From Rhodospirillales bacterium (GTDB taxonomy: Bacteria; Pseudomonadota; Alphaproteobacteria; ATCC43930; CGMCC-115725): 49,050 nt of DNA. The notes beneath the pieces are model-generated. The model made no database searches. It was not told the DNA's origin and saw nothing but the letters and a program-made list of their open reading frames with translations. The stretch spans positions 1-49,050 of the forward strand of contig JAQGID010000026.1 in assembly GCA_028291405.1 (NCBI GenBank), written 5' to 3'. The translations under genes were made by a program, and so were the position numbers. Of this stretch, positions 1-49,050 are shown piece by piece. Position 1 is the first letter of the stretch. Every line of letters begins with the position of its first letter.

Positions 1-400
1 GCAGCAGCTCGCGCCGCTCGCGATCCCAGAGGCCGAAGGCGAACATGCCGACGACCTTGCGCAGCGCCGTGACGCCCTCGCGCTGCAGCAGGCGGAGCAG
101 CACCTCGGTGTCGCTTTCCGAGACGAAACGCTCGCCGCGCTCCTCGAGCTCGCTGCGCAGCGCGCGATAATTGTAGATCTCGCCGTTGAAGGTAATCGCG
201 TAGCGCCCGTCGGCGCTGAGCCGCGGCTGCGCCCCGCCGGGCGATAGATCGATGACTGCGAGACGCGTGTGGACGAGACCGGTGCCGCTCGTCGCGTCCT
301 GCCAGAGCGAAGCGCCGTCGGGTCCGCGATGGCGCAACGATCCCACCATGCGGTCGAGGACGGCGCGGTCCGCCGTCGTGCTGCCGGCGATGCCGCACAT
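1..400 (-). CDS. Asparagine synthase (glutamine-hydrolysing)-like protein, N-terminal part, cut by window edge
   Basis: Only the first 133 codons are in the window. The protein begins MCGIAG, so after removal of Met the Cys is the N-terminal nucleophile of a class II glutamine amidotransferase. The motifs RHRGPDG, HTRLAVIDLS, FNGEIYNY, SDTEVLL and GMFAFGLWD follow in the usual AsnB order. The family releases ammonia from glutamine and passes it to a C-terminal ATP-dependent synthetase domain, which lies outside the window. It starts 5 bases after the stop of the preceding glycosyltransferase, so it belongs to the same minus-strand operon. A second, complete paralog lies at 5803-7704. In polysaccharide loci such proteins often amidate sugar carboxylates or make an amide donor rather than free asparagine; that role here is inference. 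Confidence 0.93.
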   Translation of the reverse strand, partial: MCGIAGSTTADRAVLDRMVGSLRHRGPDGASLWQDATSGTGLVHTRLAVIDLSPGGAQPRLSADGRYAITFNGEIYNYRALRSELEERGERFVSESDTEVLLRLLQREGVTALRKVVGMFAFGLWDRERRELL

Positions 401-405
401 TGCGC

Positions 406-1509
406 TTAGCCCGCCGCCGCGGCGTCGCGGAGAATCGCCGCCGTGCGCCGGGCGCAATCCGGCCAAGAGAAATCGCGTGCGCGGGCGATGGCGCGGCGCT
501 GCAGATCGTTGCGCAATGTCGCATCGTCGAGAATCCTGACAATCGCCTGTGCCAGCGCGTACGGCGCTTCCGCATCGCAGAGCAGCGCGGCGTCGCCGGC
601 GATCTCCGGGGTCGCTGCGCTCATCGACGCGACGATCGGTGCACCGCAGGCCATCGCCTCGACGAGCGGCATGCCGAAACTCTCCTCAGTCGAGGGAAAA
701 ACGAAGATCGCGCAGGTCTGGTACAAGACGATGAGCTCCTCGGGCGGACGGCGGCCGAGGAAATCGACGCAATCGGCGAGGCCGCGCTCGGCGACCAGCT
801 TGCGCAACAGCGCCGCATAATCGCGATCGATCGCTTCGCCGGCAATGCGTAATCGAATGGAGGGCTTCTCGTGCCGGACCAGCACCATTGCCTCGACGAG
901 ACCGTGCAGGTTTTTCTGGACGTAGAGATCGCCGACGGCGAGGAGGAAATCCTGGCGTGGTTGCGTGCCCGGTACGAAGGCGGGATCGACGCCGTGATGC
1001 ACGATGTCGGCCGCTGTCTGCGGCGGCAGGCGGGAGCGCGCCGTCGTCGCCGCGTAATGCGAGACGGCGACCGCCCGCCGGACGACCGCGAGCGAGATCA
1101 GGGTCATGAGGCGCAGCGTGATCCAGTAGAGCTTCTTCGCGAGACGCCGCTCGCGCGCGCCGACGGTCACGGCGTTCTGGATGACGATGACTTGCCGGCG
1201 AATCGCGAGGGGGCCGAAGTTCGCCGGCGAGAGGACGGCGTCGTAGCCGATGCGGCGCGCCTGCAGCGGGAAGCTGAACTGCTCCCAGAGGAGGAGCTGC
1301 AGCCAACCCGACGGCATCGTCAGGCGGTGCACGAAAAGGGCGGGAGAGAGCGAGGCGAAGAACGAATCCTGCGTCGGATGCGGCACAATGTGAATCTCGA
1401 GATCCGGTTCGGCGGCGAGCAGGGGCAGGAGATGGCGGAGGTAGGTGAGGCCACCGCCGGAACGGGCGTGGATCGCATTGACGAGGATGCGCAGGCGACG
1501 CTTCTGCAT
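406..1509 (-). CDS. Glycosyltransferase, GT4-like (GT-B fold)
   Basis: The 367-residue protein has the GT-B layout: an N-terminal acceptor half with a glycine-rich loop (NAIHARSGGGLTYLRHL, about residues 12-28) and a C-terminal nucleotide-sugar half. In the latter, LAVGDLYVQKNLHGLVEA opens the donor domain and EESFGMPLVEAMACGAPIV gives the E-x7-E signature. It would transfer a sugar from a nucleotide-activated donor to a lipid- or glycan-linked acceptor on the cytoplasmic face of the membrane. It starts 4 bases after the stop of the upstream glycosyltransferase. Family GT4 is assigned from motif shape only; donor and acceptor are unknown. Confidence 0.88.
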   Translation of the reverse strand: MQKRRLRILVNAIHARSGGGLTYLRHLLPLLAAEPDLEIHIVPHPTQDSFFASLSPALFVHRLTMPSGWLQLLLWEQFSFPLQARRIGYDAVLSPANFGPLAIRRQVIVIQNAVTVGARERRLAKKLYWITLRLMTLISLAVVRRAVAVSHYAATTARSRLPPQTAADIVHHGVDPAFVPGTQPRQDFLLAVGDLYVQKNLHGLVEAMVLVRHEKPSIRLRIAGEAIDRDYAALLRKLVAERGLADCVDFLGRRPPEELIVLYQTCAIFVFPSTEESFGMPLVEAMACGAPIVASMSAATPEIAGDAALLCDAEAPYALAQAIVRILDDATLRNDLQRRAIARARDFSWPDCARRTAAILRDAAAAG

Positions 1510-1513
1510 CGTC

Positions 1514-2797
1514 TCACGCTGCTCCGATCAGCGTCTCGTAGCCGGCGGCGATCCGCTCGATCCGGTAGGGCGCCAGGAAGCCGGCGACGGCGGCGGCGTC
1601 GACCGCCGGCGGCGCGGTGACGAAGGCGAGGGCGGCGGCGATCGCTGCTGCGTCGGGCGCGGCGCCGCGCAGCCGCAGCGTCAGCGCCGCCGGGTAGGTG
1701 GCGAGGAAGTGGCTGGCGCTGTCGGCGTCGCTGGCGGCGAGGTTGAGGATCGGCTTCGCTGCTGCAGCGTATTCGACGAGCTTGCTCGGCAGCTGATGCG
1801 CCGTGCTGTTGCCGATGTTGACGAGGATGTCGGCGGCCTGCATCGCCGCCGCGACGGTCTCGCGCTTGACGACACCGTGCAGGTGGACCGCGTCGTCGAT
1901 CCCGGCGAAGGACGCCTCGCAATCGTTGATCGCGCCGAAGAAATGAAGCTGCAGATCCGGGCGGCCGGCACGCAACGCCGCGAACAGGGCGAGCAGCGGA
2001 CCGGGGTCGCGCAAGCCGCGATAGAGCGTGCCGATGAAGACGAGATGACGGCCGCCCGCGGCGAAGGAATAGAGTGTCTCGGCAGCCGCGGCGACCGGCA
2101 GCGACAGCAGCGGCGGGATGACAGTGATCTTCGCAGGCGCGATTTGGAACTCGCTCAGATAGTCGCGGCGGCAGCGCTCGACCGTCACCGCGATGGCGTC
2201 GCTGCGCGTCAGGATCGACTGCTCGGCGCCCCGGTTCAGCTTGCCGTAGAGCAGCCGGTTGTTGAGCGCGATCTCGTCGAGCAGGCTGAAGGGATCGCCG
2301 ATGTCGACGAGCCAGCGCAGCTGCGGATTGCGTGATTTGACGGCGCGGCCGACGAGATGCGCGGTGAAGGGATGCGAGACGCTGATCATCGCGTCGTACC
2401 GGTTCGCGCGGCAGAGGCGTAGCGCCGCCGCCGTCGCCGCGGGATACCAGTGAAAGGCGTAGTCCGGCCAGAAGAGCTGCTTCAGCGTCGCCGCATAAAG
2501 GCCATGCGCGATCTGGCGTAGCAGCGATGGCCGTCCTGCCGGCACTGCTGCGGGCGCGGCTTCGATGGCGCGATGGCTGCTGCGGCCGAGCAGGTTGCGC
2601 AGCCGCTCGATCGCGCCGCCGACGCGATGGACGGTGACGCCGTTGCGGGTCTCGTCGCGTGCATCGCCGGGCTTCCAGGCGGCGACGATGTCGATGCTGT
2701 GGCCGCGTGAAGCCCAAGCCTCCGCGATGGCGCTCCAGCGATAGGCGCGCGGCGAGGTGTCCGGCGCATAGATCGCGCTGACGATCAGCAGCCTCAT
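1514..2797 (-). CDS. Glycosyltransferase, GT4-like
   Basis: The 427-residue protein opens with MRLLIVSAIYAPDTSPRAYR, the usual start of WbuB-like GT4 enzymes, followed by GHSIDIVAAWKPG and an acceptor half with VSHPFTAHLVG and DIGDPFSLLDE. The C-terminal half has FIGTLYRGLRDPGPLLALF and PSKLVEYAAAAKPILNLA, which corresponds to the nucleotide-binding E-x7-E region. Its ATG overlaps the stop of the heparinase-like gene in an ATGA arrangement, implying translational coupling. Substrates cannot be read from the sequence. Confidence 0.85.
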   Translation of the reverse strand: MRLLIVSAIYAPDTSPRAYRWSAIAEAWASRGHSIDIVAAWKPGDARDETRNGVTVHRVGGAIERLRNLLGRSSHRAIEAAPAAVPAGRPSLLRQIAHGLYAATLKQLFWPDYAFHWYPAATAAALRLCRANRYDAMISVSHPFTAHLVGRAVKSRNPQLRWLVDIGDPFSLLDEIALNNRLLYGKLNRGAEQSILTRSDAIAVTVERCRRDYLSEFQIAPAKITVIPPLLSLPVAAAAETLYSFAAGGRHLVFIGTLYRGLRDPGPLLALFAALRAGRPDLQLHFFGAINDCEASFAGIDDAVHLHGVVKRETVAAAMQAADILVNIGNSTAHQLPSKLVEYAAAAKPILNLAASDADSASHFLATYPAALTLRLRGAAPDAAAIAAALAFVTAPPAVDAAAVAGFLAPYRIERIAAGYETLIGAA

Positions 2798-5046
2798 CGC
2801 GGCGGCGGACCGAGGGTGCGGAGCCGCTTGCCATAGCCTGGCGAGAACGGCACCGCGGCGCCGAACTTGGCCGCGACCTCGTCGCGCCCGACAAAGCGAA
2901 GATCCGCGGCGTCCGGTAGGCCGAAGTCGCGGATCGTGATCGCCGTCTCACCGATCTCGATCCGGCGCCGTACGATCCGCCCGTAGCCGCAATGCTCGCC
3001 GACGAAGGCGGTGTCGTCGAAGAACAGGCAGCGCGCCTTGGCCTCGTCGCCGAGCCAGAAATCGCCGAGATCGAGCCGTCCCGGCTCGCGCTCGCCGAGG
3101 CGCGGGGCGCAATGCGCCGCTACCGAGCGATAGGCATTCCGCAGCGGGCGGCTCGGCGTATAGAGATAGCTGCCGGGATCGGCGATCCAATCCTCGCCGT
3201 CGATCGCGAGCTCGATCGTGAGCTGGTCGTTATGGGCGTGCGCGCCGCGGCCGTGATGCCCGATCGACCCGCAGCGGATCGCCAGGAAGAGCCGGTCGGA
3301 GCGGTAGATCCACAGGCCGAAATCCGGGAAGGCGGCATGGCGGAGCCCGTGCCGCAGATCGCCGTCCGGTGCGACGATCTCGGTCGTGCGGATCGGGCCT
3401 GGTAAATCGGGTGGCGGCGGCGGGTTGCGCCATGCCGGCGGCACCGCCGCGACCGTGCCGACGCCGTGCTTTGCGACGAGTGCCCGGACGATCACGGCGT
3501 CGAGGAAGCCAAGCTTACGCGGTGGCCGGGGCTCGACCAGCTCGCCGATCGCGGCAAGCGTCGCGCCGTGATCGAGATCGTCCTCGTCGAGGAAGGCGGC
3601 GCCGTCCGGCAGGCCGCGGTAGTTCTCGAGATTGGCGTAGCGTTGCCGCGCCTCCGCGACGGTCCGGCTGACGAAGAGCGGGTGCAGCTTGAAAAAGCGC
3701 CCGCTGTCGTTGTCGCCGATCTGGGCGATGCGGCCCCCGGGTTTCGTCACGGCGCGGGTGAAGGCGGCCATGGCGGCCAGGCTGGCGAGGTGATCGGCGC
3801 CCGGCATCGCCCGTTCCGCGCTCAGCGGACGGCGGGGGCTGGTGCGCAGCGCCTGCGGATCGGCCTCGCGCAGCGCCGCGCGTTTCTGCTCGGGAAGGCC
3901 GAGGAGCAGCGCGGTGCCGAAGGCGACCATCTCGGCCGAGAGCCGGTGATAGCTCGTCGAGGCCTCGAAATTGCCGCCATCCTCGCCGAATTGAGCCTGC
4001 GTCTCCGCGAGCAGCTCCTGCATTGCGAAGGCGAGCCAGGCATCGCTCTCGCGGCTGCGCGGCAGCGCGGCGGCGATGAACAGAAGGCCGGTGATGTCGG
4101 CGAGGTAATGGTTGCCGCGCCCCTCGGGAAAGATTTCGAGATGGCTGACGACGTGGCGCCCGTGATCGACGAGGCTGGCGGTCAGGACGGACGCGAAACC
4201 CTGGTCGAAGCCGCCGCCGAAGGCGCGGAAGATATTGGCGGCGACGACCCAGTTGGCGGCGCGGATCGCGACGTCCATCGTGCAGCGCCAGTTGACGCCG
4301 AAGCGCGGCGGGTTGCAGGCGATGAAATCGAGGATCTGGTTACGGAACGCCGTGAGATAGACGGGTGCCGGCTGCATCCCGGGATGACCGCCGCGGGCGA
4401 GACCATAGGCCCAGGCGAGCACTGCGAGATGCTGCATGCGCGCCAGCTCCCAGGGCACCTTGACGTCGACGCCGGCGAGATGGCCGATCGGCGCGTCGGC
4501 GGCCCAGGTCTCGGATCGCCAGCGATATCCGGATTTGTCGAGCTGCCAATCGATCGGCTGGTAGTCGCGATCCGTCAGGCGCCAGATGCTCTGGCTCGTC
4601 GCGAGATTGGCCGCGTTGATCCGGCCCACCAGCCAGCGCCCGTCGCGGTCGGCGGTGACCGCCGGCGCGGCCGGGTAGCGCGTGCCCTCGACGCCGGGAC
4701 ATTCCATGCCGTAGCGCACCTCGCACCAACCGGAGCCGAGGATGTCGAAATAATGCCGGCGATAGAGCTCGGCGGCGGGGGCGATCCATTCGGCAGCGCC
4801 GCGCACCGATGCGATCGGCAGGACGTCGAGCAGGGCGACGAGAGGCCCCAGTTGCGGGTCGTCGCAATAGGTCGCTCGGTGCCGGTCGCGATAGCGTCCG
4901 ACGGCGGCGCGGGTGCCGCGGCCGACGATGCCGGCGGCCCGGCGGGCGATGACCCCGGGCGGCAGCCGGCGCAGCAGCGCGAGACGCTGGCGGATCAGCT
5001 CAGCCCCCAGCGCCGCTCGTTGAGCCGCTTGCGAAACCGCGACCAC
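2794..5046 (-). CDS. Heparinase II/III-like protein
   Basis: This is a protein of about 750 residues. The C-terminal half has the heparinase II/III signature: GHHGRGAHAHNDQLTIEL followed by DWIADPGSYLYTPSRPLRNAYRS, the His/Tyr-containing beta-sandwich active-site region. The N-terminal half looks like the alpha/alpha toroid (WELARMQHLAVLAWAYGL, GNHYLADITGLLFIAAALP, FEASTSYHRLSAEM). The family contains uronic-acid polysaccharide lyases, but versions in polysaccharide synthesis loci, next to glycosyltransferases and AsnB-like genes, are thought to trim or proofread the nascent glycan. The start is uncertain: the reading frame is open to an ATG at 5121, but I prefer GTG at 5046, which overlaps the methyltransferase gene by about 50 bases; a CTG at its stop codon is also possible. 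Confidence 0.85.
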   Translation of the reverse strand: MVAVSQAAQRAALGAELIRQRLALLRRLPPGVIARRAAGIVGRGTRAAVGRYRDRHRATYCDDPQLGPLVALLDVLPIASVRGAAEWIAPAAELYRRHYFDILGSGWCEVRYGMECPGVEGTRYPAAPAVTADRDGRWLVGRINAANLATSQSIWRLTDRDYQPIDWQLDKSGYRWRSETWAADAPIGHLAGVDVKVPWELARMQHLAVLAWAYGLARGGHPGMQPAPVYLTAFRNQILDFIACNPPRFGVNWRCTMDVAIRAANWVVAANIFRAFGGGFDQGFASVLTASLVDHGRHVVSHLEIFPEGRGNHYLADITGLLFIAAALPRSRESDAWLAFAMQELLAETQAQFGEDGGNFEASTSYHRLSAEMVAFGTALLLGLPEQKRAALREADPQALRTSPRRPLSAERAMPGADHLASLAAMAAFTRAVTKPGGRIAQIGDNDSGRFFKLHPLFVSRTVAEARQRYANLENYRGLPDGAAFLDEDDLDHGATLAAIGELVEPRPPRKLGFLDAVIVRALVAKHGVGTVAAVPPAWRNPPPPPDLPGPIRTTEIVAPDGDLRHGLRHAAFPDFGLWIYRSDRLFLAIRCGSIGHHGRGAHAHNDQLTIELAIDGEDWIADPGSYLYTPSRPLRNAYRSVAAHCAPRLGEREPGRLDLGDFWLGDEAKARCLFFDDTAFVGEHCGYGRIVRRRIEIGETAITIRDFGLPDAADLRFVGRDEVAAKFGAAVPFSPGYGKRLRTLGPPPR

Positions 5047-5816
5047 GCGCCGCGACGCCAGCGGTTCTCGCCGGCAGGGCGAACCGGCTCGAGCTCGAAC
5101 ATCCAGCCGCTGACGCACCACGCCGGCAGCCGGTCGGCGACGGCGGCGTTCCAGCCGATGAGCGGGGTGCGGCCGAGCAGGCTGTCGACGATATAGCCGC
5201 AGAGCAGGGTTCGGGCGCGATAGCGCCTAACGGCGAAGCCGCCGGCGGCGAAGAGCCGGCCGAGCTCGCGGAAGCCGAAGAAATTGATATGCGGCGAATT
5301 CGCCAGCGTGACGGAAGGCGCGGCGACCGCCGGCGCGTGCCGGCCGCGGCCGAGGAGGCGCCGGATGATCGATTGCAGGCCCGACAGATTCAGCATCACC
5401 TCGGTGAGCGTCATCCACTCGAAGGCGCCGAAGCCGTTCGGCACGGTGACGACGAGGCGGCCGCCCGGCGCGACGCGCCCGGCGAGATCGGCGAGAAACC
5501 GCGCCGGCTCGGCGACGTGCTCCAGCACTTCGGAGGCGATCACGAGGCCGAAGCGCCGCCCGGGGGCAAGCGTGTCGAGTGTCGTGTATCCGAGATTGGG
5601 CGCGGCGGCCTTCTCGCGAGCCCAGGCGAGCGAGTGCTCGTCGGAATCGACGCCGACGATTTCGATCGCAGGAAACGCGCGGGCCAGCGGCAGGGTCAGG
5701 AGCATGCCGGTGCCGCAGCCGATGTCGAGGATATCGCGCGACCGGGTCTCGCGGACGATCGCGGCGATGAAATCGAGCCGCTTGGCGGTGCCGTAGGTGT
5801 CCTCAGGCAGCGACAT
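4995..5816 (-). CDS. Class I SAM-dependent methyltransferase
   Basis: The 273-residue protein has motif I DILDIGCGTGMLL (about residues 29-41), an acidic loop VGVDSDEHSL after strand 2, and ASEVLEHVAEPARFL plus RVAPGGRLVVTVPN for motifs II and III. This is the UbiG/Methyltransf_11 layout. SAM would be the donor; the acceptor is unknown but the setting suggests a sugar or glycan O-methylation. Its start overlaps the end of the upstream AsnB-like gene by 14 bases, and its own 3' end overlaps the start of the heparinase-like gene, so all three are co-translated. Confidence 0.87.
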   Translation of the reverse strand: MSLPEDTYGTAKRLDFIAAIVRETRSRDILDIGCGTGMLLTLPLARAFPAIEIVGVDSDEHSLAWAREKAAAPNLGYTTLDTLAPGRRFGLVIASEVLEHVAEPARFLADLAGRVAPGGRLVVTVPNGFGAFEWMTLTEVMLNLSGLQSIIRRLLGRGRHAPAVAAPSVTLANSPHINFFGFRELGRLFAAGGFAVRRYRARTLLCGYIVDSLLGRTPLIGWNAAVADRLPAWCVSGWMFELEPVRPAGENRWRRGAWSRFRKRLNERRWGLS

Positions 5817-7704
5817 AGCTCTCCCACCACATCGCGAAATTCAGGAGATACCATGTCTGCGCGCCGCGGCCCTCGGCGAGCAGCCGGTCGACCTCGGCGC
5901 GATCGAAGAAATCGGTCTCGCGGCAGAAGCGGTCGAGCGTCGCGCGCGTCGTCTCGCCGAGGTTGCCGGCGAACCATTCCTTCACCGGCACGCCGAACCC
6001 CTGCTTGGGGCGGCTGAGGATTGCGGGCGGCAGCAGCTTCTCGACCGCCTTCTTGAGGATATATTTCAGCTCGCCGTGGCGCGTCTTGACCGCGGTCGGC
6101 AACGCCATCGCCAGCGCGACGATCTCGTGATCGAGGAAGGGAACCCGCGCCTCGAGCCCGACCGACATGCTCATCTTGTCGACCCGCATCAGCAGCAGCT
6201 CGGGCAGGCGCAAATTGAGGTCGAGATAGCTCATCCAATTGAGCGCCGACGGCTCCGGCGCCTTGTCGCGGAAATGCTGTTCGATCGGTGCCAGCGCGTC
6301 CCACGAGCTGAGGTCGCGGAACTGCGCCCGCAGCCGCGGCGACAGGAGGCGGCGCTTGCGCGTTTCGGTGAAGGCCTCGGCGCCGCCCCAGAACAGCCCC
6401 TGGCCGGCGGCGGCGCGGCGCAGCAACTCGGTGTAGCTGCGCTCGCCCCGCCCAGCAGCTTCGAGCAGCGCGACGCCGAGCCCTTTCAGCGCGCGCGGTA
6501 CCGGCAAGCCGTTGACGCGCTCGAGGTTCATCACGGTGCGCCAGCCGGGATAGCCCCAGAACAGCTCGTCGGCGCCTTCGCCGACCTGGCAGGCGGTGAC
6601 GCCATGCGCCCGCGCCAGCTTCGAGACGAAATGCACCGGCACGCAGACCGGGTCGGCGATCGGCTCGTCCTGCAGCCGCACCATCTCCGGCAGGAAGTCG
6701 AGGAGATCGTTCTCGGTCAACAGCAGCTCGTGATGTTCCGAGCCGACGCGCTCGGCCATCAGCCGCGCATAGGGCAGCTCATCGGCGACGCTGGCGTGCA
6801 CGCCGGCATAGCCGATCGCGAAGCTGCGCGGCGGACCGCCGTCGGTCTCGGCGAAGAGCGCCAGATTGGTGCTGGAATCGATGCCGCCGGAGAGGAAGAC
6901 GCCCTGCGGCACGTCGGCGACCTTATGGAAGGCGACGGATTCGCGCAGCGCCTCGAGCAGTCGGTCGGCGTGCTCGGCATCGCTGACGCCGCCGATCGTC
7001 GCGGCGTGGTCGAGGACGTCCCACCAGCGCTTTTCGGTGACCTCGCCGCTCGCCGTGATGCGCAGCCAGTGCGCCGCCGGCAGCTTGCGGATGCCGCGGA
7101 ACAGGGTCTGCGGCGCCGGCGCGGTCAGGAAGGAGAGGAAGTGGAAGAGGGCTTCCTCGTCGACCGCGCGGCCGCGCTGCTTGTCAGCGAGCAGCGCCTT
7201 GATCTCGGAAGCGAAGGCGATGCCCTCGCCGTCGAGGGCGTAGTACAGCGGCTTGATGCCGATGCGATCGCGCACCAGCCAGAGCGTGCGCTCGGTATTG
7301 TCCCAGAGCGCGAAGGCGAACATGCCGCGCAGTCGGTCGAGACAGGCGATGCCCCATTCCGCGAAGGCGTTGAGCAGGACCTCGGTATCGGAATGGTCGG
7401 TCTGCCAGCGATGCCGGCCGAGGGCTTCGAGCTCGCGACGGAGTTCGCGATGATTGTAGATCTCGCCGTTGAAGACGATCTGATAGCGCCCATCGACGCT
7501 CGCCATCGGCTGCGCTGCGGAATCGCTGAGATCGATGATCGAAAGCCGACGATGCGCGAGGCCGATGCGACGCTCGCCGTCGATCCACAAGCCGGCGCCG
7601 TCGGGACCGCGATGCGCCATGGCATCACGCATCGCCAGCAGCAATGTCTCTTCGACCCGCCGCCGCGCCGCGGGGAAGACCAGAATTCCGGCGATGCCGC
7701 ACAT
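5803..7704 (-). CDS. Asparagine synthase (glutamine-hydrolysing)-like amidotransferase, full length
   Basis: A complete 633-residue AsnB-type protein. The N-terminal glutaminase domain starts MCGIAG with Cys2 as nucleophile and continues with AHRGPDGAGLW, HRRLSIIDLS, FNGEIYNHRELRRELE and HSDTEVLLNAF. The synthetase domain (from about residue 230) has the ATP-pyrophosphatase loop FLSGGIDSS, then GYAGVHASVADELPYAR and QVGEGADELFWGYPGW. C-terminal VGLEARVPFLDHEIV and RPKQGFGVPVKEW are typical of the AsnB subfamily found in polysaccharide and sialic acid loci. It would form an amide from glutamine and ATP, on aspartate or on a carboxyl sugar. It starts 28 bases after the upstream glycosyltransferase. 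Confidence 0.94.
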   Translation of the reverse strand: MCGIAGILVFPAARRRVEETLLLAMRDAMAHRGPDGAGLWIDGERRIGLAHRRLSIIDLSDSAAQPMASVDGRYQIVFNGEIYNHRELRRELEALGRHRWQTDHSDTEVLLNAFAEWGIACLDRLRGMFAFALWDNTERTLWLVRDRIGIKPLYYALDGEGIAFASEIKALLADKQRGRAVDEEALFHFLSFLTAPAPQTLFRGIRKLPAAHWLRITASGEVTEKRWWDVLDHAATIGGVSDAEHADRLLEALRESVAFHKVADVPQGVFLSGGIDSSTNLALFAETDGGPPRSFAIGYAGVHASVADELPYARLMAERVGSEHHELLLTENDLLDFLPEMVRLQDEPIADPVCVPVHFVSKLARAHGVTACQVGEGADELFWGYPGWRTVMNLERVNGLPVPRALKGLGVALLEAAGRGERSYTELLRRAAAGQGLFWGGAEAFTETRKRRLLSPRLRAQFRDLSSWDALAPIEQHFRDKAPEPSALNWMSYLDLNLRLPELLLMRVDKMSMSVGLEARVPFLDHEIVALAMALPTAVKTRHGELKYILKKAVEKLLPPAILSRPKQGFGVPVKEWFAGNLGETTRATLDRFCRETDFFDRAEVDRLLAEGRGAQTWYLLNFAMWWESYVAA

Positions 7705-7732
7705 GATCTATCCGATAGCGCCGAAGCGGGGC

Positions 7733-9043
7733 TCAAACATGGGCGGCGTCGCCCCGTCCCGTGGCCGCCATCAGGGCCGCCTGGAACTGCGTGCGCACCG
7801 TTGCGCTGTCGTGGCGTTCGGCTGCGAGACGTTGCGCGGTCTGCGACAGATGGTCGCGCAAGTCCATGTCCGACGCGAGTCGCACGATTGCCTGACGCAG
7901 CAGCGCGGCATCGCGGCGGTCGACGATCTCACCCCAGCCGGCGCTACCGGCATAGTCGACCTGGGCGACACCGCGCGGACCGTAGACCAGGATCGGCGTG
8001 CCGCTGACGAGATAGGACGGCACCTTCGTCGGCATGGAGAGCCGGATGTAGCGAACCGAGAACTCATCGAAATTGACCGGGAGCAGGAGGATATCGGCGG
8101 CCGCGAGGCTGCGGAAATAAGCGTCGTCATCGGCGATGACGACGCTGAAGCGGATCGCGGGAACGCCGGCAAAGCAATGGCGCAAGGCGGCGACCTGGCC
8201 AGGCGGGCTGTAGATCTCGAGCTCGACCTTCGTGCCGGCTTCGTTGAGCGCCACCGTCGCCTCGCAGCAATCGGCGAGGCTCTCGGCCTGGGCGAAGGAG
8301 AGGACGGAGCCGGCATAGAGCAGGCGGATCGGTGAGCCGACGCGACGATCACGCTTGGCGATCGCCGACCAGCGCGACGCGTCGACGGTGTTCTGGAACG
8401 GCGCGAAGGGACGACCGAAGCGCTGCGCATACTCGCTGCACATCCCATCGCAAATGCCCATGGCGGTGCGGGAGGAGCGGACAATCTCGGCGATGAGCCG
8501 CAGCATCCGGCCGCGCTGCCAGGGCGAGACGAGGCCGCCGCGGTGGATCGCCGACTGCCAATCGTCCATGAAATGCACGACCAGCGGCACGGCGAAGCGG
8601 TGCTGAACCGCACGGATCACCTCCATCAGCCCGGTGCCGCCGAGGATCGTGTAGATGAGATCGGGGCGGAACCCGGCGATCCAGGCTTCGAGCTTCGGCG
8701 AGAGGCGGCCGCGCTCCGGCAGCCCGTCGCCGAAGACCAGCGTTTTCGCGCGGCGAAGCAAGCTCGGCGCGGCGCTCGGCGTCGCATCGACATCGGAAGC
8801 ATTGTTACCAGAAGAGGCGGGGCGGAAGCGGCGCAGGATCGGCCAGGTTTCGATCTCGCCGGCGCCGAGGCGATAGTAATGCTCGCAGACGTCCGTCGCC
8901 ACCGGCACCGCATCGTTGTGCACTGTTGCGATCCGATCCTTCGGCCAACCGCGAAAGAGATTGCTGAAGGTGATTCCGCCACCGGTGACATGGTTGAACG
9001 ACGCTGCGGTGATGAAGAGAACGCGCGGATGTGCTTCGCTCAT
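7733..9043 (-). CDS. Glycosyltransferase-like protein
   Basis: The 436-residue protein begins with a Rossmann-like strand and glycine loop (RVLFITAASFNHVTGGGITF), then NLFRGWPKDRIATVHND. The C-terminal half contains IRLLYAGSVLSFAQAESL and SMPTKVPSYLVSGTPILVYG, the donor-binding region of GT-B enzymes. The acidic pair of the canonical GT4 E-x7-E site is not obvious here, so the family is less certain than for its neighbours. The ATG overlaps the stop of the upstream glycosyltransferase (ATGA). Substrate unknown. Confidence 0.78.
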   Translation of the reverse strand: MSEAHPRVLFITAASFNHVTGGGITFSNLFRGWPKDRIATVHNDAVPVATDVCEHYYRLGAGEIETWPILRRFRPASSGNNASDVDATPSAAPSLLRRAKTLVFGDGLPERGRLSPKLEAWIAGFRPDLIYTILGGTGLMEVIRAVQHRFAVPLVVHFMDDWQSAIHRGGLVSPWQRGRMLRLIAEIVRSSRTAMGICDGMCSEYAQRFGRPFAPFQNTVDASRWSAIAKRDRRVGSPIRLLYAGSVLSFAQAESLADCCEATVALNEAGTKVELEIYSPPGQVAALRHCFAGVPAIRFSVVIADDDAYFRSLAAADILLLPVNFDEFSVRYIRLSMPTKVPSYLVSGTPILVYGPRGVAQVDYAGSAGWGEIVDRRDAALLRQAIVRLASDMDLRDHLSQTAQRLAAERHDSATVRTQFQAALMAATGRGDAAHV

Positions 9044-10317
9044 GCACGCTCCGCGAGCGTCTCTTCATAGTGAGCTCGGTAGCGTTCGGCTTGGCGCTCG
9101 ATCGTGAATTCGCGCTCGATCAGCTTGCGTGCTCCTGCACCGAGGCGGCCGTCGCCGGCATCGAGGACCGATACGATGGCGGCGGCCAATGTCGCTGGGT
9201 CACGACGTGTCACGAGCACGCCGGTTTCGCCGTCGCGCACCAAATCGCTCATTCCGCCGACGTCGACGCCGACGACCGGTGTGCCGCAGCCCATCGCCTC
9301 CTGTACGGTCAGGGGCAAATTGTCGGCGAGGGAGGTAGAGACATAGACGTCGGCCGCGGCGTAGACGAGCGCCAGGCTGATGTCGTCGTGAAGCATGCCG
9401 AGCGCTTGGACTTGAATGCCAAGATCGGTCGGCAAGCCGGCCGAGCCGGACCCGAAGATGACGAGCCCAAGATTGGCGCCGTGGCCGCTTGCGACGAGAT
9501 GATGGATAGCCTTCTCGAGAAGCGGGAAGTTCTTGCGCTCGTTGTGAATGCCGCCGAAGGCGCCAAAGAGGATAATACGTTTTGTCGGGTCGAGACCGAG
9601 CAGATGGCGCGCGACGGCACGATCAACGGGGTGAAAACGTCTAGCATCAATGCCATTCGGGATGTGCTCGATCCGTCGATCGGCGAGCAGGACGCTCTTG
9701 AGCGCCAGTTCGGCGAGCCAACGACTGGGGGTGATGATGCTCATTTTCCGAACGCGTCGATAGGCGCGTCGCTTGCGTTCCCATAGAAACCGGTTGATGT
9801 CGAGCCCGCCCTCGCCAGCAGGTCTCGTACCAACGCGATAGCCGGCCTCGAAACGGCGGTCGTCTGCGACGGTGTAATGCTCGCCGCCGCAGAATGCCCA
9901 CTGATCGTGCAGCGTCCACACGATCGGCGCTTCAACACGGGGCAATGTCATCGGCGATACGAAACCGCCACAGATCCAATGCAAATTGACGATGGAAGGT
10001 GCGATCCGATTGACGTCGGCGGCGGTCGGCGTCGGGAGCCAGGCGGGCGAGATCGGCGTCGGGTTGTCGGTCCGCAGCAGTCGCCGGGGCACGTCGTCGA
10101 GGTATGGGGCCGCCTTGCGCCATGCGCGATGCCACGTCGTCTCAGGCGTCGTGCTCGCGAGGAGGACGTCCGGATCGTCGCTCGTTTTCTGCCGCACCAG
10201 CATGCGCGACGAGACGCCGAGCCGGCGCAGACCGACATGCAGCCGATAGGCGGCGCGCGAAGCGCCGCCGGTGATGTCGGTCGTGCTGAGATGCAGCACG
10301 CTCGCTTCCACCGTCAT
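9040..10317 (-). CDS. Glycosyltransferase, GT4-like
   Basis: The 425-residue protein starts VLHLSTTDITGGASRAAYRL, the glycine-rich acceptor loop of WcaC/WbnK-like GT4 enzymes, then DVPRRLLRTDNPTPISPAW and VNLHWICGGFVS. The donor half has IPNGIDARRFHPVDR, ILFGAFGGIHNERKNFPLL, and VQEAMGCGTPVVGVDVGG for the E-containing nucleotide-sugar loop. It would add one sugar to the repeat unit. Its ATG overlaps the stop of a possible 22-codon ORF (10314-10382) that fills the gap to the upstream gene. Confidence 0.88.
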   Translation of the reverse strand: MTVEASVLHLSTTDITGGASRAAYRLHVGLRRLGVSSRMLVRQKTSDDPDVLLASTTPETTWHRAWRKAAPYLDDVPRRLLRTDNPTPISPAWLPTPTAADVNRIAPSIVNLHWICGGFVSPMTLPRVEAPIVWTLHDQWAFCGGEHYTVADDRRFEAGYRVGTRPAGEGGLDINRFLWERKRRAYRRVRKMSIITPSRWLAELALKSVLLADRRIEHIPNGIDARRFHPVDRAVARHLLGLDPTKRIILFGAFGGIHNERKNFPLLEKAIHHLVASGHGANLGLVIFGSGSAGLPTDLGIQVQALGMLHDDISLALVYAAADVYVSTSLADNLPLTVQEAMGCGTPVVGVDVGGMSDLVRDGETGVLVTRRDPATLAAAIVSVLDAGDGRLGAGARKLIEREFTIERQAERYRAHYEETLAERA

Positions 10318-10382
10318 CTATGACCCGGACGGGCGATTAGCCGCGTCTCGCTGCCGCCGGTGAGAATAGCCCAGGTCCTCAT
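10314..10382 (-). CDS. Possible 22-codon coupled small ORF
   Basis: The 61-base gap between two operon genes is spanned by an ATG-initiated reading frame beginning MRTWAILTGG and ending GHR. Its ATG overlaps the stop of the capsule-like gene (ATGA) and its own TGA overlaps the ATG of the next glycosyltransferase (ATGA). It may serve only to keep ribosomes coupled across the gap, or may be a relic of a lost gene. No family is recognised, and chance is a real alternative for a frame this short. Confidence 0.25.
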   Translation of the reverse strand: MRTWAILTGGSETRLIARPGHR

Positions 10383-12055
10383 ACCGGCTCGAGGTAGTCA
10401 ATGTCGTGCGATGCTGCCCAATCTGCCCAGCGCGCGAGATCGCCGTTCCGCTGCAGCCCCGCAAGATTCTCAACGGTGCATTCGAGATTGTGATCGAGCG
10501 GCGCCGTGCCGCGCTTCTCGTAAGCGAAGCTCGATTTGAAGCTCGTCATCAGCCAGGGGCGCCGCAGGAAGGCAGCATGGGCGTGCCGGCGGCCCAGCTC
10601 GGTCTCGGCCGGCGAGAGCGGACCGCGCAAATGCAATGTCGCGAGCCGCCCGAGATATTCATCGGCGGTCGCGGAATCGTCGGTGAAGCCGAGGCCGGAG
10701 TAGCGCCCCGTCCCCGCCGTCAGCACCGGCTTGCCGAAGCACGGCAGCTCCATGCCGCTGGTGCCGCGCACGGTGATTCCGTAGTCGGTGAACTGGAACA
10801 ACGACAGGCTGGCGATGTCGTTGTCCGGGGCGACCAGCGTGACGTGCCGCGGCAGCTCGCCGATCTGCGCGGCGATGAGCCGCAGCTCTGAATACTCGCC
10901 TTCGGCCGCCTCGCGCGCCCGCTTCCAGAGATTGGCGGGGTGCAGCTTGACGAGCCAATTGAGGTTCGGATTGGCGGTGGCCGCCCGCACCGTCGCGACG
11001 AACCAAGCGCCGTAATTCTCAAAGAGATCCTCGCCGTAGAAAAGATTGGCGTCCCACAGGACGTGCGAGAAGACGGTCGCTGTCTTCTTGGTAGGGTCGA
11101 GCGCGAAGCGGGCGCGGATCGCTGCCGCATCGGCGTCATGCGTGCCCGGCTGGTTGCGCGACTGCAGGAACCATTTGCCGCTGTAGCGATCGGCGAAGAG
11201 CTGATCGAGCGCGGCATTCTCTTTCGCCGTGAAGGGATGTTCGTGCAGCGCCCTGAACGTCGCCGGCGCGATCGACGACGGGTGGATGCGGCGCGTCTCG
11301 CGCGTCAGGCGCTTGAAGGTCAGGGCATCGTCGCGCCATGGCTGTGTCGCCTGCACGACCGGCGTGCCCGCGCCGATCAGCGAATCGATCAGCGGTCCGT
11401 AGAGCGCGTAATTCGCTTCGTTGACGAGGCCGAGGTCGGCGCCGACGCTGCGCACCACACGCTCGGCGACGATGACGCGCTGCAGCAGCGTCGGCAGCAG
11501 TGCCGCGATCTCGGCACGCGTCCCCGGATCGGTGGGATCCGGCGCGCCGTCGAATTTCGAGCGCGAGACTGTCGAAAGGATTTGTGGGCCGATCCACGAC
11601 TGGCGGAAAACCCACGCCTTCACGGACTGGAAGGAGAGATCGCCGGCGAGGAGCGCTTCGGCCTCTGCGGTGCAGCGCCTGCGCTCCGCCTCGGTCGCGG
11701 CGAATTCATCGAGGTAGATGAAATCCTCGATGCCGAAGGCGCGGAAGTAGCGGATCGCCCGTGTGTTGGTCCGCGAGTTCGTCAGCACGACGGGCCGCCA
11801 TCCGACGAGCTTCAGCCCGGCGCCCAGCATCGCCTCGATCTTCAGCTGATAGACCATGTCGGTCAGCGACACGATGAGCAGCCGCTTCGCGTCGGCGGCC
11901 GGCCGCGGCATCGCCTCGCGCAGCCAACCGAGGCCGGCGGTCGTCGCCGCGAGATCCGCAGCGACCAGGCGCTCGGTCGCCGGATCGCGCAGGCTGCGTG
12001 CGAGGTCGATCACCGCGGGCCCGAGGATCGGCACCCGCGCGATTGTCTTACGCAT
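10379..12055 (-). CDS. Surface carbohydrate / capsule-synthesis-like protein
   Basis: About 558 residues from the ATG at 12055, which overlaps the neuA stop by 8 bases; the open frame to 12112 is not needed. The N-terminal half has a Rossmann-like block (KRLLIVSLTDMVYQLKIEAM, then GWRPVVLTNSRTNTRAIRYF). Late in the protein, GTSGMELPCFGKPVLTAGTG followed by RYSGLGFTDD resembles the conserved region of KpsC/KpsS capsule proteins and CDP-glycerol transferases, which sense nucleotide-activated donors. A role in building or initiating the surface glycan is likely, but the reaction is not known. It lies directly after neuA, so it is a candidate for the missing sialyl/nonulosonyl transferase; that is inference. 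Confidence 0.7.
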   Translation of the reverse strand: MRKTIARVPILGPAVIDLARSLRDPATERLVAADLAATTAGLGWLREAMPRPAADAKRLLIVSLTDMVYQLKIEAMLGAGLKLVGWRPVVLTNSRTNTRAIRYFRAFGIEDFIYLDEFAATEAERRRCTAEAEALLAGDLSFQSVKAWVFRQSWIGPQILSTVSRSKFDGAPDPTDPGTRAEIAALLPTLLQRVIVAERVVRSVGADLGLVNEANYALYGPLIDSLIGAGTPVVQATQPWRDDALTFKRLTRETRRIHPSSIAPATFRALHEHPFTAKENAALDQLFADRYSGKWFLQSRNQPGTHDADAAAIRARFALDPTKKTATVFSHVLWDANLFYGEDLFENYGAWFVATVRAATANPNLNWLVKLHPANLWKRAREAAEGEYSELRLIAAQIGELPRHVTLVAPDNDIASLSLFQFTDYGITVRGTSGMELPCFGKPVLTAGTGRYSGLGFTDDSATADEYLGRLATLHLRGPLSPAETELGRRHAHAAFLRRPWLMTSFKSSFAYEKRGTAPLDHNLECTVENLAGLQRNGDLARWADWAASHDIDYLEPV

Positions 12056-12758
12056 CGGTCGACCGCCGCGTGAGGTACTGCTCGGCGAGCCAGAGATCGT
12101 CCGGCTCGTCAATGTCGAGCGAATCGGCGGCGCTCATGACATAGCCAACCGTCGGGTCGCCGTAGAGCGTGCCGCGCCGCAACGCCGCCTGCCCGACGAT
12201 GAGGATTGCCGGTCCGTTGCGGGCGACCACGTGCGGCTTGTCCTGGCGCCGCAGGATCGCCGGGCCGGGCAGGAAGGGACGCAGCGTCGCGCCGTCCATC
12301 GTCATGACCGATACCGGGTTGAATTGATGCGGCACGGCGACGACGCTGACGAGGGTCTCGGCGCCTTGCGCGAGGAAGAGCTCGACCGCCGCGTCGATGT
12401 GCTCGGCGGTCCGCAGCGGCGAGGTCGGCTGCAGCAGCACGAGCGCGGCGGCGGCGGTACCCCGGGAGTCGAGGAAATCGAGGGCGTGACGCATCACCGG
12501 AAGCATGTCGGCGGCGTCGCCGGACAGCTCCGATGGCCGCAGGAACGGAACCTCGATGCCGAGCGTGCGCCCGGCCGCGGCGATTTCCTCGTCGTCGGTC
12601 GACAGCAGCGTCCGATCGAGCCGTTCTGCCGCCAGCGCCGCCGTCGCCGTATGCGTCAGCAGCGGCTTTCCCGCGAGCATGGCGAGGTTCTTGCGCGGTA
12701 TCGACTTCGATCCGCCGCGGGCCGGGATGAGGCCGATGATCGGGCCGATGTCGGACAT
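12048..12758 (-). CDS. neuA: CMP-N-acetylneuraminate (nonulosonate) cytidylyltransferase
   Basis: The 236-residue protein starts at the ATG at 12758 (MSDIGPIIGLIPARGG); an ATG at 12833 opens the same frame but adds only low-complexity Ser/Arg residues. The signature IPARGGSKSIPRKNLAMLAGK binds CTP, and LLSTDDEEIAAAGR, FLRPSELSGD and LVLLQPTSPLR complete the NeuA pattern. It activates sialic acid or a related nonulosonic acid to the CMP-sugar, using CTP, in the cytoplasm. The C-terminal part has DIDEPDDLWLAEQYL, the metal-binding aspartate pair. With neuB and neuC upstream in the same strand it completes the pathway, although six modification genes separate it from them. Confidence 0.9.
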   Translation of the reverse strand: MSDIGPIIGLIPARGGSKSIPRKNLAMLAGKPLLTHTATAALAAERLDRTLLSTDDEEIAAAGRTLGIEVPFLRPSELSGDAADMLPVMRHALDFLDSRGTAAAALVLLQPTSPLRTAEHIDAAVELFLAQGAETLVSVVAVPHQFNPVSVMTMDGATLRPFLPGPAILRRQDKPHVVARNGPAILIVGQAALRRGTLYGDPTVGYVMSAADSLDIDEPDDLWLAEQYLTRRSTDA

Positions 12759-12777
12759 CGTGGCGAAAAGTCCGTGG

Positions 12778-14682
12778 CTAGATGCTGTAGGGCGGCTCGA
12801 GCGTCTGCTCGTCGATCGCGAAGACGCGTTCAACGTAGGCGACGAGGCGTGCCAGGCTGTCGGCGATGGTCTCCTTGGAGCCGTCGATCACGAGCTCCGG
12901 CGATGGCGGCGGCTCGTAGGGCGCCGATACGCCGGTGAAATCGGCGATCTCGCCGGCCCGCGCCTTGCGGTAGAGGCCCTTGACGTCGCGCGCCTCGCAG
13001 ACCTCGAGCGGCGTCGCGATATGGATCTCGTGGAACAGCTCGCGATGCGCCGCGCGGACCCGCTCGCGGTCGGCGAGATAGGGCGATATGAAGGCGGTGA
13101 TGACGATCGTGCCGGATCTAGCCATCAGCGCGGCGACCTCGCCGACACGGCGGATGTTCTGGACGCGATCTTCCGGCGAGAAGCCGAGATCGGCGTTGAG
13201 CCCGTGGCGGATGTTGTCGCCGTCGAGCACCGCCACCTGAAAGCCCTTGGAGAAGAGGATGCGCTCGAGCTCCATCGCCATCGTCGATTTGCCGGAGCCC
13301 GAGTAGCCGGTGAACCACATGATGCCGCTGCGGTGGCCGTTGAAGCGCCAGCGGTCGGCGAGCAGAACACGATCCTCGACCGGCGTCAGATTGGTCGATT
13401 TGACGCTGCCGCGGACGCGCTGGTCGGGGTAGCCCTCCATCGAGATGATGCCGCCGCCGACGATCGTATAGTCCTCGACCAGGACGAAGCGGCCGGTGCG
13501 CGGGCTCGTCGTGAACTCGTCGAGCGCCAGCACGGCACGGGCGCGCAGCACGATCTCGGCGACGGCATTGCGCTCGACCGCCTCGGTCGGCTTGCTCGAC
13601 AAATCGGCGGTGTCGATGACGCGCTCGATTTTCTCGACGCGCGCCTCGACGTCGTTGGTCATGAACTTGAGACGATAACGGGCGCCGGAGCGCAGCGGCT
13701 GGTGGCCAAGCCAGAAGATGCGGGCGCGGAAGACGTTGGACAGGATCGGCGCCGTCTCGAGATGGCTCGCGACCTGGCCGCGCTCGACGAAAATCTGCTC
13801 GTCGAGGGTGATGCCGATCGATTTGCCGGCGCCGGCGGTGATTTCGGCGCCGCTGGTGTTCCAGCTTTCGATCGAGGCGACCCGCGCCGTTTTGCTCGAT
13901 GGCGAGAAGAGCAGCGTGTCGCCGACATGCAGGCGCCCCGCCTCGATGCGACCGGCGATGATGCGGCGCGCGTCGAGCTTGTAGACGTCCTGGATAGGCA
14001 GGCGCAGCGGCAGGTCGAGCTCGGCGACCGGCTGCGGAATCGCGTCCAGCGCCGCAAGCAGGGTCGGGCCGGTGTACCAGCCCATCTTTGGCGAAGGTGC
14101 CGCGATAAGGTCGCCGTTGCGGCCGGAGACCGGCACGACGGCGACGTCCGCGGCGGCGAGGCCGATCGCGCCGAGATAGGCCAGCAGCTCCTGCCGCACC
14201 TCGACGAAGCGCCGTTCGGCGTAGTCGACGAGGTCCATCTTGTTGACCAGCGCAACGACGCGGCGGATGCCGAGGATATGCAGCAGATAGGCGTGGCGAC
14301 GGGTCTGCTCCTGGATGCCGTCATGGCCGTCGACGACGAGGATGGCGGCATCGGCGCTGGCCGCGCCGGTCACCATGTTCTTGAGGAACTCCTTGTGGCC
14401 GGGCGCGTCGATCAGCACGTAGTCGCGGGCGTCCGTCTTGAAATGGATCTGCGTCGTGTCGATCGTGATGCCCTGGTCGCGCTCGGCCTGCAGCGCGTCC
14501 ATCAGGAAGGCCCATTCGAAGGGCATGCCGCGCTTTGCCGACATCGCCTGGATCGCGGCGAATTTGGCCTCGGGCAGCGCGCCGGTCGCATGGATCAGCC
14601 GGCCGACGATCGTCGACTTGCCGTGATCGACATGGCCGACGACGACGATCTTGAGGCTGTTGCGTGAGGTCTCGGCCACCAT
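12778..14682 (-). CDS. cysN/cysC: Bifunctional sulfate adenylyltransferase subunit 1 / adenylylsulfate kinase
   Basis: The 634-residue fusion starts at the ATG at 14682, one base after the cysD stop. The N-terminal GTPase domain has GHVDHGKST (G1), DAPGHKEF (G3) and NKMD (G4), with GITIDTTQIHF as the switch region, followed by EF-Tu-like beta domains. From about residue 450 comes APS kinase: GYSGSGKSTMAMELE (P-loop), LDGDNIRHGLNADLGFS and FISPYLADRERVR. CysN with CysD makes APS from sulfate and ATP using GTP hydrolysis; the kinase domain converts APS to PAPS. This NodQ-like fusion usually supplies sulfotransferases rather than only cysteine synthesis. Its place between nonulosonate genes suggests a sulfated glycan, but no sulfotransferase is visible. 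Confidence 0.95.
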   Translation of the reverse strand: MVAETSRNSLKIVVVGHVDHGKSTIVGRLIHATGALPEAKFAAIQAMSAKRGMPFEWAFLMDALQAERDQGITIDTTQIHFKTDARDYVLIDAPGHKEFLKNMVTGAASADAAILVVDGHDGIQEQTRRHAYLLHILGIRRVVALVNKMDLVDYAERRFVEVRQELLAYLGAIGLAAADVAVVPVSGRNGDLIAAPSPKMGWYTGPTLLAALDAIPQPVAELDLPLRLPIQDVYKLDARRIIAGRIEAGRLHVGDTLLFSPSSKTARVASIESWNTSGAEITAGAGKSIGITLDEQIFVERGQVASHLETAPILSNVFRARIFWLGHQPLRSGARYRLKFMTNDVEARVEKIERVIDTADLSSKPTEAVERNAVAEIVLRARAVLALDEFTTSPRTGRFVLVEDYTIVGGGIISMEGYPDQRVRGSVKSTNLTPVEDRVLLADRWRFNGHRSGIMWFTGYSGSGKSTMAMELERILFSKGFQVAVLDGDNIRHGLNADLGFSPEDRVQNIRRVGEVAALMARSGTIVITAFISPYLADRERVRAAHRELFHEIHIATPLEVCEARDVKGLYRKARAGEIADFTGVSAPYEPPPSPELVIDGSKETIADSLARLVAYVERVFAIDEQTLEPPYSI

Positions 14683-14683
14683 C

Positions 14684-15478
14684 TCAGAGATACCCGTCCG
14701 AGCGCAGCCGTTCGAAACTGTCCTCGGATTCATGATCCATTGCGCGGCCCGAGCGTTCGGAGATTTGCGTCGTCTCGAGCTCAGCGATGATCTTCTCGAT
14801 CGTATCCGCCTGGCTGTCCACCGGGAAGGTGATGTCCTTGTCGCCGAGCGAGCGGTAGCGCTTGCCGTTCTTGGCGAAATAGAGATCGACGAGGGGGATG
14901 CGCTCGCGCTGGACGTAGCGCCAGATGTCGAGCTCGGTCCAATGCAGGATCGGGTGGATCCGGACGTGGGTCCCCGGCGGGAACTCGGTGTTGTACTGAT
15001 CCCAGAACTCGGGCGGCTGGTCGCGGAAGTCCCATTTGCCGCCCTCGCCGCGCGGGCTGAAGACGCGCTCCTTGGCGCGCGTCCCTTCCTCGTCGCGGCG
15101 GATGCCGGCGATCAACCCGTTGTAGCCGTGCTGCTTGATCAGCGCCTTGAGCCCTTCGGTCTTGCGCGCCGCCGAACGGGTCGCCGGCGGCAGCGTCGGG
15201 TCGATCTCGTCGATCGGCGGGCACTCGCCGATCACCAGATCGAGGTTCCATTCATGGCGGTAGCGGTCGCGGAACGCATACATCTCCGGCATCTTCTTGC
15301 CGGTGTCGATGTTGACGATCGGGAAGGGAACGTGGCCGAAGAACGCCTTCTTGGCGAGCCAGACGAGGACGTTGGAATCCTTGCCGAACGACCACAGCAT
15401 CCCGAGCTTGTCGATGCGATTGAACGCCTCGCGGATGATATAGATGCTTTCGGCTTCGATCGTATCGAGATGGTTCAT
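14684..15478 (-). CDS. cysD: Sulfate adenylyltransferase subunit 2
   Basis: About 264 residues from the ATG at 15478 (MNHLDTIEAESIYIIREAFN). The PP-loop is WSFGKDSNVLVWLAKKAF, followed by FPIVNIDTGKKMPEMYAFRD and AGIRRDEEGTRAKERVFSPR. HPILHWTELDIWRYV and the C-terminal SQADTIEKIIAELETTQISER then GYL end are diagnostic of CysD. It carries the catalytic site that joins ATP and sulfate to form APS, as a complex with CysN. The frame extends upstream to 15583 but those residues are non-conserved and cover a candidate promoter and hairpin. Confidence 0.95.
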   Translation of the reverse strand: MNHLDTIEAESIYIIREAFNRIDKLGMLWSFGKDSNVLVWLAKKAFFGHVPFPIVNIDTGKKMPEMYAFRDRYRHEWNLDLVIGECPPIDEIDPTLPPATRSAARKTEGLKALIKQHGYNGLIAGIRRDEEGTRAKERVFSPRGEGGKWDFRDQPPEFWDQYNTEFPPGTHVRIHPILHWTELDIWRYVQRERIPLVDLYFAKNGKRYRSLGDKDITFPVDSQADTIEKIIAELETTQISERSGRAMDHESEDSFERLRSDGYL

Positions 15479-15498
15479 GTCAGGCGTCCGACGGCGAA

Positions 15499-15519
15499 GC
15501 TCCCCGGGCCGCGGGGAGC
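15499..15519. repeat. Perfect 8-bp inverted repeat (stem-loop) in the cysD leader
   Basis: GCTCCCCG and its exact complement CGGGGAGC are separated by 5 bases. It lies just downstream of the candidate -10, so the transcript would start close to or within it. There is no U-tract, so it is more likely a leader hairpin or operator than a terminator. Confidence 0.5.
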
Positions 15520-15522
15520 GCG

Positions 15523-15551
15523 GATATAGCGGAATGGCGTCGGTGCGACAA
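15523..15551 (-). promoter_or_regulatory. Candidate sigma-70-type promoter for cysD-cysNC
   Basis: On the minus strand TTGTCG (15551-15546) and TATATC (15528-15523) are 17 bases apart, each matching four of six consensus positions. It lies in the 120-base gap before cysD, about 45 bases upstream of its ATG, and would give this part of the operon its own start. Motif match only. Confidence 0.4.
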
Positions 15552-15598
15552 GCGCGCCGGTCGCGGCGCGGCTTGCGATCCAAAGCCGATGGTTGTCT

Positions 15599-16705
15599 TT
15601 AGTCATAGAGTCGGTATCCACGCAACCGGTTGCGCCATGACATGGCAGGGCGCTCGACGAGGCGATGGATCGCAGCCGCGGCGGCGAGGCTCGTCACCGC
15701 GACAAAGATGAAGGCCGGCAGCCCGGTCATGGCAAAGCTCGCCGTCACCGCCACGACCGGCATATGAATGAGATATACCGCATAGGTGATGTCGCCGAGC
15801 CGCTTGTCCAGGCGCTCGACCGCCGCTGGCGGTTGGCTGCCGCAGAGAACGACAAAGAGCACGAGCCCGATCACGAAAAGCATTGTCGAGGCGACGACGT
15901 TCCACGGGACCCCAAGCGCCCAGTCCCACGGCCCGCCGGCCAACGCGCCCCGCGCGTTATAGGCGAAATAGGCGTGGATCGAGAGGACCGTCGCGGCGGC
16001 GAGTAGCGCGAGCAGCGCCGGGCTTCGCCGTTCGAGGAGAAAGTAAAGCGTAGCGCCGAAGACGAAGAATGGCGCGTGCTGGAAGCCGCCGAAGAAGCGG
16101 TGCTCGCTGCCGGTCGCGGCGACATAGACGTAGACGACAAGCGCCGCAGCCCCTGCCGCTCCGAGCGCAAGTCCCGGCCGGCGAAACAGCGGCGCACACA
16201 GGAAGAGCGCGGCGGCGACGAAATAGAACTGGAACTCGATGATAACGGCCCAGGCCTGCGAGACGATGATCAGCCCGTTGCCACGAGGCAGATAGCCGAG
16301 GAGCAGGCTGGCGTTGACCAGGATCGGCCAGGCTTCCAGGCGGACCGGCGGGATATCCGAAATCGTCGTCATGTCGAGATGCGGGTAAAGCAGATAGGCG
16401 ATCACGGTCGTCGCCCAATAAGTCGGAAAAATCTTGAGGGCGCGGTTCGTCAGAAACCTGCCGATGCGGCGGCGATAGAAGACGTCGCAGGCCTCGCTGA
16501 TGACGAAGCCGGAGACCACGAAGAACAGGAGGACGCCGACGTTGCCGAGATAGAGATTGCGCAGGCTCGGCGAGATATAGTCCGAAGTATGGCTGACGAG
16601 GACGCAGCTCGCCAGCAGGAAGCGGTAGCCGCCGAGAAAGCGGTACGGATGCGCCGCCACTGCGGAGCTCGGCATGTCGGCCGAAATCGCGCGGCTCATC
16701 GTCAT
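15599..16705 (-). CDS. Membrane O-acyltransferase (acyltransferase 3 family)
   Basis: The 368-residue integral membrane protein starts at the ATG at 16705 (MTMSRAISADMP), just after the SGNH gene; the longer frame is not needed. It has FLGGYRFLLASCVLVSHTSDY near the N-terminus, matching the conserved catalytic-helix region with its His (LVSHTSD), and GVLLFFVVSGFVISEA, a hallmark of OafA/NodX-type acyltransferase-3 proteins. RALKIFPTYWATTVIAYLL and about ten hydrophobic segments follow. The family moves acyl, usually acetyl, groups across the membrane onto O-antigen, capsule or other glycans. The SGNH gene immediately upstream is the usual partner activity for O-acetylation. Confidence 0.9.
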   Translation of the reverse strand: MTMSRAISADMPSSAVAAHPYRFLGGYRFLLASCVLVSHTSDYISPSLRNLYLGNVGVLLFFVVSGFVISEACDVFYRRRIGRFLTNRALKIFPTYWATTVIAYLLYPHLDMTTISDIPPVRLEAWPILVNASLLLGYLPRGNGLIIVSQAWAVIIEFQFYFVAAALFLCAPLFRRPGLALGAAGAAALVVYVYVAATGSEHRFFGGFQHAPFFVFGATLYFLLERRSPALLALLAAATVLSIHAYFAYNARGALAGGPWDWALGVPWNVVASTMLFVIGLVLFVVLCGSQPPAAVERLDKRLGDITYAVYLIHMPVVAVTASFAMTGLPAFIFVAVTSLAAAAAIHRLVERPAMSWRNRLRGYRLYD

Positions 16706-16715
16706 CGGACTGCCT

Positions 16716-17705
16716 TCACCGGGGAATTTGCGCCGCGATCCGTGCGCCGAGATAGGTGGCGCCGACGGCGTTCGGGTAGTCGATAGCCGAGAGGAAGAAC
16801 TCGCTCCCAAGCTTGATGCCTGTCCGGGCGTCGATGACGGGCTCGCCATTACCGGCAGCGCGCAGGGCGGTCAGCAAGGTTTCGGTCGCCGGTTCGGTGA
16901 TGCCGTAATACGCCTCGTTGGGGGCGGGAAGGACCGCGACCCGGAAATCGGCACCGCACTGCCGGGCGAGGGCTGCCATTTCGCCGATGAGCTCGGCGGT
17001 ACGCTTGGCGTTCTCTGGCGGGAAATCTGATCCGATCGTCGTCGCGTAGCGATTGCGATAGCTGATCGGCAGTCGATCGATCCCGATCAGCCGCTCGATG
17101 ATCTGGCGCGGATTGACGCGCTTGTCGGACAGCAGACTTCTGAGCAACAGAAGAGACACCGTCGGGCGGTTCGGGACGTCGACCTCGACGTCGCCCGAGA
17201 TGTAGCGGAGTCTCAGGAAATCCGTCCGCGTGTCCTTGTACTCGTGAAGGTATAACACGAGGGCGGGCCGAGTCTTCGGGCACTCGAGACGCAGCGTCTC
17301 GAGAGACTGCACCGGCCCATAGGTGTAGACCGCGGCATTGATAACGCTGAAGTCGGGCGCGAGGTCGCGCGCCAGCTGGCCGACCAGGCTGGCCTCACGT
17401 GACAGCCCGACGCCGAAACCCGCGGAGGAGCCTATGACGAGGATGCGCTGTGACCGTTCGGGGGGCGGCGCATCGTTGCGGTACCCGGCAGCGTCGATAT
17501 GCACGTCGAAGCTGTGGCCGGCGCGAGTGATGGTGCCGTTGAAACCCGGCCGGAGTGCCAGCCCTCTTGTCGCATCGGCGATGAAGAGATCGGGCGGAAC
17601 GACGCCCGTGGAAGGCAACACGCGCGCAGCGACGATTTCGGCGACCACAAGCACTATGACGAGCACGACGAGTGCCCCCGCAGCGCCACGCCATCCCAGT
17701 CTCAC
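16716..17705 (-). CDS. Membrane-anchored SGNH/GDSL-like hydrolase
   Basis: About 329 residues from GTG at 17705, overlapping the stop of the upstream dioxygenase gene (GTGA). Residues 8-30 form one N-terminal membrane segment (GALVVLVIVLVVAEIVAARVL), so the rest is probably periplasmic. ILVIGSSAGFGVGLSREASL is the block I region with GSS in place of GDS, VINAAVYTYGPVQSLETLRL is block II-like, and YPNAVGATYLGARIA near the C-terminus would hold the last block, though the usual D-x-x-H is not seen. Together with the adjacent acyltransferase this is the usual pair for polysaccharide O-acetylation. The missing canonical catalytic residues make true hydrolase activity doubtful. Confidence 0.72.
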   Translation of the reverse strand: MRLGWRGAAGALVVLVIVLVVAEIVAARVLPSTGVVPPDLFIADATRGLALRPGFNGTITRAGHSFDVHIDAAGYRNDAPPPERSQRILVIGSSAGFGVGLSREASLVGQLARDLAPDFSVINAAVYTYGPVQSLETLRLECPKTRPALVLYLHEYKDTRTDFLRLRYISGDVEVDVPNRPTVSLLLLRSLLSDKRVNPRQIIERLIGIDRLPISYRNRYATTIGSDFPPENAKRTAELIGEMAALARQCGADFRVAVLPAPNEAYYGITEPATETLLTALRAAGNGEPVIDARTGIKLGSEFFLSAIDYPNAVGATYLGARIAAQIPR

Positions 17706-18535
17706 GGCGCGATGGCCGCCTGCTGAGCAGGCGACAGCGCCTCGCGTCGCGACAGGAAGGTGGTGCGGTCGAACAACGGTTCGCACCACTCCGGGTGGAC
17801 CGGCTGTTTCGAGTTGTAGCAGAAGAACAACGTCAGCCGGTCGGCGGCGGTGCCGATCAGCCCGCGGTGCAGGACGCTGCAGGTGTCGCTGAAAACGGCG
17901 GTCCCGCGCGTTCCGGTGCAGCTACGCCAGCGCTCGCGCGCCGCCCAGCGCGCCATCTCGGGGTCCTCGATCCGGCCGAGCCGGGGCGGCAGCCGCCAAG
18001 GCGCCGGCCCATCGTGCTTGGCAACGAACTCGTAGGGTCCGCCGTCGGGTCCGACGTCGTTGAGATAGACGATGATCTTGAGGATGCGGACGTCCTCGTC
18101 GTCGCGATGCCAGAGACGGGTCTCCGTGCTGGTGCCGCCGGCGATGTCGCGGCGCAGCACGACGCCGCGGTAGTCGACCGGCAGCCCGATGTAGTTAGCG
18201 GCGATCGCCAGCAGGCGCTCGTCGAGCCCCCAGGCGATGATCTCGGGATTTGCATCGAGCTCGGCCGCGCTCGGCTGGATGTTGAAGCCGCCTTTGCCCG
18301 GCGTGCGCCCCAGCGTCGATGCCGCGAGCCGATCGGCGGCGGCGAGCATCGCCTCGGTTCCCGGCAGGCCGAGCGCGCCGATCGATGAGAGCGCGCTGCC
18401 CTCCCGTTGCAGCGCCGCGACGAGATCGCGATCGCGCGGGTCGAGCGCCGGCAATGCCGGGTGATGACGCCGCCGCTGATCCCAATTGACGAGTCTACGC
18501 TGCTGCGCCGCGAGAAACCGCTTCACCAGCGCCAT
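17702..18535 (-). CDS. Phytanoyl-CoA dioxygenase-like (PhyH) Fe(II)/2-oxoglutarate oxygenase
   Basis: About 277 residues from the ATG at 18535, which overlaps the neuC stop by one base. LWHRDDEDVRILKIIVYLND holds the HxD iron-binding pair, GPYEFVAKHDG follows the expected double-stranded beta-helix, and SDTCSVLHRGLIG holds the distal His with a basic residue for 2-oxoglutarate nearby (ADRLTLFFCYN). Such enzymes hydroxylate or halogenate small molecules using O2 and 2-oxoglutarate. Sitting between neuC and the O-acetylation pair, it may modify a sugar or lipid of the glycan, but its substrate is unknown. Confidence 0.82.
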   Translation of the reverse strand: MALVKRFLAAQQRRLVNWDQRRRHHPALPALDPRDRDLVAALQREGSALSSIGALGLPGTEAMLAAADRLAASTLGRTPGKGGFNIQPSAAELDANPEIIAWGLDERLLAIAANYIGLPVDYRGVVLRRDIAGGTSTETRLWHRDDEDVRILKIIVYLNDVGPDGGPYEFVAKHDGPAPWRLPPRLGRIEDPEMARWAARERWRSCTGTRGTAVFSDTCSVLHRGLIGTAADRLTLFFCYNSKQPVHPEWCEPLFDRTTFLSRREALSPAQQAAIAP

Positions 18536-19683
18536 CAGTAGGTGATCCGCTTCTGGACGGCGACCGTCTTGGTCGCCAGGCATTCCGCGATGCGCGGCCC
18601 GGCGTGACCGTCGCCGTAGACGGCGTCCATCGGATAGCGGCCGTGGGCGACCTGCCGCCGGACGGCGGCGGCGATGGCGGCGCGCTCGTGCGGCGCGTCG
18701 ATGACGTTGTCGCCGCGCTCGCGCCCGCCCTGTCGCGAGCCGATGTTGACGACCGGGGTCCCGATATAGGCGCCCTCGCGGATGCCGCTCGACGAGTTGC
18801 CGACGAGGCAGGCGGCGCGGCGCATCAGCTGGACGTAAGTCTCGATCGGCAGGTTCTTGAAGAAATGCATGTGGTCGGCGAGGCCGCGTTCCCGCCATTT
18901 GCGCATGCCGCGGGCGATGTCTTCCGAGCCGGCGTCGGCGTTCGGCCACAGCACGACCGCCGGCAGGCCGATCTCGCGCACCGCCTCGAGTGTCGCCCAG
19001 ATCTGCAGTTCGCCCTCGCCGTACTCGGTCGTGACGGGATGCTGCGACACGATAACGAAAGGCGCCGAGAGGTCGAGAGCGTCGCCGACGCCCTCCGCGA
19101 AGATATCGCCGCCGGGACCGTTCGCGGCGGCGATGATCTCGGCCACGAGGTCGATGCGCGGACAGCCGACGCAATGCACGTCCTCGGGCCGTTCGCCGAG
19201 ACGGATGATGCGCTCGGCGGCGCCGCGGCTCGCCGGGAAATGGATATGCGCGAATTTCGTCACGGCGTGGCGGATGCTCTCGTCGATCGTGCCGGAGACC
19301 TCGCCACCCATCGTGTGCGCCACGGCGATGTTCATGTAGGCGGCGGCGAGGGTCGTCGCCATCGTCTCGAAACGGTCGCCGACGGTCAGAACGACGTCCG
19401 GCTCGATCCGCTCGAAGACGCTCGGCAGCTCGAGCAGGCCGAGGCCGGTCGATTTCGCCATCGTCGCCGGCGTCTCGCCTTCGATCAGCATGTGGACACG
19501 CGCGACCGGCGTGAAGCCGTCCGCCTCGATGAGATCGACGACGGAGCCATAGCGGTCGAGGACGGCCGAGGCGCCGACGACGACCTGCAGCTCGAGCTCG
19601 GGATGCGCGGCGATCGCCCGCATCGCCGATTTCGCGCTGCTGTAGTTGGCGCGGCTGCCGATGACGACGCAGATTTTTCTCAC
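18535..19683 (-). CDS. neuC: UDP-N-acetylglucosamine 2-epimerase (hydrolysing)
   Basis: The 382-residue protein begins MRKICVVIGSRANYSSAKS, the NeuC/NnaA form of the epimerase loop. VLTVGDRFETMATTLAAAYM, AHTMGGEVSGTIDESIRHA and THFP-like region KFAHIHFPASRGAAERI are the family's core motifs, and VGNSSSGIREGAYIGTPVVN plus NIGSRQGGRERGDNV bind the UDP part. It releases UDP and N-acetylmannosamine (or a 2,4-diacetamido analogue) for NeuB. Which hexosamine is used decides between N-acetylneuraminic and legionaminic-type products, and this cannot be settled here. It starts 4 bases inside the 3' end of neuB. Confidence 0.93.
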   Translation of the reverse strand: MRKICVVIGSRANYSSAKSAMRAIAAHPELELQVVVGASAVLDRYGSVVDLIEADGFTPVARVHMLIEGETPATMAKSTGLGLLELPSVFERIEPDVVLTVGDRFETMATTLAAAYMNIAVAHTMGGEVSGTIDESIRHAVTKFAHIHFPASRGAAERIIRLGERPEDVHCVGCPRIDLVAEIIAAANGPGGDIFAEGVGDALDLSAPFVIVSQHPVTTEYGEGELQIWATLEAVREIGLPAVVLWPNADAGSEDIARGMRKWRERGLADHMHFFKNLPIETYVQLMRRAACLVGNSSSGIREGAYIGTPVVNIGSRQGGRERGDNVIDAPHERAAIAAAVRRQVAHGRYPMDAVYGDGHAGPRIAECLATKTVAVQKRITY

Positions 19684-20660
19684 GCGAGATCCGTTTCCAG
19701 CAGGAGGTGGTCAGCGGATAGCGCGCGGCTCAGCCGGCGGCCGACGATCTCGCGATAGCGCGCCGCCGGGATGCCGCTGCCGGGCTTCTTGAAGGCGAGG
19801 TCGGCACGGGCCAGTGCTGTCCCGGCGGGGAGGGCGCGGGCCGTCACGACGCTCTTCTCGAAGATCTGCTTCATGTCGCGATAGGGCGTGATGTCGTCCT
19901 TGTCGACTGGCGCCGCGAGCATCGCCCAGATTTCGTGCAGGCCCTGGGCGAAGAACCGGAAGGCCTCGGGCTCCATCGCGTTCGCCGCATCCGAGCCGTA
20001 CATCAGCCGCGAGAAGGTGAAATGCTTCTCGACGACGACGGCGCCGAGCGCGGCGGCAGCGAAGGCCGCAGCCGTGCCATTGGTGTGATCGGAGTAGCCG
20101 ACCGGCAGGCGGTAACGCTGCGCCATTTCGGCCAGGACGTTGAGCCCAACCTGCTCGGGTGGGCAGGGATAGGCCGAGCTGCATTGCAGCACCGTGATCT
20201 CGCCGCCGGGTCGGAGCGCCGCGAGGGCGGCGTCGAGCTCGGCCCAGTTGCTCATGCCCGACGACAGCAGTACCGGCTTGCCGGTCGCCGCCACGCGCTC
20301 GAGCAGCGGGATGTTGCTGACTTCGCCCGACGGGATCTTGAAGGCGCCGACGCCGATCTCCTCGAGAAGATCGACGGCCTCGATGCTGAAGGGCGACGAT
20401 AGGAAGACGACGTTCGCCGCCTCGCAAGCCGCCTTGAGCCCGCGCCATTGCTCCGGCGTGAAGCCGGTACGGCGGAAATAGGCAAGCCGCGGCTCGCCCT
20501 TGAAATAGGGCGGTGAGGGCGCATCGGCGAGGGTTTCGGCCTCGGCGATATGCGTCTGGAACTTGACGGCATCGGCGCCGCAGGCGGCCGCCGCCTCGAT
20601 CAGCTTGACGGCGTTACCGTAGGAGCCGTCGTGCACCGATCCGATTTCAGCGATCAGCAT
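19680..20660 (-). CDS. neuB: N-acetylneuraminate / nonulosonic acid synthase
   Basis: About 326 residues from the ATG at 20660 (MLIAEIGSVHDGSYGNAVKL); a GTG nine bases upstream is possible, and the frame to 20801 overlaps the ABC gene. CGADAVKFQTHIAEAET, FKIPSGEVSNIPLLERV, LSSGMSNWAELDAAL, CSSAYPCPPEQVGLN and GYSDHTNGTAAAFAA are the NeuB TIM-barrel motifs; VVEKHFTFSR follows. The C-terminal 60 residues form the SAF antifreeze-like domain (KSVVTARALPAGTALARADL). It condenses phosphoenolpyruvate with ManNAc or a related sugar to give a nine-carbon acid. The reading frame overlaps neuC by 4 bases. Confidence 0.94.
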   Translation of the reverse strand: MLIAEIGSVHDGSYGNAVKLIEAAAACGADAVKFQTHIAEAETLADAPSPPYFKGEPRLAYFRRTGFTPEQWRGLKAACEAANVVFLSSPFSIEAVDLLEEIGVGAFKIPSGEVSNIPLLERVAATGKPVLLSSGMSNWAELDAALAALRPGGEITVLQCSSAYPCPPEQVGLNVLAEMAQRYRLPVGYSDHTNGTAAAFAAAALGAVVVEKHFTFSRLMYGSDAANAMEPEAFRFFAQGLHEIWAMLAAPVDKDDITPYRDMKQIFEKSVVTARALPAGTALARADLAFKKPGSGIPAARYREIVGRRLSRALSADHLLLETDLA

Positions 20661-20715
20661 TGGATTCACATCGAAGCCCAGTAAGTTGTCGCGACGATAC
20701 TCGTTACCATCAGTT

Positions 20716-22587
20716 CTAGCCGGACGCCGCCAGGCCTGGATGCTGCTCTTCAGCGCTCGTAAAACTAGCCCCGACCGACATCTTGGCGACCATCTCGGCA
20801 AAATCCGGATTGCGGCGAGAGAGCTCGGCGAAGCTGCCGCTGTCGACGAGAGTTCCAGCCTTGAGCAGGAACAGGCAGTCGCATTTCTGCACCGTGCTCA
20901 GACGATGCGCAATGATGACGAGGGTCTTGCGGCCGCGCAGTCTTTGCAGTGCTTCCGCGACCTCGGCTTCGGTGACCGGGTCGAGCGCCGAGGTCGCCTC
21001 GTCGAGCACGAGAATCTCGGGGTCGTCGTAGAGCGCCCGCGCGATGGCCAACCGCTGCCGTTGACCGCCCGACAGACGAATACCGCGGTTGCCGACGATG
21101 GTGTCGAGACCCTGCGGCAGCGTGGCGACGCAGTCGTCGAGCGATGCTGCCCCGACCGCGCGGCGGACGCGCTCCTCCTCGATGGCGTCGTCGGGGATGC
21201 CGAGGGCAATGTTGCGACGCACCGTATCGTCGATCAGGAATCCCTCCTGCGGGACATAGCCGAACAGCCGGGGGTTCGGCTTGTCAGGCGGGAGAACGGC
21301 ATCGTCGACGAGCAGCCGTCCTTCGCTCGGCGCGATGAGGCCGAGCATGACATCGACCAGCGTCGTTTTGCCGGCGCCCGAAGGGCCAATGATGGCGACC
21401 GACTGGCCGCGGAGGATGCGCAGGCTGACGCCCTGCAAGGCGGCGTTGGGGGCGCCGGCGTAGCGGACGGCGACGCCGTCGAGGCGAAGCTCGCGGGCGA
21501 ACGGAAAGGCGGTGTTCGTGGCGCGCGTAGCCAAGGCCTCGCCCAGCGCCGGGCTCTGATGGAGATCGGCGCCGATCGTATCGATAATCGCGTCGTTGAA
21601 TCGCAGGTTTTGAATGATGCCGGCGCTGCGCACCAAGCTCGGGAGCACCCGCAGCGCGGCCGCCGCGAACATGCCGAGTACCGGGACGATGCTGGCCGCG
21701 GAGACGCCGCGCAGCAGGAGCACGATCATCGGGACTAGGAGGCACGTCATGACGACGAATTCGAAGATCGGCTTCAGCGATTGCTGGGCAACCGAGTTCA
21801 TCAGGTTGAGGATGCCAAAGCGACGCAGCGCGGCGGCGTAGGCGCGGACGAAATAGCCTTCGACGCCGAGGGTCTTGATCTGCTTGACGCCGAGCAAGGC
21901 CTCGTTCATCACGCGATACATGTCCTGCGCCTGCTGGTTGGCTGCCGCGCCCCAGCCCACGAAGCGGCTGCGCCCCATAGTGAGGTAGGTGCCGCCAAGT
22001 GCGCCGAAGACGACAAGCGCGATGAGCGTCACCAGCGGCTGCAGCCAGAGCAGCGTGGCACAGACGCCAGCCAGGAGAAGAGCATCGCTCAAGAGGTCCG
22101 CGACGGCGATGGCGCTGGCGCTGCCGATGGCGGCGCCGGCGTGGATATTATGCGCCAAGGTCGCCGAGTTTCGGTGCAGATGCATCTCGTAAGGGCTGCG
22201 CAAGTAGACCGCGAGGAGCGACGTGCCAATGCGGTCGCGAACCGCCATCTCGACGCGCTGGCGGACGTAGAGCATCAGAACGTAGATCGTCGCCTTTGCC
22301 AGGAAGATCAGGATCAGCGCGGCGCAGAGCAGCGCGACGAACGTCGCGGTATTCTCGGTGCCGGACCACGCGAGGAGCGTCGCGAGCTTGGCATTTTGTT
22401 GAATGATCGACGGGTCGATGACGACCTTGAAGAGGGCAAAGACCAGGACGATGCCGAAGCTTTCGAGGGTCGACGAGACGACCGACAGCAGGACAAGCCC
22501 GAGGAACCGCCGGCGGGCGCGCTTGTCGAGAAGCGCATAGAGCTTGCGCGGCAAGGATCGTGCGACGGGCATGGCGTCGGAACTCAT
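20716..22587 (-). CDS. ABC transporter, fused membrane and ATPase domains (MsbA/PglK type)
   Basis: The 623-residue half-transporter has an N-terminal six-helix membrane domain (residues about 20-330, beginning LLDKRARRRFLGLVLLSVV) and a C-terminal ATPase. The latter has Walker A IIGPSGAGKTTLVDVMLGLI, Q-loop FGYVPQEGFLIDDTVR, signature LSGGQRQRLAIARAL, Walker B ILVLDEATSALD and the H-loop IIAHRLS. It would act as a homodimer and flip a lipid-linked sugar or lipid across the inner membrane. In this locus the likely cargo is the undecaprenyl-linked repeat unit or glycolipid. It lies 55 bases upstream of neuB. Confidence 0.92.
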   Translation of the reverse strand: MSSDAMPVARSLPRKLYALLDKRARRRFLGLVLLSVVSSTLESFGIVLVFALFKVVIDPSIIQQNAKLATLLAWSGTENTATFVALLCAALILIFLAKATIYVLMLYVRQRVEMAVRDRIGTSLLAVYLRSPYEMHLHRNSATLAHNIHAGAAIGSASAIAVADLLSDALLLAGVCATLLWLQPLVTLIALVVFGALGGTYLTMGRSRFVGWGAAANQQAQDMYRVMNEALLGVKQIKTLGVEGYFVRAYAAALRRFGILNLMNSVAQQSLKPIFEFVVMTCLLVPMIVLLLRGVSAASIVPVLGMFAAAALRVLPSLVRSAGIIQNLRFNDAIIDTIGADLHQSPALGEALATRATNTAFPFARELRLDGVAVRYAGAPNAALQGVSLRILRGQSVAIIGPSGAGKTTLVDVMLGLIAPSEGRLLVDDAVLPPDKPNPRLFGYVPQEGFLIDDTVRRNIALGIPDDAIEEERVRRAVGAASLDDCVATLPQGLDTIVGNRGIRLSGGQRQRLAIARALYDDPEILVLDEATSALDPVTEAEVAEALQRLRGRKTLVIIAHRLSTVQKCDCLFLLKAGTLVDSGSFAELSRRNPDFAEMVAKMSVGASFTSAEEQHPGLAASG

Positions 22588-22731
22588 GCGGCGCGACGGA
22601 GCCTCAGGCCATGTAGCCGCGAGCGCGAGACGGCGCGGCGAGCGGCGAACGATCGCGTGACGGTCAGCGAGAAATAGCAGAGGCGGCTCTTGTCGCCTGT
22701 CCTGCCGGAGGCGGTCATTATGTCGAGCCGG

Positions 22732-23481
22732 TTAGACATGCGCCGGCGTCCCGATGGCATAGCCGGCGCTCGTCGCATCGCGGTGGAACATGCGGACGGT
22801 TTCGAGCGAGTACTCGCCGAGATCCTTGGCGAGGAGGCTGAGCTTTGACAGCAGATCTTGCGTCACGGTGATGATATGGCAGCCCACGGCATCGGCGTGG
22901 AAGAGGTTCAGCAGTTCGCGAGGGCTTGCCCAGAGCAACTCCGCCTTCGGCCGGTCCGCTAGGATCGTGCAAGCCTCGCGCATCAGCGGCACCGGATCGC
23001 GTCCGGTGTCGGCGATGCGGCCGGCGAAGACGGAGACGATCGCCGGAGTCTGCGGCGCCAGCAGCCTCGCAACCTGCGCCACCTGCTCGGTGGTCATGAT
23101 TGCGGTCACGTTCAGCGTCACGCCTTCCCGCGATAACGTCTCGATGACGCGGCCACAGAACTCTCCCCGCGTCGTCGTCACCGGGATCTTGACGTTTACA
23201 TTGGCGCCCCATGACGCGATAACCCGAGCTTGGGCAAGCATTGACTCGGGATCGTCTGCGAAGACCTCGAACGACACGGGGCGGTCCGTCACAACGGCAA
23301 GAACCGCGCGTGCGAAGCCCTCGTAGTCGGCAATCCCGGCTTTGCGCATCAACGTTGGATTCGTCGTAAATCCGGAGATGTGCGGCAGCGCCGCAAGACT
23401 ACGGATCTGTTCGAGTTCGGCGCCGTCGGCGAAGATCTTGATGCGGAGGTCGGCCAGGCTCGGTTTGTCGTGCATCGTCAC
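22732..23481 (-). CDS. Transaldolase-like protein
   Basis: The 249-residue protein resembles short transaldolases (TalC/fructose-6-phosphate aldolase type). LRIKIFADGAELEQI then GFTTNPTLMRKAGI is the start signature, and VNVKIPVTTTRG carries the Schiff-base lysine. GVTLNVTAIMTTEQV, SVFAGRIADTGRDP and the C-terminal CHIITVTQDLLSKLSLLAKD complete the barrel. The family transfers a dihydroxyacetone unit or splits a ketose phosphate. Versions in surface-glycan loci probably make an unusual sugar precursor rather than serve the pentose phosphate pathway; which one is not known. It is flanked by the ABC exporter and a glycosyltransferase. Confidence 0.82.
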   Translation of the reverse strand: MTMHDKPSLADLRIKIFADGAELEQIRSLAALPHISGFTTNPTLMRKAGIADYEGFARAVLAVVTDRPVSFEVFADDPESMLAQARVIASWGANVNVKIPVTTTRGEFCGRVIETLSREGVTLNVTAIMTTEQVAQVARLLAPQTPAIVSVFAGRIADTGRDPVPLMREACTILADRPKAELLWASPRELLNLFHADAVGCHIITVTQDLLSKLSLLAKDLGEYSLETVRMFHRDATSAGYAIGTPAHV

Positions 23482-23495
23482 GTTTCCTCGGTTTT

Positions 23496-24743
23496 CTAGC
23501 GTGGCCTCAACAGATGTTCGCCGATGGTCGGGGCAACCTTCTCGGCCGTGAAGAGGTCCTTAAAGGTATTGTATCCGGCCAGGCCGATACGGCGGCGGAG
23601 CGCCGCGTCCCCGATCGCTTCGGCGGCGAGCGCGGCAATTTCGGCGATCGAGCTGCCGAGCAGCGCGTTCTCGCCATGCTTGATCTCGGGCATCGAAAGC
23701 GAAACGTCGGCGTGCGCCAGCACGGGGGCTGCCAACGAGAAAGCGTGGAGGTAGCGTGTATGCCCGACCTTGTAAGTGCTCGCGTTGTTCAGGCAAAGGA
23801 AGAGCGTCGCGTCGGCGATTTCGCGGTCGATGTCGTCGACGTAGCCGCGAATCTTGATTTCCGGTTGCTCCAGCATCGCGCGCAATCCCGGATGGGGGAC
23901 GCCGGCACCCATGAGTTGGATTTCGAAACTGTCCGGCGGCAGGAGCCGCCGCAGTTCTGGAACGAAGTCGCGGCCGAGAATTTCGAGTCCGTGCGAATTT
24001 GCCGTCGCCGAGAGCCGTCCGACGTTGCCGATGATGATCGCTTTGCCATGGGTTGGCGAGGGGACCGCCAGGGTGGCGCCACCCCGATCGATCCAGACGT
24101 GGCGTATGTAGAAGGCGTTTGCGTGGCCGTGCTCGACATAATACGCGGTATCGTTCGCGGAGATGTCGGCGAGCCAGTCATAGAGAGCCATCTGTCCGAG
24201 ATGAATGCTTTCTAATCGACGGTCGTAAATCTGCTGGCGACGCATCATCCAGGTGGTGCCGCCATGACGTTGGGCGAAGTCTTTCGCGGCAATACGATTT
24301 TTCGGCGGCGGGTTGCCGTAATAGGCAAATTTCGGAATGGCGAGCGGCGCTGCGAGAGCGGTGAGAAACTCACTCAGCGGAATGAAGAGCGCGTCGGCAC
24401 CGGACGCGGCGACCGCTTGTTCCAGGAGCGGTCGGTGGACGATCTCGGGCAGTTGATCGATCTCCGCGGGGTCGAGCAGCCGGGTGAAGACGGGCCGCCG
24501 TCCCTGAGGTGACGGCAGGACGAGCGGCGGGCGGATGGTCACGCCGGCCTCGCGCAACAATGCGATGCCTTGATGCTCGGCGGCGTCCGGCACCGTCTCT
24601 TGGCCGCGAAAGATGCGCAGGCAGGAGAGGCTGATGCCGGGAAGCAAGGCGAGCGCCCGGAGAAGCTCGAACATGATGACGTTGGCCGACCGCGTGCTGT
24701 GCGCTGGGTGCGGCCACAAATCGGTGACGACGAGAAGCTGCAC
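23496..24743 (-). CDS. Glycosyltransferase-like protein
   Basis: About 415 residues from GTG at 24743, nine bases after the stop of the preceding remnant; the ATG at 24815 would overlap it. The start VQLLVVTDLWPHPAHSTRSA is a typical GT-B first strand and loop. The donor half has AIIIGNVGRLSATANSHGLEI, EIKIRGYVDDIDREIADATL and VGHTRYLHAFSLAAPVLAHA, corresponding to the nucleotide-binding end. FAYYGNPPPKNRIAAKDFAQ in the acceptor half is unusual. Donor and acceptor are unknown. Confidence 0.76.
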   Translation of the reverse strand: MQLLVVTDLWPHPAHSTRSANVIMFELLRALALLPGISLSCLRIFRGQETVPDAAEHQGIALLREAGVTIRPPLVLPSPQGRRPVFTRLLDPAEIDQLPEIVHRPLLEQAVAASGADALFIPLSEFLTALAAPLAIPKFAYYGNPPPKNRIAAKDFAQRHGGTTWMMRRQQIYDRRLESIHLGQMALYDWLADISANDTAYYVEHGHANAFYIRHVWIDRGGATLAVPSPTHGKAIIIGNVGRLSATANSHGLEILGRDFVPELRRLLPPDSFEIQLMGAGVPHPGLRAMLEQPEIKIRGYVDDIDREIADATLFLCLNNASTYKVGHTRYLHAFSLAAPVLAHADVSLSMPEIKHGENALLGSSIAEIAALAAEAIGDAALRRRIGLAGYNTFKDLFTAEKVAPTIGEHLLRPR

Positions 24744-24751
24744 GATTTGCC

Positions 24752-25255
24752 TCAGCCGCGCAGCATGGCGATCAGCGACAGCACGCGTGCGCCGGCGGCG
24801 AAATCCGGTTGGCAAGCGCGCTGCTCGCGGGCGGCGGTGACGCAGCCCTCGGCAAGGCGGCGAAAAGGTGGCAGCCTGCCATTGTCCGAGTTGCCCTGCT
24901 CAGCGGCCTGGACGACGACCCGACCCGTTTCGTCCAGCGCCGTGAAGCTGAACCCGGCCATGTAATCCCAGCGGGCGTTCTCAACCACTGTGAAGGCAAT
25001 CTCCCAGCGGTGCAGCGGTCGCTCCGGTCGGCTTTGGTGATCGTTGCTATACCCCTGAGCTCCTGAGGGGAAGTCGAAGGGCCATTCGATCATGTCGAGC
25101 CGGGCCTTGCCGTCCTTGCCGAGGATGTCCTTGCGGATCTCTATGCCGATCAGCTCGAAGCCGACGTCGGCAAGGACCGTCGTTAGCGTCAGGCCGACAT
25201 AGCCCAGCCCGAAGACGCAGACACGGCGATCCGGATAATTGGCGGGTACGATCAG
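24752..25255 (-). pseudogene. Chimeric sugar-dehydrogenase remnant (UDP-sugar dehydrogenase start joined to an oxidoreductase-like end)
   Basis: The open frame here has no plausible ATG, GTG or TTG close to its conserved start; the nearest ATG is at 25426, deep inside the NUDIX gene. The first part, VCVFGLGYVGLTLTTVLADV then GIEIRKDI, is the NAD-binding loop of UDP-glucose/UDP-ManNAc dehydrogenases. After about 40 residues this stops matching and the rest (WEIAFTVVENARWDYMAGF ... PDFAAGARVLSLIAMLRG) looks like the C-terminus of a Gfo/Idh/MocA oxidoreductase. Such a join suggests a deletion that fused the start of one gene to the end of another. It is too short for either family. A short functional protein starting at CTG 25255 or ATG inside cannot be excluded. 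Confidence 0.5.
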
Positions 25256-25791
25256 AATAGACCTCGCAGGATCGCCATCCCGAGGATCGCGACATGAGGA
25301 GCGTGGTCGAAGGTGCCGTTCGTAACCATGTCTTTCAGCTGTTGTTTGGTCACGAGGCGTGGCTCGACGCCAGGCTCCGGTTGCCAGCCGGCCTGGGCGC
25401 CCACGGGCTTGGCATGGAAACACCACACCCGGTTCTCCAGCCGCGCGCTGTCGGCGATCAGATTGCCGATCAACTGGGGCGGCGTCGCCGTTGCAAATCC
25501 GGTCTCCTCGGCCAGCTCGCGCTGGGCGCAGGTGGCCGGATCCTCGCCGTCGTCGAGGAGGCCGCCGGGCAGCTCGATCGTACGGCGCTCGAGGGCGGGG
25601 CGGAACTGTTCCACGACGACGATGCGTCCGTCATCGGTTTCAGCCAGCAAGGACACGTAATCGGCTACGACGAACGAGTGGTAGAGCTGGGGCGTCTCGC
25701 TTGCGCCGGAAAACCGCACGTCGCGCTCGGTCAGGGTCACCCAGGGGGAGAGCACGGTCTGCCGGCGGGTGGCGATGGTGGGATCTGACAT
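25252..25791 (-). CDS. NUDIX hydrolase (ADP-sugar pyrophosphatase-like)
   Basis: The 179-residue protein has a complete Nudix box: ELPGGLLDDGE, then RELAEETGF, matching G-x5-E-x7-REUxEExGU. ETPQLYHSFVVADYVSLLAE and VVVEQFRPALERRTIELPGG before it resemble the NudF/ADP-ribose pyrophosphatase subfamily. It hydrolyses nucleoside diphosphates linked to another group, here perhaps a nucleotide sugar. It starts about 94 bases after the antiterminator gene stop. Substrate is inferred from subfamily resemblance only. Confidence 0.88.
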   Translation of the reverse strand: MSDPTIATRRQTVLSPWVTLTERDVRFSGASETPQLYHSFVVADYVSLLAETDDGRIVVVEQFRPALERRTIELPGGLLDDGEDPATCAQRELAEETGFATATPPQLIGNLIADSARLENRVWCFHAKPVGAQAGWQPEPGVEPRLVTKQQLKDMVTNGTFDHAPHVAILGMAILRGLF

Positions 25792-25884
25792 AGTCTCGGC
25801 CGGCTCCGGCGAAAAGGCACGCTACCGCAGTCCGGGTGAAAACGATGTCACCAGACGTTGGGTCGAATCGGTCGCCCGCGACCT

Positions 25885-26388
25885 TCAGGCGACGGCCCGA
25901 AGCATCTCCGGCGAGACGCGGACGCGAATCTCGCGGCCGAGAAGGTGGAGGAGCAGCGTGACCCGCTCCTCGTCGCTCGTCGCCTCGACGAGGCCCTGCA
26001 GCCCGTCGAAAGCGCCGTCCATGATCTCGACGAGCTGGCCGCTTCGGAAGTGATCGGCGCTCCGCAGCCTGACGACGCCCTCGGCGTCCTCGCTCGCCTG
26101 GATCTGCTCGATGATGCCCGGCGGCACCGGCACGGGATGATCGCAGGTCGAGACCAGCCCGGCGACGCCGATCGTCGAGCGGATCGCTCGCCACGCTGCC
26201 TGGTTGATATCCATGCGCACGAAGAGATAGCGCGGAAACAACGGCTTGCGGACCAGGCCGACACGCCGTGCGTGCCGGATTTTCTTCAACATCTGAGGCA
26301 GATAGACGGTATAGGCCTGTCGTCGAAGATGCGTCGCCGCCTTGATCTCGCAATGCGCGTGCGTATGAACGACGTACCAGCGATCCAT
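25885..26388 (-). CDS. NusG/RfaH-type transcription antitermination protein
   Basis: The 167-residue protein opens MDRWYVVHTHAHCEIKAATHL, the NGN domain start, then RKPLFPRYLFVRMDINQAAWR and STIGVAGLVSTCDHPVPVPP, the classic NusG core. The C-terminal KOW-like part is FRSGQLVEIMDGAFDGLQGL followed by EERVTLLLHLLGREIRVRV. Specialised NusG paralogs such as RfaH, LoaP and UpxY bind RNA polymerase and let it read through long, terminator-containing polysaccharide operons. It sits at the head of a minus-strand gene run that extends to the left window edge, with a candidate promoter and operator directly upstream, so it probably controls the whole locus. No clear Shine-Dalgarno precedes its ATG. Confidence 0.9.
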   Translation of the reverse strand: MDRWYVVHTHAHCEIKAATHLRRQAYTVYLPQMLKKIRHARRVGLVRKPLFPRYLFVRMDINQAAWRAIRSTIGVAGLVSTCDHPVPVPPGIIEQIQASEDAEGVVRLRSADHFRSGQLVEIMDGAFDGLQGLVEATSDEERVTLLLHLLGREIRVRVSPEMLRAVA

Positions 26389-26490
26389 CGGGTTATTGCT
26401 TCCGTCGCGATGACACGCGCGTCATTCAGATCATCTTCGGTGAGAGCCGGCGGGCCGCGAGGCTCCGTGCCGGACGGCGTGTCCCAACCC

Positions 26491-26517
26491 AGCTATGTTC
26501 ACATGCTGAACATAGCT
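26491..26517. promoter_or_regulatory. Perfect 11-bp inverted repeat, candidate operator
   Basis: AGCTATGTTCA and its exact complement TGAACATAGCT flank a 5-base spacer CATGC. It is AT-rich in a GC-rich surround, and no T-run follows on either side, which argues against a terminator. It overlaps the candidate -10. The size suits a dimeric helix-turn-helix repressor or activator; the regulator is not in the window. Confidence 0.65.
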
Positions 26518-26538
26518 TCGCGCGAAAGTTGGTGTCAA
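26509..26538 (-). promoter_or_regulatory. Candidate strong promoter of the antiterminator/polysaccharide operon
   Basis: On the minus strand a perfect -35 TTGACA (26538-26533) and -10 TATGTT (26514-26509; four of six matches) are 18 bases apart. This gives a leader of roughly 110 bases to the antiterminator ATG at 26388. The -10 lies within one arm of the inverted repeat at 26491-26517, so a protein bound to that repeat would block or modulate the promoter. Confidence 0.55.
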
Positions 26539-26563
26539 TTGATATCGAGCCCGGCACGGCGCA

Positions 26564-27598
26564 TCACATAAGCCTCTCGAACGCGGCCGCGGCATCGTTC
26601 CAGCCGTATTGACGCTTGCCTGCCAAAGCCGCGGCGTGCTGCGCCGACCACAGCGAATCGTCGGTGAGGAGCCGGATCGTCGCCGTCGCGAACTGCGACT
26701 CGTCCCTGACGACGAAACCGGTCTTGCCCTCGTCGATGCGCTCGGCCATCGAGCCGATGTCCTGGACGACCCCCGGAACGCCCATTGCCTGCGCTTCGCC
26801 GGCCGAGGCGCAATAGGTCTCGCTGGAATCGCCGCGATAGAGATAGACGCGCGCCGCGACCATCTCTGCGACGAGCGCATGCTTCGGCACCGGGTCGTGG
26901 AGGACGACTCCGGCGCTGCGGAGCGACCGCGCCCGGTCGAGGATCGCGTTCATCGCCGCCGCCTTGGCCTTGCCCATCGCGCCATAGGTCGCCGCGCCGG
27001 AGAAGACATGGAACTTTGCGGTCGGAACCTGCGGAAAGACCCGCTCGGCCCAGACCTCGAGCAGCCAATCGAGCGACCGCAACGGATTCGAGGTGAAGAT
27101 GGCGCGGGGGGGCGGCGGCTCCGTCGCCGGCGGGGTCGTCCGGAAGATTTCCGAGATGCCGTAAGGGATCTCGCGGCGGAGGCCGCTCGGCGCCCAGGCC
27201 GGATAGGTCGACGCGTGATAGGGGCCTGAAAAGACGATTATCGGCCGCCGCCGCGCCAGTTTCCAGAGATAGCGAACCTTCATCAGGTACTGGGCCGGGT
27301 TGTGGACCCAGAAGACCGTCGTCCGTGCCTGCGGTACGAGCGCGAGCAGCTTGTCGCCGCGGTTGGCGATGTAAAGATCGGCGGCCGGCGGCAGCGGCGT
27401 CGCCGAGATCGGCTGCCACTGGACGCCCCGGTGCCGCAGCGTTGCCGCGCAATTCGTATAGGCCGTGACAAGGTGGCCGCGGGCGGCCAGAGCTTCGGCG
27501 AGGCCGACGAAGGCGGATTCGGCCCCGCCGAGCGGCTGCAGCTCGGCGCTTCGGCCATCGAACTCGATGCCGTCGTCCGCCATCACGATGTCTGCCAT
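26564..27598 (-). CDS. Glycosyltransferase-like protein (GT-B)
   Basis: About 344 residues from the ATG at 27598 (MADIVMADDGIEFDGRSAEL); the frame to 28135 is antisense to the divergent oxidase gene and is not real upstream of this point. LQPLGGAESAFVGLAEALAA is the glycine loop; FWVHNPAQYLMKVRYLW, KFHVFSGAATYGAMGKAK and CASAGEAQAMGVPGVVQDIG (the donor E-region) mark a GT4-like enzyme. It stands apart from the rest of the locus by a 175-base gap holding the candidate promoter, and is divergent from the oxidase gene. Substrates are unknown. Confidence 0.8.
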   Translation of the reverse strand: MADIVMADDGIEFDGRSAELQPLGGAESAFVGLAEALAARGHLVTAYTNCAATLRHRGVQWQPISATPLPPAADLYIANRGDKLLALVPQARTTVFWVHNPAQYLMKVRYLWKLARRRPIIVFSGPYHASTYPAWAPSGLRREIPYGISEIFRTTPPATEPPPPRAIFTSNPLRSLDWLLEVWAERVFPQVPTAKFHVFSGAATYGAMGKAKAAAMNAILDRARSLRSAGVVLHDPVPKHALVAEMVAARVYLYRGDSSETYCASAGEAQAMGVPGVVQDIGSMAERIDEGKTGFVVRDESQFATATIRLLTDDSLWSAQHAAALAGKRQYGWNDAAAAFERLM

Positions 27599-27674
27599 CG
27601 GCCCCGAACCCTTCGCACCGGCCGTCGCCGGCCGCCGCGTCTGATAGACGTCATCCCGCCGGCCGACAAGCCCA

Positions 27675-27702
27675 TTGGCCGCGTGCGCTGGTCTGGCATA
27701 CT
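27675..27702 (+). promoter_or_regulatory. Weak candidate promoter of the 2-hydroxyacid oxidase gene
   Basis: TTGGCC (27675-27680) and CATACT (27697-27702) are spaced 16 bases apart in the 164-base divergent gap 27599-27762. The match to sigma-70 consensus is weak (three and four of six), so this is a pointer only. Confidence 0.22.
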
Positions 27703-27762
27703 GCGGCAGCCGGACGAATCCGGGGCAATCGCCGGGGGGCATGGGATGGGGAGGGAGCGAGG

Positions 27763-29001
27763 GTGAGCCAGATGGCGGCAGAGGCGCAGACTGCGGGCTC
27801 CGTCGCGCCGCGGCCGCGGGGCGCGAGCGGCACCGAAGGGCTGTCGCAGCGCGAGATGGATTTTCCGACGGTCGAGGATCTCCGGTTGCGGACGCGGCGG
27901 CGGATCCCGAAATTCGCCTTCGATTTCGTCGCCGGCGGCTGCGGCGAGAATCTGACCGTGGCGCGCAATCGGGCCGCCTTCGACGCGATCGAGATCGTGC
28001 CGCGCTATGGCAAGGGTTCGCTCGCGGTTTCGACCAAGGTCGAGCTGTTCGGACAGAGCTATGCGGCGCCCCTCGGCATGTCGCCGATCGGCCTCGGCGG
28101 CATCGTCTGGCCGCGCATGGAGCAGCATCTTGCACGCGCCGCCCAGGCGGCCAACGTGCCCTATACGCTGTCGACCCCGGCCAGCACGGCGATCGAGACG
28201 ATCGGCGCGCTGGCGCCGGACGTCTTCTGGTTTCAGCTCTATGCCGCGCCCGGCGACGACTTCCGGATCTCGCGCGACATGATGCGGCGCGCCGAGCGCT
28301 GCGGCGCCAAGGTGCTGCTGGTGACGATCGACACGCCGGTGCGGGCGAAGCGCCCGCAGGACATGCGCAACCGTCTGGCGGTGCCGTTCCGGCCCAATCT
28401 TCGGACGATTTTCGACATCGCCTGCCACCCCGCCTGGCTGCTCGAGGTCGCCCGCCACGGCGCTCCGAAATGCGAGAATTTCGCAGCCTATGCCGAGGCG
28501 GGCGCCTCGCCGGACGCGCTCGCCGGCCTCGTCCAGCGCGAGCTGCGCGGAGGGTTTACCTGGGATGCGATTCGGCGCCTGCGCGACGCCTGGCCGCGCG
28601 CCATGGTCGTCAAGGGCATCCTCGATCCGCGCGACGCCGAGCTGGCCCTGGCGGCGGGGGCCGATGGAATCGTCGTCTCCAATCACGGCGGTCGCACCTT
28701 CGACGGCGCGCCGGCGGCGATCGACATGCTGCCGGCGATCAAGGCGGTGGCCGGCGACGCGACCGTGCTGCTCGACAGCGGCATCCGCTCGGGGCTCGAC
28801 ATCGTTCGCACCCTTGCGCTCGGCGCCAAAGCCGTCATGACCGGACGGCCGTTCCTCTTCGGCGTCGGCGCGCTCGGCGCCCCGGGAGGCTCGCATGTGC
28901 TCGACATCCTGATCGAGGAGACGCGCATGGCGATGGGCCAGATCGGGGCGAGCGACCTTGCGGAAGTCGCGCAGGCCGCGGTACGACATAACAACAAGTA
29001 A
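27763..29001 (+). CDS. FMN-dependent alpha-hydroxyacid dehydrogenase/oxidase (LldD family)
   Basis: The 412-residue TIM-barrel protein starts at GTG 27763 (an ATG follows at 27772). RIPKFAFDFVAGGCGENLTV is the N-terminal signature; FWFQLYAAPGDD holds the substrate-side Tyr, LLVTIDTPVRAKRP the flavin-contact strand, and MVVKGILDPRDA the FMN-contact Lys. The active-site motif is SNHGGRTFDGAPAAIDMLP with the catalytic His and Arg; most members have SNHGGRQLD, so the TF pair is a variation. LLDSGIRSGLDIVRTLALGA and AVMTGRPFLFGVGALG bind the FMN phosphate. The family oxidises L-lactate, glycolate, mandelate and others to 2-oxoacids. The substrate here is unassigned; the amidohydrolase 33 bases downstream is likely in the same operon. 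Confidence 0.92.
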   Translation: MSQMAAEAQTAGSVAPRPRGASGTEGLSQREMDFPTVEDLRLRTRRRIPKFAFDFVAGGCGENLTVARNRAAFDAIEIVPRYGKGSLAVSTKVELFGQSYAAPLGMSPIGLGGIVWPRMEQHLARAAQAANVPYTLSTPASTAIETIGALAPDVFWFQLYAAPGDDFRISRDMMRRAERCGAKVLLVTIDTPVRAKRPQDMRNRLAVPFRPNLRTIFDIACHPAWLLEVARHGAPKCENFAAYAEAGASPDALAGLVQRELRGGFTWDAIRRLRDAWPRAMVVKGILDPRDAELALAAGADGIVVSNHGGRTFDGAPAAIDMLPAIKAVAGDATVLLDSGIRSGLDIVRTLALGAKAVMTGRPFLFGVGALGAPGGSHVLDILIEETRMAMGQIGASDLAEVAQAAVRHNNK

Positions 29002-29034
29002 AGAACGCCGCAGCCGGCGACCATCGGAGGGGAC

Positions 29035-30135
29035 ATGTACAAGGGCAAGACCGTCATCGACGTGCACGGGCATCTTTCGACGCCGCCGCATTTCCGCGCC
29101 CATGCGATGAACCTGATCGCCCTGCGCACGCCGGGGGAGGGCGAGGTGCAGATTCCCGAGCCGGCGATGAAGGCGGCGCTCGACCGCCATCTCCGAATGC
29201 TCGACGAGCGCAACATCGACGTCCAGATGATCTCGCCGCGTCCCGTCGCGATGCTGCATTGGGAGCGCCCGTTCCTTGTCGAATCGTGGTCGCGCGCCAC
29301 CAACAACGTCATCGCCAGGCAATGCCACCAGCATCCGACGCGCTTCGTCGGCATCGCCCAGCTGCCGCAATCGCCGGAGATGAACATTCCGGCCTGCGTC
29401 ACCGAGCTGAAGCGCGCCGTCACCGAGCTGGGCTTCGTCGGCGCCATCCTCAACCCCGATCCCGGCGGCGACCGCCGTGCCCCAGGCATCGACGATCCTG
29501 CGTGGTTCCCGCTCTACGAGGCGGCGGAGAAGCTGCAGGCGACGCTGATCGTTCATCCCTCGATCAGCCGCGACCCGCGTATCGAAAAGATCCCGCACTC
29601 CTACCAGTACAACAACTTCACCGAGGAGACGCTGGCGACGCTGCTCTTCGAGCACGGCGACGTCTTCAAGCGCTTCCCTAGCCTCCGGGTGGTCGTCTGC
29701 CATTGCGGCGGCGGGCTGCGGCGGATCATGGCGCTGGGCGACACGGTCGACGCGACGCGCCCCTCCGACGCCGCCGACAACCGCGTCCGGCCGAGCGGCG
29801 AGCAGGCCGGCGGTCAGGTCGGCACCGCCGACGGCCCACCCAAGGAGCACGATCACGCCGATCTCAGCGAGAATTTGTTCTTCGACACCTGCGCCTACGA
29901 TCCCTGGTACCTCGGCACGGCGATCCGCCAGCGGGGCCCGTCGCGCATGGTCTTCGGCACCGAGGTCCCGGGCTCCGGCTCGGCGGCGTTCAACCCGCAG
30001 ACCAATCGGCCGGCCGACGACGTTCTGGCGATCCTCGACAACTTCGACTTCCTCAGCGAGGAGCAGACGCTCGACATCGTGCACCGGAATCCGCAGCGGA
30101 TCTTCCCGCTGCTGAGGAAGACCGGCGTTCTGTAA
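29035..30135 (+). CDS. Amidohydrolase-2 family protein, LigJ/ACMSD-like
   Basis: The 366-residue metal-dependent barrel protein begins MYKGKTVIDVHGHLSTPP with the HxH metal pair, then LIVHPSISRDPRIEKIPHSY and VVCHCGGGLRRIMALG with further His ligands. The last ligand position is FGTEVPGSGSAAF: a Glu where most decarboxylases of the family have Asp. LigJ-type 4-oxalomesaconate hydratases also use Glu there, which favours a hydratase of aromatic ring-cleavage acids. PWYLGTAIRQRGPSRMVFGT supports the subgroup. A decarboxylase or hydrolase on another substrate cannot be excluded. It has a good GGAGG ribosome site just upstream. Confidence 0.85.
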   Translation: MYKGKTVIDVHGHLSTPPHFRAHAMNLIALRTPGEGEVQIPEPAMKAALDRHLRMLDERNIDVQMISPRPVAMLHWERPFLVESWSRATNNVIARQCHQHPTRFVGIAQLPQSPEMNIPACVTELKRAVTELGFVGAILNPDPGGDRRAPGIDDPAWFPLYEAAEKLQATLIVHPSISRDPRIEKIPHSYQYNNFTEETLATLLFEHGDVFKRFPSLRVVVCHCGGGLRRIMALGDTVDATRPSDAADNRVRPSGEQAGGQVGTADGPPKEHDHADLSENLFFDTCAYDPWYLGTAIRQRGPSRMVFGTEVPGSGSAAFNPQTNRPADDVLAILDNFDFLSEEQTLDIVHRNPQRIFPLLRKTGVL

Positions 30136-30221
30136 GCCCAGGGAGAATATCCTTGCCGTCGTTCATCCCCGGCTACATCGGTAACAAAGTTCTCGCGCGG
30201 CGAAATCGGCCGGCAACACGA

Positions 30222-30257
30222 CTTCTCGAATCTTCCCCATGGGAAAACATCGAGAAG
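30222..30257 (+). promoter_or_regulatory. Stem-loop masking the ribosome binding site of the P450 gene
   Basis: CTTCTCGA (30222-30229) pairs exactly with TCGAGAAG (30250-30257), and inside it TTCCC pairs with GGGAA around a CAT loop. The Shine-Dalgarno GAGAAGGG (30252-30259) begins within the right arm and lies 8 bases before the ATG at 30268. Folding would hide it. It could act as an RNA thermosensor, a protein target or a translational brake. Confidence 0.5.
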
Positions 30258-30267
30258 GGTCCGGCTC

Positions 30268-31491
30268 ATGTCCGATGGACAAGTCGTCGCTACGCAGGTC
30301 AGAACCGTGACGCTCTCGATCGCGGAGCTCGAGGCCGATCCGCATAGCGTCTTTCGGCGGTACCGAGCGATCACGCCGTTCATCGCCCGGGAGGGCGGCG
30401 GGTACATCGTCCTCCGCGCCCCCGCCGTCGAGCAGCTGATCAAGGACCCGCGCGTCCGGCAACCGGAAACGGAATTCCCGGAAATTCGGGGGATCACGGA
30501 AGGGGTCCTTTTCGAGTTCTTCAAATACAGCATGCTGACCTCCAACGATCCTGTCCATCGGCTGCGCCGGGCGCCGTTCACGAGGAGCTTCGCCGCCCGG
30601 CTGATTGCCGATCTGCGTCCGCGCATCCGGAAGATCGCCGAGGAGCTCGTCGCCGGCTGGTACGAGGAGGGCGAGATCGATCTCGTCGACCGCTTTGCGG
30701 CGCAGATCCCGGCGCAGGCCATCAGCGAGCTGCTGGGCTTGCCGAAGGAGGACATTCCTCGCTTCACGGCTCTGGTCTACAGCGTGTCGCGCGTCCTCAG
30801 CTTCACCTTCGCGCCGGATGATTTGCCGGATATGCAGTCGGCGGCGCGCGAGCTGCGGGACTACGTCGCGTGCCTCATCGACAGCCGGCACGCAACACCG
30901 ATGGATGATTTCATTTCCGCCTATGTGGCCGATGCCGATAGCAAGGGCGAGCTGTCGCCGATCGAGATCATCGTGCAAATCGTCGTCCTCATCATCGGCG
31001 GAACCGATACGACGCGCGTCGCCATGGCGACGCAGGTTGCGCTTCTCCTCCAGCACCGCGAGCAATGGGACGCGGTCTGTCGCGACCCCGCGCTGATTCC
31101 CGGTGCCGTCTCCGAGGCGCTGCGCTACGAGCCGAGCGTCGGCGCGGTGTCGCGGTTCACCCTCCAGGACATCGAGCTCGACGGGCAGATTCTTCCCAGC
31201 GAACAGTTCGTGTCGCTTTCGACGATGTCGGCGATGCGCGACGACCGGGCGTACGAGCGACCGGATGTCTTTGATATCCGGCGCGCCGAGCGTCGTCGCG
31301 CCCATCTCGTGTTCGGCGGCGGGCCGCACCGCTGTCTCGGCGAGGCCCTTGCACTCATCGAGCTGGAGGAGGGGCTGGCGGCGCTGACGACGCGGATTCC
31401 GCGACTGCGCTTGGCCGGCGAGCCGCCGCGGCTGCGCGGACACGTCGGCATCCGCCGCATCGGCGGCATGCGGGTGCGCTGGCCGAGCTGA
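30268..31491 (+). CDS. Cytochrome P450
   Basis: The 407-residue soluble bacterial P450 has the I-helix oxygen-binding motif IIGGTDTTR, the K-helix ExxR as EALRYEP, and the heme loop FGGGPHRCLGEAL with Cys356 as the axial ligand. LTSNDPVHRLRRAPFTRSF is the C-helix region. It would insert an oxygen atom into an organic substrate, using electrons from a ferredoxin and reductase that are not encoded nearby. No N-terminal membrane anchor is present. The ATG at 30268 is 132 bases from the preceding gene and lies after the hairpin at 30222-30257. The substrate is unknown; neighbours suggest secondary or aromatic metabolism. Confidence 0.95.
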   Translation: MSDGQVVATQVRTVTLSIAELEADPHSVFRRYRAITPFIAREGGGYIVLRAPAVEQLIKDPRVRQPETEFPEIRGITEGVLFEFFKYSMLTSNDPVHRLRRAPFTRSFAARLIADLRPRIRKIAEELVAGWYEEGEIDLVDRFAAQIPAQAISELLGLPKEDIPRFTALVYSVSRVLSFTFAPDDLPDMQSAARELRDYVACLIDSRHATPMDDFISAYVADADSKGELSPIEIIVQIVVLIIGGTDTTRVAMATQVALLLQHREQWDAVCRDPALIPGAVSEALRYEPSVGAVSRFTLQDIELDGQILPSEQFVSLSTMSAMRDDRAYERPDVFDIRRAERRRAHLVFGGGPHRCLGEALALIELEEGLAALTTRIPRLRLAGEPPRLRGHVGIRRIGGMRVRWPS

Positions 31492-31539
31492 GACGCCGGG
31501 CCTATGCCGACGAACGGTAGAAGCCAAGGGAAGCCTCGA

Positions 31540-32115
31540 ATGGTGGCCGTTCACGCGCGCAGCACTGCCGCGGTGTTGCTGTCTTTCTGCGTCGTATCGG
31601 GCTCCGTCGTGGCGGCGCCGTGGGCCGCGCAAGCGACGGAGCGGGTGGAACATTACGATCAATTGCGCGCCCTGCTGTTCGCCGGGGCGGCGGTCACGGC
31701 AGTCTTCTCGCCCGACCAATGCGACGCCGGCGCTCGCGACAGCGATACAGCGGCCCCGACGATCCGCGGCGGGTTCGTCGTGCACGACTTCATCGAAGTG
31801 GTCGGCGACAACCTCGGGTTCTCCAATCAGCATCTGACCATGCGAGCAGACGGAACGGCCGTTCTCGAGATCATGCAGTATCGTCTGCGGCCGGACGACA
31901 GTGCCGCGGTCCGGATTTCCTTCCTCTCACCTCTGACCTTTCTCAGCTTATCGACCTCGCAGACCTTCTCGTGTCGGCTCGGTAAAGGCCTCTCGTTCGT
32001 CGCGCAAGGCTCGGACGCGCCGGTGCAGGCACGCCGCGGCCCCACGCCACATGCGCCATTCAACCTCATGCAATCGCAGACGCGTTCCCTCGACGCGGAT
32101 CGTCGGTCGCCCTGA
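31540..32115 (+). CDS. VirK-like secreted protein
   Basis: About 191 residues from the ATG at 31540, which has an AAGGGA ribosome site 8 bases away; an ATG at 31504 opens the same frame but lacks one. The N-terminus has a signal peptide with hydrophobic core (STAAVLLSFCVVSGSVVAAP, then AQA before TER), so the protein is probably exported. The mature part has HYDQLRALLFAGAAVTAVFS then PDQC, VVHDFIEVVGDNLGFSNQHL and VLEIMQYRLRPD, which resembles the VirK family of Agrobacterium and rhizobia. Two Cys (after PDQ and in SCRLGKG) may form a disulfide. The family's function is not understood. The C-terminal 40 residues are low-complexity and polar. Confidence 0.6.
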   Translation: MVAVHARSTAAVLLSFCVVSGSVVAAPWAAQATERVEHYDQLRALLFAGAAVTAVFSPDQCDAGARDSDTAAPTIRGGFVVHDFIEVVGDNLGFSNQHLTMRADGTAVLEIMQYRLRPDDSAAVRISFLSPLTFLSLSTSQTFSCRLGKGLSFVAQGSDAPVQARRGPTPHAPFNLMQSQTRSLDADRRSP

Positions 32116-32166
32116 GGCGCGATTCCCGGGGCGATGCGAGTGCGACTTGGAAACGGAGCGGGAAAA

Positions 32167-33003
32167 ATGCCGGACCAGGCAAGTCATTCGCCGGACAGAG
32201 CTTGTTTTCTCGGCCACTCCGAGGTGGAAATCGCGCGACTGATAAAGCAATCGGCGCTCATTCGACCGATCACCGAGCGTCTCCTGTGCAACGCCGGAAT
32301 CGGCCGGGGCATGCGCGTCCTCGACCTGGGATGCGGCGCCGGCGACGTCTCCATGCTGGTCGCTGGGCTGGTCGGTACGTCGGGCAGCGTCGTCGGGATC
32401 GATCGCAGCCCGCAAGTCCTCGCGATCGCCAGGCAGCGCGCTCAGGTGGTGCGGCTGCAGCACGTCGAGTTCAAGGAAGCGTCGGTCGAGGAATTCACGG
32501 ATCCGCAGCCTTTCGATCTCGTGATCGGCCGCTATATCCTGGTTCATCAGGTCAATCCGCCCGCCTTCATCCGCATGGCCGCGAGCTTCGCTCGGGCCGG
32601 CGGGGTGGTCGCCTTCCACGAGATCGGCCTTCATGAGGAATTCATGTCGCTTCCCTGCGTGCCGCTCTGGCAGCAGGTCGGCGACTGGCTGCTGACGGCG
32701 CTTCGCGCCGCGATGCCGCATTACGACGCAGGCAACCGATTAGTCGAGCATTTCGTCCGCGCCGGCCTGCCGTCCCCGAACCTGCTCTGCGAGACACCGA
32801 TCGGAGGTGGCGCGAATTCGTTACTCTATGGCTGGCTTGCGGAGGCGCTGCGCGCCGTCCTGCCGAGCCTGGAGGAGCGGGGGATCGTGACCGCCGAGAA
32901 GGTCGCGATCGAAACGCTCGAGGCCCGGCTCAGAATGGCGGTCATCAAGGCCCGCAGCCAAGTCACGATTGCGACGCAACCCTGCGCCTGGACCACGATC
33001 TGA
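32167..33003 (+). CDS. Class I SAM-dependent methyltransferase
   Basis: About 278 residues from the ATG at 32167, which follows a GGAGCGGGA ribosome site; an upstream ATG at 32134 adds 11 residues. Motif I is MRVLDLGCGAGDVSMLVAGL, the acidic loop is VVGIDRSPQVLAIARQRA, and FDLVIGRYILVHQVNPPAFI with ARAGGVVAFHEIG give motifs II and III. The C-terminal part (AGLPSPNLLCETPIGGGANS) resembles UbiE/Coq5-like small-molecule methyltransferases. It follows the VirK-like gene by 51 bases and is convergent with the F420 reductase gene. The acceptor is unknown; a P450 product is a reasonable guess. Confidence 0.87.
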   Translation: MPDQASHSPDRACFLGHSEVEIARLIKQSALIRPITERLLCNAGIGRGMRVLDLGCGAGDVSMLVAGLVGTSGSVVGIDRSPQVLAIARQRAQVVRLQHVEFKEASVEEFTDPQPFDLVIGRYILVHQVNPPAFIRMAASFARAGGVVAFHEIGLHEEFMSLPCVPLWQQVGDWLLTALRAAMPHYDAGNRLVEHFVRAGLPSPNLLCETPIGGGANSLLYGWLAEALRAVLPSLEERGIVTAEKVAIETLEARLRMAVIKARSQVTIATQPCAWTTI

Positions 33004-33030
33004 TCGTCTCGCCGGTTCAGTATCGCGTCG

Positions 33031-33062
33031 CGGAGGCCAACCTTCTGATCGGCGTGCCTCCG
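33031..33062. terminator. Weak stem-loop between convergent genes
   Basis: CGGAGGC (33031-33037) pairs with GCCTCCG (33056-33062) across an 18-base loop in the 59-base gap between the convergent methyltransferase and F420 reductase genes. No U-tract follows on either strand, so a terminator role is only suggested by position. Confidence 0.25.
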
Positions 33063-33731
33063 TCAGCCCTCTAGCCCGGTAATTCTGATTCCGGCGCCCG
33101 GCACCTTATACTTGCGGTTGATCCAGATCAACACCGAGGTCAGCGCCTCGGCGGCGGTGGAGTTGCACAGCGGGCCGGCGTCGATGCCGCGCAGGCCGAT
33201 GCCGGTCATCAGGTCGATGATCGTCTCTCGCGCCCCCTCGTCATCGGCGCAGACCAGCACGTCGCAGCCGACGTCCTCGCCGAGGCGGTGAAGCTTGACG
33301 GCGGAGACATTCTGAAGCGCCGAAACGACACGCACCTCCTCGCCGAGCAGCGTCTGCAGCGCCGCGACTGCTGAGCCCCCGGCCGGCAACTGGACGCGGC
33401 TGACCCTGGGCGGCACCAACGGCGCCGTGGCGTCGACCAGGATCTTGCCGGCGAGCGCAGCGCGGATGTCTTCAACCGTCGCCACCTGCGCGGCATAGGG
33501 GACGGTCAGGATGACGATCTCCGCCGACGCGGCGGCGGCCTTGTTCTCCAAACCGATCATCAGCTCGGTCCCGATGATCGCGTTCAGCTCGGCGGCAACG
33601 CTGGCGGCCTTGATCGAGTCGCGCGAGCCAATGGCGATTCGATGCCCCGCTTTGGCGAGGCGGAGCGCGATACCGCTGCCTTCGGCGCCGGTTCCGCCGA
33701 TTACGGCAATATTCCGCTGCTCGCCATTCAT
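33063..33731 (-). CDS. npdG: NADPH-dependent F420 reductase (F420H2:NADP oxidoreductase)
   Basis: About 222 residues from the ATG at 33731, which has an AGGGAGG ribosome site 7 bases upstream. The N-terminus NIAVIGGTGAEGSGIALRLA is the NADP-binding GxGxxG loop of the Fno/NpdG family, and IAIGSRDSIKAASVAAELN carries the SR pair that contacts the NADP phosphate. AEIVILTVPYAAQVATVEDI, VDATAPLVPP, RVVSALQNVSAVKLHRLG and the C-terminal half around AGPLCNSTAAEALTSVLIWI match the F420-binding region. The enzyme moves hydride between NADPH and F420 to supply F420H2. It is divergent from cofE, 141 bases away. A generic ketopantoate-type reductase is the only alternative; the neighbouring F420 genes make that unlikely. 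Confidence 0.9.
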   Translation of the reverse strand: MNGEQRNIAVIGGTGAEGSGIALRLAKAGHRIAIGSRDSIKAASVAAELNAIIGTELMIGLENKAAAASAEIVILTVPYAAQVATVEDIRAALAGKILVDATAPLVPPRVSRVQLPAGGSAVAALQTLLGEEVRVVSALQNVSAVKLHRLGEDVGCDVLVCADDEGARETIIDLMTGIGLRGIDAGPLCNSTAAEALTSVLIWINRKYKVPGAGIRITGLEG

Positions 33732-33776
33732 CGATCGCTCCCTCCCTGTGCCTGTCGCTAACGGACGGTCGCGTGC

Positions 33777-33806
33777 ATTATTCCGGCTGGGCGGCATTGA
33801 CGGCAA
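33777..33806 (-). promoter_or_regulatory. Candidate promoter of npdG
   Basis: On the minus strand TTGCCG (33806-33801) and AATAAT (33782-33777; five of six matches) are 18 bases apart. The -10 lies about 46 bases before the npdG ATG. It sits in the divergent gap 33732-33872; I found no equally good promoter facing cofE. Confidence 0.42.
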
Positions 33807-33872
33807 CGGTTTATGTTGCGATCACTTTTGCTCGCCCGTTCGACCGCTTGATCCTGCAATGATCGCAATCGC

Positions 33873-34640
33873 ATGCAAGACGCCCTGACCCTGCTCGCCG
33901 TGTCCGGATTGCCCATGGTGCAGTCGGGCGACGACCTTGCCGGCATGCTGGTCGCGGCGCTGGCGCGGGCGGAGATCGCATTGCGCGACGGCGACGTTTT
34001 GGTGGTGGCGCAGAAGATCGTGTCGAAGGCGGAGGGGCGCACCGTCGATCTCGCGGAGGTCGAGCCGTCCGCGCGTGCCGTCGCGCTGGCGGCGGAGGTC
34101 GCCAAGGATCCCCGACTGGTCGAGGTGATTCTCAGCGAATCGGTGCGCGTCGTGCGGCAGCGTCCGGGCGTTCTGATCGTCGAGCACCGGCTCGGCACCA
34201 TCATGGCGAACGCCGGGGTCGACCGCTCCAACGTCGATCCCAGCTCGGGGCGGGAACCGGTGCTGCTGTTGCCGCGTGATCCCGATGGCTCGGCAGAGCG
34301 TTTGCGGGAAGGGTTGGCGGAGGCATTTGCGGTGCGGCTCGGCGTCATCATCAGCGACAGTTTCGGGCGCGCTTGGCGGCGCGGCACGGTCGGCATCGCG
34401 CTCGGCGCCGCCGGGCTGCCTTCGGTGATGGATCTGCGCGGCCGCGACGACCTCTTCGGCCGGCCGTTGCAAGCGACCGAGACCGGCTTCGCCGACGAGA
34501 TCGCCGCCGCCGCCTCGCTGCTGATGGGCCAGGCCGGCGAGGGCCTGCCCGCCGTGGTCGTCCGCGGCCTCGCCTGGACCGACGCCGCCCTCCCGGCTGC
34601 AGCGCTGATCCGCGCCGCCGCCGAGGATCTCTTCCGCTGA
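33873..34640 (+). CDS. cofE: Coenzyme F420-0:L-glutamate ligase
   Basis: The 255-residue protein has the CofE/FbiB-N fold motifs: DVLVVAQKIVSKAEGRTVDL near residue 42, DPRLVEVILSESVRVVR, IVEHRLGTIMANAGVDRSNV with the metal/GTP-binding region, and LGVIISDSFGRAWRRGTVGI. DLFGRPLQATETGFADEIAA follows. It adds L-glutamate residues to F420-0 through gamma-linkages using GTP. It lacks the C-terminal FMN-binding domain present in mycobacterial FbiB, which is the usual state outside actinobacteria. Its stop overlaps the cofD start by one base (TGATG). No clear Shine-Dalgarno is seen. Confidence 0.95.
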   Translation: MQDALTLLAVSGLPMVQSGDDLAGMLVAALARAEIALRDGDVLVVAQKIVSKAEGRTVDLAEVEPSARAVALAAEVAKDPRLVEVILSESVRVVRQRPGVLIVEHRLGTIMANAGVDRSNVDPSSGREPVLLLPRDPDGSAERLREGLAEAFAVRLGVIISDSFGRAWRRGTVGIALGAAGLPSVMDLRGRDDLFGRPLQATETGFADEIAAAASLLMGQAGEGLPAVVVRGLAWTDAALPAAALIRAAAEDLFR

Positions 34641-35599
34641 TGCCGTGGGATCGCGATCTCGTCGTCGCCCTCTCGGGCGGTATCGGCGGCGCCAAGCTCG
34701 CCCTCGGGCTCAGCCGGATCGTCGAGCCCGGCAATCTGATGGTCGTCACCAACACGGGCGACGATTTCGAGCATCTCGGCCTCGCGATCTCCCCGGATAT
34801 CGACACGATGCTCTACACCCTCGCGGGGATCGACAATCAGGAGACCGGCTGGGGCCGCGCCGACGAGACGTGGAACTTCCTCGCGGCGCTGACGCAGCTC
34901 GGCGGCGAGGACTGGTTCCGGCTCGGCGACAAGGATCTCGCGATCCACGTCGAGCGGACGCGCCGCCTCGCGGCGGGCGAGACGCTGTCGCAGATCACCG
35001 CCGATTTCTGCCAGCGGCTCGGTATCGCTTCGCACGTCGTGCCGATGAGCGACGATCCCGTGCGCACGCAGCTCGGCACTGGCGAAGGCTGGCTCAGCTT
35101 CCAGGATTATTTCGTCCGCCAGCGCTGCCTGCCGGTGGTGACGGAGATCGACTTCGCCGGCGTCGCCGAGGCGGAGCCCAACCCGCTGCTGCTCGATGCG
35201 CTCGCTCATGAGCGGCTGCGCGCCGTCGTGATCTGCCCGTCGAACCCCTTGATCAGCATCGGGCCGATCCTGGCGGTGCCGGGCGTCTGGGACGCGCTCG
35301 TCGCTGCGACAGCGCCGATCGTCGCGGTGGCGCCGATTATCGGCGGCCAGTCGGTCAAGGGACCGACGGCCAAGATGATGCGCGAACTCGGCATCGAAGT
35401 CAGTGCTGCCGAGATCGGCCGCCGCTACGGCGAGCTTCTCGCCGCCTATGTCGTCGATCATGAGGATTTGGCCGAATGCGCCGATCTCGATTTGCGGATC
35501 GTGCCGGCGCAGGCGCTGATGACGACTGCCGACGATCGCGTCGCGCTCGCCGAGGCGGTGCTCGACGCGGCGGATGAAAGCTGGAGCCGAGCCTTATGA
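34640..35599 (+). CDS. cofD: 2-phospho-L-lactate (or PEP) transferase of F420 synthesis
   Basis: About 319 residues from the ATG at 34640; the long upstream open frame from 34373 is antisense-free noise inside cofE. LVVALSGGIGGAKLALGLSR is the N-terminal nucleotide loop, MVVTNTGDDFEHLGLAISPD the metal/phosphate-binding loop, and IDTMLYTLAGIDNQETGWG the conserved following block. CPSNPLISIGPILAVPGV and VAPIIGGQSVKGPTAKMMRE complete the CofD/FbiA pattern. It transfers the phospholactyl or phosphoenolpyruvyl group from its GDP-linked form to the deazaflavin Fo, giving (dehydro)F420-0. The end overlaps cofC by 4 bases (ATGAG). Confidence 0.96.
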   Translation: MPWDRDLVVALSGGIGGAKLALGLSRIVEPGNLMVVTNTGDDFEHLGLAISPDIDTMLYTLAGIDNQETGWGRADETWNFLAALTQLGGEDWFRLGDKDLAIHVERTRRLAAGETLSQITADFCQRLGIASHVVPMSDDPVRTQLGTGEGWLSFQDYFVRQRCLPVVTEIDFAGVAEAEPNPLLLDALAHERLRAVVICPSNPLISIGPILAVPGVWDALVAATAPIVAVAPIIGGQSVKGPTAKMMRELGIEVSAAEIGRRYGELLAAYVVDHEDLAECADLDLRIVPAQALMTTADDRVALAEAVLDAADESWSRAL

Positions 35600-36252
35600 G
35601 CATGCCGCCGATCTGGGCCGTCGTGCCGGTGAAGAAGATGACGGAGGCGAAGCAGCGCCTCGACGATGTCCTCTCCGCCGAGGTGCGCCAGCAGCTGGCC
35701 GTGGCGATGCTGGAGGACGTTCTGCATGCGCTGGCCGCGGTCTCCGGCCTCGCCGGCATCGCCCTGGCGACGGCCGACATCGCCGCCACCGGGATCGCGC
35801 ATCGCTTCGGCGCCAGCGTCTGGCGCGAGAATGCGCGCGACGGGCATAGCGCGGCCGTCGCTGCCTCGGCCCGGCGGCTCGCCGCGCAAGGCGCCGCCAT
35901 GCTGACGATTCCCGGTGACATCCCGCTCGTCCAGCCGGACGATCTGGAAGCCGTGCTGAAGGCGGCGCGAGGCTCGCCGTCCTTCACGATCGTGCCGGCT
36001 CATGACGAGCGCGGCTCGAACGCCGTGCTGTGCGCGCCCGCCAACGTGGTCGAGCTGCGCTTCGGCGACGACAGCTTCCTGCCGCATGTCGCGGCGGCCG
36101 AGACGGCGGGGACGACGCCGACCGTGCTGCGGCTGCCGCGCATCGCCCTCGATCTCGATCGGCCCGAGGATCTCGCCGCTTTTATGCGCATCCCATCGAA
36201 AACGCGGACGCGTCGGATCCTCGAGGCGCACGGCGTTCGGGCGAAACGATGA
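35596..36252 (+). CDS. cofC: 2-phospho-L-lactate (or PEP/3-phosphoglycerate) guanylyltransferase
   Basis: The 218-residue nucleotidyltransferase-fold protein starts IWAVVPVKKMTEAKQRLDDV, the GTP-binding start of CofC/FbiD. WRENARDGHSAAVAASARRL, AMLTIPGDIPLVQPDDLEAV (metal-binding D) and VPAHDERGSNAVLCAP are the expected motifs, with LRFGDDSFLPHVAAAE and LDLDRPEDLAAFM near the end. It joins GTP with a three-carbon phosphoacid to feed CofD. Different lineages use 2-phospholactate, PEP or 3-phosphoglycerate, and the sequence alone does not tell which. It overlaps cofD by 4 and fbiC by 4 bases. Confidence 0.94.
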   Translation: MSMPPIWAVVPVKKMTEAKQRLDDVLSAEVRQQLAVAMLEDVLHALAAVSGLAGIALATADIAATGIAHRFGASVWRENARDGHSAAVAASARRLAAQGAAMLTIPGDIPLVQPDDLEAVLKAARGSPSFTIVPAHDERGSNAVLCAPANVVELRFGDDSFLPHVAAAETAGTTPTVLRLPRIALDLDRPEDLAAFMRIPSKTRTRRILEAHGVRAKR

Positions 36253-38654
36253 AGGTACTCGACGTCCTGGACGGGGCTCTCGCCGGACGGAATCCCTCCG
36301 ACGAGGATGCCCTGTCGCTCATGGGCGCCGAAGACCTGCCGGTACTGATGTCGTGCGCCGCAGCGTTGCGCGACCAGGGGCATGGGCGAAACATCTCGTA
36401 TTCGCGCAAGGTCTTCATCCCGCTGACGCAGCTCTGCCGCGACAGCTGCCACTACTGCACTTTCGCGCATCCGCCGCGCCGCGGCGAAAAAGCCTATCTC
36501 GGCGCCGAAGAGGTGCTGGCGATCGCCCGCACCGGCGCTGCCGCCGGCTGCCGCGAGGCGCTCTTCACCCTCGGCGACAAGCCGGAGCTGCGCTACAGCG
36601 CGGCGCGCGACGAGCTGGCGCGCCTCGGCCATGCGACGACGCTCTCCTACCTCGCCGCGATGGCGGCGCTGGTGCTACGCGAGACCGGGCTGCTGCCGCA
36701 TATCAACGCGGGAGTCATGACGGCAGCGGAGATCGCTTCGCTGCGCGAGGTCTCGGTCAGCCAGGGTTTGATGCTGGAGACGGCATCAGAGCGGCTGTCG
36801 CGCCGCGGCGGGCCGCATTTCGGCTCGCCGGACAAGGCGCCGGCGCTTCGCCTCGCGACAATCGCAGCGGCGGGCGAGGCGGCGGTGCCATTCACCAGTG
36901 GCATCCTGATCGGCATCGGCGAGACGCGCGAGGAGCGGATCGCGGCGTTGCTGGCCCTGCGGGCACTGCACGAGCGCTATGGGCACCTTCAGGAGATCAT
37001 CGTCCAGAACTTCCGCGCCAAGCCGGGGACCCGGATGGCGGATGCGGCTGAGCCCGACTTCACCGACCATCTCTGGACGGTCGCGATCGCCCGCATCATC
37101 TTCGGCCCGGCGATGTCCATCCAGGCGCCGCCGAACCTCAGCAGCGGGGCGCTGGCCCAGCTCATCGACGCGGGCATCGACGATTGGGGCGGCGTCTCGC
37201 CGGTGACGCCGGATCACGTCAACCCCGAGCGCCCGTGGCCCGAACTCGACGCTTTGGCCCGCGAGACTGCGGCCGCAGGGAAGATCCTCGTCGAGCGGCT
37301 GGCGATCTATCCTGCCTTCGTCCGCCACACGGATCGCTTCCTGGCGAAGGCGCTGCGACCCGCCGTCGTTCGCGCCGCGGATGCCGAGGGGTTCGCGCGC
37401 GTCGATCCTTGGACACCGGGCGCCGTGACGGCGCCGTTGCCGGAGAAGCGGGGCGGGCTGAGGCGGGACGTGCTGACTCCGATCCTCGACCGCGCCGCTG
37501 CCGGACGCGAGCTCTCGGAGGACGCGCTGGTGACGCTCTTCGCTGCGCGAGGCGATGATTTCCACGCAGTCTGCACTGCCGCCGACGCGCTGCGCCGCGA
37601 GACGTGCGGCGACACCGTCAGCTACGTCGTCACCCGCAACATCAACTACACGAACATCTGTTATTTCCGCTGCAAGTTCTGCGCCTTCTCCAAGGGCAAG
37701 CTGAGTGAGAACCTCCGCGGCCGGCCCTACGATCTCAGCATCGACGAGATCCAGCGGCGGGTCGTCGAGGCCTGGGAGCGCGGCGCCGTCGAGGTCTGCC
37801 TGCAGGGCGGCATTCATCCCGACTACACCGGCGCCACATATCTCGAAATCTGCCGCGCCATCAAGGCGGCGGTTCCCGAGATACATATCCATGCCTTCTC
37901 GCCGCTCGAGATCTTCCAGGGCGCGGCGACGATCGGCACGACGCCGGCCGAATTCCTTGCCGAGCTGCAAGCCGCCGGACTGGGCTCTCTGCCCGGCACC
38001 GCGGCGGAGATCCTCGACGACGAGGTCCGTGCCATCATCTGCCCGGACAAGGTGACGACGGCGCAATGGCTGGAGGTCGTCGAGGCGGCACATCGTCTCG
38101 GTCTCCGCACGACGGCGACGATCATGTTCGGCCACGTCGACACACCGCGTCATTGGGCGCGGCATCTGCGCCATCTTCGGGCGCTGCAGGGGCGCACCGG
38201 CGGCCTTACCGAGCTGGTGCCCTTGCCCTTCGTGCCGATGGAGACGCCGATCCATTTGCGCGGCCTCTGCCGGCTCGGTCCGACCTATCGCGAGGCGGTG
38301 CTGATGCACGCGGTATCTCGGCTGGCGCTGCACGGGCTGATCGACAATATCCAGACCTCCTGGGTCAAGATGGGCGAGGAAGGGGCGGCGGCGTGCCTGG
38401 CTGCCGGGGCCAACGATCTCGGCGGCACGCTGATGAACGAGAGCATCACCCGCGCCGCCGGCGCCATGCACGGCCAGGAGATGCCGCCCGAGGTGATGGA
38501 GCGGGTCATCGGCGCGCTGGGCCGCCGCCCGGTGCAGCGTACGACGCTCTACGGCGAAGCGCCGGCGCCGCGCGTTGCCGCCTCGTTCGGCGCGGCCGCG
38601 CTCGCCGTCCCGATCGACACACCGGCGAAACGCTACGAGCGCAGCCCGGCGTGA
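36249..38654 (+). CDS. fbiC: 7,8-didemethyl-8-hydroxy-5-deazariboflavin (Fo) synthase, CofG-CofH fusion
   Basis: The 801-residue protein starts at the ATG at 36249 inside the cofC stop. It has two radical-SAM domains. The first (CofG-like) has C63-x3-C67-x2-C70 in LCRDSCHYCTFAHPPR. The second (CofH-like) has C471-x3-C475-x2-C478 in NICYFRCKFCAFSKG, followed by VCLQGGIHPDYTG and HIHAFSPLEIFQGA. These bind two 4Fe-4S clusters that cleave SAM. The enzyme joins tyrosine with 5-amino-6-ribitylaminouracil to form the deazaflavin Fo. A single fused protein is the actinobacterial (FbiC) form; archaea and cyanobacteria have two separate genes. It ends the cofEDC-fbiC operon. Confidence 0.97.
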   Translation: MKVLDVLDGALAGRNPSDEDALSLMGAEDLPVLMSCAAALRDQGHGRNISYSRKVFIPLTQLCRDSCHYCTFAHPPRRGEKAYLGAEEVLAIARTGAAAGCREALFTLGDKPELRYSAARDELARLGHATTLSYLAAMAALVLRETGLLPHINAGVMTAAEIASLREVSVSQGLMLETASERLSRRGGPHFGSPDKAPALRLATIAAAGEAAVPFTSGILIGIGETREERIAALLALRALHERYGHLQEIIVQNFRAKPGTRMADAAEPDFTDHLWTVAIARIIFGPAMSIQAPPNLSSGALAQLIDAGIDDWGGVSPVTPDHVNPERPWPELDALARETAAAGKILVERLAIYPAFVRHTDRFLAKALRPAVVRAADAEGFARVDPWTPGAVTAPLPEKRGGLRRDVLTPILDRAAAGRELSEDALVTLFAARGDDFHAVCTAADALRRETCGDTVSYVVTRNINYTNICYFRCKFCAFSKGKLSENLRGRPYDLSIDEIQRRVVEAWERGAVEVCLQGGIHPDYTGATYLEICRAIKAAVPEIHIHAFSPLEIFQGAATIGTTPAEFLAELQAAGLGSLPGTAAEILDDEVRAIICPDKVTTAQWLEVVEAAHRLGLRTTATIMFGHVDTPRHWARHLRHLRALQGRTGGLTELVPLPFVPMETPIHLRGLCRLGPTYREAVLMHAVSRLALHGLIDNIQTSWVKMGEEGAAACLAAGANDLGGTLMNESITRAAGAMHGQEMPPEVMERVIGALGRRPVQRTTLYGEAPAPRVAASFGAAALAVPIDTPAKRYERSPA

Positions 38655-38767
38655 GGTAAGGGTCGGCGGCAAGAATGTCCGCTTCGCGTGATCATGGCCG
38701 AGCGCGAGGCGGTCGTGCTGGATGCCGGCACCGCGATCGTGAAGCCGTGCTGAACGGGGGGGCGGGC

Positions 38768-39064
38768 ATGAGCTGGGACAACACGAGGCTCTTCAGCGAC
38801 GACACCGACGCTCACCGGGCCTTCCGCCCCGAGGTGCGGGAATGGGTGACGGCGAACTGTCCGGCCTCGCTGCGCCACCGCCCTGATCGCATCGAGCCGC
38901 CCGCGCTAAAGCCTTGGCACCGTAAGCTCGCCGAGCGCAGCGGACACGGCGCGCGGGACGCTCGCGAGGATCCGCGTTCGCGCCGCCTGCGCCGATATCG
39001 AACGGCGCGTCTCCGCGGCGATGCGCCCTATACGAACGCTTGGCGGCTCGTGCCCTTGGCGTAA
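38768..39064 (+). pseudogene. Truncated acyl-CoA dehydrogenase N-terminus
   Basis: From the ATG at 38768 the first 60 or so residues (AFRPEVREWVTANCPASLRH, then LKPWHRKLAERSG) follow the N-terminal helix pattern of acyl-CoA dehydrogenases. After about 38945 the similarity stops and the frame runs through arginine-rich sequence (ARDAREDPRSRRLRRYRTAR) to a stop at 39064. No catalytic domain follows. It looks like a remnant left by a deletion. A short functional peptide is unlikely. Confidence 0.45.
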
Positions 39065-39198
39065 ATTTTTATGAGCCGAGAGATCGATATCGCTTATCAT
39101 CAATTCATCCGGCGGCCGAACGCGACGCGTGGGCAGCTTGTGAGCAGTGGGCAAGGGACGGAAGTTCCGCCGTTCCGGACGTTTGGGGAGGAGACAGA
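39065..39198 (+). other. Non-coding AT-rich leader before the aromatic-catabolism operon
   Basis: With 38655-38767 and the decayed fragment, this completes a 544-base stretch (38655-39198) with no intact gene. Bases 39063-39110 are clearly AT-richer than the surroundings (AAATTTTTATGAG, GATCGATATCGCTTATCATC), as expected of a promoter region. No convincing -35/-10 pair or long inverted repeat was found. A strong ribosome site GGGGAGGAG (39185-39193) precedes the next gene. Confidence 0.4.
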
Positions 39199-40053
39199 AT
39201 GCGTTTCGCGGTGATCGAGAAGGGTGGGCAGCGCGGCTTGGCGGTGCCTGACGGTGCTGGTTGGCGCGGCGTCACGAGCGGCGACAAGCTCTACCCCGGC
39301 GATCTCGAGACGCTGATAGCGCGTGGCGGCGACGCGCTGCGCCGCGCCTATGATGCCCTGGCCGGCGCCCCGCCGCTCGCCGCGGGCAGCTTCAAATTTC
39401 TGCCGCCGATCGGCAAGCCGCCGAAGATCATCTGCGTCGGGCTCAACTACGCCGACCACACCAAGGAAAGCCCGTACGAGCAGCCTTCTTATCCGACGCT
39501 CTTTCCACGCTTCGCCTCGTCGCTGATCGGCCACGGCGCCGCGATCGTCCGGCCGCGCGTCTCCGAGCAGCTCGACTACGAGGGCGAGATGGTCGCGATC
39601 ATCGGCAAGGGCGGCCGCCACATTGCCAAGGACAAGGCGCTGGACCATGTCGCCGGCTGGTCGATCTTCAATGAAGCGTCGATCCGCGACTACCAGTTCA
39701 AATCGCCGCAATGGACGGTCGGCAAGAATTTCGACGCGACCGGCGCTTTCGGCCCCAGCTTCGTCAGCGCAGACGAGGTGCCGGCCGGCGGCAAAGGGCT
39801 CAAGCTCGAGACGCGGCTCAACGGCGTGACGGTGCAGTCCGCCTCGACCAGCGACATGCTGTTCGACGTCGCGACGCAGATCGCGACGATCTCCGAGGCG
39901 ATCACCCTGGAACCCAACGACGTCATCGTGACCGGCACGCCTGCCGGCGTCGGCTTCGCCCGGAAGCCGCCGCTGTTCATGAAGGCCGGCGACGTCTGCG
40001 AGGTCGAGATCGAGGGGCTGGGGATCCTGCGTAACCCGATCGTCGACGAATAG
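39199..40053 (+). CDS. Fumarylacetoacetate hydrolase (FAH) family protein
   Basis: About 284 residues from the ATG at 39199, with a GGGGAGGAG ribosome site 5 bases upstream; the open frame from 39040 is unconserved. KIICVGLNYADHTKES is the family signature, LDYEGEMVAIIGKGGRHI carries the two metal-binding glutamates, and SIFNEASIRDYQFKSPQWTV with KNFDATGAFGPSFVSADEV follow. SMLFDV-like QSASTSDMLFDVATQIATIS and VIVTGTPAGVGFARKPP complete the fold. Members hydrolyse, decarboxylate or isomerise ring-cleavage products of aromatics such as 2-hydroxymuconate derivatives or acylpyruvates. Being first in an operon with a monooxygenase and an extradiol dioxygenase, it probably handles the ring-opened product. 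Confidence 0.92.
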   Translation: MRFAVIEKGGQRGLAVPDGAGWRGVTSGDKLYPGDLETLIARGGDALRRAYDALAGAPPLAAGSFKFLPPIGKPPKIICVGLNYADHTKESPYEQPSYPTLFPRFASSLIGHGAAIVRPRVSEQLDYEGEMVAIIGKGGRHIAKDKALDHVAGWSIFNEASIRDYQFKSPQWTVGKNFDATGAFGPSFVSADEVPAGGKGLKLETRLNGVTVQSASTSDMLFDVATQIATISEAITLEPNDVIVTGTPAGVGFARKPPLFMKAGDVCEVEIEGLGILRNPIVDE

Positions 40054-40073
40054 GACAAAGCGGGGAGGCTGCG

Positions 40074-41276
40074 ATGAGCGTCACGGTGCAGGCGAGGGGG
40101 AGCGAGACGGACCATGCGACGCTCGTCGCGCGCGCCGCGGCGCTCGTTCCCGATCTTCTCGAGCGCGCCGCCGAGGCCGAGCGGCTGCGCAAGGTGCCGC
40201 TGGAGAATATCGCGGCGCTGCGCAACGCCGGTCTCCTCAAGATCCTGCAGGCGCGGCGCTACGGCGGCCATCAGGCATCGTTGCGCACCCATGTCGACGT
40301 CGTCGCCGCGCTCGCCGGCGGCTGCGCCTCGACCGCCTGGTGCGTCGGGGTCATCCATGCCCATAGCTGGCTGATGGCGCAGTTTCCGCGGGCGGCGCAG
40401 GAGGAAACCTACGGCGCCAATCCCGACGCCATCATCTCGGCGGTGATCGCGGCGCGCGGCAAGGCGCGCGCCGTCGACGGCGGCTACGTTCTGAACGGCT
40501 TCTGGCCCTTTGCCTCGGGTTCTCAGCATGCCGATTTCCTGTTCCTCGGCGCTGCCGTAATCAACGAGACCGGCGAGACGGTCGACGAGGGCGATCTCCT
40601 CGTCCCGACGTCAGATATCGTCATCAAGGACGATTGGAACGTCGTCGGGCTGCGCGGCACCGGCAGCTGCAGCATCGTCGCCAAGGACGTCTTCGTCCCG
40701 GCGCACCGCTATCTGTCGCTGCCGGGGCTGATCGGCGGACAGACGCCTGGCCAGGCGCTGCACGAGGGCTGGCTCTATCGCTCGGCCGCCGTGCCGGTGC
40801 TGACTCTGGCCCTAGCGCCAGCCGCCCTCGGCACGGCGCAAGCTGCGCTCGAATCCTTCAAAAAGCGCCTGCCGGGCCGCGAAATCGCGTATACGCAACA
40901 CGAAATTCAGATCGACTCGCCGGTGACGCATATCCAGGCGGCGACGGCAGCAACCAAGATCGATACGGCGCAGCTGCTGCTGCACTACTGCGCCGACGAG
41001 ATCCAGGCCGCCGCCGAACGCGGCGAGGCGATGGATTTTGCCAAGCGGGCGCGCGTCCGGATGGATTGCGCCTTCGCCGTGCGGCTCTGCCTCGAGGCGG
41101 TCGAGACGATCTATCTCGCCTCGGGCGGCTCCGGCATCGCCGAGACCAGCACGATCCAGCGGGCATCGCGCGATATTCATGCCGTCAACATGCATGGGCT
41201 GCTCAGCCTGGAGACCAACGCCGAGATGTACGGCCGCGTCGTCCTCGGCCTGACGCCGAACACACCGCTGATCTGA
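40074..41276 (+). CDS. Group D flavin-dependent monooxygenase (HsaA/HpaH-like, acyl-CoA dehydrogenase fold)
   Basis: The 400-residue protein has an acyl-CoA dehydrogenase fold but lacks the usual catalytic Glu context; LRNAGLLKILQARRYGGHQA, GCASTAWCVGVIHAHSWLMA and FWPFASGSQHADFLFLGA (flavin region) match HsaA, C2-type p-hydroxyphenylacetate hydroxylase and dibenzothiophene monooxygenase relatives. GSGIAETSTIQRASRDIHAV near the C-terminus is the typical end. These enzymes use reduced FMN/FAD supplied by a separate flavin reductase to hydroxylate aromatic rings; no reductase gene is in the window. It most likely makes the catechol that the next gene cleaves. A GGGGAGG ribosome site precedes it. 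Confidence 0.88.
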   Translation: MSVTVQARGSETDHATLVARAAALVPDLLERAAEAERLRKVPLENIAALRNAGLLKILQARRYGGHQASLRTHVDVVAALAGGCASTAWCVGVIHAHSWLMAQFPRAAQEETYGANPDAIISAVIAARGKARAVDGGYVLNGFWPFASGSQHADFLFLGAAVINETGETVDEGDLLVPTSDIVIKDDWNVVGLRGTGSCSIVAKDVFVPAHRYLSLPGLIGGQTPGQALHEGWLYRSAAVPVLTLALAPAALGTAQAALESFKKRLPGREIAYTQHEIQIDSPVTHIQAATAATKIDTAQLLLHYCADEIQAAAERGEAMDFAKRARVRMDCAFAVRLCLEAVETIYLASGGSGIAETSTIQRASRDIHAVNMHGLLSLETNAEMYGRVVLGLTPNTPLI

Positions 41277-41330
41277 CTTGACGACCTAGAGTTCCGCGCC
41301 GGCCGGGCCGGTGCCGAGGAGGAGAAAGAG

Positions 41331-42248
41331 ATGAGCGTTCGATCGCTGCAGCATATCGCCCTGGCGGTGCCCGATCCGACGATCGGCGAGAAATTCTACA
41401 CCGACTTCGGCCTCCACGGGCGGCATGACGGCGGCAAGATCACGATGCGTTGCCACGGCCGCGACCAGGACCAGGTGATCCTGGTCGAGGGCCGCAAGCG
41501 CAAGATGCATCACGTCTGCTTCGGTACCAAGCCGGAGCTGATCGACGATTTGAAGCGTCGCGTCGAGGCGAGCGGCACGCGTCTGCTCGACGCGCCGAAC
41601 GCGACGCCGGCCCCCGGCCTGTGGTTTCGCGACCCCGACGGGCTGCTCGTCAACATCCAGGCCGCCGAGCCGGCACCCTGGCTCGGCGCCCCGGAGTGGC
41701 GGATCAACACGCCTGGCCACACGACGCGCCTCGGCGCGCCCGGCCATCCGTCGCGGCACATGGTGATCCAGCCGCGCCGGCTCGGCCATACGCTGCGCTT
41801 CACCCCGAACTTCGACAAGATGCTCGATTTCTATCAGCGAGTGCTCGGGCTGCGGCTATCCGACCGCTCGCAGAGCCTCGTCGCCTTCATGCACGCCGAG
41901 GGTGGCTGCGATCATCACATCTTCGGCTTCATCGCCGGCGACCGGCCGGGCTATCACCACGCTAGCTTCGAGGTCGCCAATATCGACGAGATCGGCCTCG
42001 GCGCGACGCGGCTGCTCGACAAGGGCTACGGCAACGGCTGGGGCTTCGGGCGCCACGTCATTGGCTCCAACTTCTTCCACTACATCCGTGACCCGTGGCA
42101 CGGCATGTCCGAGTATTTCTGCGACATCGACTATATCCCGGCCGGGATGAACTGGCAGGCGACGGACTACCCGCCGGAGGATTCGCTGCACGTTTGGGGA
42201 CCGAACGTGCCGGAGGATTTCGGGGCGAATTTCGAGGAAGCCGAATAG
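41331..42248 (+). CDS. Type I extradiol ring-cleavage dioxygenase (two-domain VOC, BphC/HsaC-like)
   Basis: The 305-residue protein has two vicinal-oxygen-chelate domains, from SLQHIALAVPDPTIGEKFYT and from RRLGHTLRFTPNFDKMLDFY. The C-terminal one carries the Fe(II) ligands in the usual 2-His-1-Glu order: His153 (LGHTLRF), His210 (GYHHASFEV) and Glu261 (MSEYFCDID). This spacing is close to that of BphC (146/210/260). It would open a catechol ring next to the hydroxyls using O2. The product would be passed to the FAH-family enzyme or the amidohydrolase encoded nearby. The catechol itself is not known. Confidence 0.92.
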   Translation: MSVRSLQHIALAVPDPTIGEKFYTDFGLHGRHDGGKITMRCHGRDQDQVILVEGRKRKMHHVCFGTKPELIDDLKRRVEASGTRLLDAPNATPAPGLWFRDPDGLLVNIQAAEPAPWLGAPEWRINTPGHTTRLGAPGHPSRHMVIQPRRLGHTLRFTPNFDKMLDFYQRVLGLRLSDRSQSLVAFMHAEGGCDHHIFGFIAGDRPGYHHASFEVANIDEIGLGATRLLDKGYGNGWGFGRHVIGSNFFHYIRDPWHGMSEYFCDIDYIPAGMNWQATDYPPEDSLHVWGPNVPEDFGANFEEAE

Positions 42249-42299
42249 CATCAACCAGCGGCCGCAAATCGGTCGGGTCAAAAAGGGGGGGAAAGGAAA

Positions 42300-43601
42300 A
42301 TGACGAAGGGAATTTCGAAAGCCGAGCTCAAGCGTCGCGATGTGCTGCGGGCGATGGCGGTCGGCGGCGCCGGCGCGATCGTCGGACCCACGTTCCTGGC
42401 ACGCCCAGCCCGCGCCGCCGGCCGCACCATCAAGATCGGTTTCGTCAGCCCCGAGACCGGGCCGATCGCGGCGTTCGGCGAGGCCGACGATTTCATTCTC
42501 GCCGGCGTCCGCAAGGTGCTCGCCAACGGGATCACGATCGCCGGGACGCAGCATCCGGTCACGATCATCAAAAAGGACAGCCAGTCGAACCCGAACCGCG
42601 CCGCCGAGGTGACGGCCGAACTGATCAACTCGGACAAGGTCGATCTCATGCTCGGCTCCAGCACCTCGGACACGACGAACCCGGTGTCCGACCAGTGCGA
42701 GCTGAACGGCGTCCCCTGCATCACCTCCGATGCGCCCTGGCAGGCCTGGTTCTTCGGCCGCAAGGGCGATCCGAAGAAGGGCTTCGACTGGACCTATCAC
42801 TTCTTCTGGGGCGTCGACACGATCTCGACGGTCTTCTGCGACCTCTGGTCATCGCTCGACACCAACAAGACGGTCGGCGCGCTGTGGTCGAACGACCCGG
42901 ACGGGATCGCGCTCAGCGATCCGCAGACCGGCTTCCCGCCGCTGATGAAAAAGCGCGGCTTCAACCTCGTCGACCTCGGGCTCTACCCGACGATGAGCGA
43001 CGATTTCTCGGCGCAGATCAACAAGCTCAAGGAAGCCAAGGTCGACATTCTCACGGGCGTCTTCGTGCCACCGGCCTTCGCGACATTCTGGACTCAGGCG
43101 GCGCAGCAGGGATTCCGGCCGAAGATCGCGACCCCCGCCAAGGCTCTACTATTCCCCTCGGCGATCGAGGCGATCGGCGACCGCGGCATCGGGCTCTCGA
43201 CCGAGGTCTGGTGGTCGCCGCACCACCCGTTCAAGTCTGGCCTCACCGGCGAGACGCCGCAGCAATTCTGCGACGCCTACAGCGCAGCGACCGGGCGGCA
43301 GTGGACGCAGCCGATCGGCTTCAAGCACGCCATCCTCGAGGTCGCCTGCGACGTCCTCAAGCGCACCAAGAAGATCGACGATCCCGGCTCGATCCGCGAT
43401 GCCATCGCGGCGACCGACTACACCACGATCGTGGGTCCGATCAATTTCGCTAAGGGGCCGGTCAAGAACGTCGCGACGACGCCGCTGGTGGGCGGCCAGT
43501 GGAAGAAGGGCAGCAAGTACAAATACGACCTCGCCATCGTCAACAACAAGATGGAGCCGTCGATTCCGCTCGACGGCAAGTTCGAGCCACTGGCGTCGTG
43601 A
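42300..43601 (+). CDS. Branched-chain-amino-acid-type ABC transporter substrate-binding protein
   Basis: The 433-residue protein has a Tat-type leader (KRRDVLRAMAVGGAGAIVGP, cleavage expected after ARA), so it is exported folded to the periplasm. The mature part is a Leu/Ile/Val-binding (periplasmic binding type 1) fold: IKIGFVSPETGPIAAFGEAD, DSQSNPNRAAEVTAELINSD and LMLGSSTSDTTNPVSDQCEL. Members of this class also bind aromatic acids. It heads a five-gene Liv-type importer directly after an aromatic ring-cleavage gene, so an aromatic acid is the likely cargo. That assignment is inference from context. Confidence 0.93.
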   Translation: MTKGISKAELKRRDVLRAMAVGGAGAIVGPTFLARPARAAGRTIKIGFVSPETGPIAAFGEADDFILAGVRKVLANGITIAGTQHPVTIIKKDSQSNPNRAAEVTAELINSDKVDLMLGSSTSDTTNPVSDQCELNGVPCITSDAPWQAWFFGRKGDPKKGFDWTYHFFWGVDTISTVFCDLWSSLDTNKTVGALWSNDPDGIALSDPQTGFPPLMKKRGFNLVDLGLYPTMSDDFSAQINKLKEAKVDILTGVFVPPAFATFWTQAAQQGFRPKIATPAKALLFPSAIEAIGDRGIGLSTEVWWSPHHPFKSGLTGETPQQFCDAYSAATGRQWTQPIGFKHAILEVACDVLKRTKKIDDPGSIRDAIAATDYTTIVGPINFAKGPVKNVATTPLVGGQWKKGSKYKYDLAIVNNKMEPSIPLDGKFEPLAS

Positions 43602-43629
43602 CGTCTTCTGGGGGCGCGACAGGCGAAAG

Positions 43630-44376
43630 ATGGCGTCGGTAGAGTCCCCAGCCGCGCCCCTGCTGCAGATCGAGTCCGTCAGCAAGCGCTACGGCGCCCT
43701 GACGGTCGCCGACAAGCTCAGCCTGACGGTCGGCGAGCGCGAGGCGCTCGGCGTCGTCGGGCCGAACGGCGCCGGCAAGACGACGATGTTCAACCTCATC
43801 ACCGGAGACGTCGCGCCGAACGAGGGGCGAATTCTCTTCGCTGGGCAGGACATCACGGCGATGGCGCCGCACGAACGCTGCCGTATCGGGATCGCGCGCT
43901 CGTATCAGATCCCGCATCCTTTCGCGAAGATGACGGTCTTCGAGAACCTGCTGGTCGGCGCGATGTTCGGCGGCGGCGAGACTGAGCGGGCGAGCTATCG
44001 GCACTGTGCCGAGGTGCTCGAGCTGACCAGGCTCGGCGACAAAGCGAATTTCACCGCCGGCGCGCTGACGCTGCTACAGCGCAAGCGGCTCGAGCTGGCG
44101 CGGGCCCTCGCCACCGGGCCGCGGCTGCTGCTGCTTGACGAGATCGGCGGCGGCCTTACCGAGCACGAATGCCAGGAGTTGATCCTCACCATCAAGGCGA
44201 TCCGCGCCGGCGGTGTCGCGATCGTCTGGATCGAGCATATCGTCCATGCGCTGCTCTCGGTCGTCGACCGGCTCATCGTCATCAATTTCGGCGACAAGCT
44301 GGCCGAGGGCGAGCCGCGCGCGGTGATGGCCGATCCCCGCGTCCGCGAGATCTACATGGGCATACCCGCAGCATGA
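43630..44376 (+). CDS. livG: ABC transporter ATP-binding protein, LivG type
   Basis: About 248 residues from the ATG at 43630; the open frame from 43399 lies inside the binding-protein gene and is not used. Walker A is VVGPNGAGKTTMFNLITGDV, Q-loop ARSYQIPHPFAKMTVFENLL, Walker B LLLLDEIGGGL and the H-loop VWIEHIVHAL. The signature, normally of the LSxGQ type, reads LTLLQRKRLELARAL, so the conserved Gly is missing; this also occurs in some LivG relatives but is unusual. The protein powers import with LivF. It overlaps livF by 4 bases. Confidence 0.93.
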   Translation: MASVESPAAPLLQIESVSKRYGALTVADKLSLTVGEREALGVVGPNGAGKTTMFNLITGDVAPNEGRILFAGQDITAMAPHERCRIGIARSYQIPHPFAKMTVFENLLVGAMFGGGETERASYRHCAEVLELTRLGDKANFTAGALTLLQRKRLELARALATGPRLLLLDEIGGGLTEHECQELILTIKAIRAGGVAIVWIEHIVHALLSVVDRLIVINFGDKLAEGEPRAVMADPRVREIYMGIPAA

Positions 44377-45071
44377 GCCTGCTCGAGACGTGCGCGCTGC
44401 GCGCCTTCTACGGCGATTTCCAGGCGCTCTTCGACATCGACTTCCGGATCGACGCGGGCGAGACGGTTGCGATCATCGGCGCCAACGGGGCCGGCAAGAC
44501 GACCTTCTTGCGCTCGGTGATCGGCGTTCTCGTCGGCTCGCCGGAGATGGTGACATTCGACGGCGACAAGGTCGGCGGGCTGCCGGCGCATGCGCTGGTC
44601 CGCCGTGGCATCGCGATGGTGCCGGAGGGGCGGATGCTGTTTCCTAGCCTGACCGTCGAGGAGAACCTCCGGATCGGCGCCTATGGCAGGCGCACGGGCG
44701 CTTGGGATCTGCAGCGCGTCTATCGACTGTTTCCGATCCTCGAAGAGCGCCGCAATACGCCATCGATGCAGCTCTCCGGTGGGCAGCAGCAGATGGCGGC
44801 GATCGGCAGGGCACTGATGTCGAACCCCCGCATCATGCTGTGCGACGAGTTGAGCCTCGGTCTCGCGCCGATCGTCATCGGCCAGATCTACGAAGGTCTC
44901 GCCGTGATCGCCGCCGAGGGCATGACGCTGATTATCGTCGAGCAGGATATCCACCGCGCCCTGGCGGCAGCCGACCGGTTCTATTGCTTCCAGGAGGGCC
45001 GGGTGTCGCTGACCGGCCCCGCCGCCGGCTACGATCAGGCGGCGATCACCGCCGCCTATTTCGGCGTCTGA
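44373..45071 (+). CDS. livF: ABC transporter ATP-binding protein, LivF type
   Basis: The 232-residue ATPase has Walker A IIGANGAGKTTFLRSVIGVL, Q-loop and PEGRMLFPSLTVEENLRIGA, a canonical signature LSGGQQQMAAIGRALMSNPR, Walker B IMLCDELSLGLAP and H-loop IIVEQDIHRALAAADRFYCF. This MVPEGR form distinguishes LivF from LivG. It starts inside the livG stop codon. Together with the degenerate LivG it would form the heterodimeric motor. Confidence 0.94.
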   Translation: MSLLETCALRAFYGDFQALFDIDFRIDAGETVAIIGANGAGKTTFLRSVIGVLVGSPEMVTFDGDKVGGLPAHALVRRGIAMVPEGRMLFPSLTVEENLRIGAYGRRTGAWDLQRVYRLFPILEERRNTPSMQLSGGQQQMAAIGRALMSNPRIMLCDELSLGLAPIVIGQIYEGLAVIAAEGMTLIIVEQDIHRALAAADRFYCFQEGRVSLTGPAAGYDQAAITAAYFGV

Positions 45072-45081
45072 GGCGCGGCGC

Positions 45082-45948
45082 ATGGGGATCGTCTCGATCG
45101 TCATCCAGGGAACGCTGCTCGGCGGTCTCTACGCGCTTTTCGCCGTCGGATTGTCGCTCACCTTCGGCATCATGCGGATCATCAACATCGGCCACGGCGA
45201 TCTCATCGTCCTCGCCGCCTTCGTCGCGATGGTCTGCGTCCGCGCTCTCGGCATCCATCCGCTGGCGACGCTGGTCGTCGTCGTGCCGGTGATGTTCGGC
45301 CTCGGCTACGTGCTGCAGCGCGGCCTGCTCAACCGGACCCTCGGCGACAATATCCTGCCGCCCTTGCTCGTGACCTTCGGCCTCTCGGTCATCATCCAGA
45401 ACGTCTTGCTCGAGATGTTCGGCGCCGACACGCGGCGGCTCAACGTCGGCGCGCTCGAGACCTCGAGCATCCTGCTGCCGGGCGGCATCTCGGTCGGCGT
45501 GTTCCCGCTGATGACCTTCGCCGTGGCGGTCCTGGTTCTCGGCGCGCTGCAGTTGCTGTTCTTCCGCAGCGATCTCGGCCGCGCCTTCCGGGCGACCTCG
45601 GACAATCCCGTGACGGCCGGGCTCATGGGCATCGACAATCGGCATCTCTATGCGCTGGCGATGGCGATTGCCCTGGCGGTCACCGCCGTCGCCGGCGTCT
45701 TCCTCGCGATCCGCAGCAATTTCGATCCCGCGGTCGGGCCCGATCGCCTGATCTACGCCTTCGAGGCGATCATCATCGGCGGGCTCGGCAATCTCTGGGG
45801 GACGCTGCTCGGTGCGGTGGTCCTCGGAATCGCGCAATCGGCCGGCGCGGCCTTCGATCCGCAATGGCAGATCCTGACCGGCCATCTCGCCTTCCTCGTG
45901 GTGCTGGTGCTGCGCCCCGACGGGCTCTTTCCGCGCACCCGGGACTGA
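45082..45948 (+). CDS. livH: ABC transporter permease, LivH type
   Basis: The 288-residue membrane protein starts MGIVSIVIQGTLLGGLYALF, the LivH signature, followed by VGLSLTFGIMRIINIGHGDL. About eight hydrophobic segments are visible. RAFRATSDNPVTAGLMGIDN is the cytoplasmic EAA-like loop contacting the ATPases, and FEAIIIGGLGNLWGTLLGAV is the conserved C-terminal segment. It is one half of the translocation channel in the inner membrane. It follows livF after 10 bases. Confidence 0.93.
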   Translation: MGIVSIVIQGTLLGGLYALFAVGLSLTFGIMRIINIGHGDLIVLAAFVAMVCVRALGIHPLATLVVVVPVMFGLGYVLQRGLLNRTLGDNILPPLLVTFGLSVIIQNVLLEMFGADTRRLNVGALETSSILLPGGISVGVFPLMTFAVAVLVLGALQLLFFRSDLGRAFRATSDNPVTAGLMGIDNRHLYALAMAIALAVTAVAGVFLAIRSNFDPAVGPDRLIYAFEAIIIGGLGNLWGTLLGAVVLGIAQSAGAAFDPQWQILTGHLAFLVVLVLRPDGLFPRTRD

Positions 45949-45957
45949 CGCGCGCCG

Positions 45958-46971
45958 ATGGACCCCAATTTCACGGTCGAGCGTGGCACTACCGCGAGCC
46001 GGCGCTTCGCGGTCCTCGGCGGAGTACTCGTCGTCGCGCTCGCGACTTTGCCCTTCTGGGGCGACACCGCGTCGATGCGGCTCATCGCCGAGATGGCGAC
46101 GTATCTCGCGCTGGCGCAGCTTTGGAACCTCCTCGCCGGCTATGCCGGACTCGTCTCGGTCGGGCAGCAGGCCTTCGTCGGGCTCGGCGGCTATGCGCTT
46201 TTCGTGATGTGCGGCTGGTACGGCATCCATCCGCTGCTCGCGATTCCGCTCGCTGGAATTGTGAGCGCCGCGCTTTCGCTGCCGATTGCCTTCATCGTCT
46301 TCCGGTTGCGCGGCGCGCAATTCGCCGTCGGCACCTGGGTCGTTGCCGAAATCTGCCAGCTGCTCATTGCCCTGATGTCATCGCTCGGCGCGGGCTCCGG
46401 ACAAAGCCTGACGCCGGCGATCGTCCGCACTGTCGCGGCGAGCAAGGCGGATCGCGACATGATCTTCTACTGGTGCTCGCTGGGTATAGCGCTCATCGTG
46501 CTCGGTCTCGTCTACGCACTCCTCCGCTCGCGCCATGGCCTCGCGCTGACGGCGATCCGCGACAGCGAGCAGGCATCGCGCAGCGTCGGGGTCGATACCT
46601 TCCGCACCAAGCTCCTGACCTACGTCGTCGTCGCCTTCGCCACCGGCGGCGTCGGGGCGCTGATCTTTTTGCAGAAGCTGCGGATCTCGCCGGCTGCCGG
46701 GTTCAGCCTCAATGATTGGACGGTGGTCGTCATCTTCATGGTGGTGATCGGCGGCATCGGCACGATCGAGGGTCCGATCGTCGGGCTCGTCATCTATTTC
46801 GTGCTCCGCCAGCTGCTCGCCGACTATGGCAGCTGGTATCTCATCGTCATGGGCTGCGTTGCGGTCTTCTTCATGCTCAGGGCGCGCGACGGCATCTGGG
46901 GCTGGATCGCGCAACGCTGGCAGCTCCATCTCTTCCCGCTGCGCCGCAACTTCCGGCGCGGCGGTCCTTGA
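45958..46971 (+). CDS. livM: ABC transporter permease, LivM type
   Basis: The 337-residue membrane protein has LIAEMATYLALAQLWNLLAG and YAGLVSVGQQAFVGLGGYAL, the LivM start motif. GLALTAIRDSEQASRSVGVD is the ATPase-contact loop; IFMVVIGGIGTIEGPIVGLV lies near the end. It is the second channel subunit with LivH. Nine bases separate it from livH. Two lone C-terminal Arg-rich segments follow the last helix. Confidence 0.93.
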   Translation: MDPNFTVERGTTASRRFAVLGGVLVVALATLPFWGDTASMRLIAEMATYLALAQLWNLLAGYAGLVSVGQQAFVGLGGYALFVMCGWYGIHPLLAIPLAGIVSAALSLPIAFIVFRLRGAQFAVGTWVVAEICQLLIALMSSLGAGSGQSLTPAIVRTVAASKADRDMIFYWCSLGIALIVLGLVYALLRSRHGLALTAIRDSEQASRSVGVDTFRTKLLTYVVVAFATGGVGALIFLQKLRISPAAGFSLNDWTVVVIFMVVIGGIGTIEGPIVGLVIYFVLRQLLADYGSWYLIVMGCVAVFFMLRARDGIWGWIAQRWQLHLFPLRRNFRRGGP

Positions 46972-47025
46972 CGCCGCTTGGGCGCGGGGCTTACGACGAT
47001 CTGAAATCAGGTAAGGGGCAGGATC

Positions 47026-47994
47026 ATGATGCAGGGCAAAATCGGACTCGAGGAGCATTTCGCGATCAACGAGACGATCGGCGATTCACGGGGCTTCGTC
47101 GGCGAGGCGACGTGGATCGATCTCCGCGCGCGGCTGCTCGACTTCCAGGAGCTCCGACTGGCGCAGATGGATGAGTTTGGGATCGAGACGATGATCCTGT
47201 CGCTGAATGCGCCGGCGGTGCAGCGCATCGACGACACCAAGAAGGCCGCGGAGGTGGCGCGCATCGCCAACGATCTCCTCGCCGAGCAGATCGCCAAGCG
47301 TCCCGACCGCTTCTGCGGCTTCGCGGCGCTGGCGATGCAGGATCCCGACGGCGCGACGCGCGAGCTCGAGCGCTGCGTCAAGGACTACGGGTTCAAGGGC
47401 GCACTGGTGAATGGTTACTCGCAGGCCGGCGACCAGGAAAACTGCGTCTACTACGACGTCAAGGACTATTGGCCGTTCTGGGGCGTCGTCGAGAAGCTCG
47501 ACGTGCCGTTCTACCTGCACCCGCGCGAGCCGAGCCAGCGCCGCGCCTACGAAGGCCACCCTTGGCTTATCGGCCCTGCCTACGGTTTCGCGGCGGAGAC
47601 GGGTCTGCACGCGCTGCGCCTGATGGGCAGCGGCCTCTTCGACAAATATCCGAAGCTGACGATCATCCTCGGCCATATGGGCGAGGCGCTGCCGTTCAAC
47701 CTCTACCGCATCGACCAGCGCATCGGCTGGTCGCCGATGGGCTATCCGGCGAAAAAGAAGATCTCCGAATATTTCGCCGAGAACTTCTTCATCACCACCG
47801 CCGGCAATTTCCGGACCCAGACGCTGATCGACGCGATGCTCGAGGTCGGCGCCGACCGCATCCTGTTCTCGACCGACTATCCCTTCGAGCAGATCGCCGA
47901 GGCGGCGAGCTGGTTCGAGGGCGCTTCGATCAGCGAGGCCGACCGGGTGAAGATCGGCCGCACCAACGCCGCCAAGCTGTTCAACATCGGGTAA
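47026..47994 (+). CDS. Gamma-resorcylate (2,6-dihydroxybenzoate) decarboxylase-like amidohydrolase
   Basis: The 322-residue protein begins MMQGKIGLEEHFAINETI; the second Met may be the true start, which would place the metal ligands at Glu8 and His10 as in known gamma-resorcylate decarboxylases. ETMILSLNAPAVQRIDDTKK, RPDRFCGFAALAMQDPDGAT, FYLHPREPSQRRAYEGHPWL (ligand His), TIILGHMGEALPFNLYRIDQ and RILFSTDYPFEQIAEAASWF (catalytic Asp) closely follow that enzyme along its whole length. The family carries out reversible non-oxidative decarboxylation of hydroxybenzoates such as 2,6-dihydroxybenzoate to resorcinol. It ends the aromatic operon, 54 bases after livM, and overlaps the convergent oxygenase gene by 14 bases. 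Confidence 0.88.
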   Translation: MMQGKIGLEEHFAINETIGDSRGFVGEATWIDLRARLLDFQELRLAQMDEFGIETMILSLNAPAVQRIDDTKKAAEVARIANDLLAEQIAKRPDRFCGFAALAMQDPDGATRELERCVKDYGFKGALVNGYSQAGDQENCVYYDVKDYWPFWGVVEKLDVPFYLHPREPSQRRAYEGHPWLIGPAYGFAAETGLHALRLMGSGLFDKYPKLTIILGHMGEALPFNLYRIDQRIGWSPMGYPAKKKISEYFAENFFITTAGNFRTQTLIDAMLEVGADRILFSTDYPFEQIAEAASWFEGASISEADRVKIGRTNAAKLFNIG

Positions 47995-49050
47995 CCGGCA
48001 CCCAGTTGCCGTGGAAGGCCATGGGCTGGTCGAACGGCAGCTTCACCGTTGCCAGCGCCGGTCCCGTCATGTTCTGCGCATCGAGGATGACGAGATCGGC
48101 GCGGTGCTCCAGCGGGCGGTTGACGACGCAGAGGATGAAGCCGTCGTCCTCGGCGCCGTCCGCGCTGCGCGGCACGAAGACCGGCTCCTGCGCGCTGCTG
48201 TCGGCCATCTCATGCACGGTCTTGCTGCCGCTGTCCCAGTCGAGCTTGACGATGCCGGTGCGCGTCTTGAAGTAGCCGTAGCGATAGCGTGACATCTCGC
48301 GCCGCGGGTCGCAGCGCGGCATCTCGCCGATCGCGGCGGAGAAGGGCGTCAGGACTGCGCCGTCGTCGTCGCTCGCGAGGTCGAAGGTGACGCGCGTGAT
48401 CGTCGGAATGCCTTGCGACGGATCCGAGCGCTCTCCCGTCACCGTCGGAAAGAAGCCGAAGGCGTTGCCGGGCGCGATCGTCCCATCGAGGTGGACCTTC
48501 GACCCTTCGGAGAAGGCGTTCATGATGTGGCCGTTGAAGCATTGCCTGACCTTGAACCAGCGGATGTCCCGGGTCGAGCCGTCGCGGCGCATGATGCCGA
48601 AGCATGACGGCAGATCGGGGTCATAGGCATAGAAGGGACCACCGCGTTTCATACGCTCGACGTCGACGGTCAGCGGCATCACCGGAAAGATGACGTGATC
48701 GCGGGTCACTGCGAAATCATGCGTCAGCCCGGGGTAGGGTGCGACGAAGAACTCCTCGCGGATCAGCCGTCCGGATCTGTCGACTACCTGCAGCGCCATG
48801 TCGTCGCGATCATAGCGCCCGCGCACGAAGAACCCGCAAGACCACAGCTCGCCGGTCACGGGATCGAGCTTGGGATGCGCCGTCATTGCCTTCGATTCGA
48901 GCTTGCCGCCGAAATTCCATTTGCCGCGCGTCTCCAGCGTGTCGGGGTCGAGCTCGGTCGGCCAGGAATCCTCGCGCAGCGCAAAAAGCTTGCCGCCGTG
49001 CACGATTGCGTTGGTGTTGCCGGTATTGTCGCGGTCGGCGCCCGCGACGG
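47981..49050 (-). CDS. Carotenoid/stilbene cleavage oxygenase (RPE65 family), N-terminus cut by window edge
   Basis: About 355 C-terminal residues are in the window; the frame is open through the edge. The four iron-binding histidines of the family are present in KAMTAHPKLDP, GLTHDFAVTRDH, CFNGHIMNAFSEG and MAFHGNWVPV. The start GNTNAIVHGGKLFALRED is the usual strand-1 motif of the propeller. The family cleaves double bonds of carotenoids, apocarotenoids or stilbenes (lignostilbene dioxygenase) with O2. The neighbouring aromatic-catabolism operon favours a stilbene-type substrate; that is inference. Its 3' end overlaps the decarboxylase gene. Confidence 0.93.
   Translation of the reverse strand, partial: VAGADRDNTGNTNAIVHGGKLFALREDSWPTELDPDTLETRGKWNFGGKLESKAMTAHPKLDPVTGELWSCGFFVRGRYDRDDMALQVVDRSGRLIREEFFVAPYPGLTHDFAVTRDHVIFPVMPLTVDVERMKRGGPFYAYDPDLPSCFGIMRRDGSTRDIRWFKVRQCFNGHIMNAFSEGSKVHLDGTIAPGNAFGFFPTVTGERSDPSQGIPTITRVTFDLASDDDGAVLTPFSAAIGEMPRCDPRREMSRYRYGYFKTRTGIVKLDWDSGSKTVHEMADSSAQEPVFVPRSADGAEDDGFILCVVNRPLEHRADLVILDAQNMTGPALATVKLPFDQPMAFHGNWVPVTRC

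Follow-up and report, generated by a model that had tools for sequence, protein, structure and literature searches.

A putative operator over the -10 hexamer of a surface-glycan promoter, paired in relatives with genes for a MarR_EPS-type regulator and an RfaH-like protein

Which protein reads a perfect palindrome that lies across the promoter of a surface-glycan locus, and what would it do there? The question comes from a stretch of 49,050 nucleotides of a Rhodospirillales genome, called here the window. A preliminary description of these letters had noticed an 11-bp inverted repeat over a -10 hexamer and had proposed it as an operator that switches the whole locus. Our answer is that the palindrome is a putative operator that a MarR_EPS-type regulator would bind in trans, a reading to which we assign a probability of about 0.85 on the strength of sequence comparisons. 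The sign of the regulation is a separate matter. Repression is the probable mode, because the operator covers the -10 hexamer.

Promoter, palindrome and the genes behind them

The promoter is read on the minus strand, where an 18-base spacer separates TTGACA (26538-26533) and TATGTT (26514-26509). The -10 hexamer is enclosed by the palindrome AGCTATGTTCA-CATGC-TGAACATAGCT at 26491-26517, a feature without strand, and the outer AGCTAT of the palindrome arm overlaps the promoter. The letters were rechecked, and both the perfect palindrome and the TTGACA-N18-TATGTT promoter with its -10 inside it are as first described. A pattern search of the window together with conservation in relatives marks the palindrome as a putative operator, whose conserved core, GTTCA-N5-TGAAC, occupies 26497-26511 and is the best match of the window to the position weight matrix (PWM), with a score of 23.6. 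The 11-bp arm appears larger than the recognition site; judged from the relatives, the kept part is GTTCA-N5-TGAAC with an outer Y/R pair. The site falls in the 175 bp that separate a glycosyltransferase gene, whose stop is at 26564, from a NusG-domain gene (25885-26388), and the predicted 5' leader of the nusG operon, with its start point reckoned from the -10 hexamer, covers 26389-26503 on the minus strand.

Counts alone do not single out the site. The window holds three perfect inverted repeats with arms of at least 11 and a gap of at most 20, where 20 first-order Markov simulations average 1.2, and we rejected the palindrome as significant on its own. With up to three mismatches the palindrome pattern matches once in the 49-kb window and never in 100 shuffles. 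The genome scan for further copies that the preliminary description had proposed gave one place for the full palindrome, again with up to three mismatches, in the 6.48-Mb assembly of 461 contigs. The perfect 15-base core occurs at two places in the genome and its reversed control at none, and we estimate that about two would be expected from base composition. The second copy lies on contig C345, where only the 400 bases around it were read. No further operator with an N5 or N4 spacer and at most one mismatch was found in the window, and the N5 core with up to two mismatches gave 10 matches there, against 8.5 in shuffles. One of these 10, an operator-like site at 41175 (41173-41191) inside an open reading frame, has the second-best PWM score of the window, 16.8. 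Since both palindrome and core are unremarkable by count, the argument depends on how well the site is conserved in relatives and on the promoter geometry.

The gene that the promoter precedes had been called an antiterminator gene. It encodes a protein of 167 residues (P0001; 25885-26388, minus strand) with a NusG N-terminal domain (PF02357, E 9.4e-23, 81 bits over a cut-off of 22.2). Like RfaH of Escherichia coli, P0001 is a NusG-domain paralogue, but its score of 127.9 bits against the RfaH equivalog model TIGR01955 is below the cut-off of 144.5, and we therefore call it RfaH-like. Domain searches identify a NUDIX-domain gene (25252-25791, minus strand) farther on and then, from 25258 down to 406 on the same strand, mostly glycan-related genes. 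These comprise glycosyltransferases, a UDPG_MGDP_dh_N fragment, a member of the transaldolase family, an ABC transporter, NeuB, UDP-GlcNAc 2-epimerase, an acyltransferase, a PAPS_reduct-domain protein, a GTP_EFTU plus APS-kinase protein, Capsule_synth, asparagine synthase and heparinase II/III. Because the genes run in a common direction, we infer that this minus-strand run of about 26 kb forms one operon with one transcript. The PAPS_reduct-domain gene and the GTP_EFTU plus APS-kinase gene (12778-15583, minus strand) lie inside the glycan cluster, which suggests a sulfated surface glycan.

The putative operator core at regulator loci

A looser form of the core pattern provided a lead only, with matches in 11 of 61 genomes against 5 of 61 for the reversed control; two of its sites lay about 730 bp upstream of nusG-like homologues. 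Among 20 nusG loci, the window included, 11 have a winged-helix gene of about 190-245 residues between the site and the nusG-like gene, and in 10 of these the core, with at most one mismatch, precedes the winged-helix gene. This gene encodes the candidate regulator.

The association was followed in the best 80 of 479 loci encoding the regulator (the named loci), with the core sought within 250 bases upstream of the regulator gene. A perfect GTTCA-N5-TGAAC was found at 77 of the 80, and 79 have it with at most one mismatch; the exceptions to the perfect form are L102 and L116, each with one mismatch, and L115, with no core. Spacers of 2, 3, 4, 6, 7 and 8 and the swapped, reversed and direct-repeat forms were absent without mismatch from all 80. 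With one mismatch allowed, the swapped form was found 7 times, and the reversed, direct-repeat and N3 forms once each. The rest of the named loci, 601,060 bases in all, contains 4 sites. The preliminary description had named in advance, as an outcome that would speak against an operator, a repeat scattered at random in unrelated places and not conserved in relatives; the counts came out the other way. They support its proposal of an operator for the glycan locus, a proposal that presumes binding, a sign of regulation and a single transcript. A second set, the best 30 of 67 regulator matches across the class (found in 65 of 289 genomes), gave a similar result: 26 perfect cores and 29 with at most one mismatch, L143 having none. 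This set partly overlaps the named set, and the named set overlaps the whole-genome set (for example at L020/L048, L018/L049 and L017/L109), so that the counts are not additive.

TTGAC directly abuts the core in 74 of the 80 named loci, so the -35 hexamer seems built into the operator. A -10-like hexamer follows at the right distance in 18 of the 74 TTGAC-bearing sites (106 of 1600 under the null), and sites of the TATGTTC type, as in the window, are rare (5 of 80). A Y/R pair flanks the conserved GTTCA-N5-TGAAC. Copies are often in tandem, mostly 21-29 bp apart with 27 the commonest distance, and many loci have a further copy 5' of the one that bears the -35. At L045 the GTG start codon of the regulator (6472-6474) falls within the right-hand half of an operator copy, close to where transcription is predicted to begin, and several relatives (L016, L017 and L033) show the same arrangement; the regulator message is possibly leaderless there. 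At L247 (genome G234, contig C77, 10036-10115) three successive perfect cores at intervals of 32-33 bp precede the regulator gene, and nusG lies about 3 kb upstream of that gene, not downstream.

The pairing extends to the nusG gene. A nusG-like gene directly follows the regulator gene in 71 of the 80 named loci; among the other nine, L122 has nusG upstream, L115 has a weak partial match and seven have none. Across the class, 41 of 55 nusG matches lie directly behind a regulator gene.

The regulators are of the winged-helix type that the NCBIfam model TIGR04176 (MarR_EPS) describes for EPS-associated MarR family regulators. Of 299 genomes searched across the phylum, 48 match the model and 16 do so over the cut-off; among the 30 loci listed, 16 carry a perfect N5 core. 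Restricted to short, unfused MarR_EPS proteins over the cut-off that are not cut by a contig end, the perfect core precedes 11 of 13 (L198 and L204 are without it), and ORFs adjoining several of these members resemble nucleotide-sugar enzymes, as judged by eye. Three weak matches with other recognition helices (L220, L221 and L222) have no core. The nusG-paired regulators differ from the curated family in two ways. Their scores are below the cut-off of 88 bits (57.3 and 57.7 for two nusG-paired relatives, 61.1 for the regulator on contig C350 of the window's own genome), and they have an extra C-terminal Rossmann-like domain. Conversely, a nusG-like gene is found within about 1.5 kb of only 1 of 15 loci of the short type. 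The winged helix of the C350 protein itself scores 29.4 bits with PF13412 (HTH_24; cut-off 21.9).

In a third architecture, present at seven loci (L207-L212 and L214; family f24), a MarR_EPS-type winged helix is fused to ATP sulfurylase and APS kinase in a frame of about 700 residues, as indicated by Pfam domains for L208 and by sequence motifs common to all seven. Here the site is GTTCA-N4-TGAAC, found at all seven loci and twice in some. A change of spacer with the architecture of the protein is, in our judgement, the strongest indication that the site and the protein form a pair. In the fusions, a metabolic enzyme may regulate itself.

The extra domain of the nusG-paired regulators was examined in an AlphaFold2 model of the L109 homologue. 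The C-terminal alpha/beta domain is modelled with confidence (block means of 94-98 from residue 91), while the winged helix is modelled poorly (pLDDT 48-57). Foldseek gave no match to this model at E 0.001 or better, and no sequence relative of the regulator was found in the PDB below E 0.1. Structural alignment of the C-terminal domain ranked lobes of periplasmic binding proteins at the top (Z 11.1), followed by the CoA-binding domains of succinyl-CoA synthetase (Z 10.4, rmsd 2.5 over 92 residues), UDP-QuiNAc 4-dehydrogenase (Z 9.8, rmsd 2.2 over 87 residues) and WbaP (Z 9.2, rmsd 2.5 over 86 residues). The modelled domain would fit a small-molecule sensor, though we assign no function from any one of these alignments. 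The Rex redox repressors likewise join a winged helix to a Rossmann-type domain, and the C-terminal domain aligns with Rex (Z 9.3, rmsd 2.5 over 88 residues), a similarity of fold in which other Rossmann-type domains do equally well or better. In the Rex operator the half-sites stand in the opposite order to those of GTTCA-N5-TGAAC.

A probable regulator in trans and the alternatives

The preliminary description had suggested a search for the regulator and for further copies of the repeat. The search yielded a candidate regulator and a few sites beside glycan-type genes. The genome of the window has a single regulator match, on contig C350 (5812-6474, minus strand), convergent with an NTP_transferase gene and with no nusG after it. 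Its promoter, TTGACG-N18-TATGTT, has the geometry of the window promoter, and each of its two hexamers is covered by a core that has one mismatch to GTTCA-N5-TGAAC. The combined pattern TTGAC-N19-TATGTTC matches without mismatch at only two places in the genome, the C350 regulator promoter and the window promoter. With one mismatch, four further places match (on C115, C153, C226 and C358), and two match the reversed control; the C115 match includes a one-mismatch core, and the gene after it encodes an E1_dh-domain protein and itself follows an FkbM methyltransferase gene. The comparison suggests that the operator was retained, or acquired again, at the window nusG even though the regulator gene is elsewhere. 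This arrangement is so far a single case. Fourteen of the nusG genes lack a regulator gene immediately upstream. That of the window has an operator with at most one mismatch, and the 13 others provided no second example.

A wide regulon is not apparent from the core counts. In 16 genomes there are 52 perfect cores, 1 to 6 in each, against 26 for the reversed control. Regulator loci account for 23 of the 52, and the other 29 are at the control level in number, so that no enrichment of the core was seen in these genomes away from regulator genes. Eleven of the 29 extra sites, chosen by eye, were examined. Four are by glycan-type genes or a second regulator: L181 (acetyltransferase/aminotransferase), L182 (DegT/aldo-keto reductase), L184 (asparagine-synthase type) and L183, before a second copy of the regulator gene. 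The remaining seven (L185-L189, L191 and L192) were judged from their context to be chance occurrences.

Several other explanations of the palindrome have to be weighed. That it is a chance palindrome over a chance promoter-like match is the least probable of them. A stretch as long as the window should hold about one palindrome of such size, promoter-like matches arise in shuffles at a mean of 0.3 in 3 kb, and the core count is about what composition predicts; but the core is exact, the promoter geometry recurs without mismatch in 6.48 Mb only at the promoter of the regulator, and the site precedes the same gene that follows the regulator in relatives. The closeness of the palindrome to the predicted transcript start, ahead of a NusG-like gene, could also point to an RNA hairpin, serving as an attenuator or as the loading site of the NusG-like protein. 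We consider this very improbable. The palindrome straddles the predicted start, so that half of it would be transcribed; the copies in relatives cover the -35, upstream of the transcript; and a separate ops-like element is found downstream. A hairpin or Rfam element in the nusG leader was rejected, as the leader folds like its shuffles (z 0.38) and has no Rfam match.

The remaining alternatives accept a protein-binding site. One is that some other conserved factor binds the element and that the regulator gene is a frequent member of that factor's regulon. No regulator gene adjoins the window site and binding by the regulator is a prediction, which leaves room for such a factor, but its involvement is improbable. 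The element accompanies the wHTH domain in each of three architectures and also outside the class, its spacer varies with the protein, and the site is found at none of nine nusG genes in genomes where no regulator was detected (one of them with only 108 bp upstream). The other alternative, already counted within the probability of the main reading, is that the same regulator activates or remodels the promoter. An imperfect -10 (TATGTT) with a spacer of 18 would suit an activated promoter, tandem copies mostly 21-29 bp apart could set an activator beside polymerase, and a further copy 5' of the -35-bearing one exists at many loci. Activation is nevertheless unlikely when set against the abutment of core and TTGAC in 74 of 80 loci and the coverage of the -10 in the window. 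Sites that abut the -35 or cover the -10 usually exclude polymerase. These comparisons favor repression by a MarR_EPS-type regulator that acts in trans.

An ops-like element and a proposed second gate

Immediately after the nusG gene is an ops-like element, TCACCCGGACTGCGGTAGCGTG (25818-25839, minus strand), found by an ops-core search and by conservation; the NUDIX-domain gene is the first gene after it. The element includes GCGGTAGCGTG, which matches the core of E. coli ops. The ops-core search of the window gave five one-mismatch matches, among them that at 25819-25829 (minus strand). A scan with up to two mismatches gave 85 matches where 62.7 were expected, so a single match means little. 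Conservation is more informative. The 8-mer GCGGTAGC starts 57 bases past the nusG stop in the window. Of 69 named loci, 50 have it no more than 300 bases beyond the nusG stop, and in 49 of these the distance is 48-104 bases. Permuted 8-mers (n = 200) occur after nusG in a mean of 0.68 of the 69 loci, the largest value being 18, and 13 of 1601 background pieces contain GCGGTAGC. In all 50 loci CACC precedes it by 7 to 10 bases. The 8-mer is also present in 17 of 44 loci of a second, partly overlapping set; the loci without it number 19 in the named set and 27 in the second.

The window element has a longer conserved box than E. coli ops, TCACCCGRASTGCGGTAGC. The extended box occurs without mismatch once in the genome of the window, and the other 10 matches there have three mismatches each and are fewer than those of the reversed control. 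In this the system differs from that of E. coli RfaH: the genome has a single extended box, immediately past the gene for the RfaH-like protein itself. A single box in that position predicts action in cis, and the RfaH-like protein would have one predicted loading site here, through which elongation would be controlled.

The computed features, namely the site, its overlap with the promoter, the conserved presence of regulator gene and nusG beside it, and the conserved ops-like element, lead us to propose a scheme of binding, repression, ligand sensing and loading. The regulator encoded on contig C350 would act in trans on the window promoter. A dimer bound to GTTCA-N5-TGAAC would cover the -10 and most likely keep RNA polymerase out for as long as the C-terminal Rossmann-like domain of the regulator has not sensed a ligand. 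Once released, the promoter would drive the gene for the RfaH-like protein together with the glycan operon. That protein would then load at the ops-like element just past its own gene, and polymerase would complete the long operon. One cassette would in this way gate both initiation (by the operator) and elongation (by the RfaH-like protein) of the glycan operon.

In open-licence full texts of PubMed Central, we found no described binding site for the MarR_EPS-type regulator family. The relevant parts of two papers name a MarR EPS regulator and give no site for it (PMC10599003; PMC8007912). In a survey of RfaH clusters, cluster CL4 is reported to be associated with an HTH regulator, cell-envelope genes are common neighbours of clusters CL2-CL8, and how operon-encoded NusG paralogues are recruited is stated to be unknown; the passages on CL4 give neither an operator nor an ops-like site (PMC7593976). 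A conserved ops-like box directly behind the gene offers a testable answer to the question of recruitment of operon-encoded RfaH-like proteins, as posed in those passages (PMC7593976).

For the regulator family, a searchable operator opens the way to predicted regulons. A broader possibility, which we hold tentatively and at somewhat less than even odds, is an operator code for surface-glycan genes that extends beyond one class. Three MarR_EPS-type architectures (wHTH alone, wHTH with a Rossmann sensor, and wHTH fused to ATP sulfurylase/APS kinase) would read GTTCA-N5/N4-TGAAC on their own promoters and on glycan promoters. In Alphaproteobacteria, a double-gated cassette would join the initiation switch to a cis-acting RfaH-like factor with its own ops-like loading site of about 19 bases. 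If so, a sensor of a glycan precursor or cofactor would gate the glycan operon at two steps, initiation and elongation.
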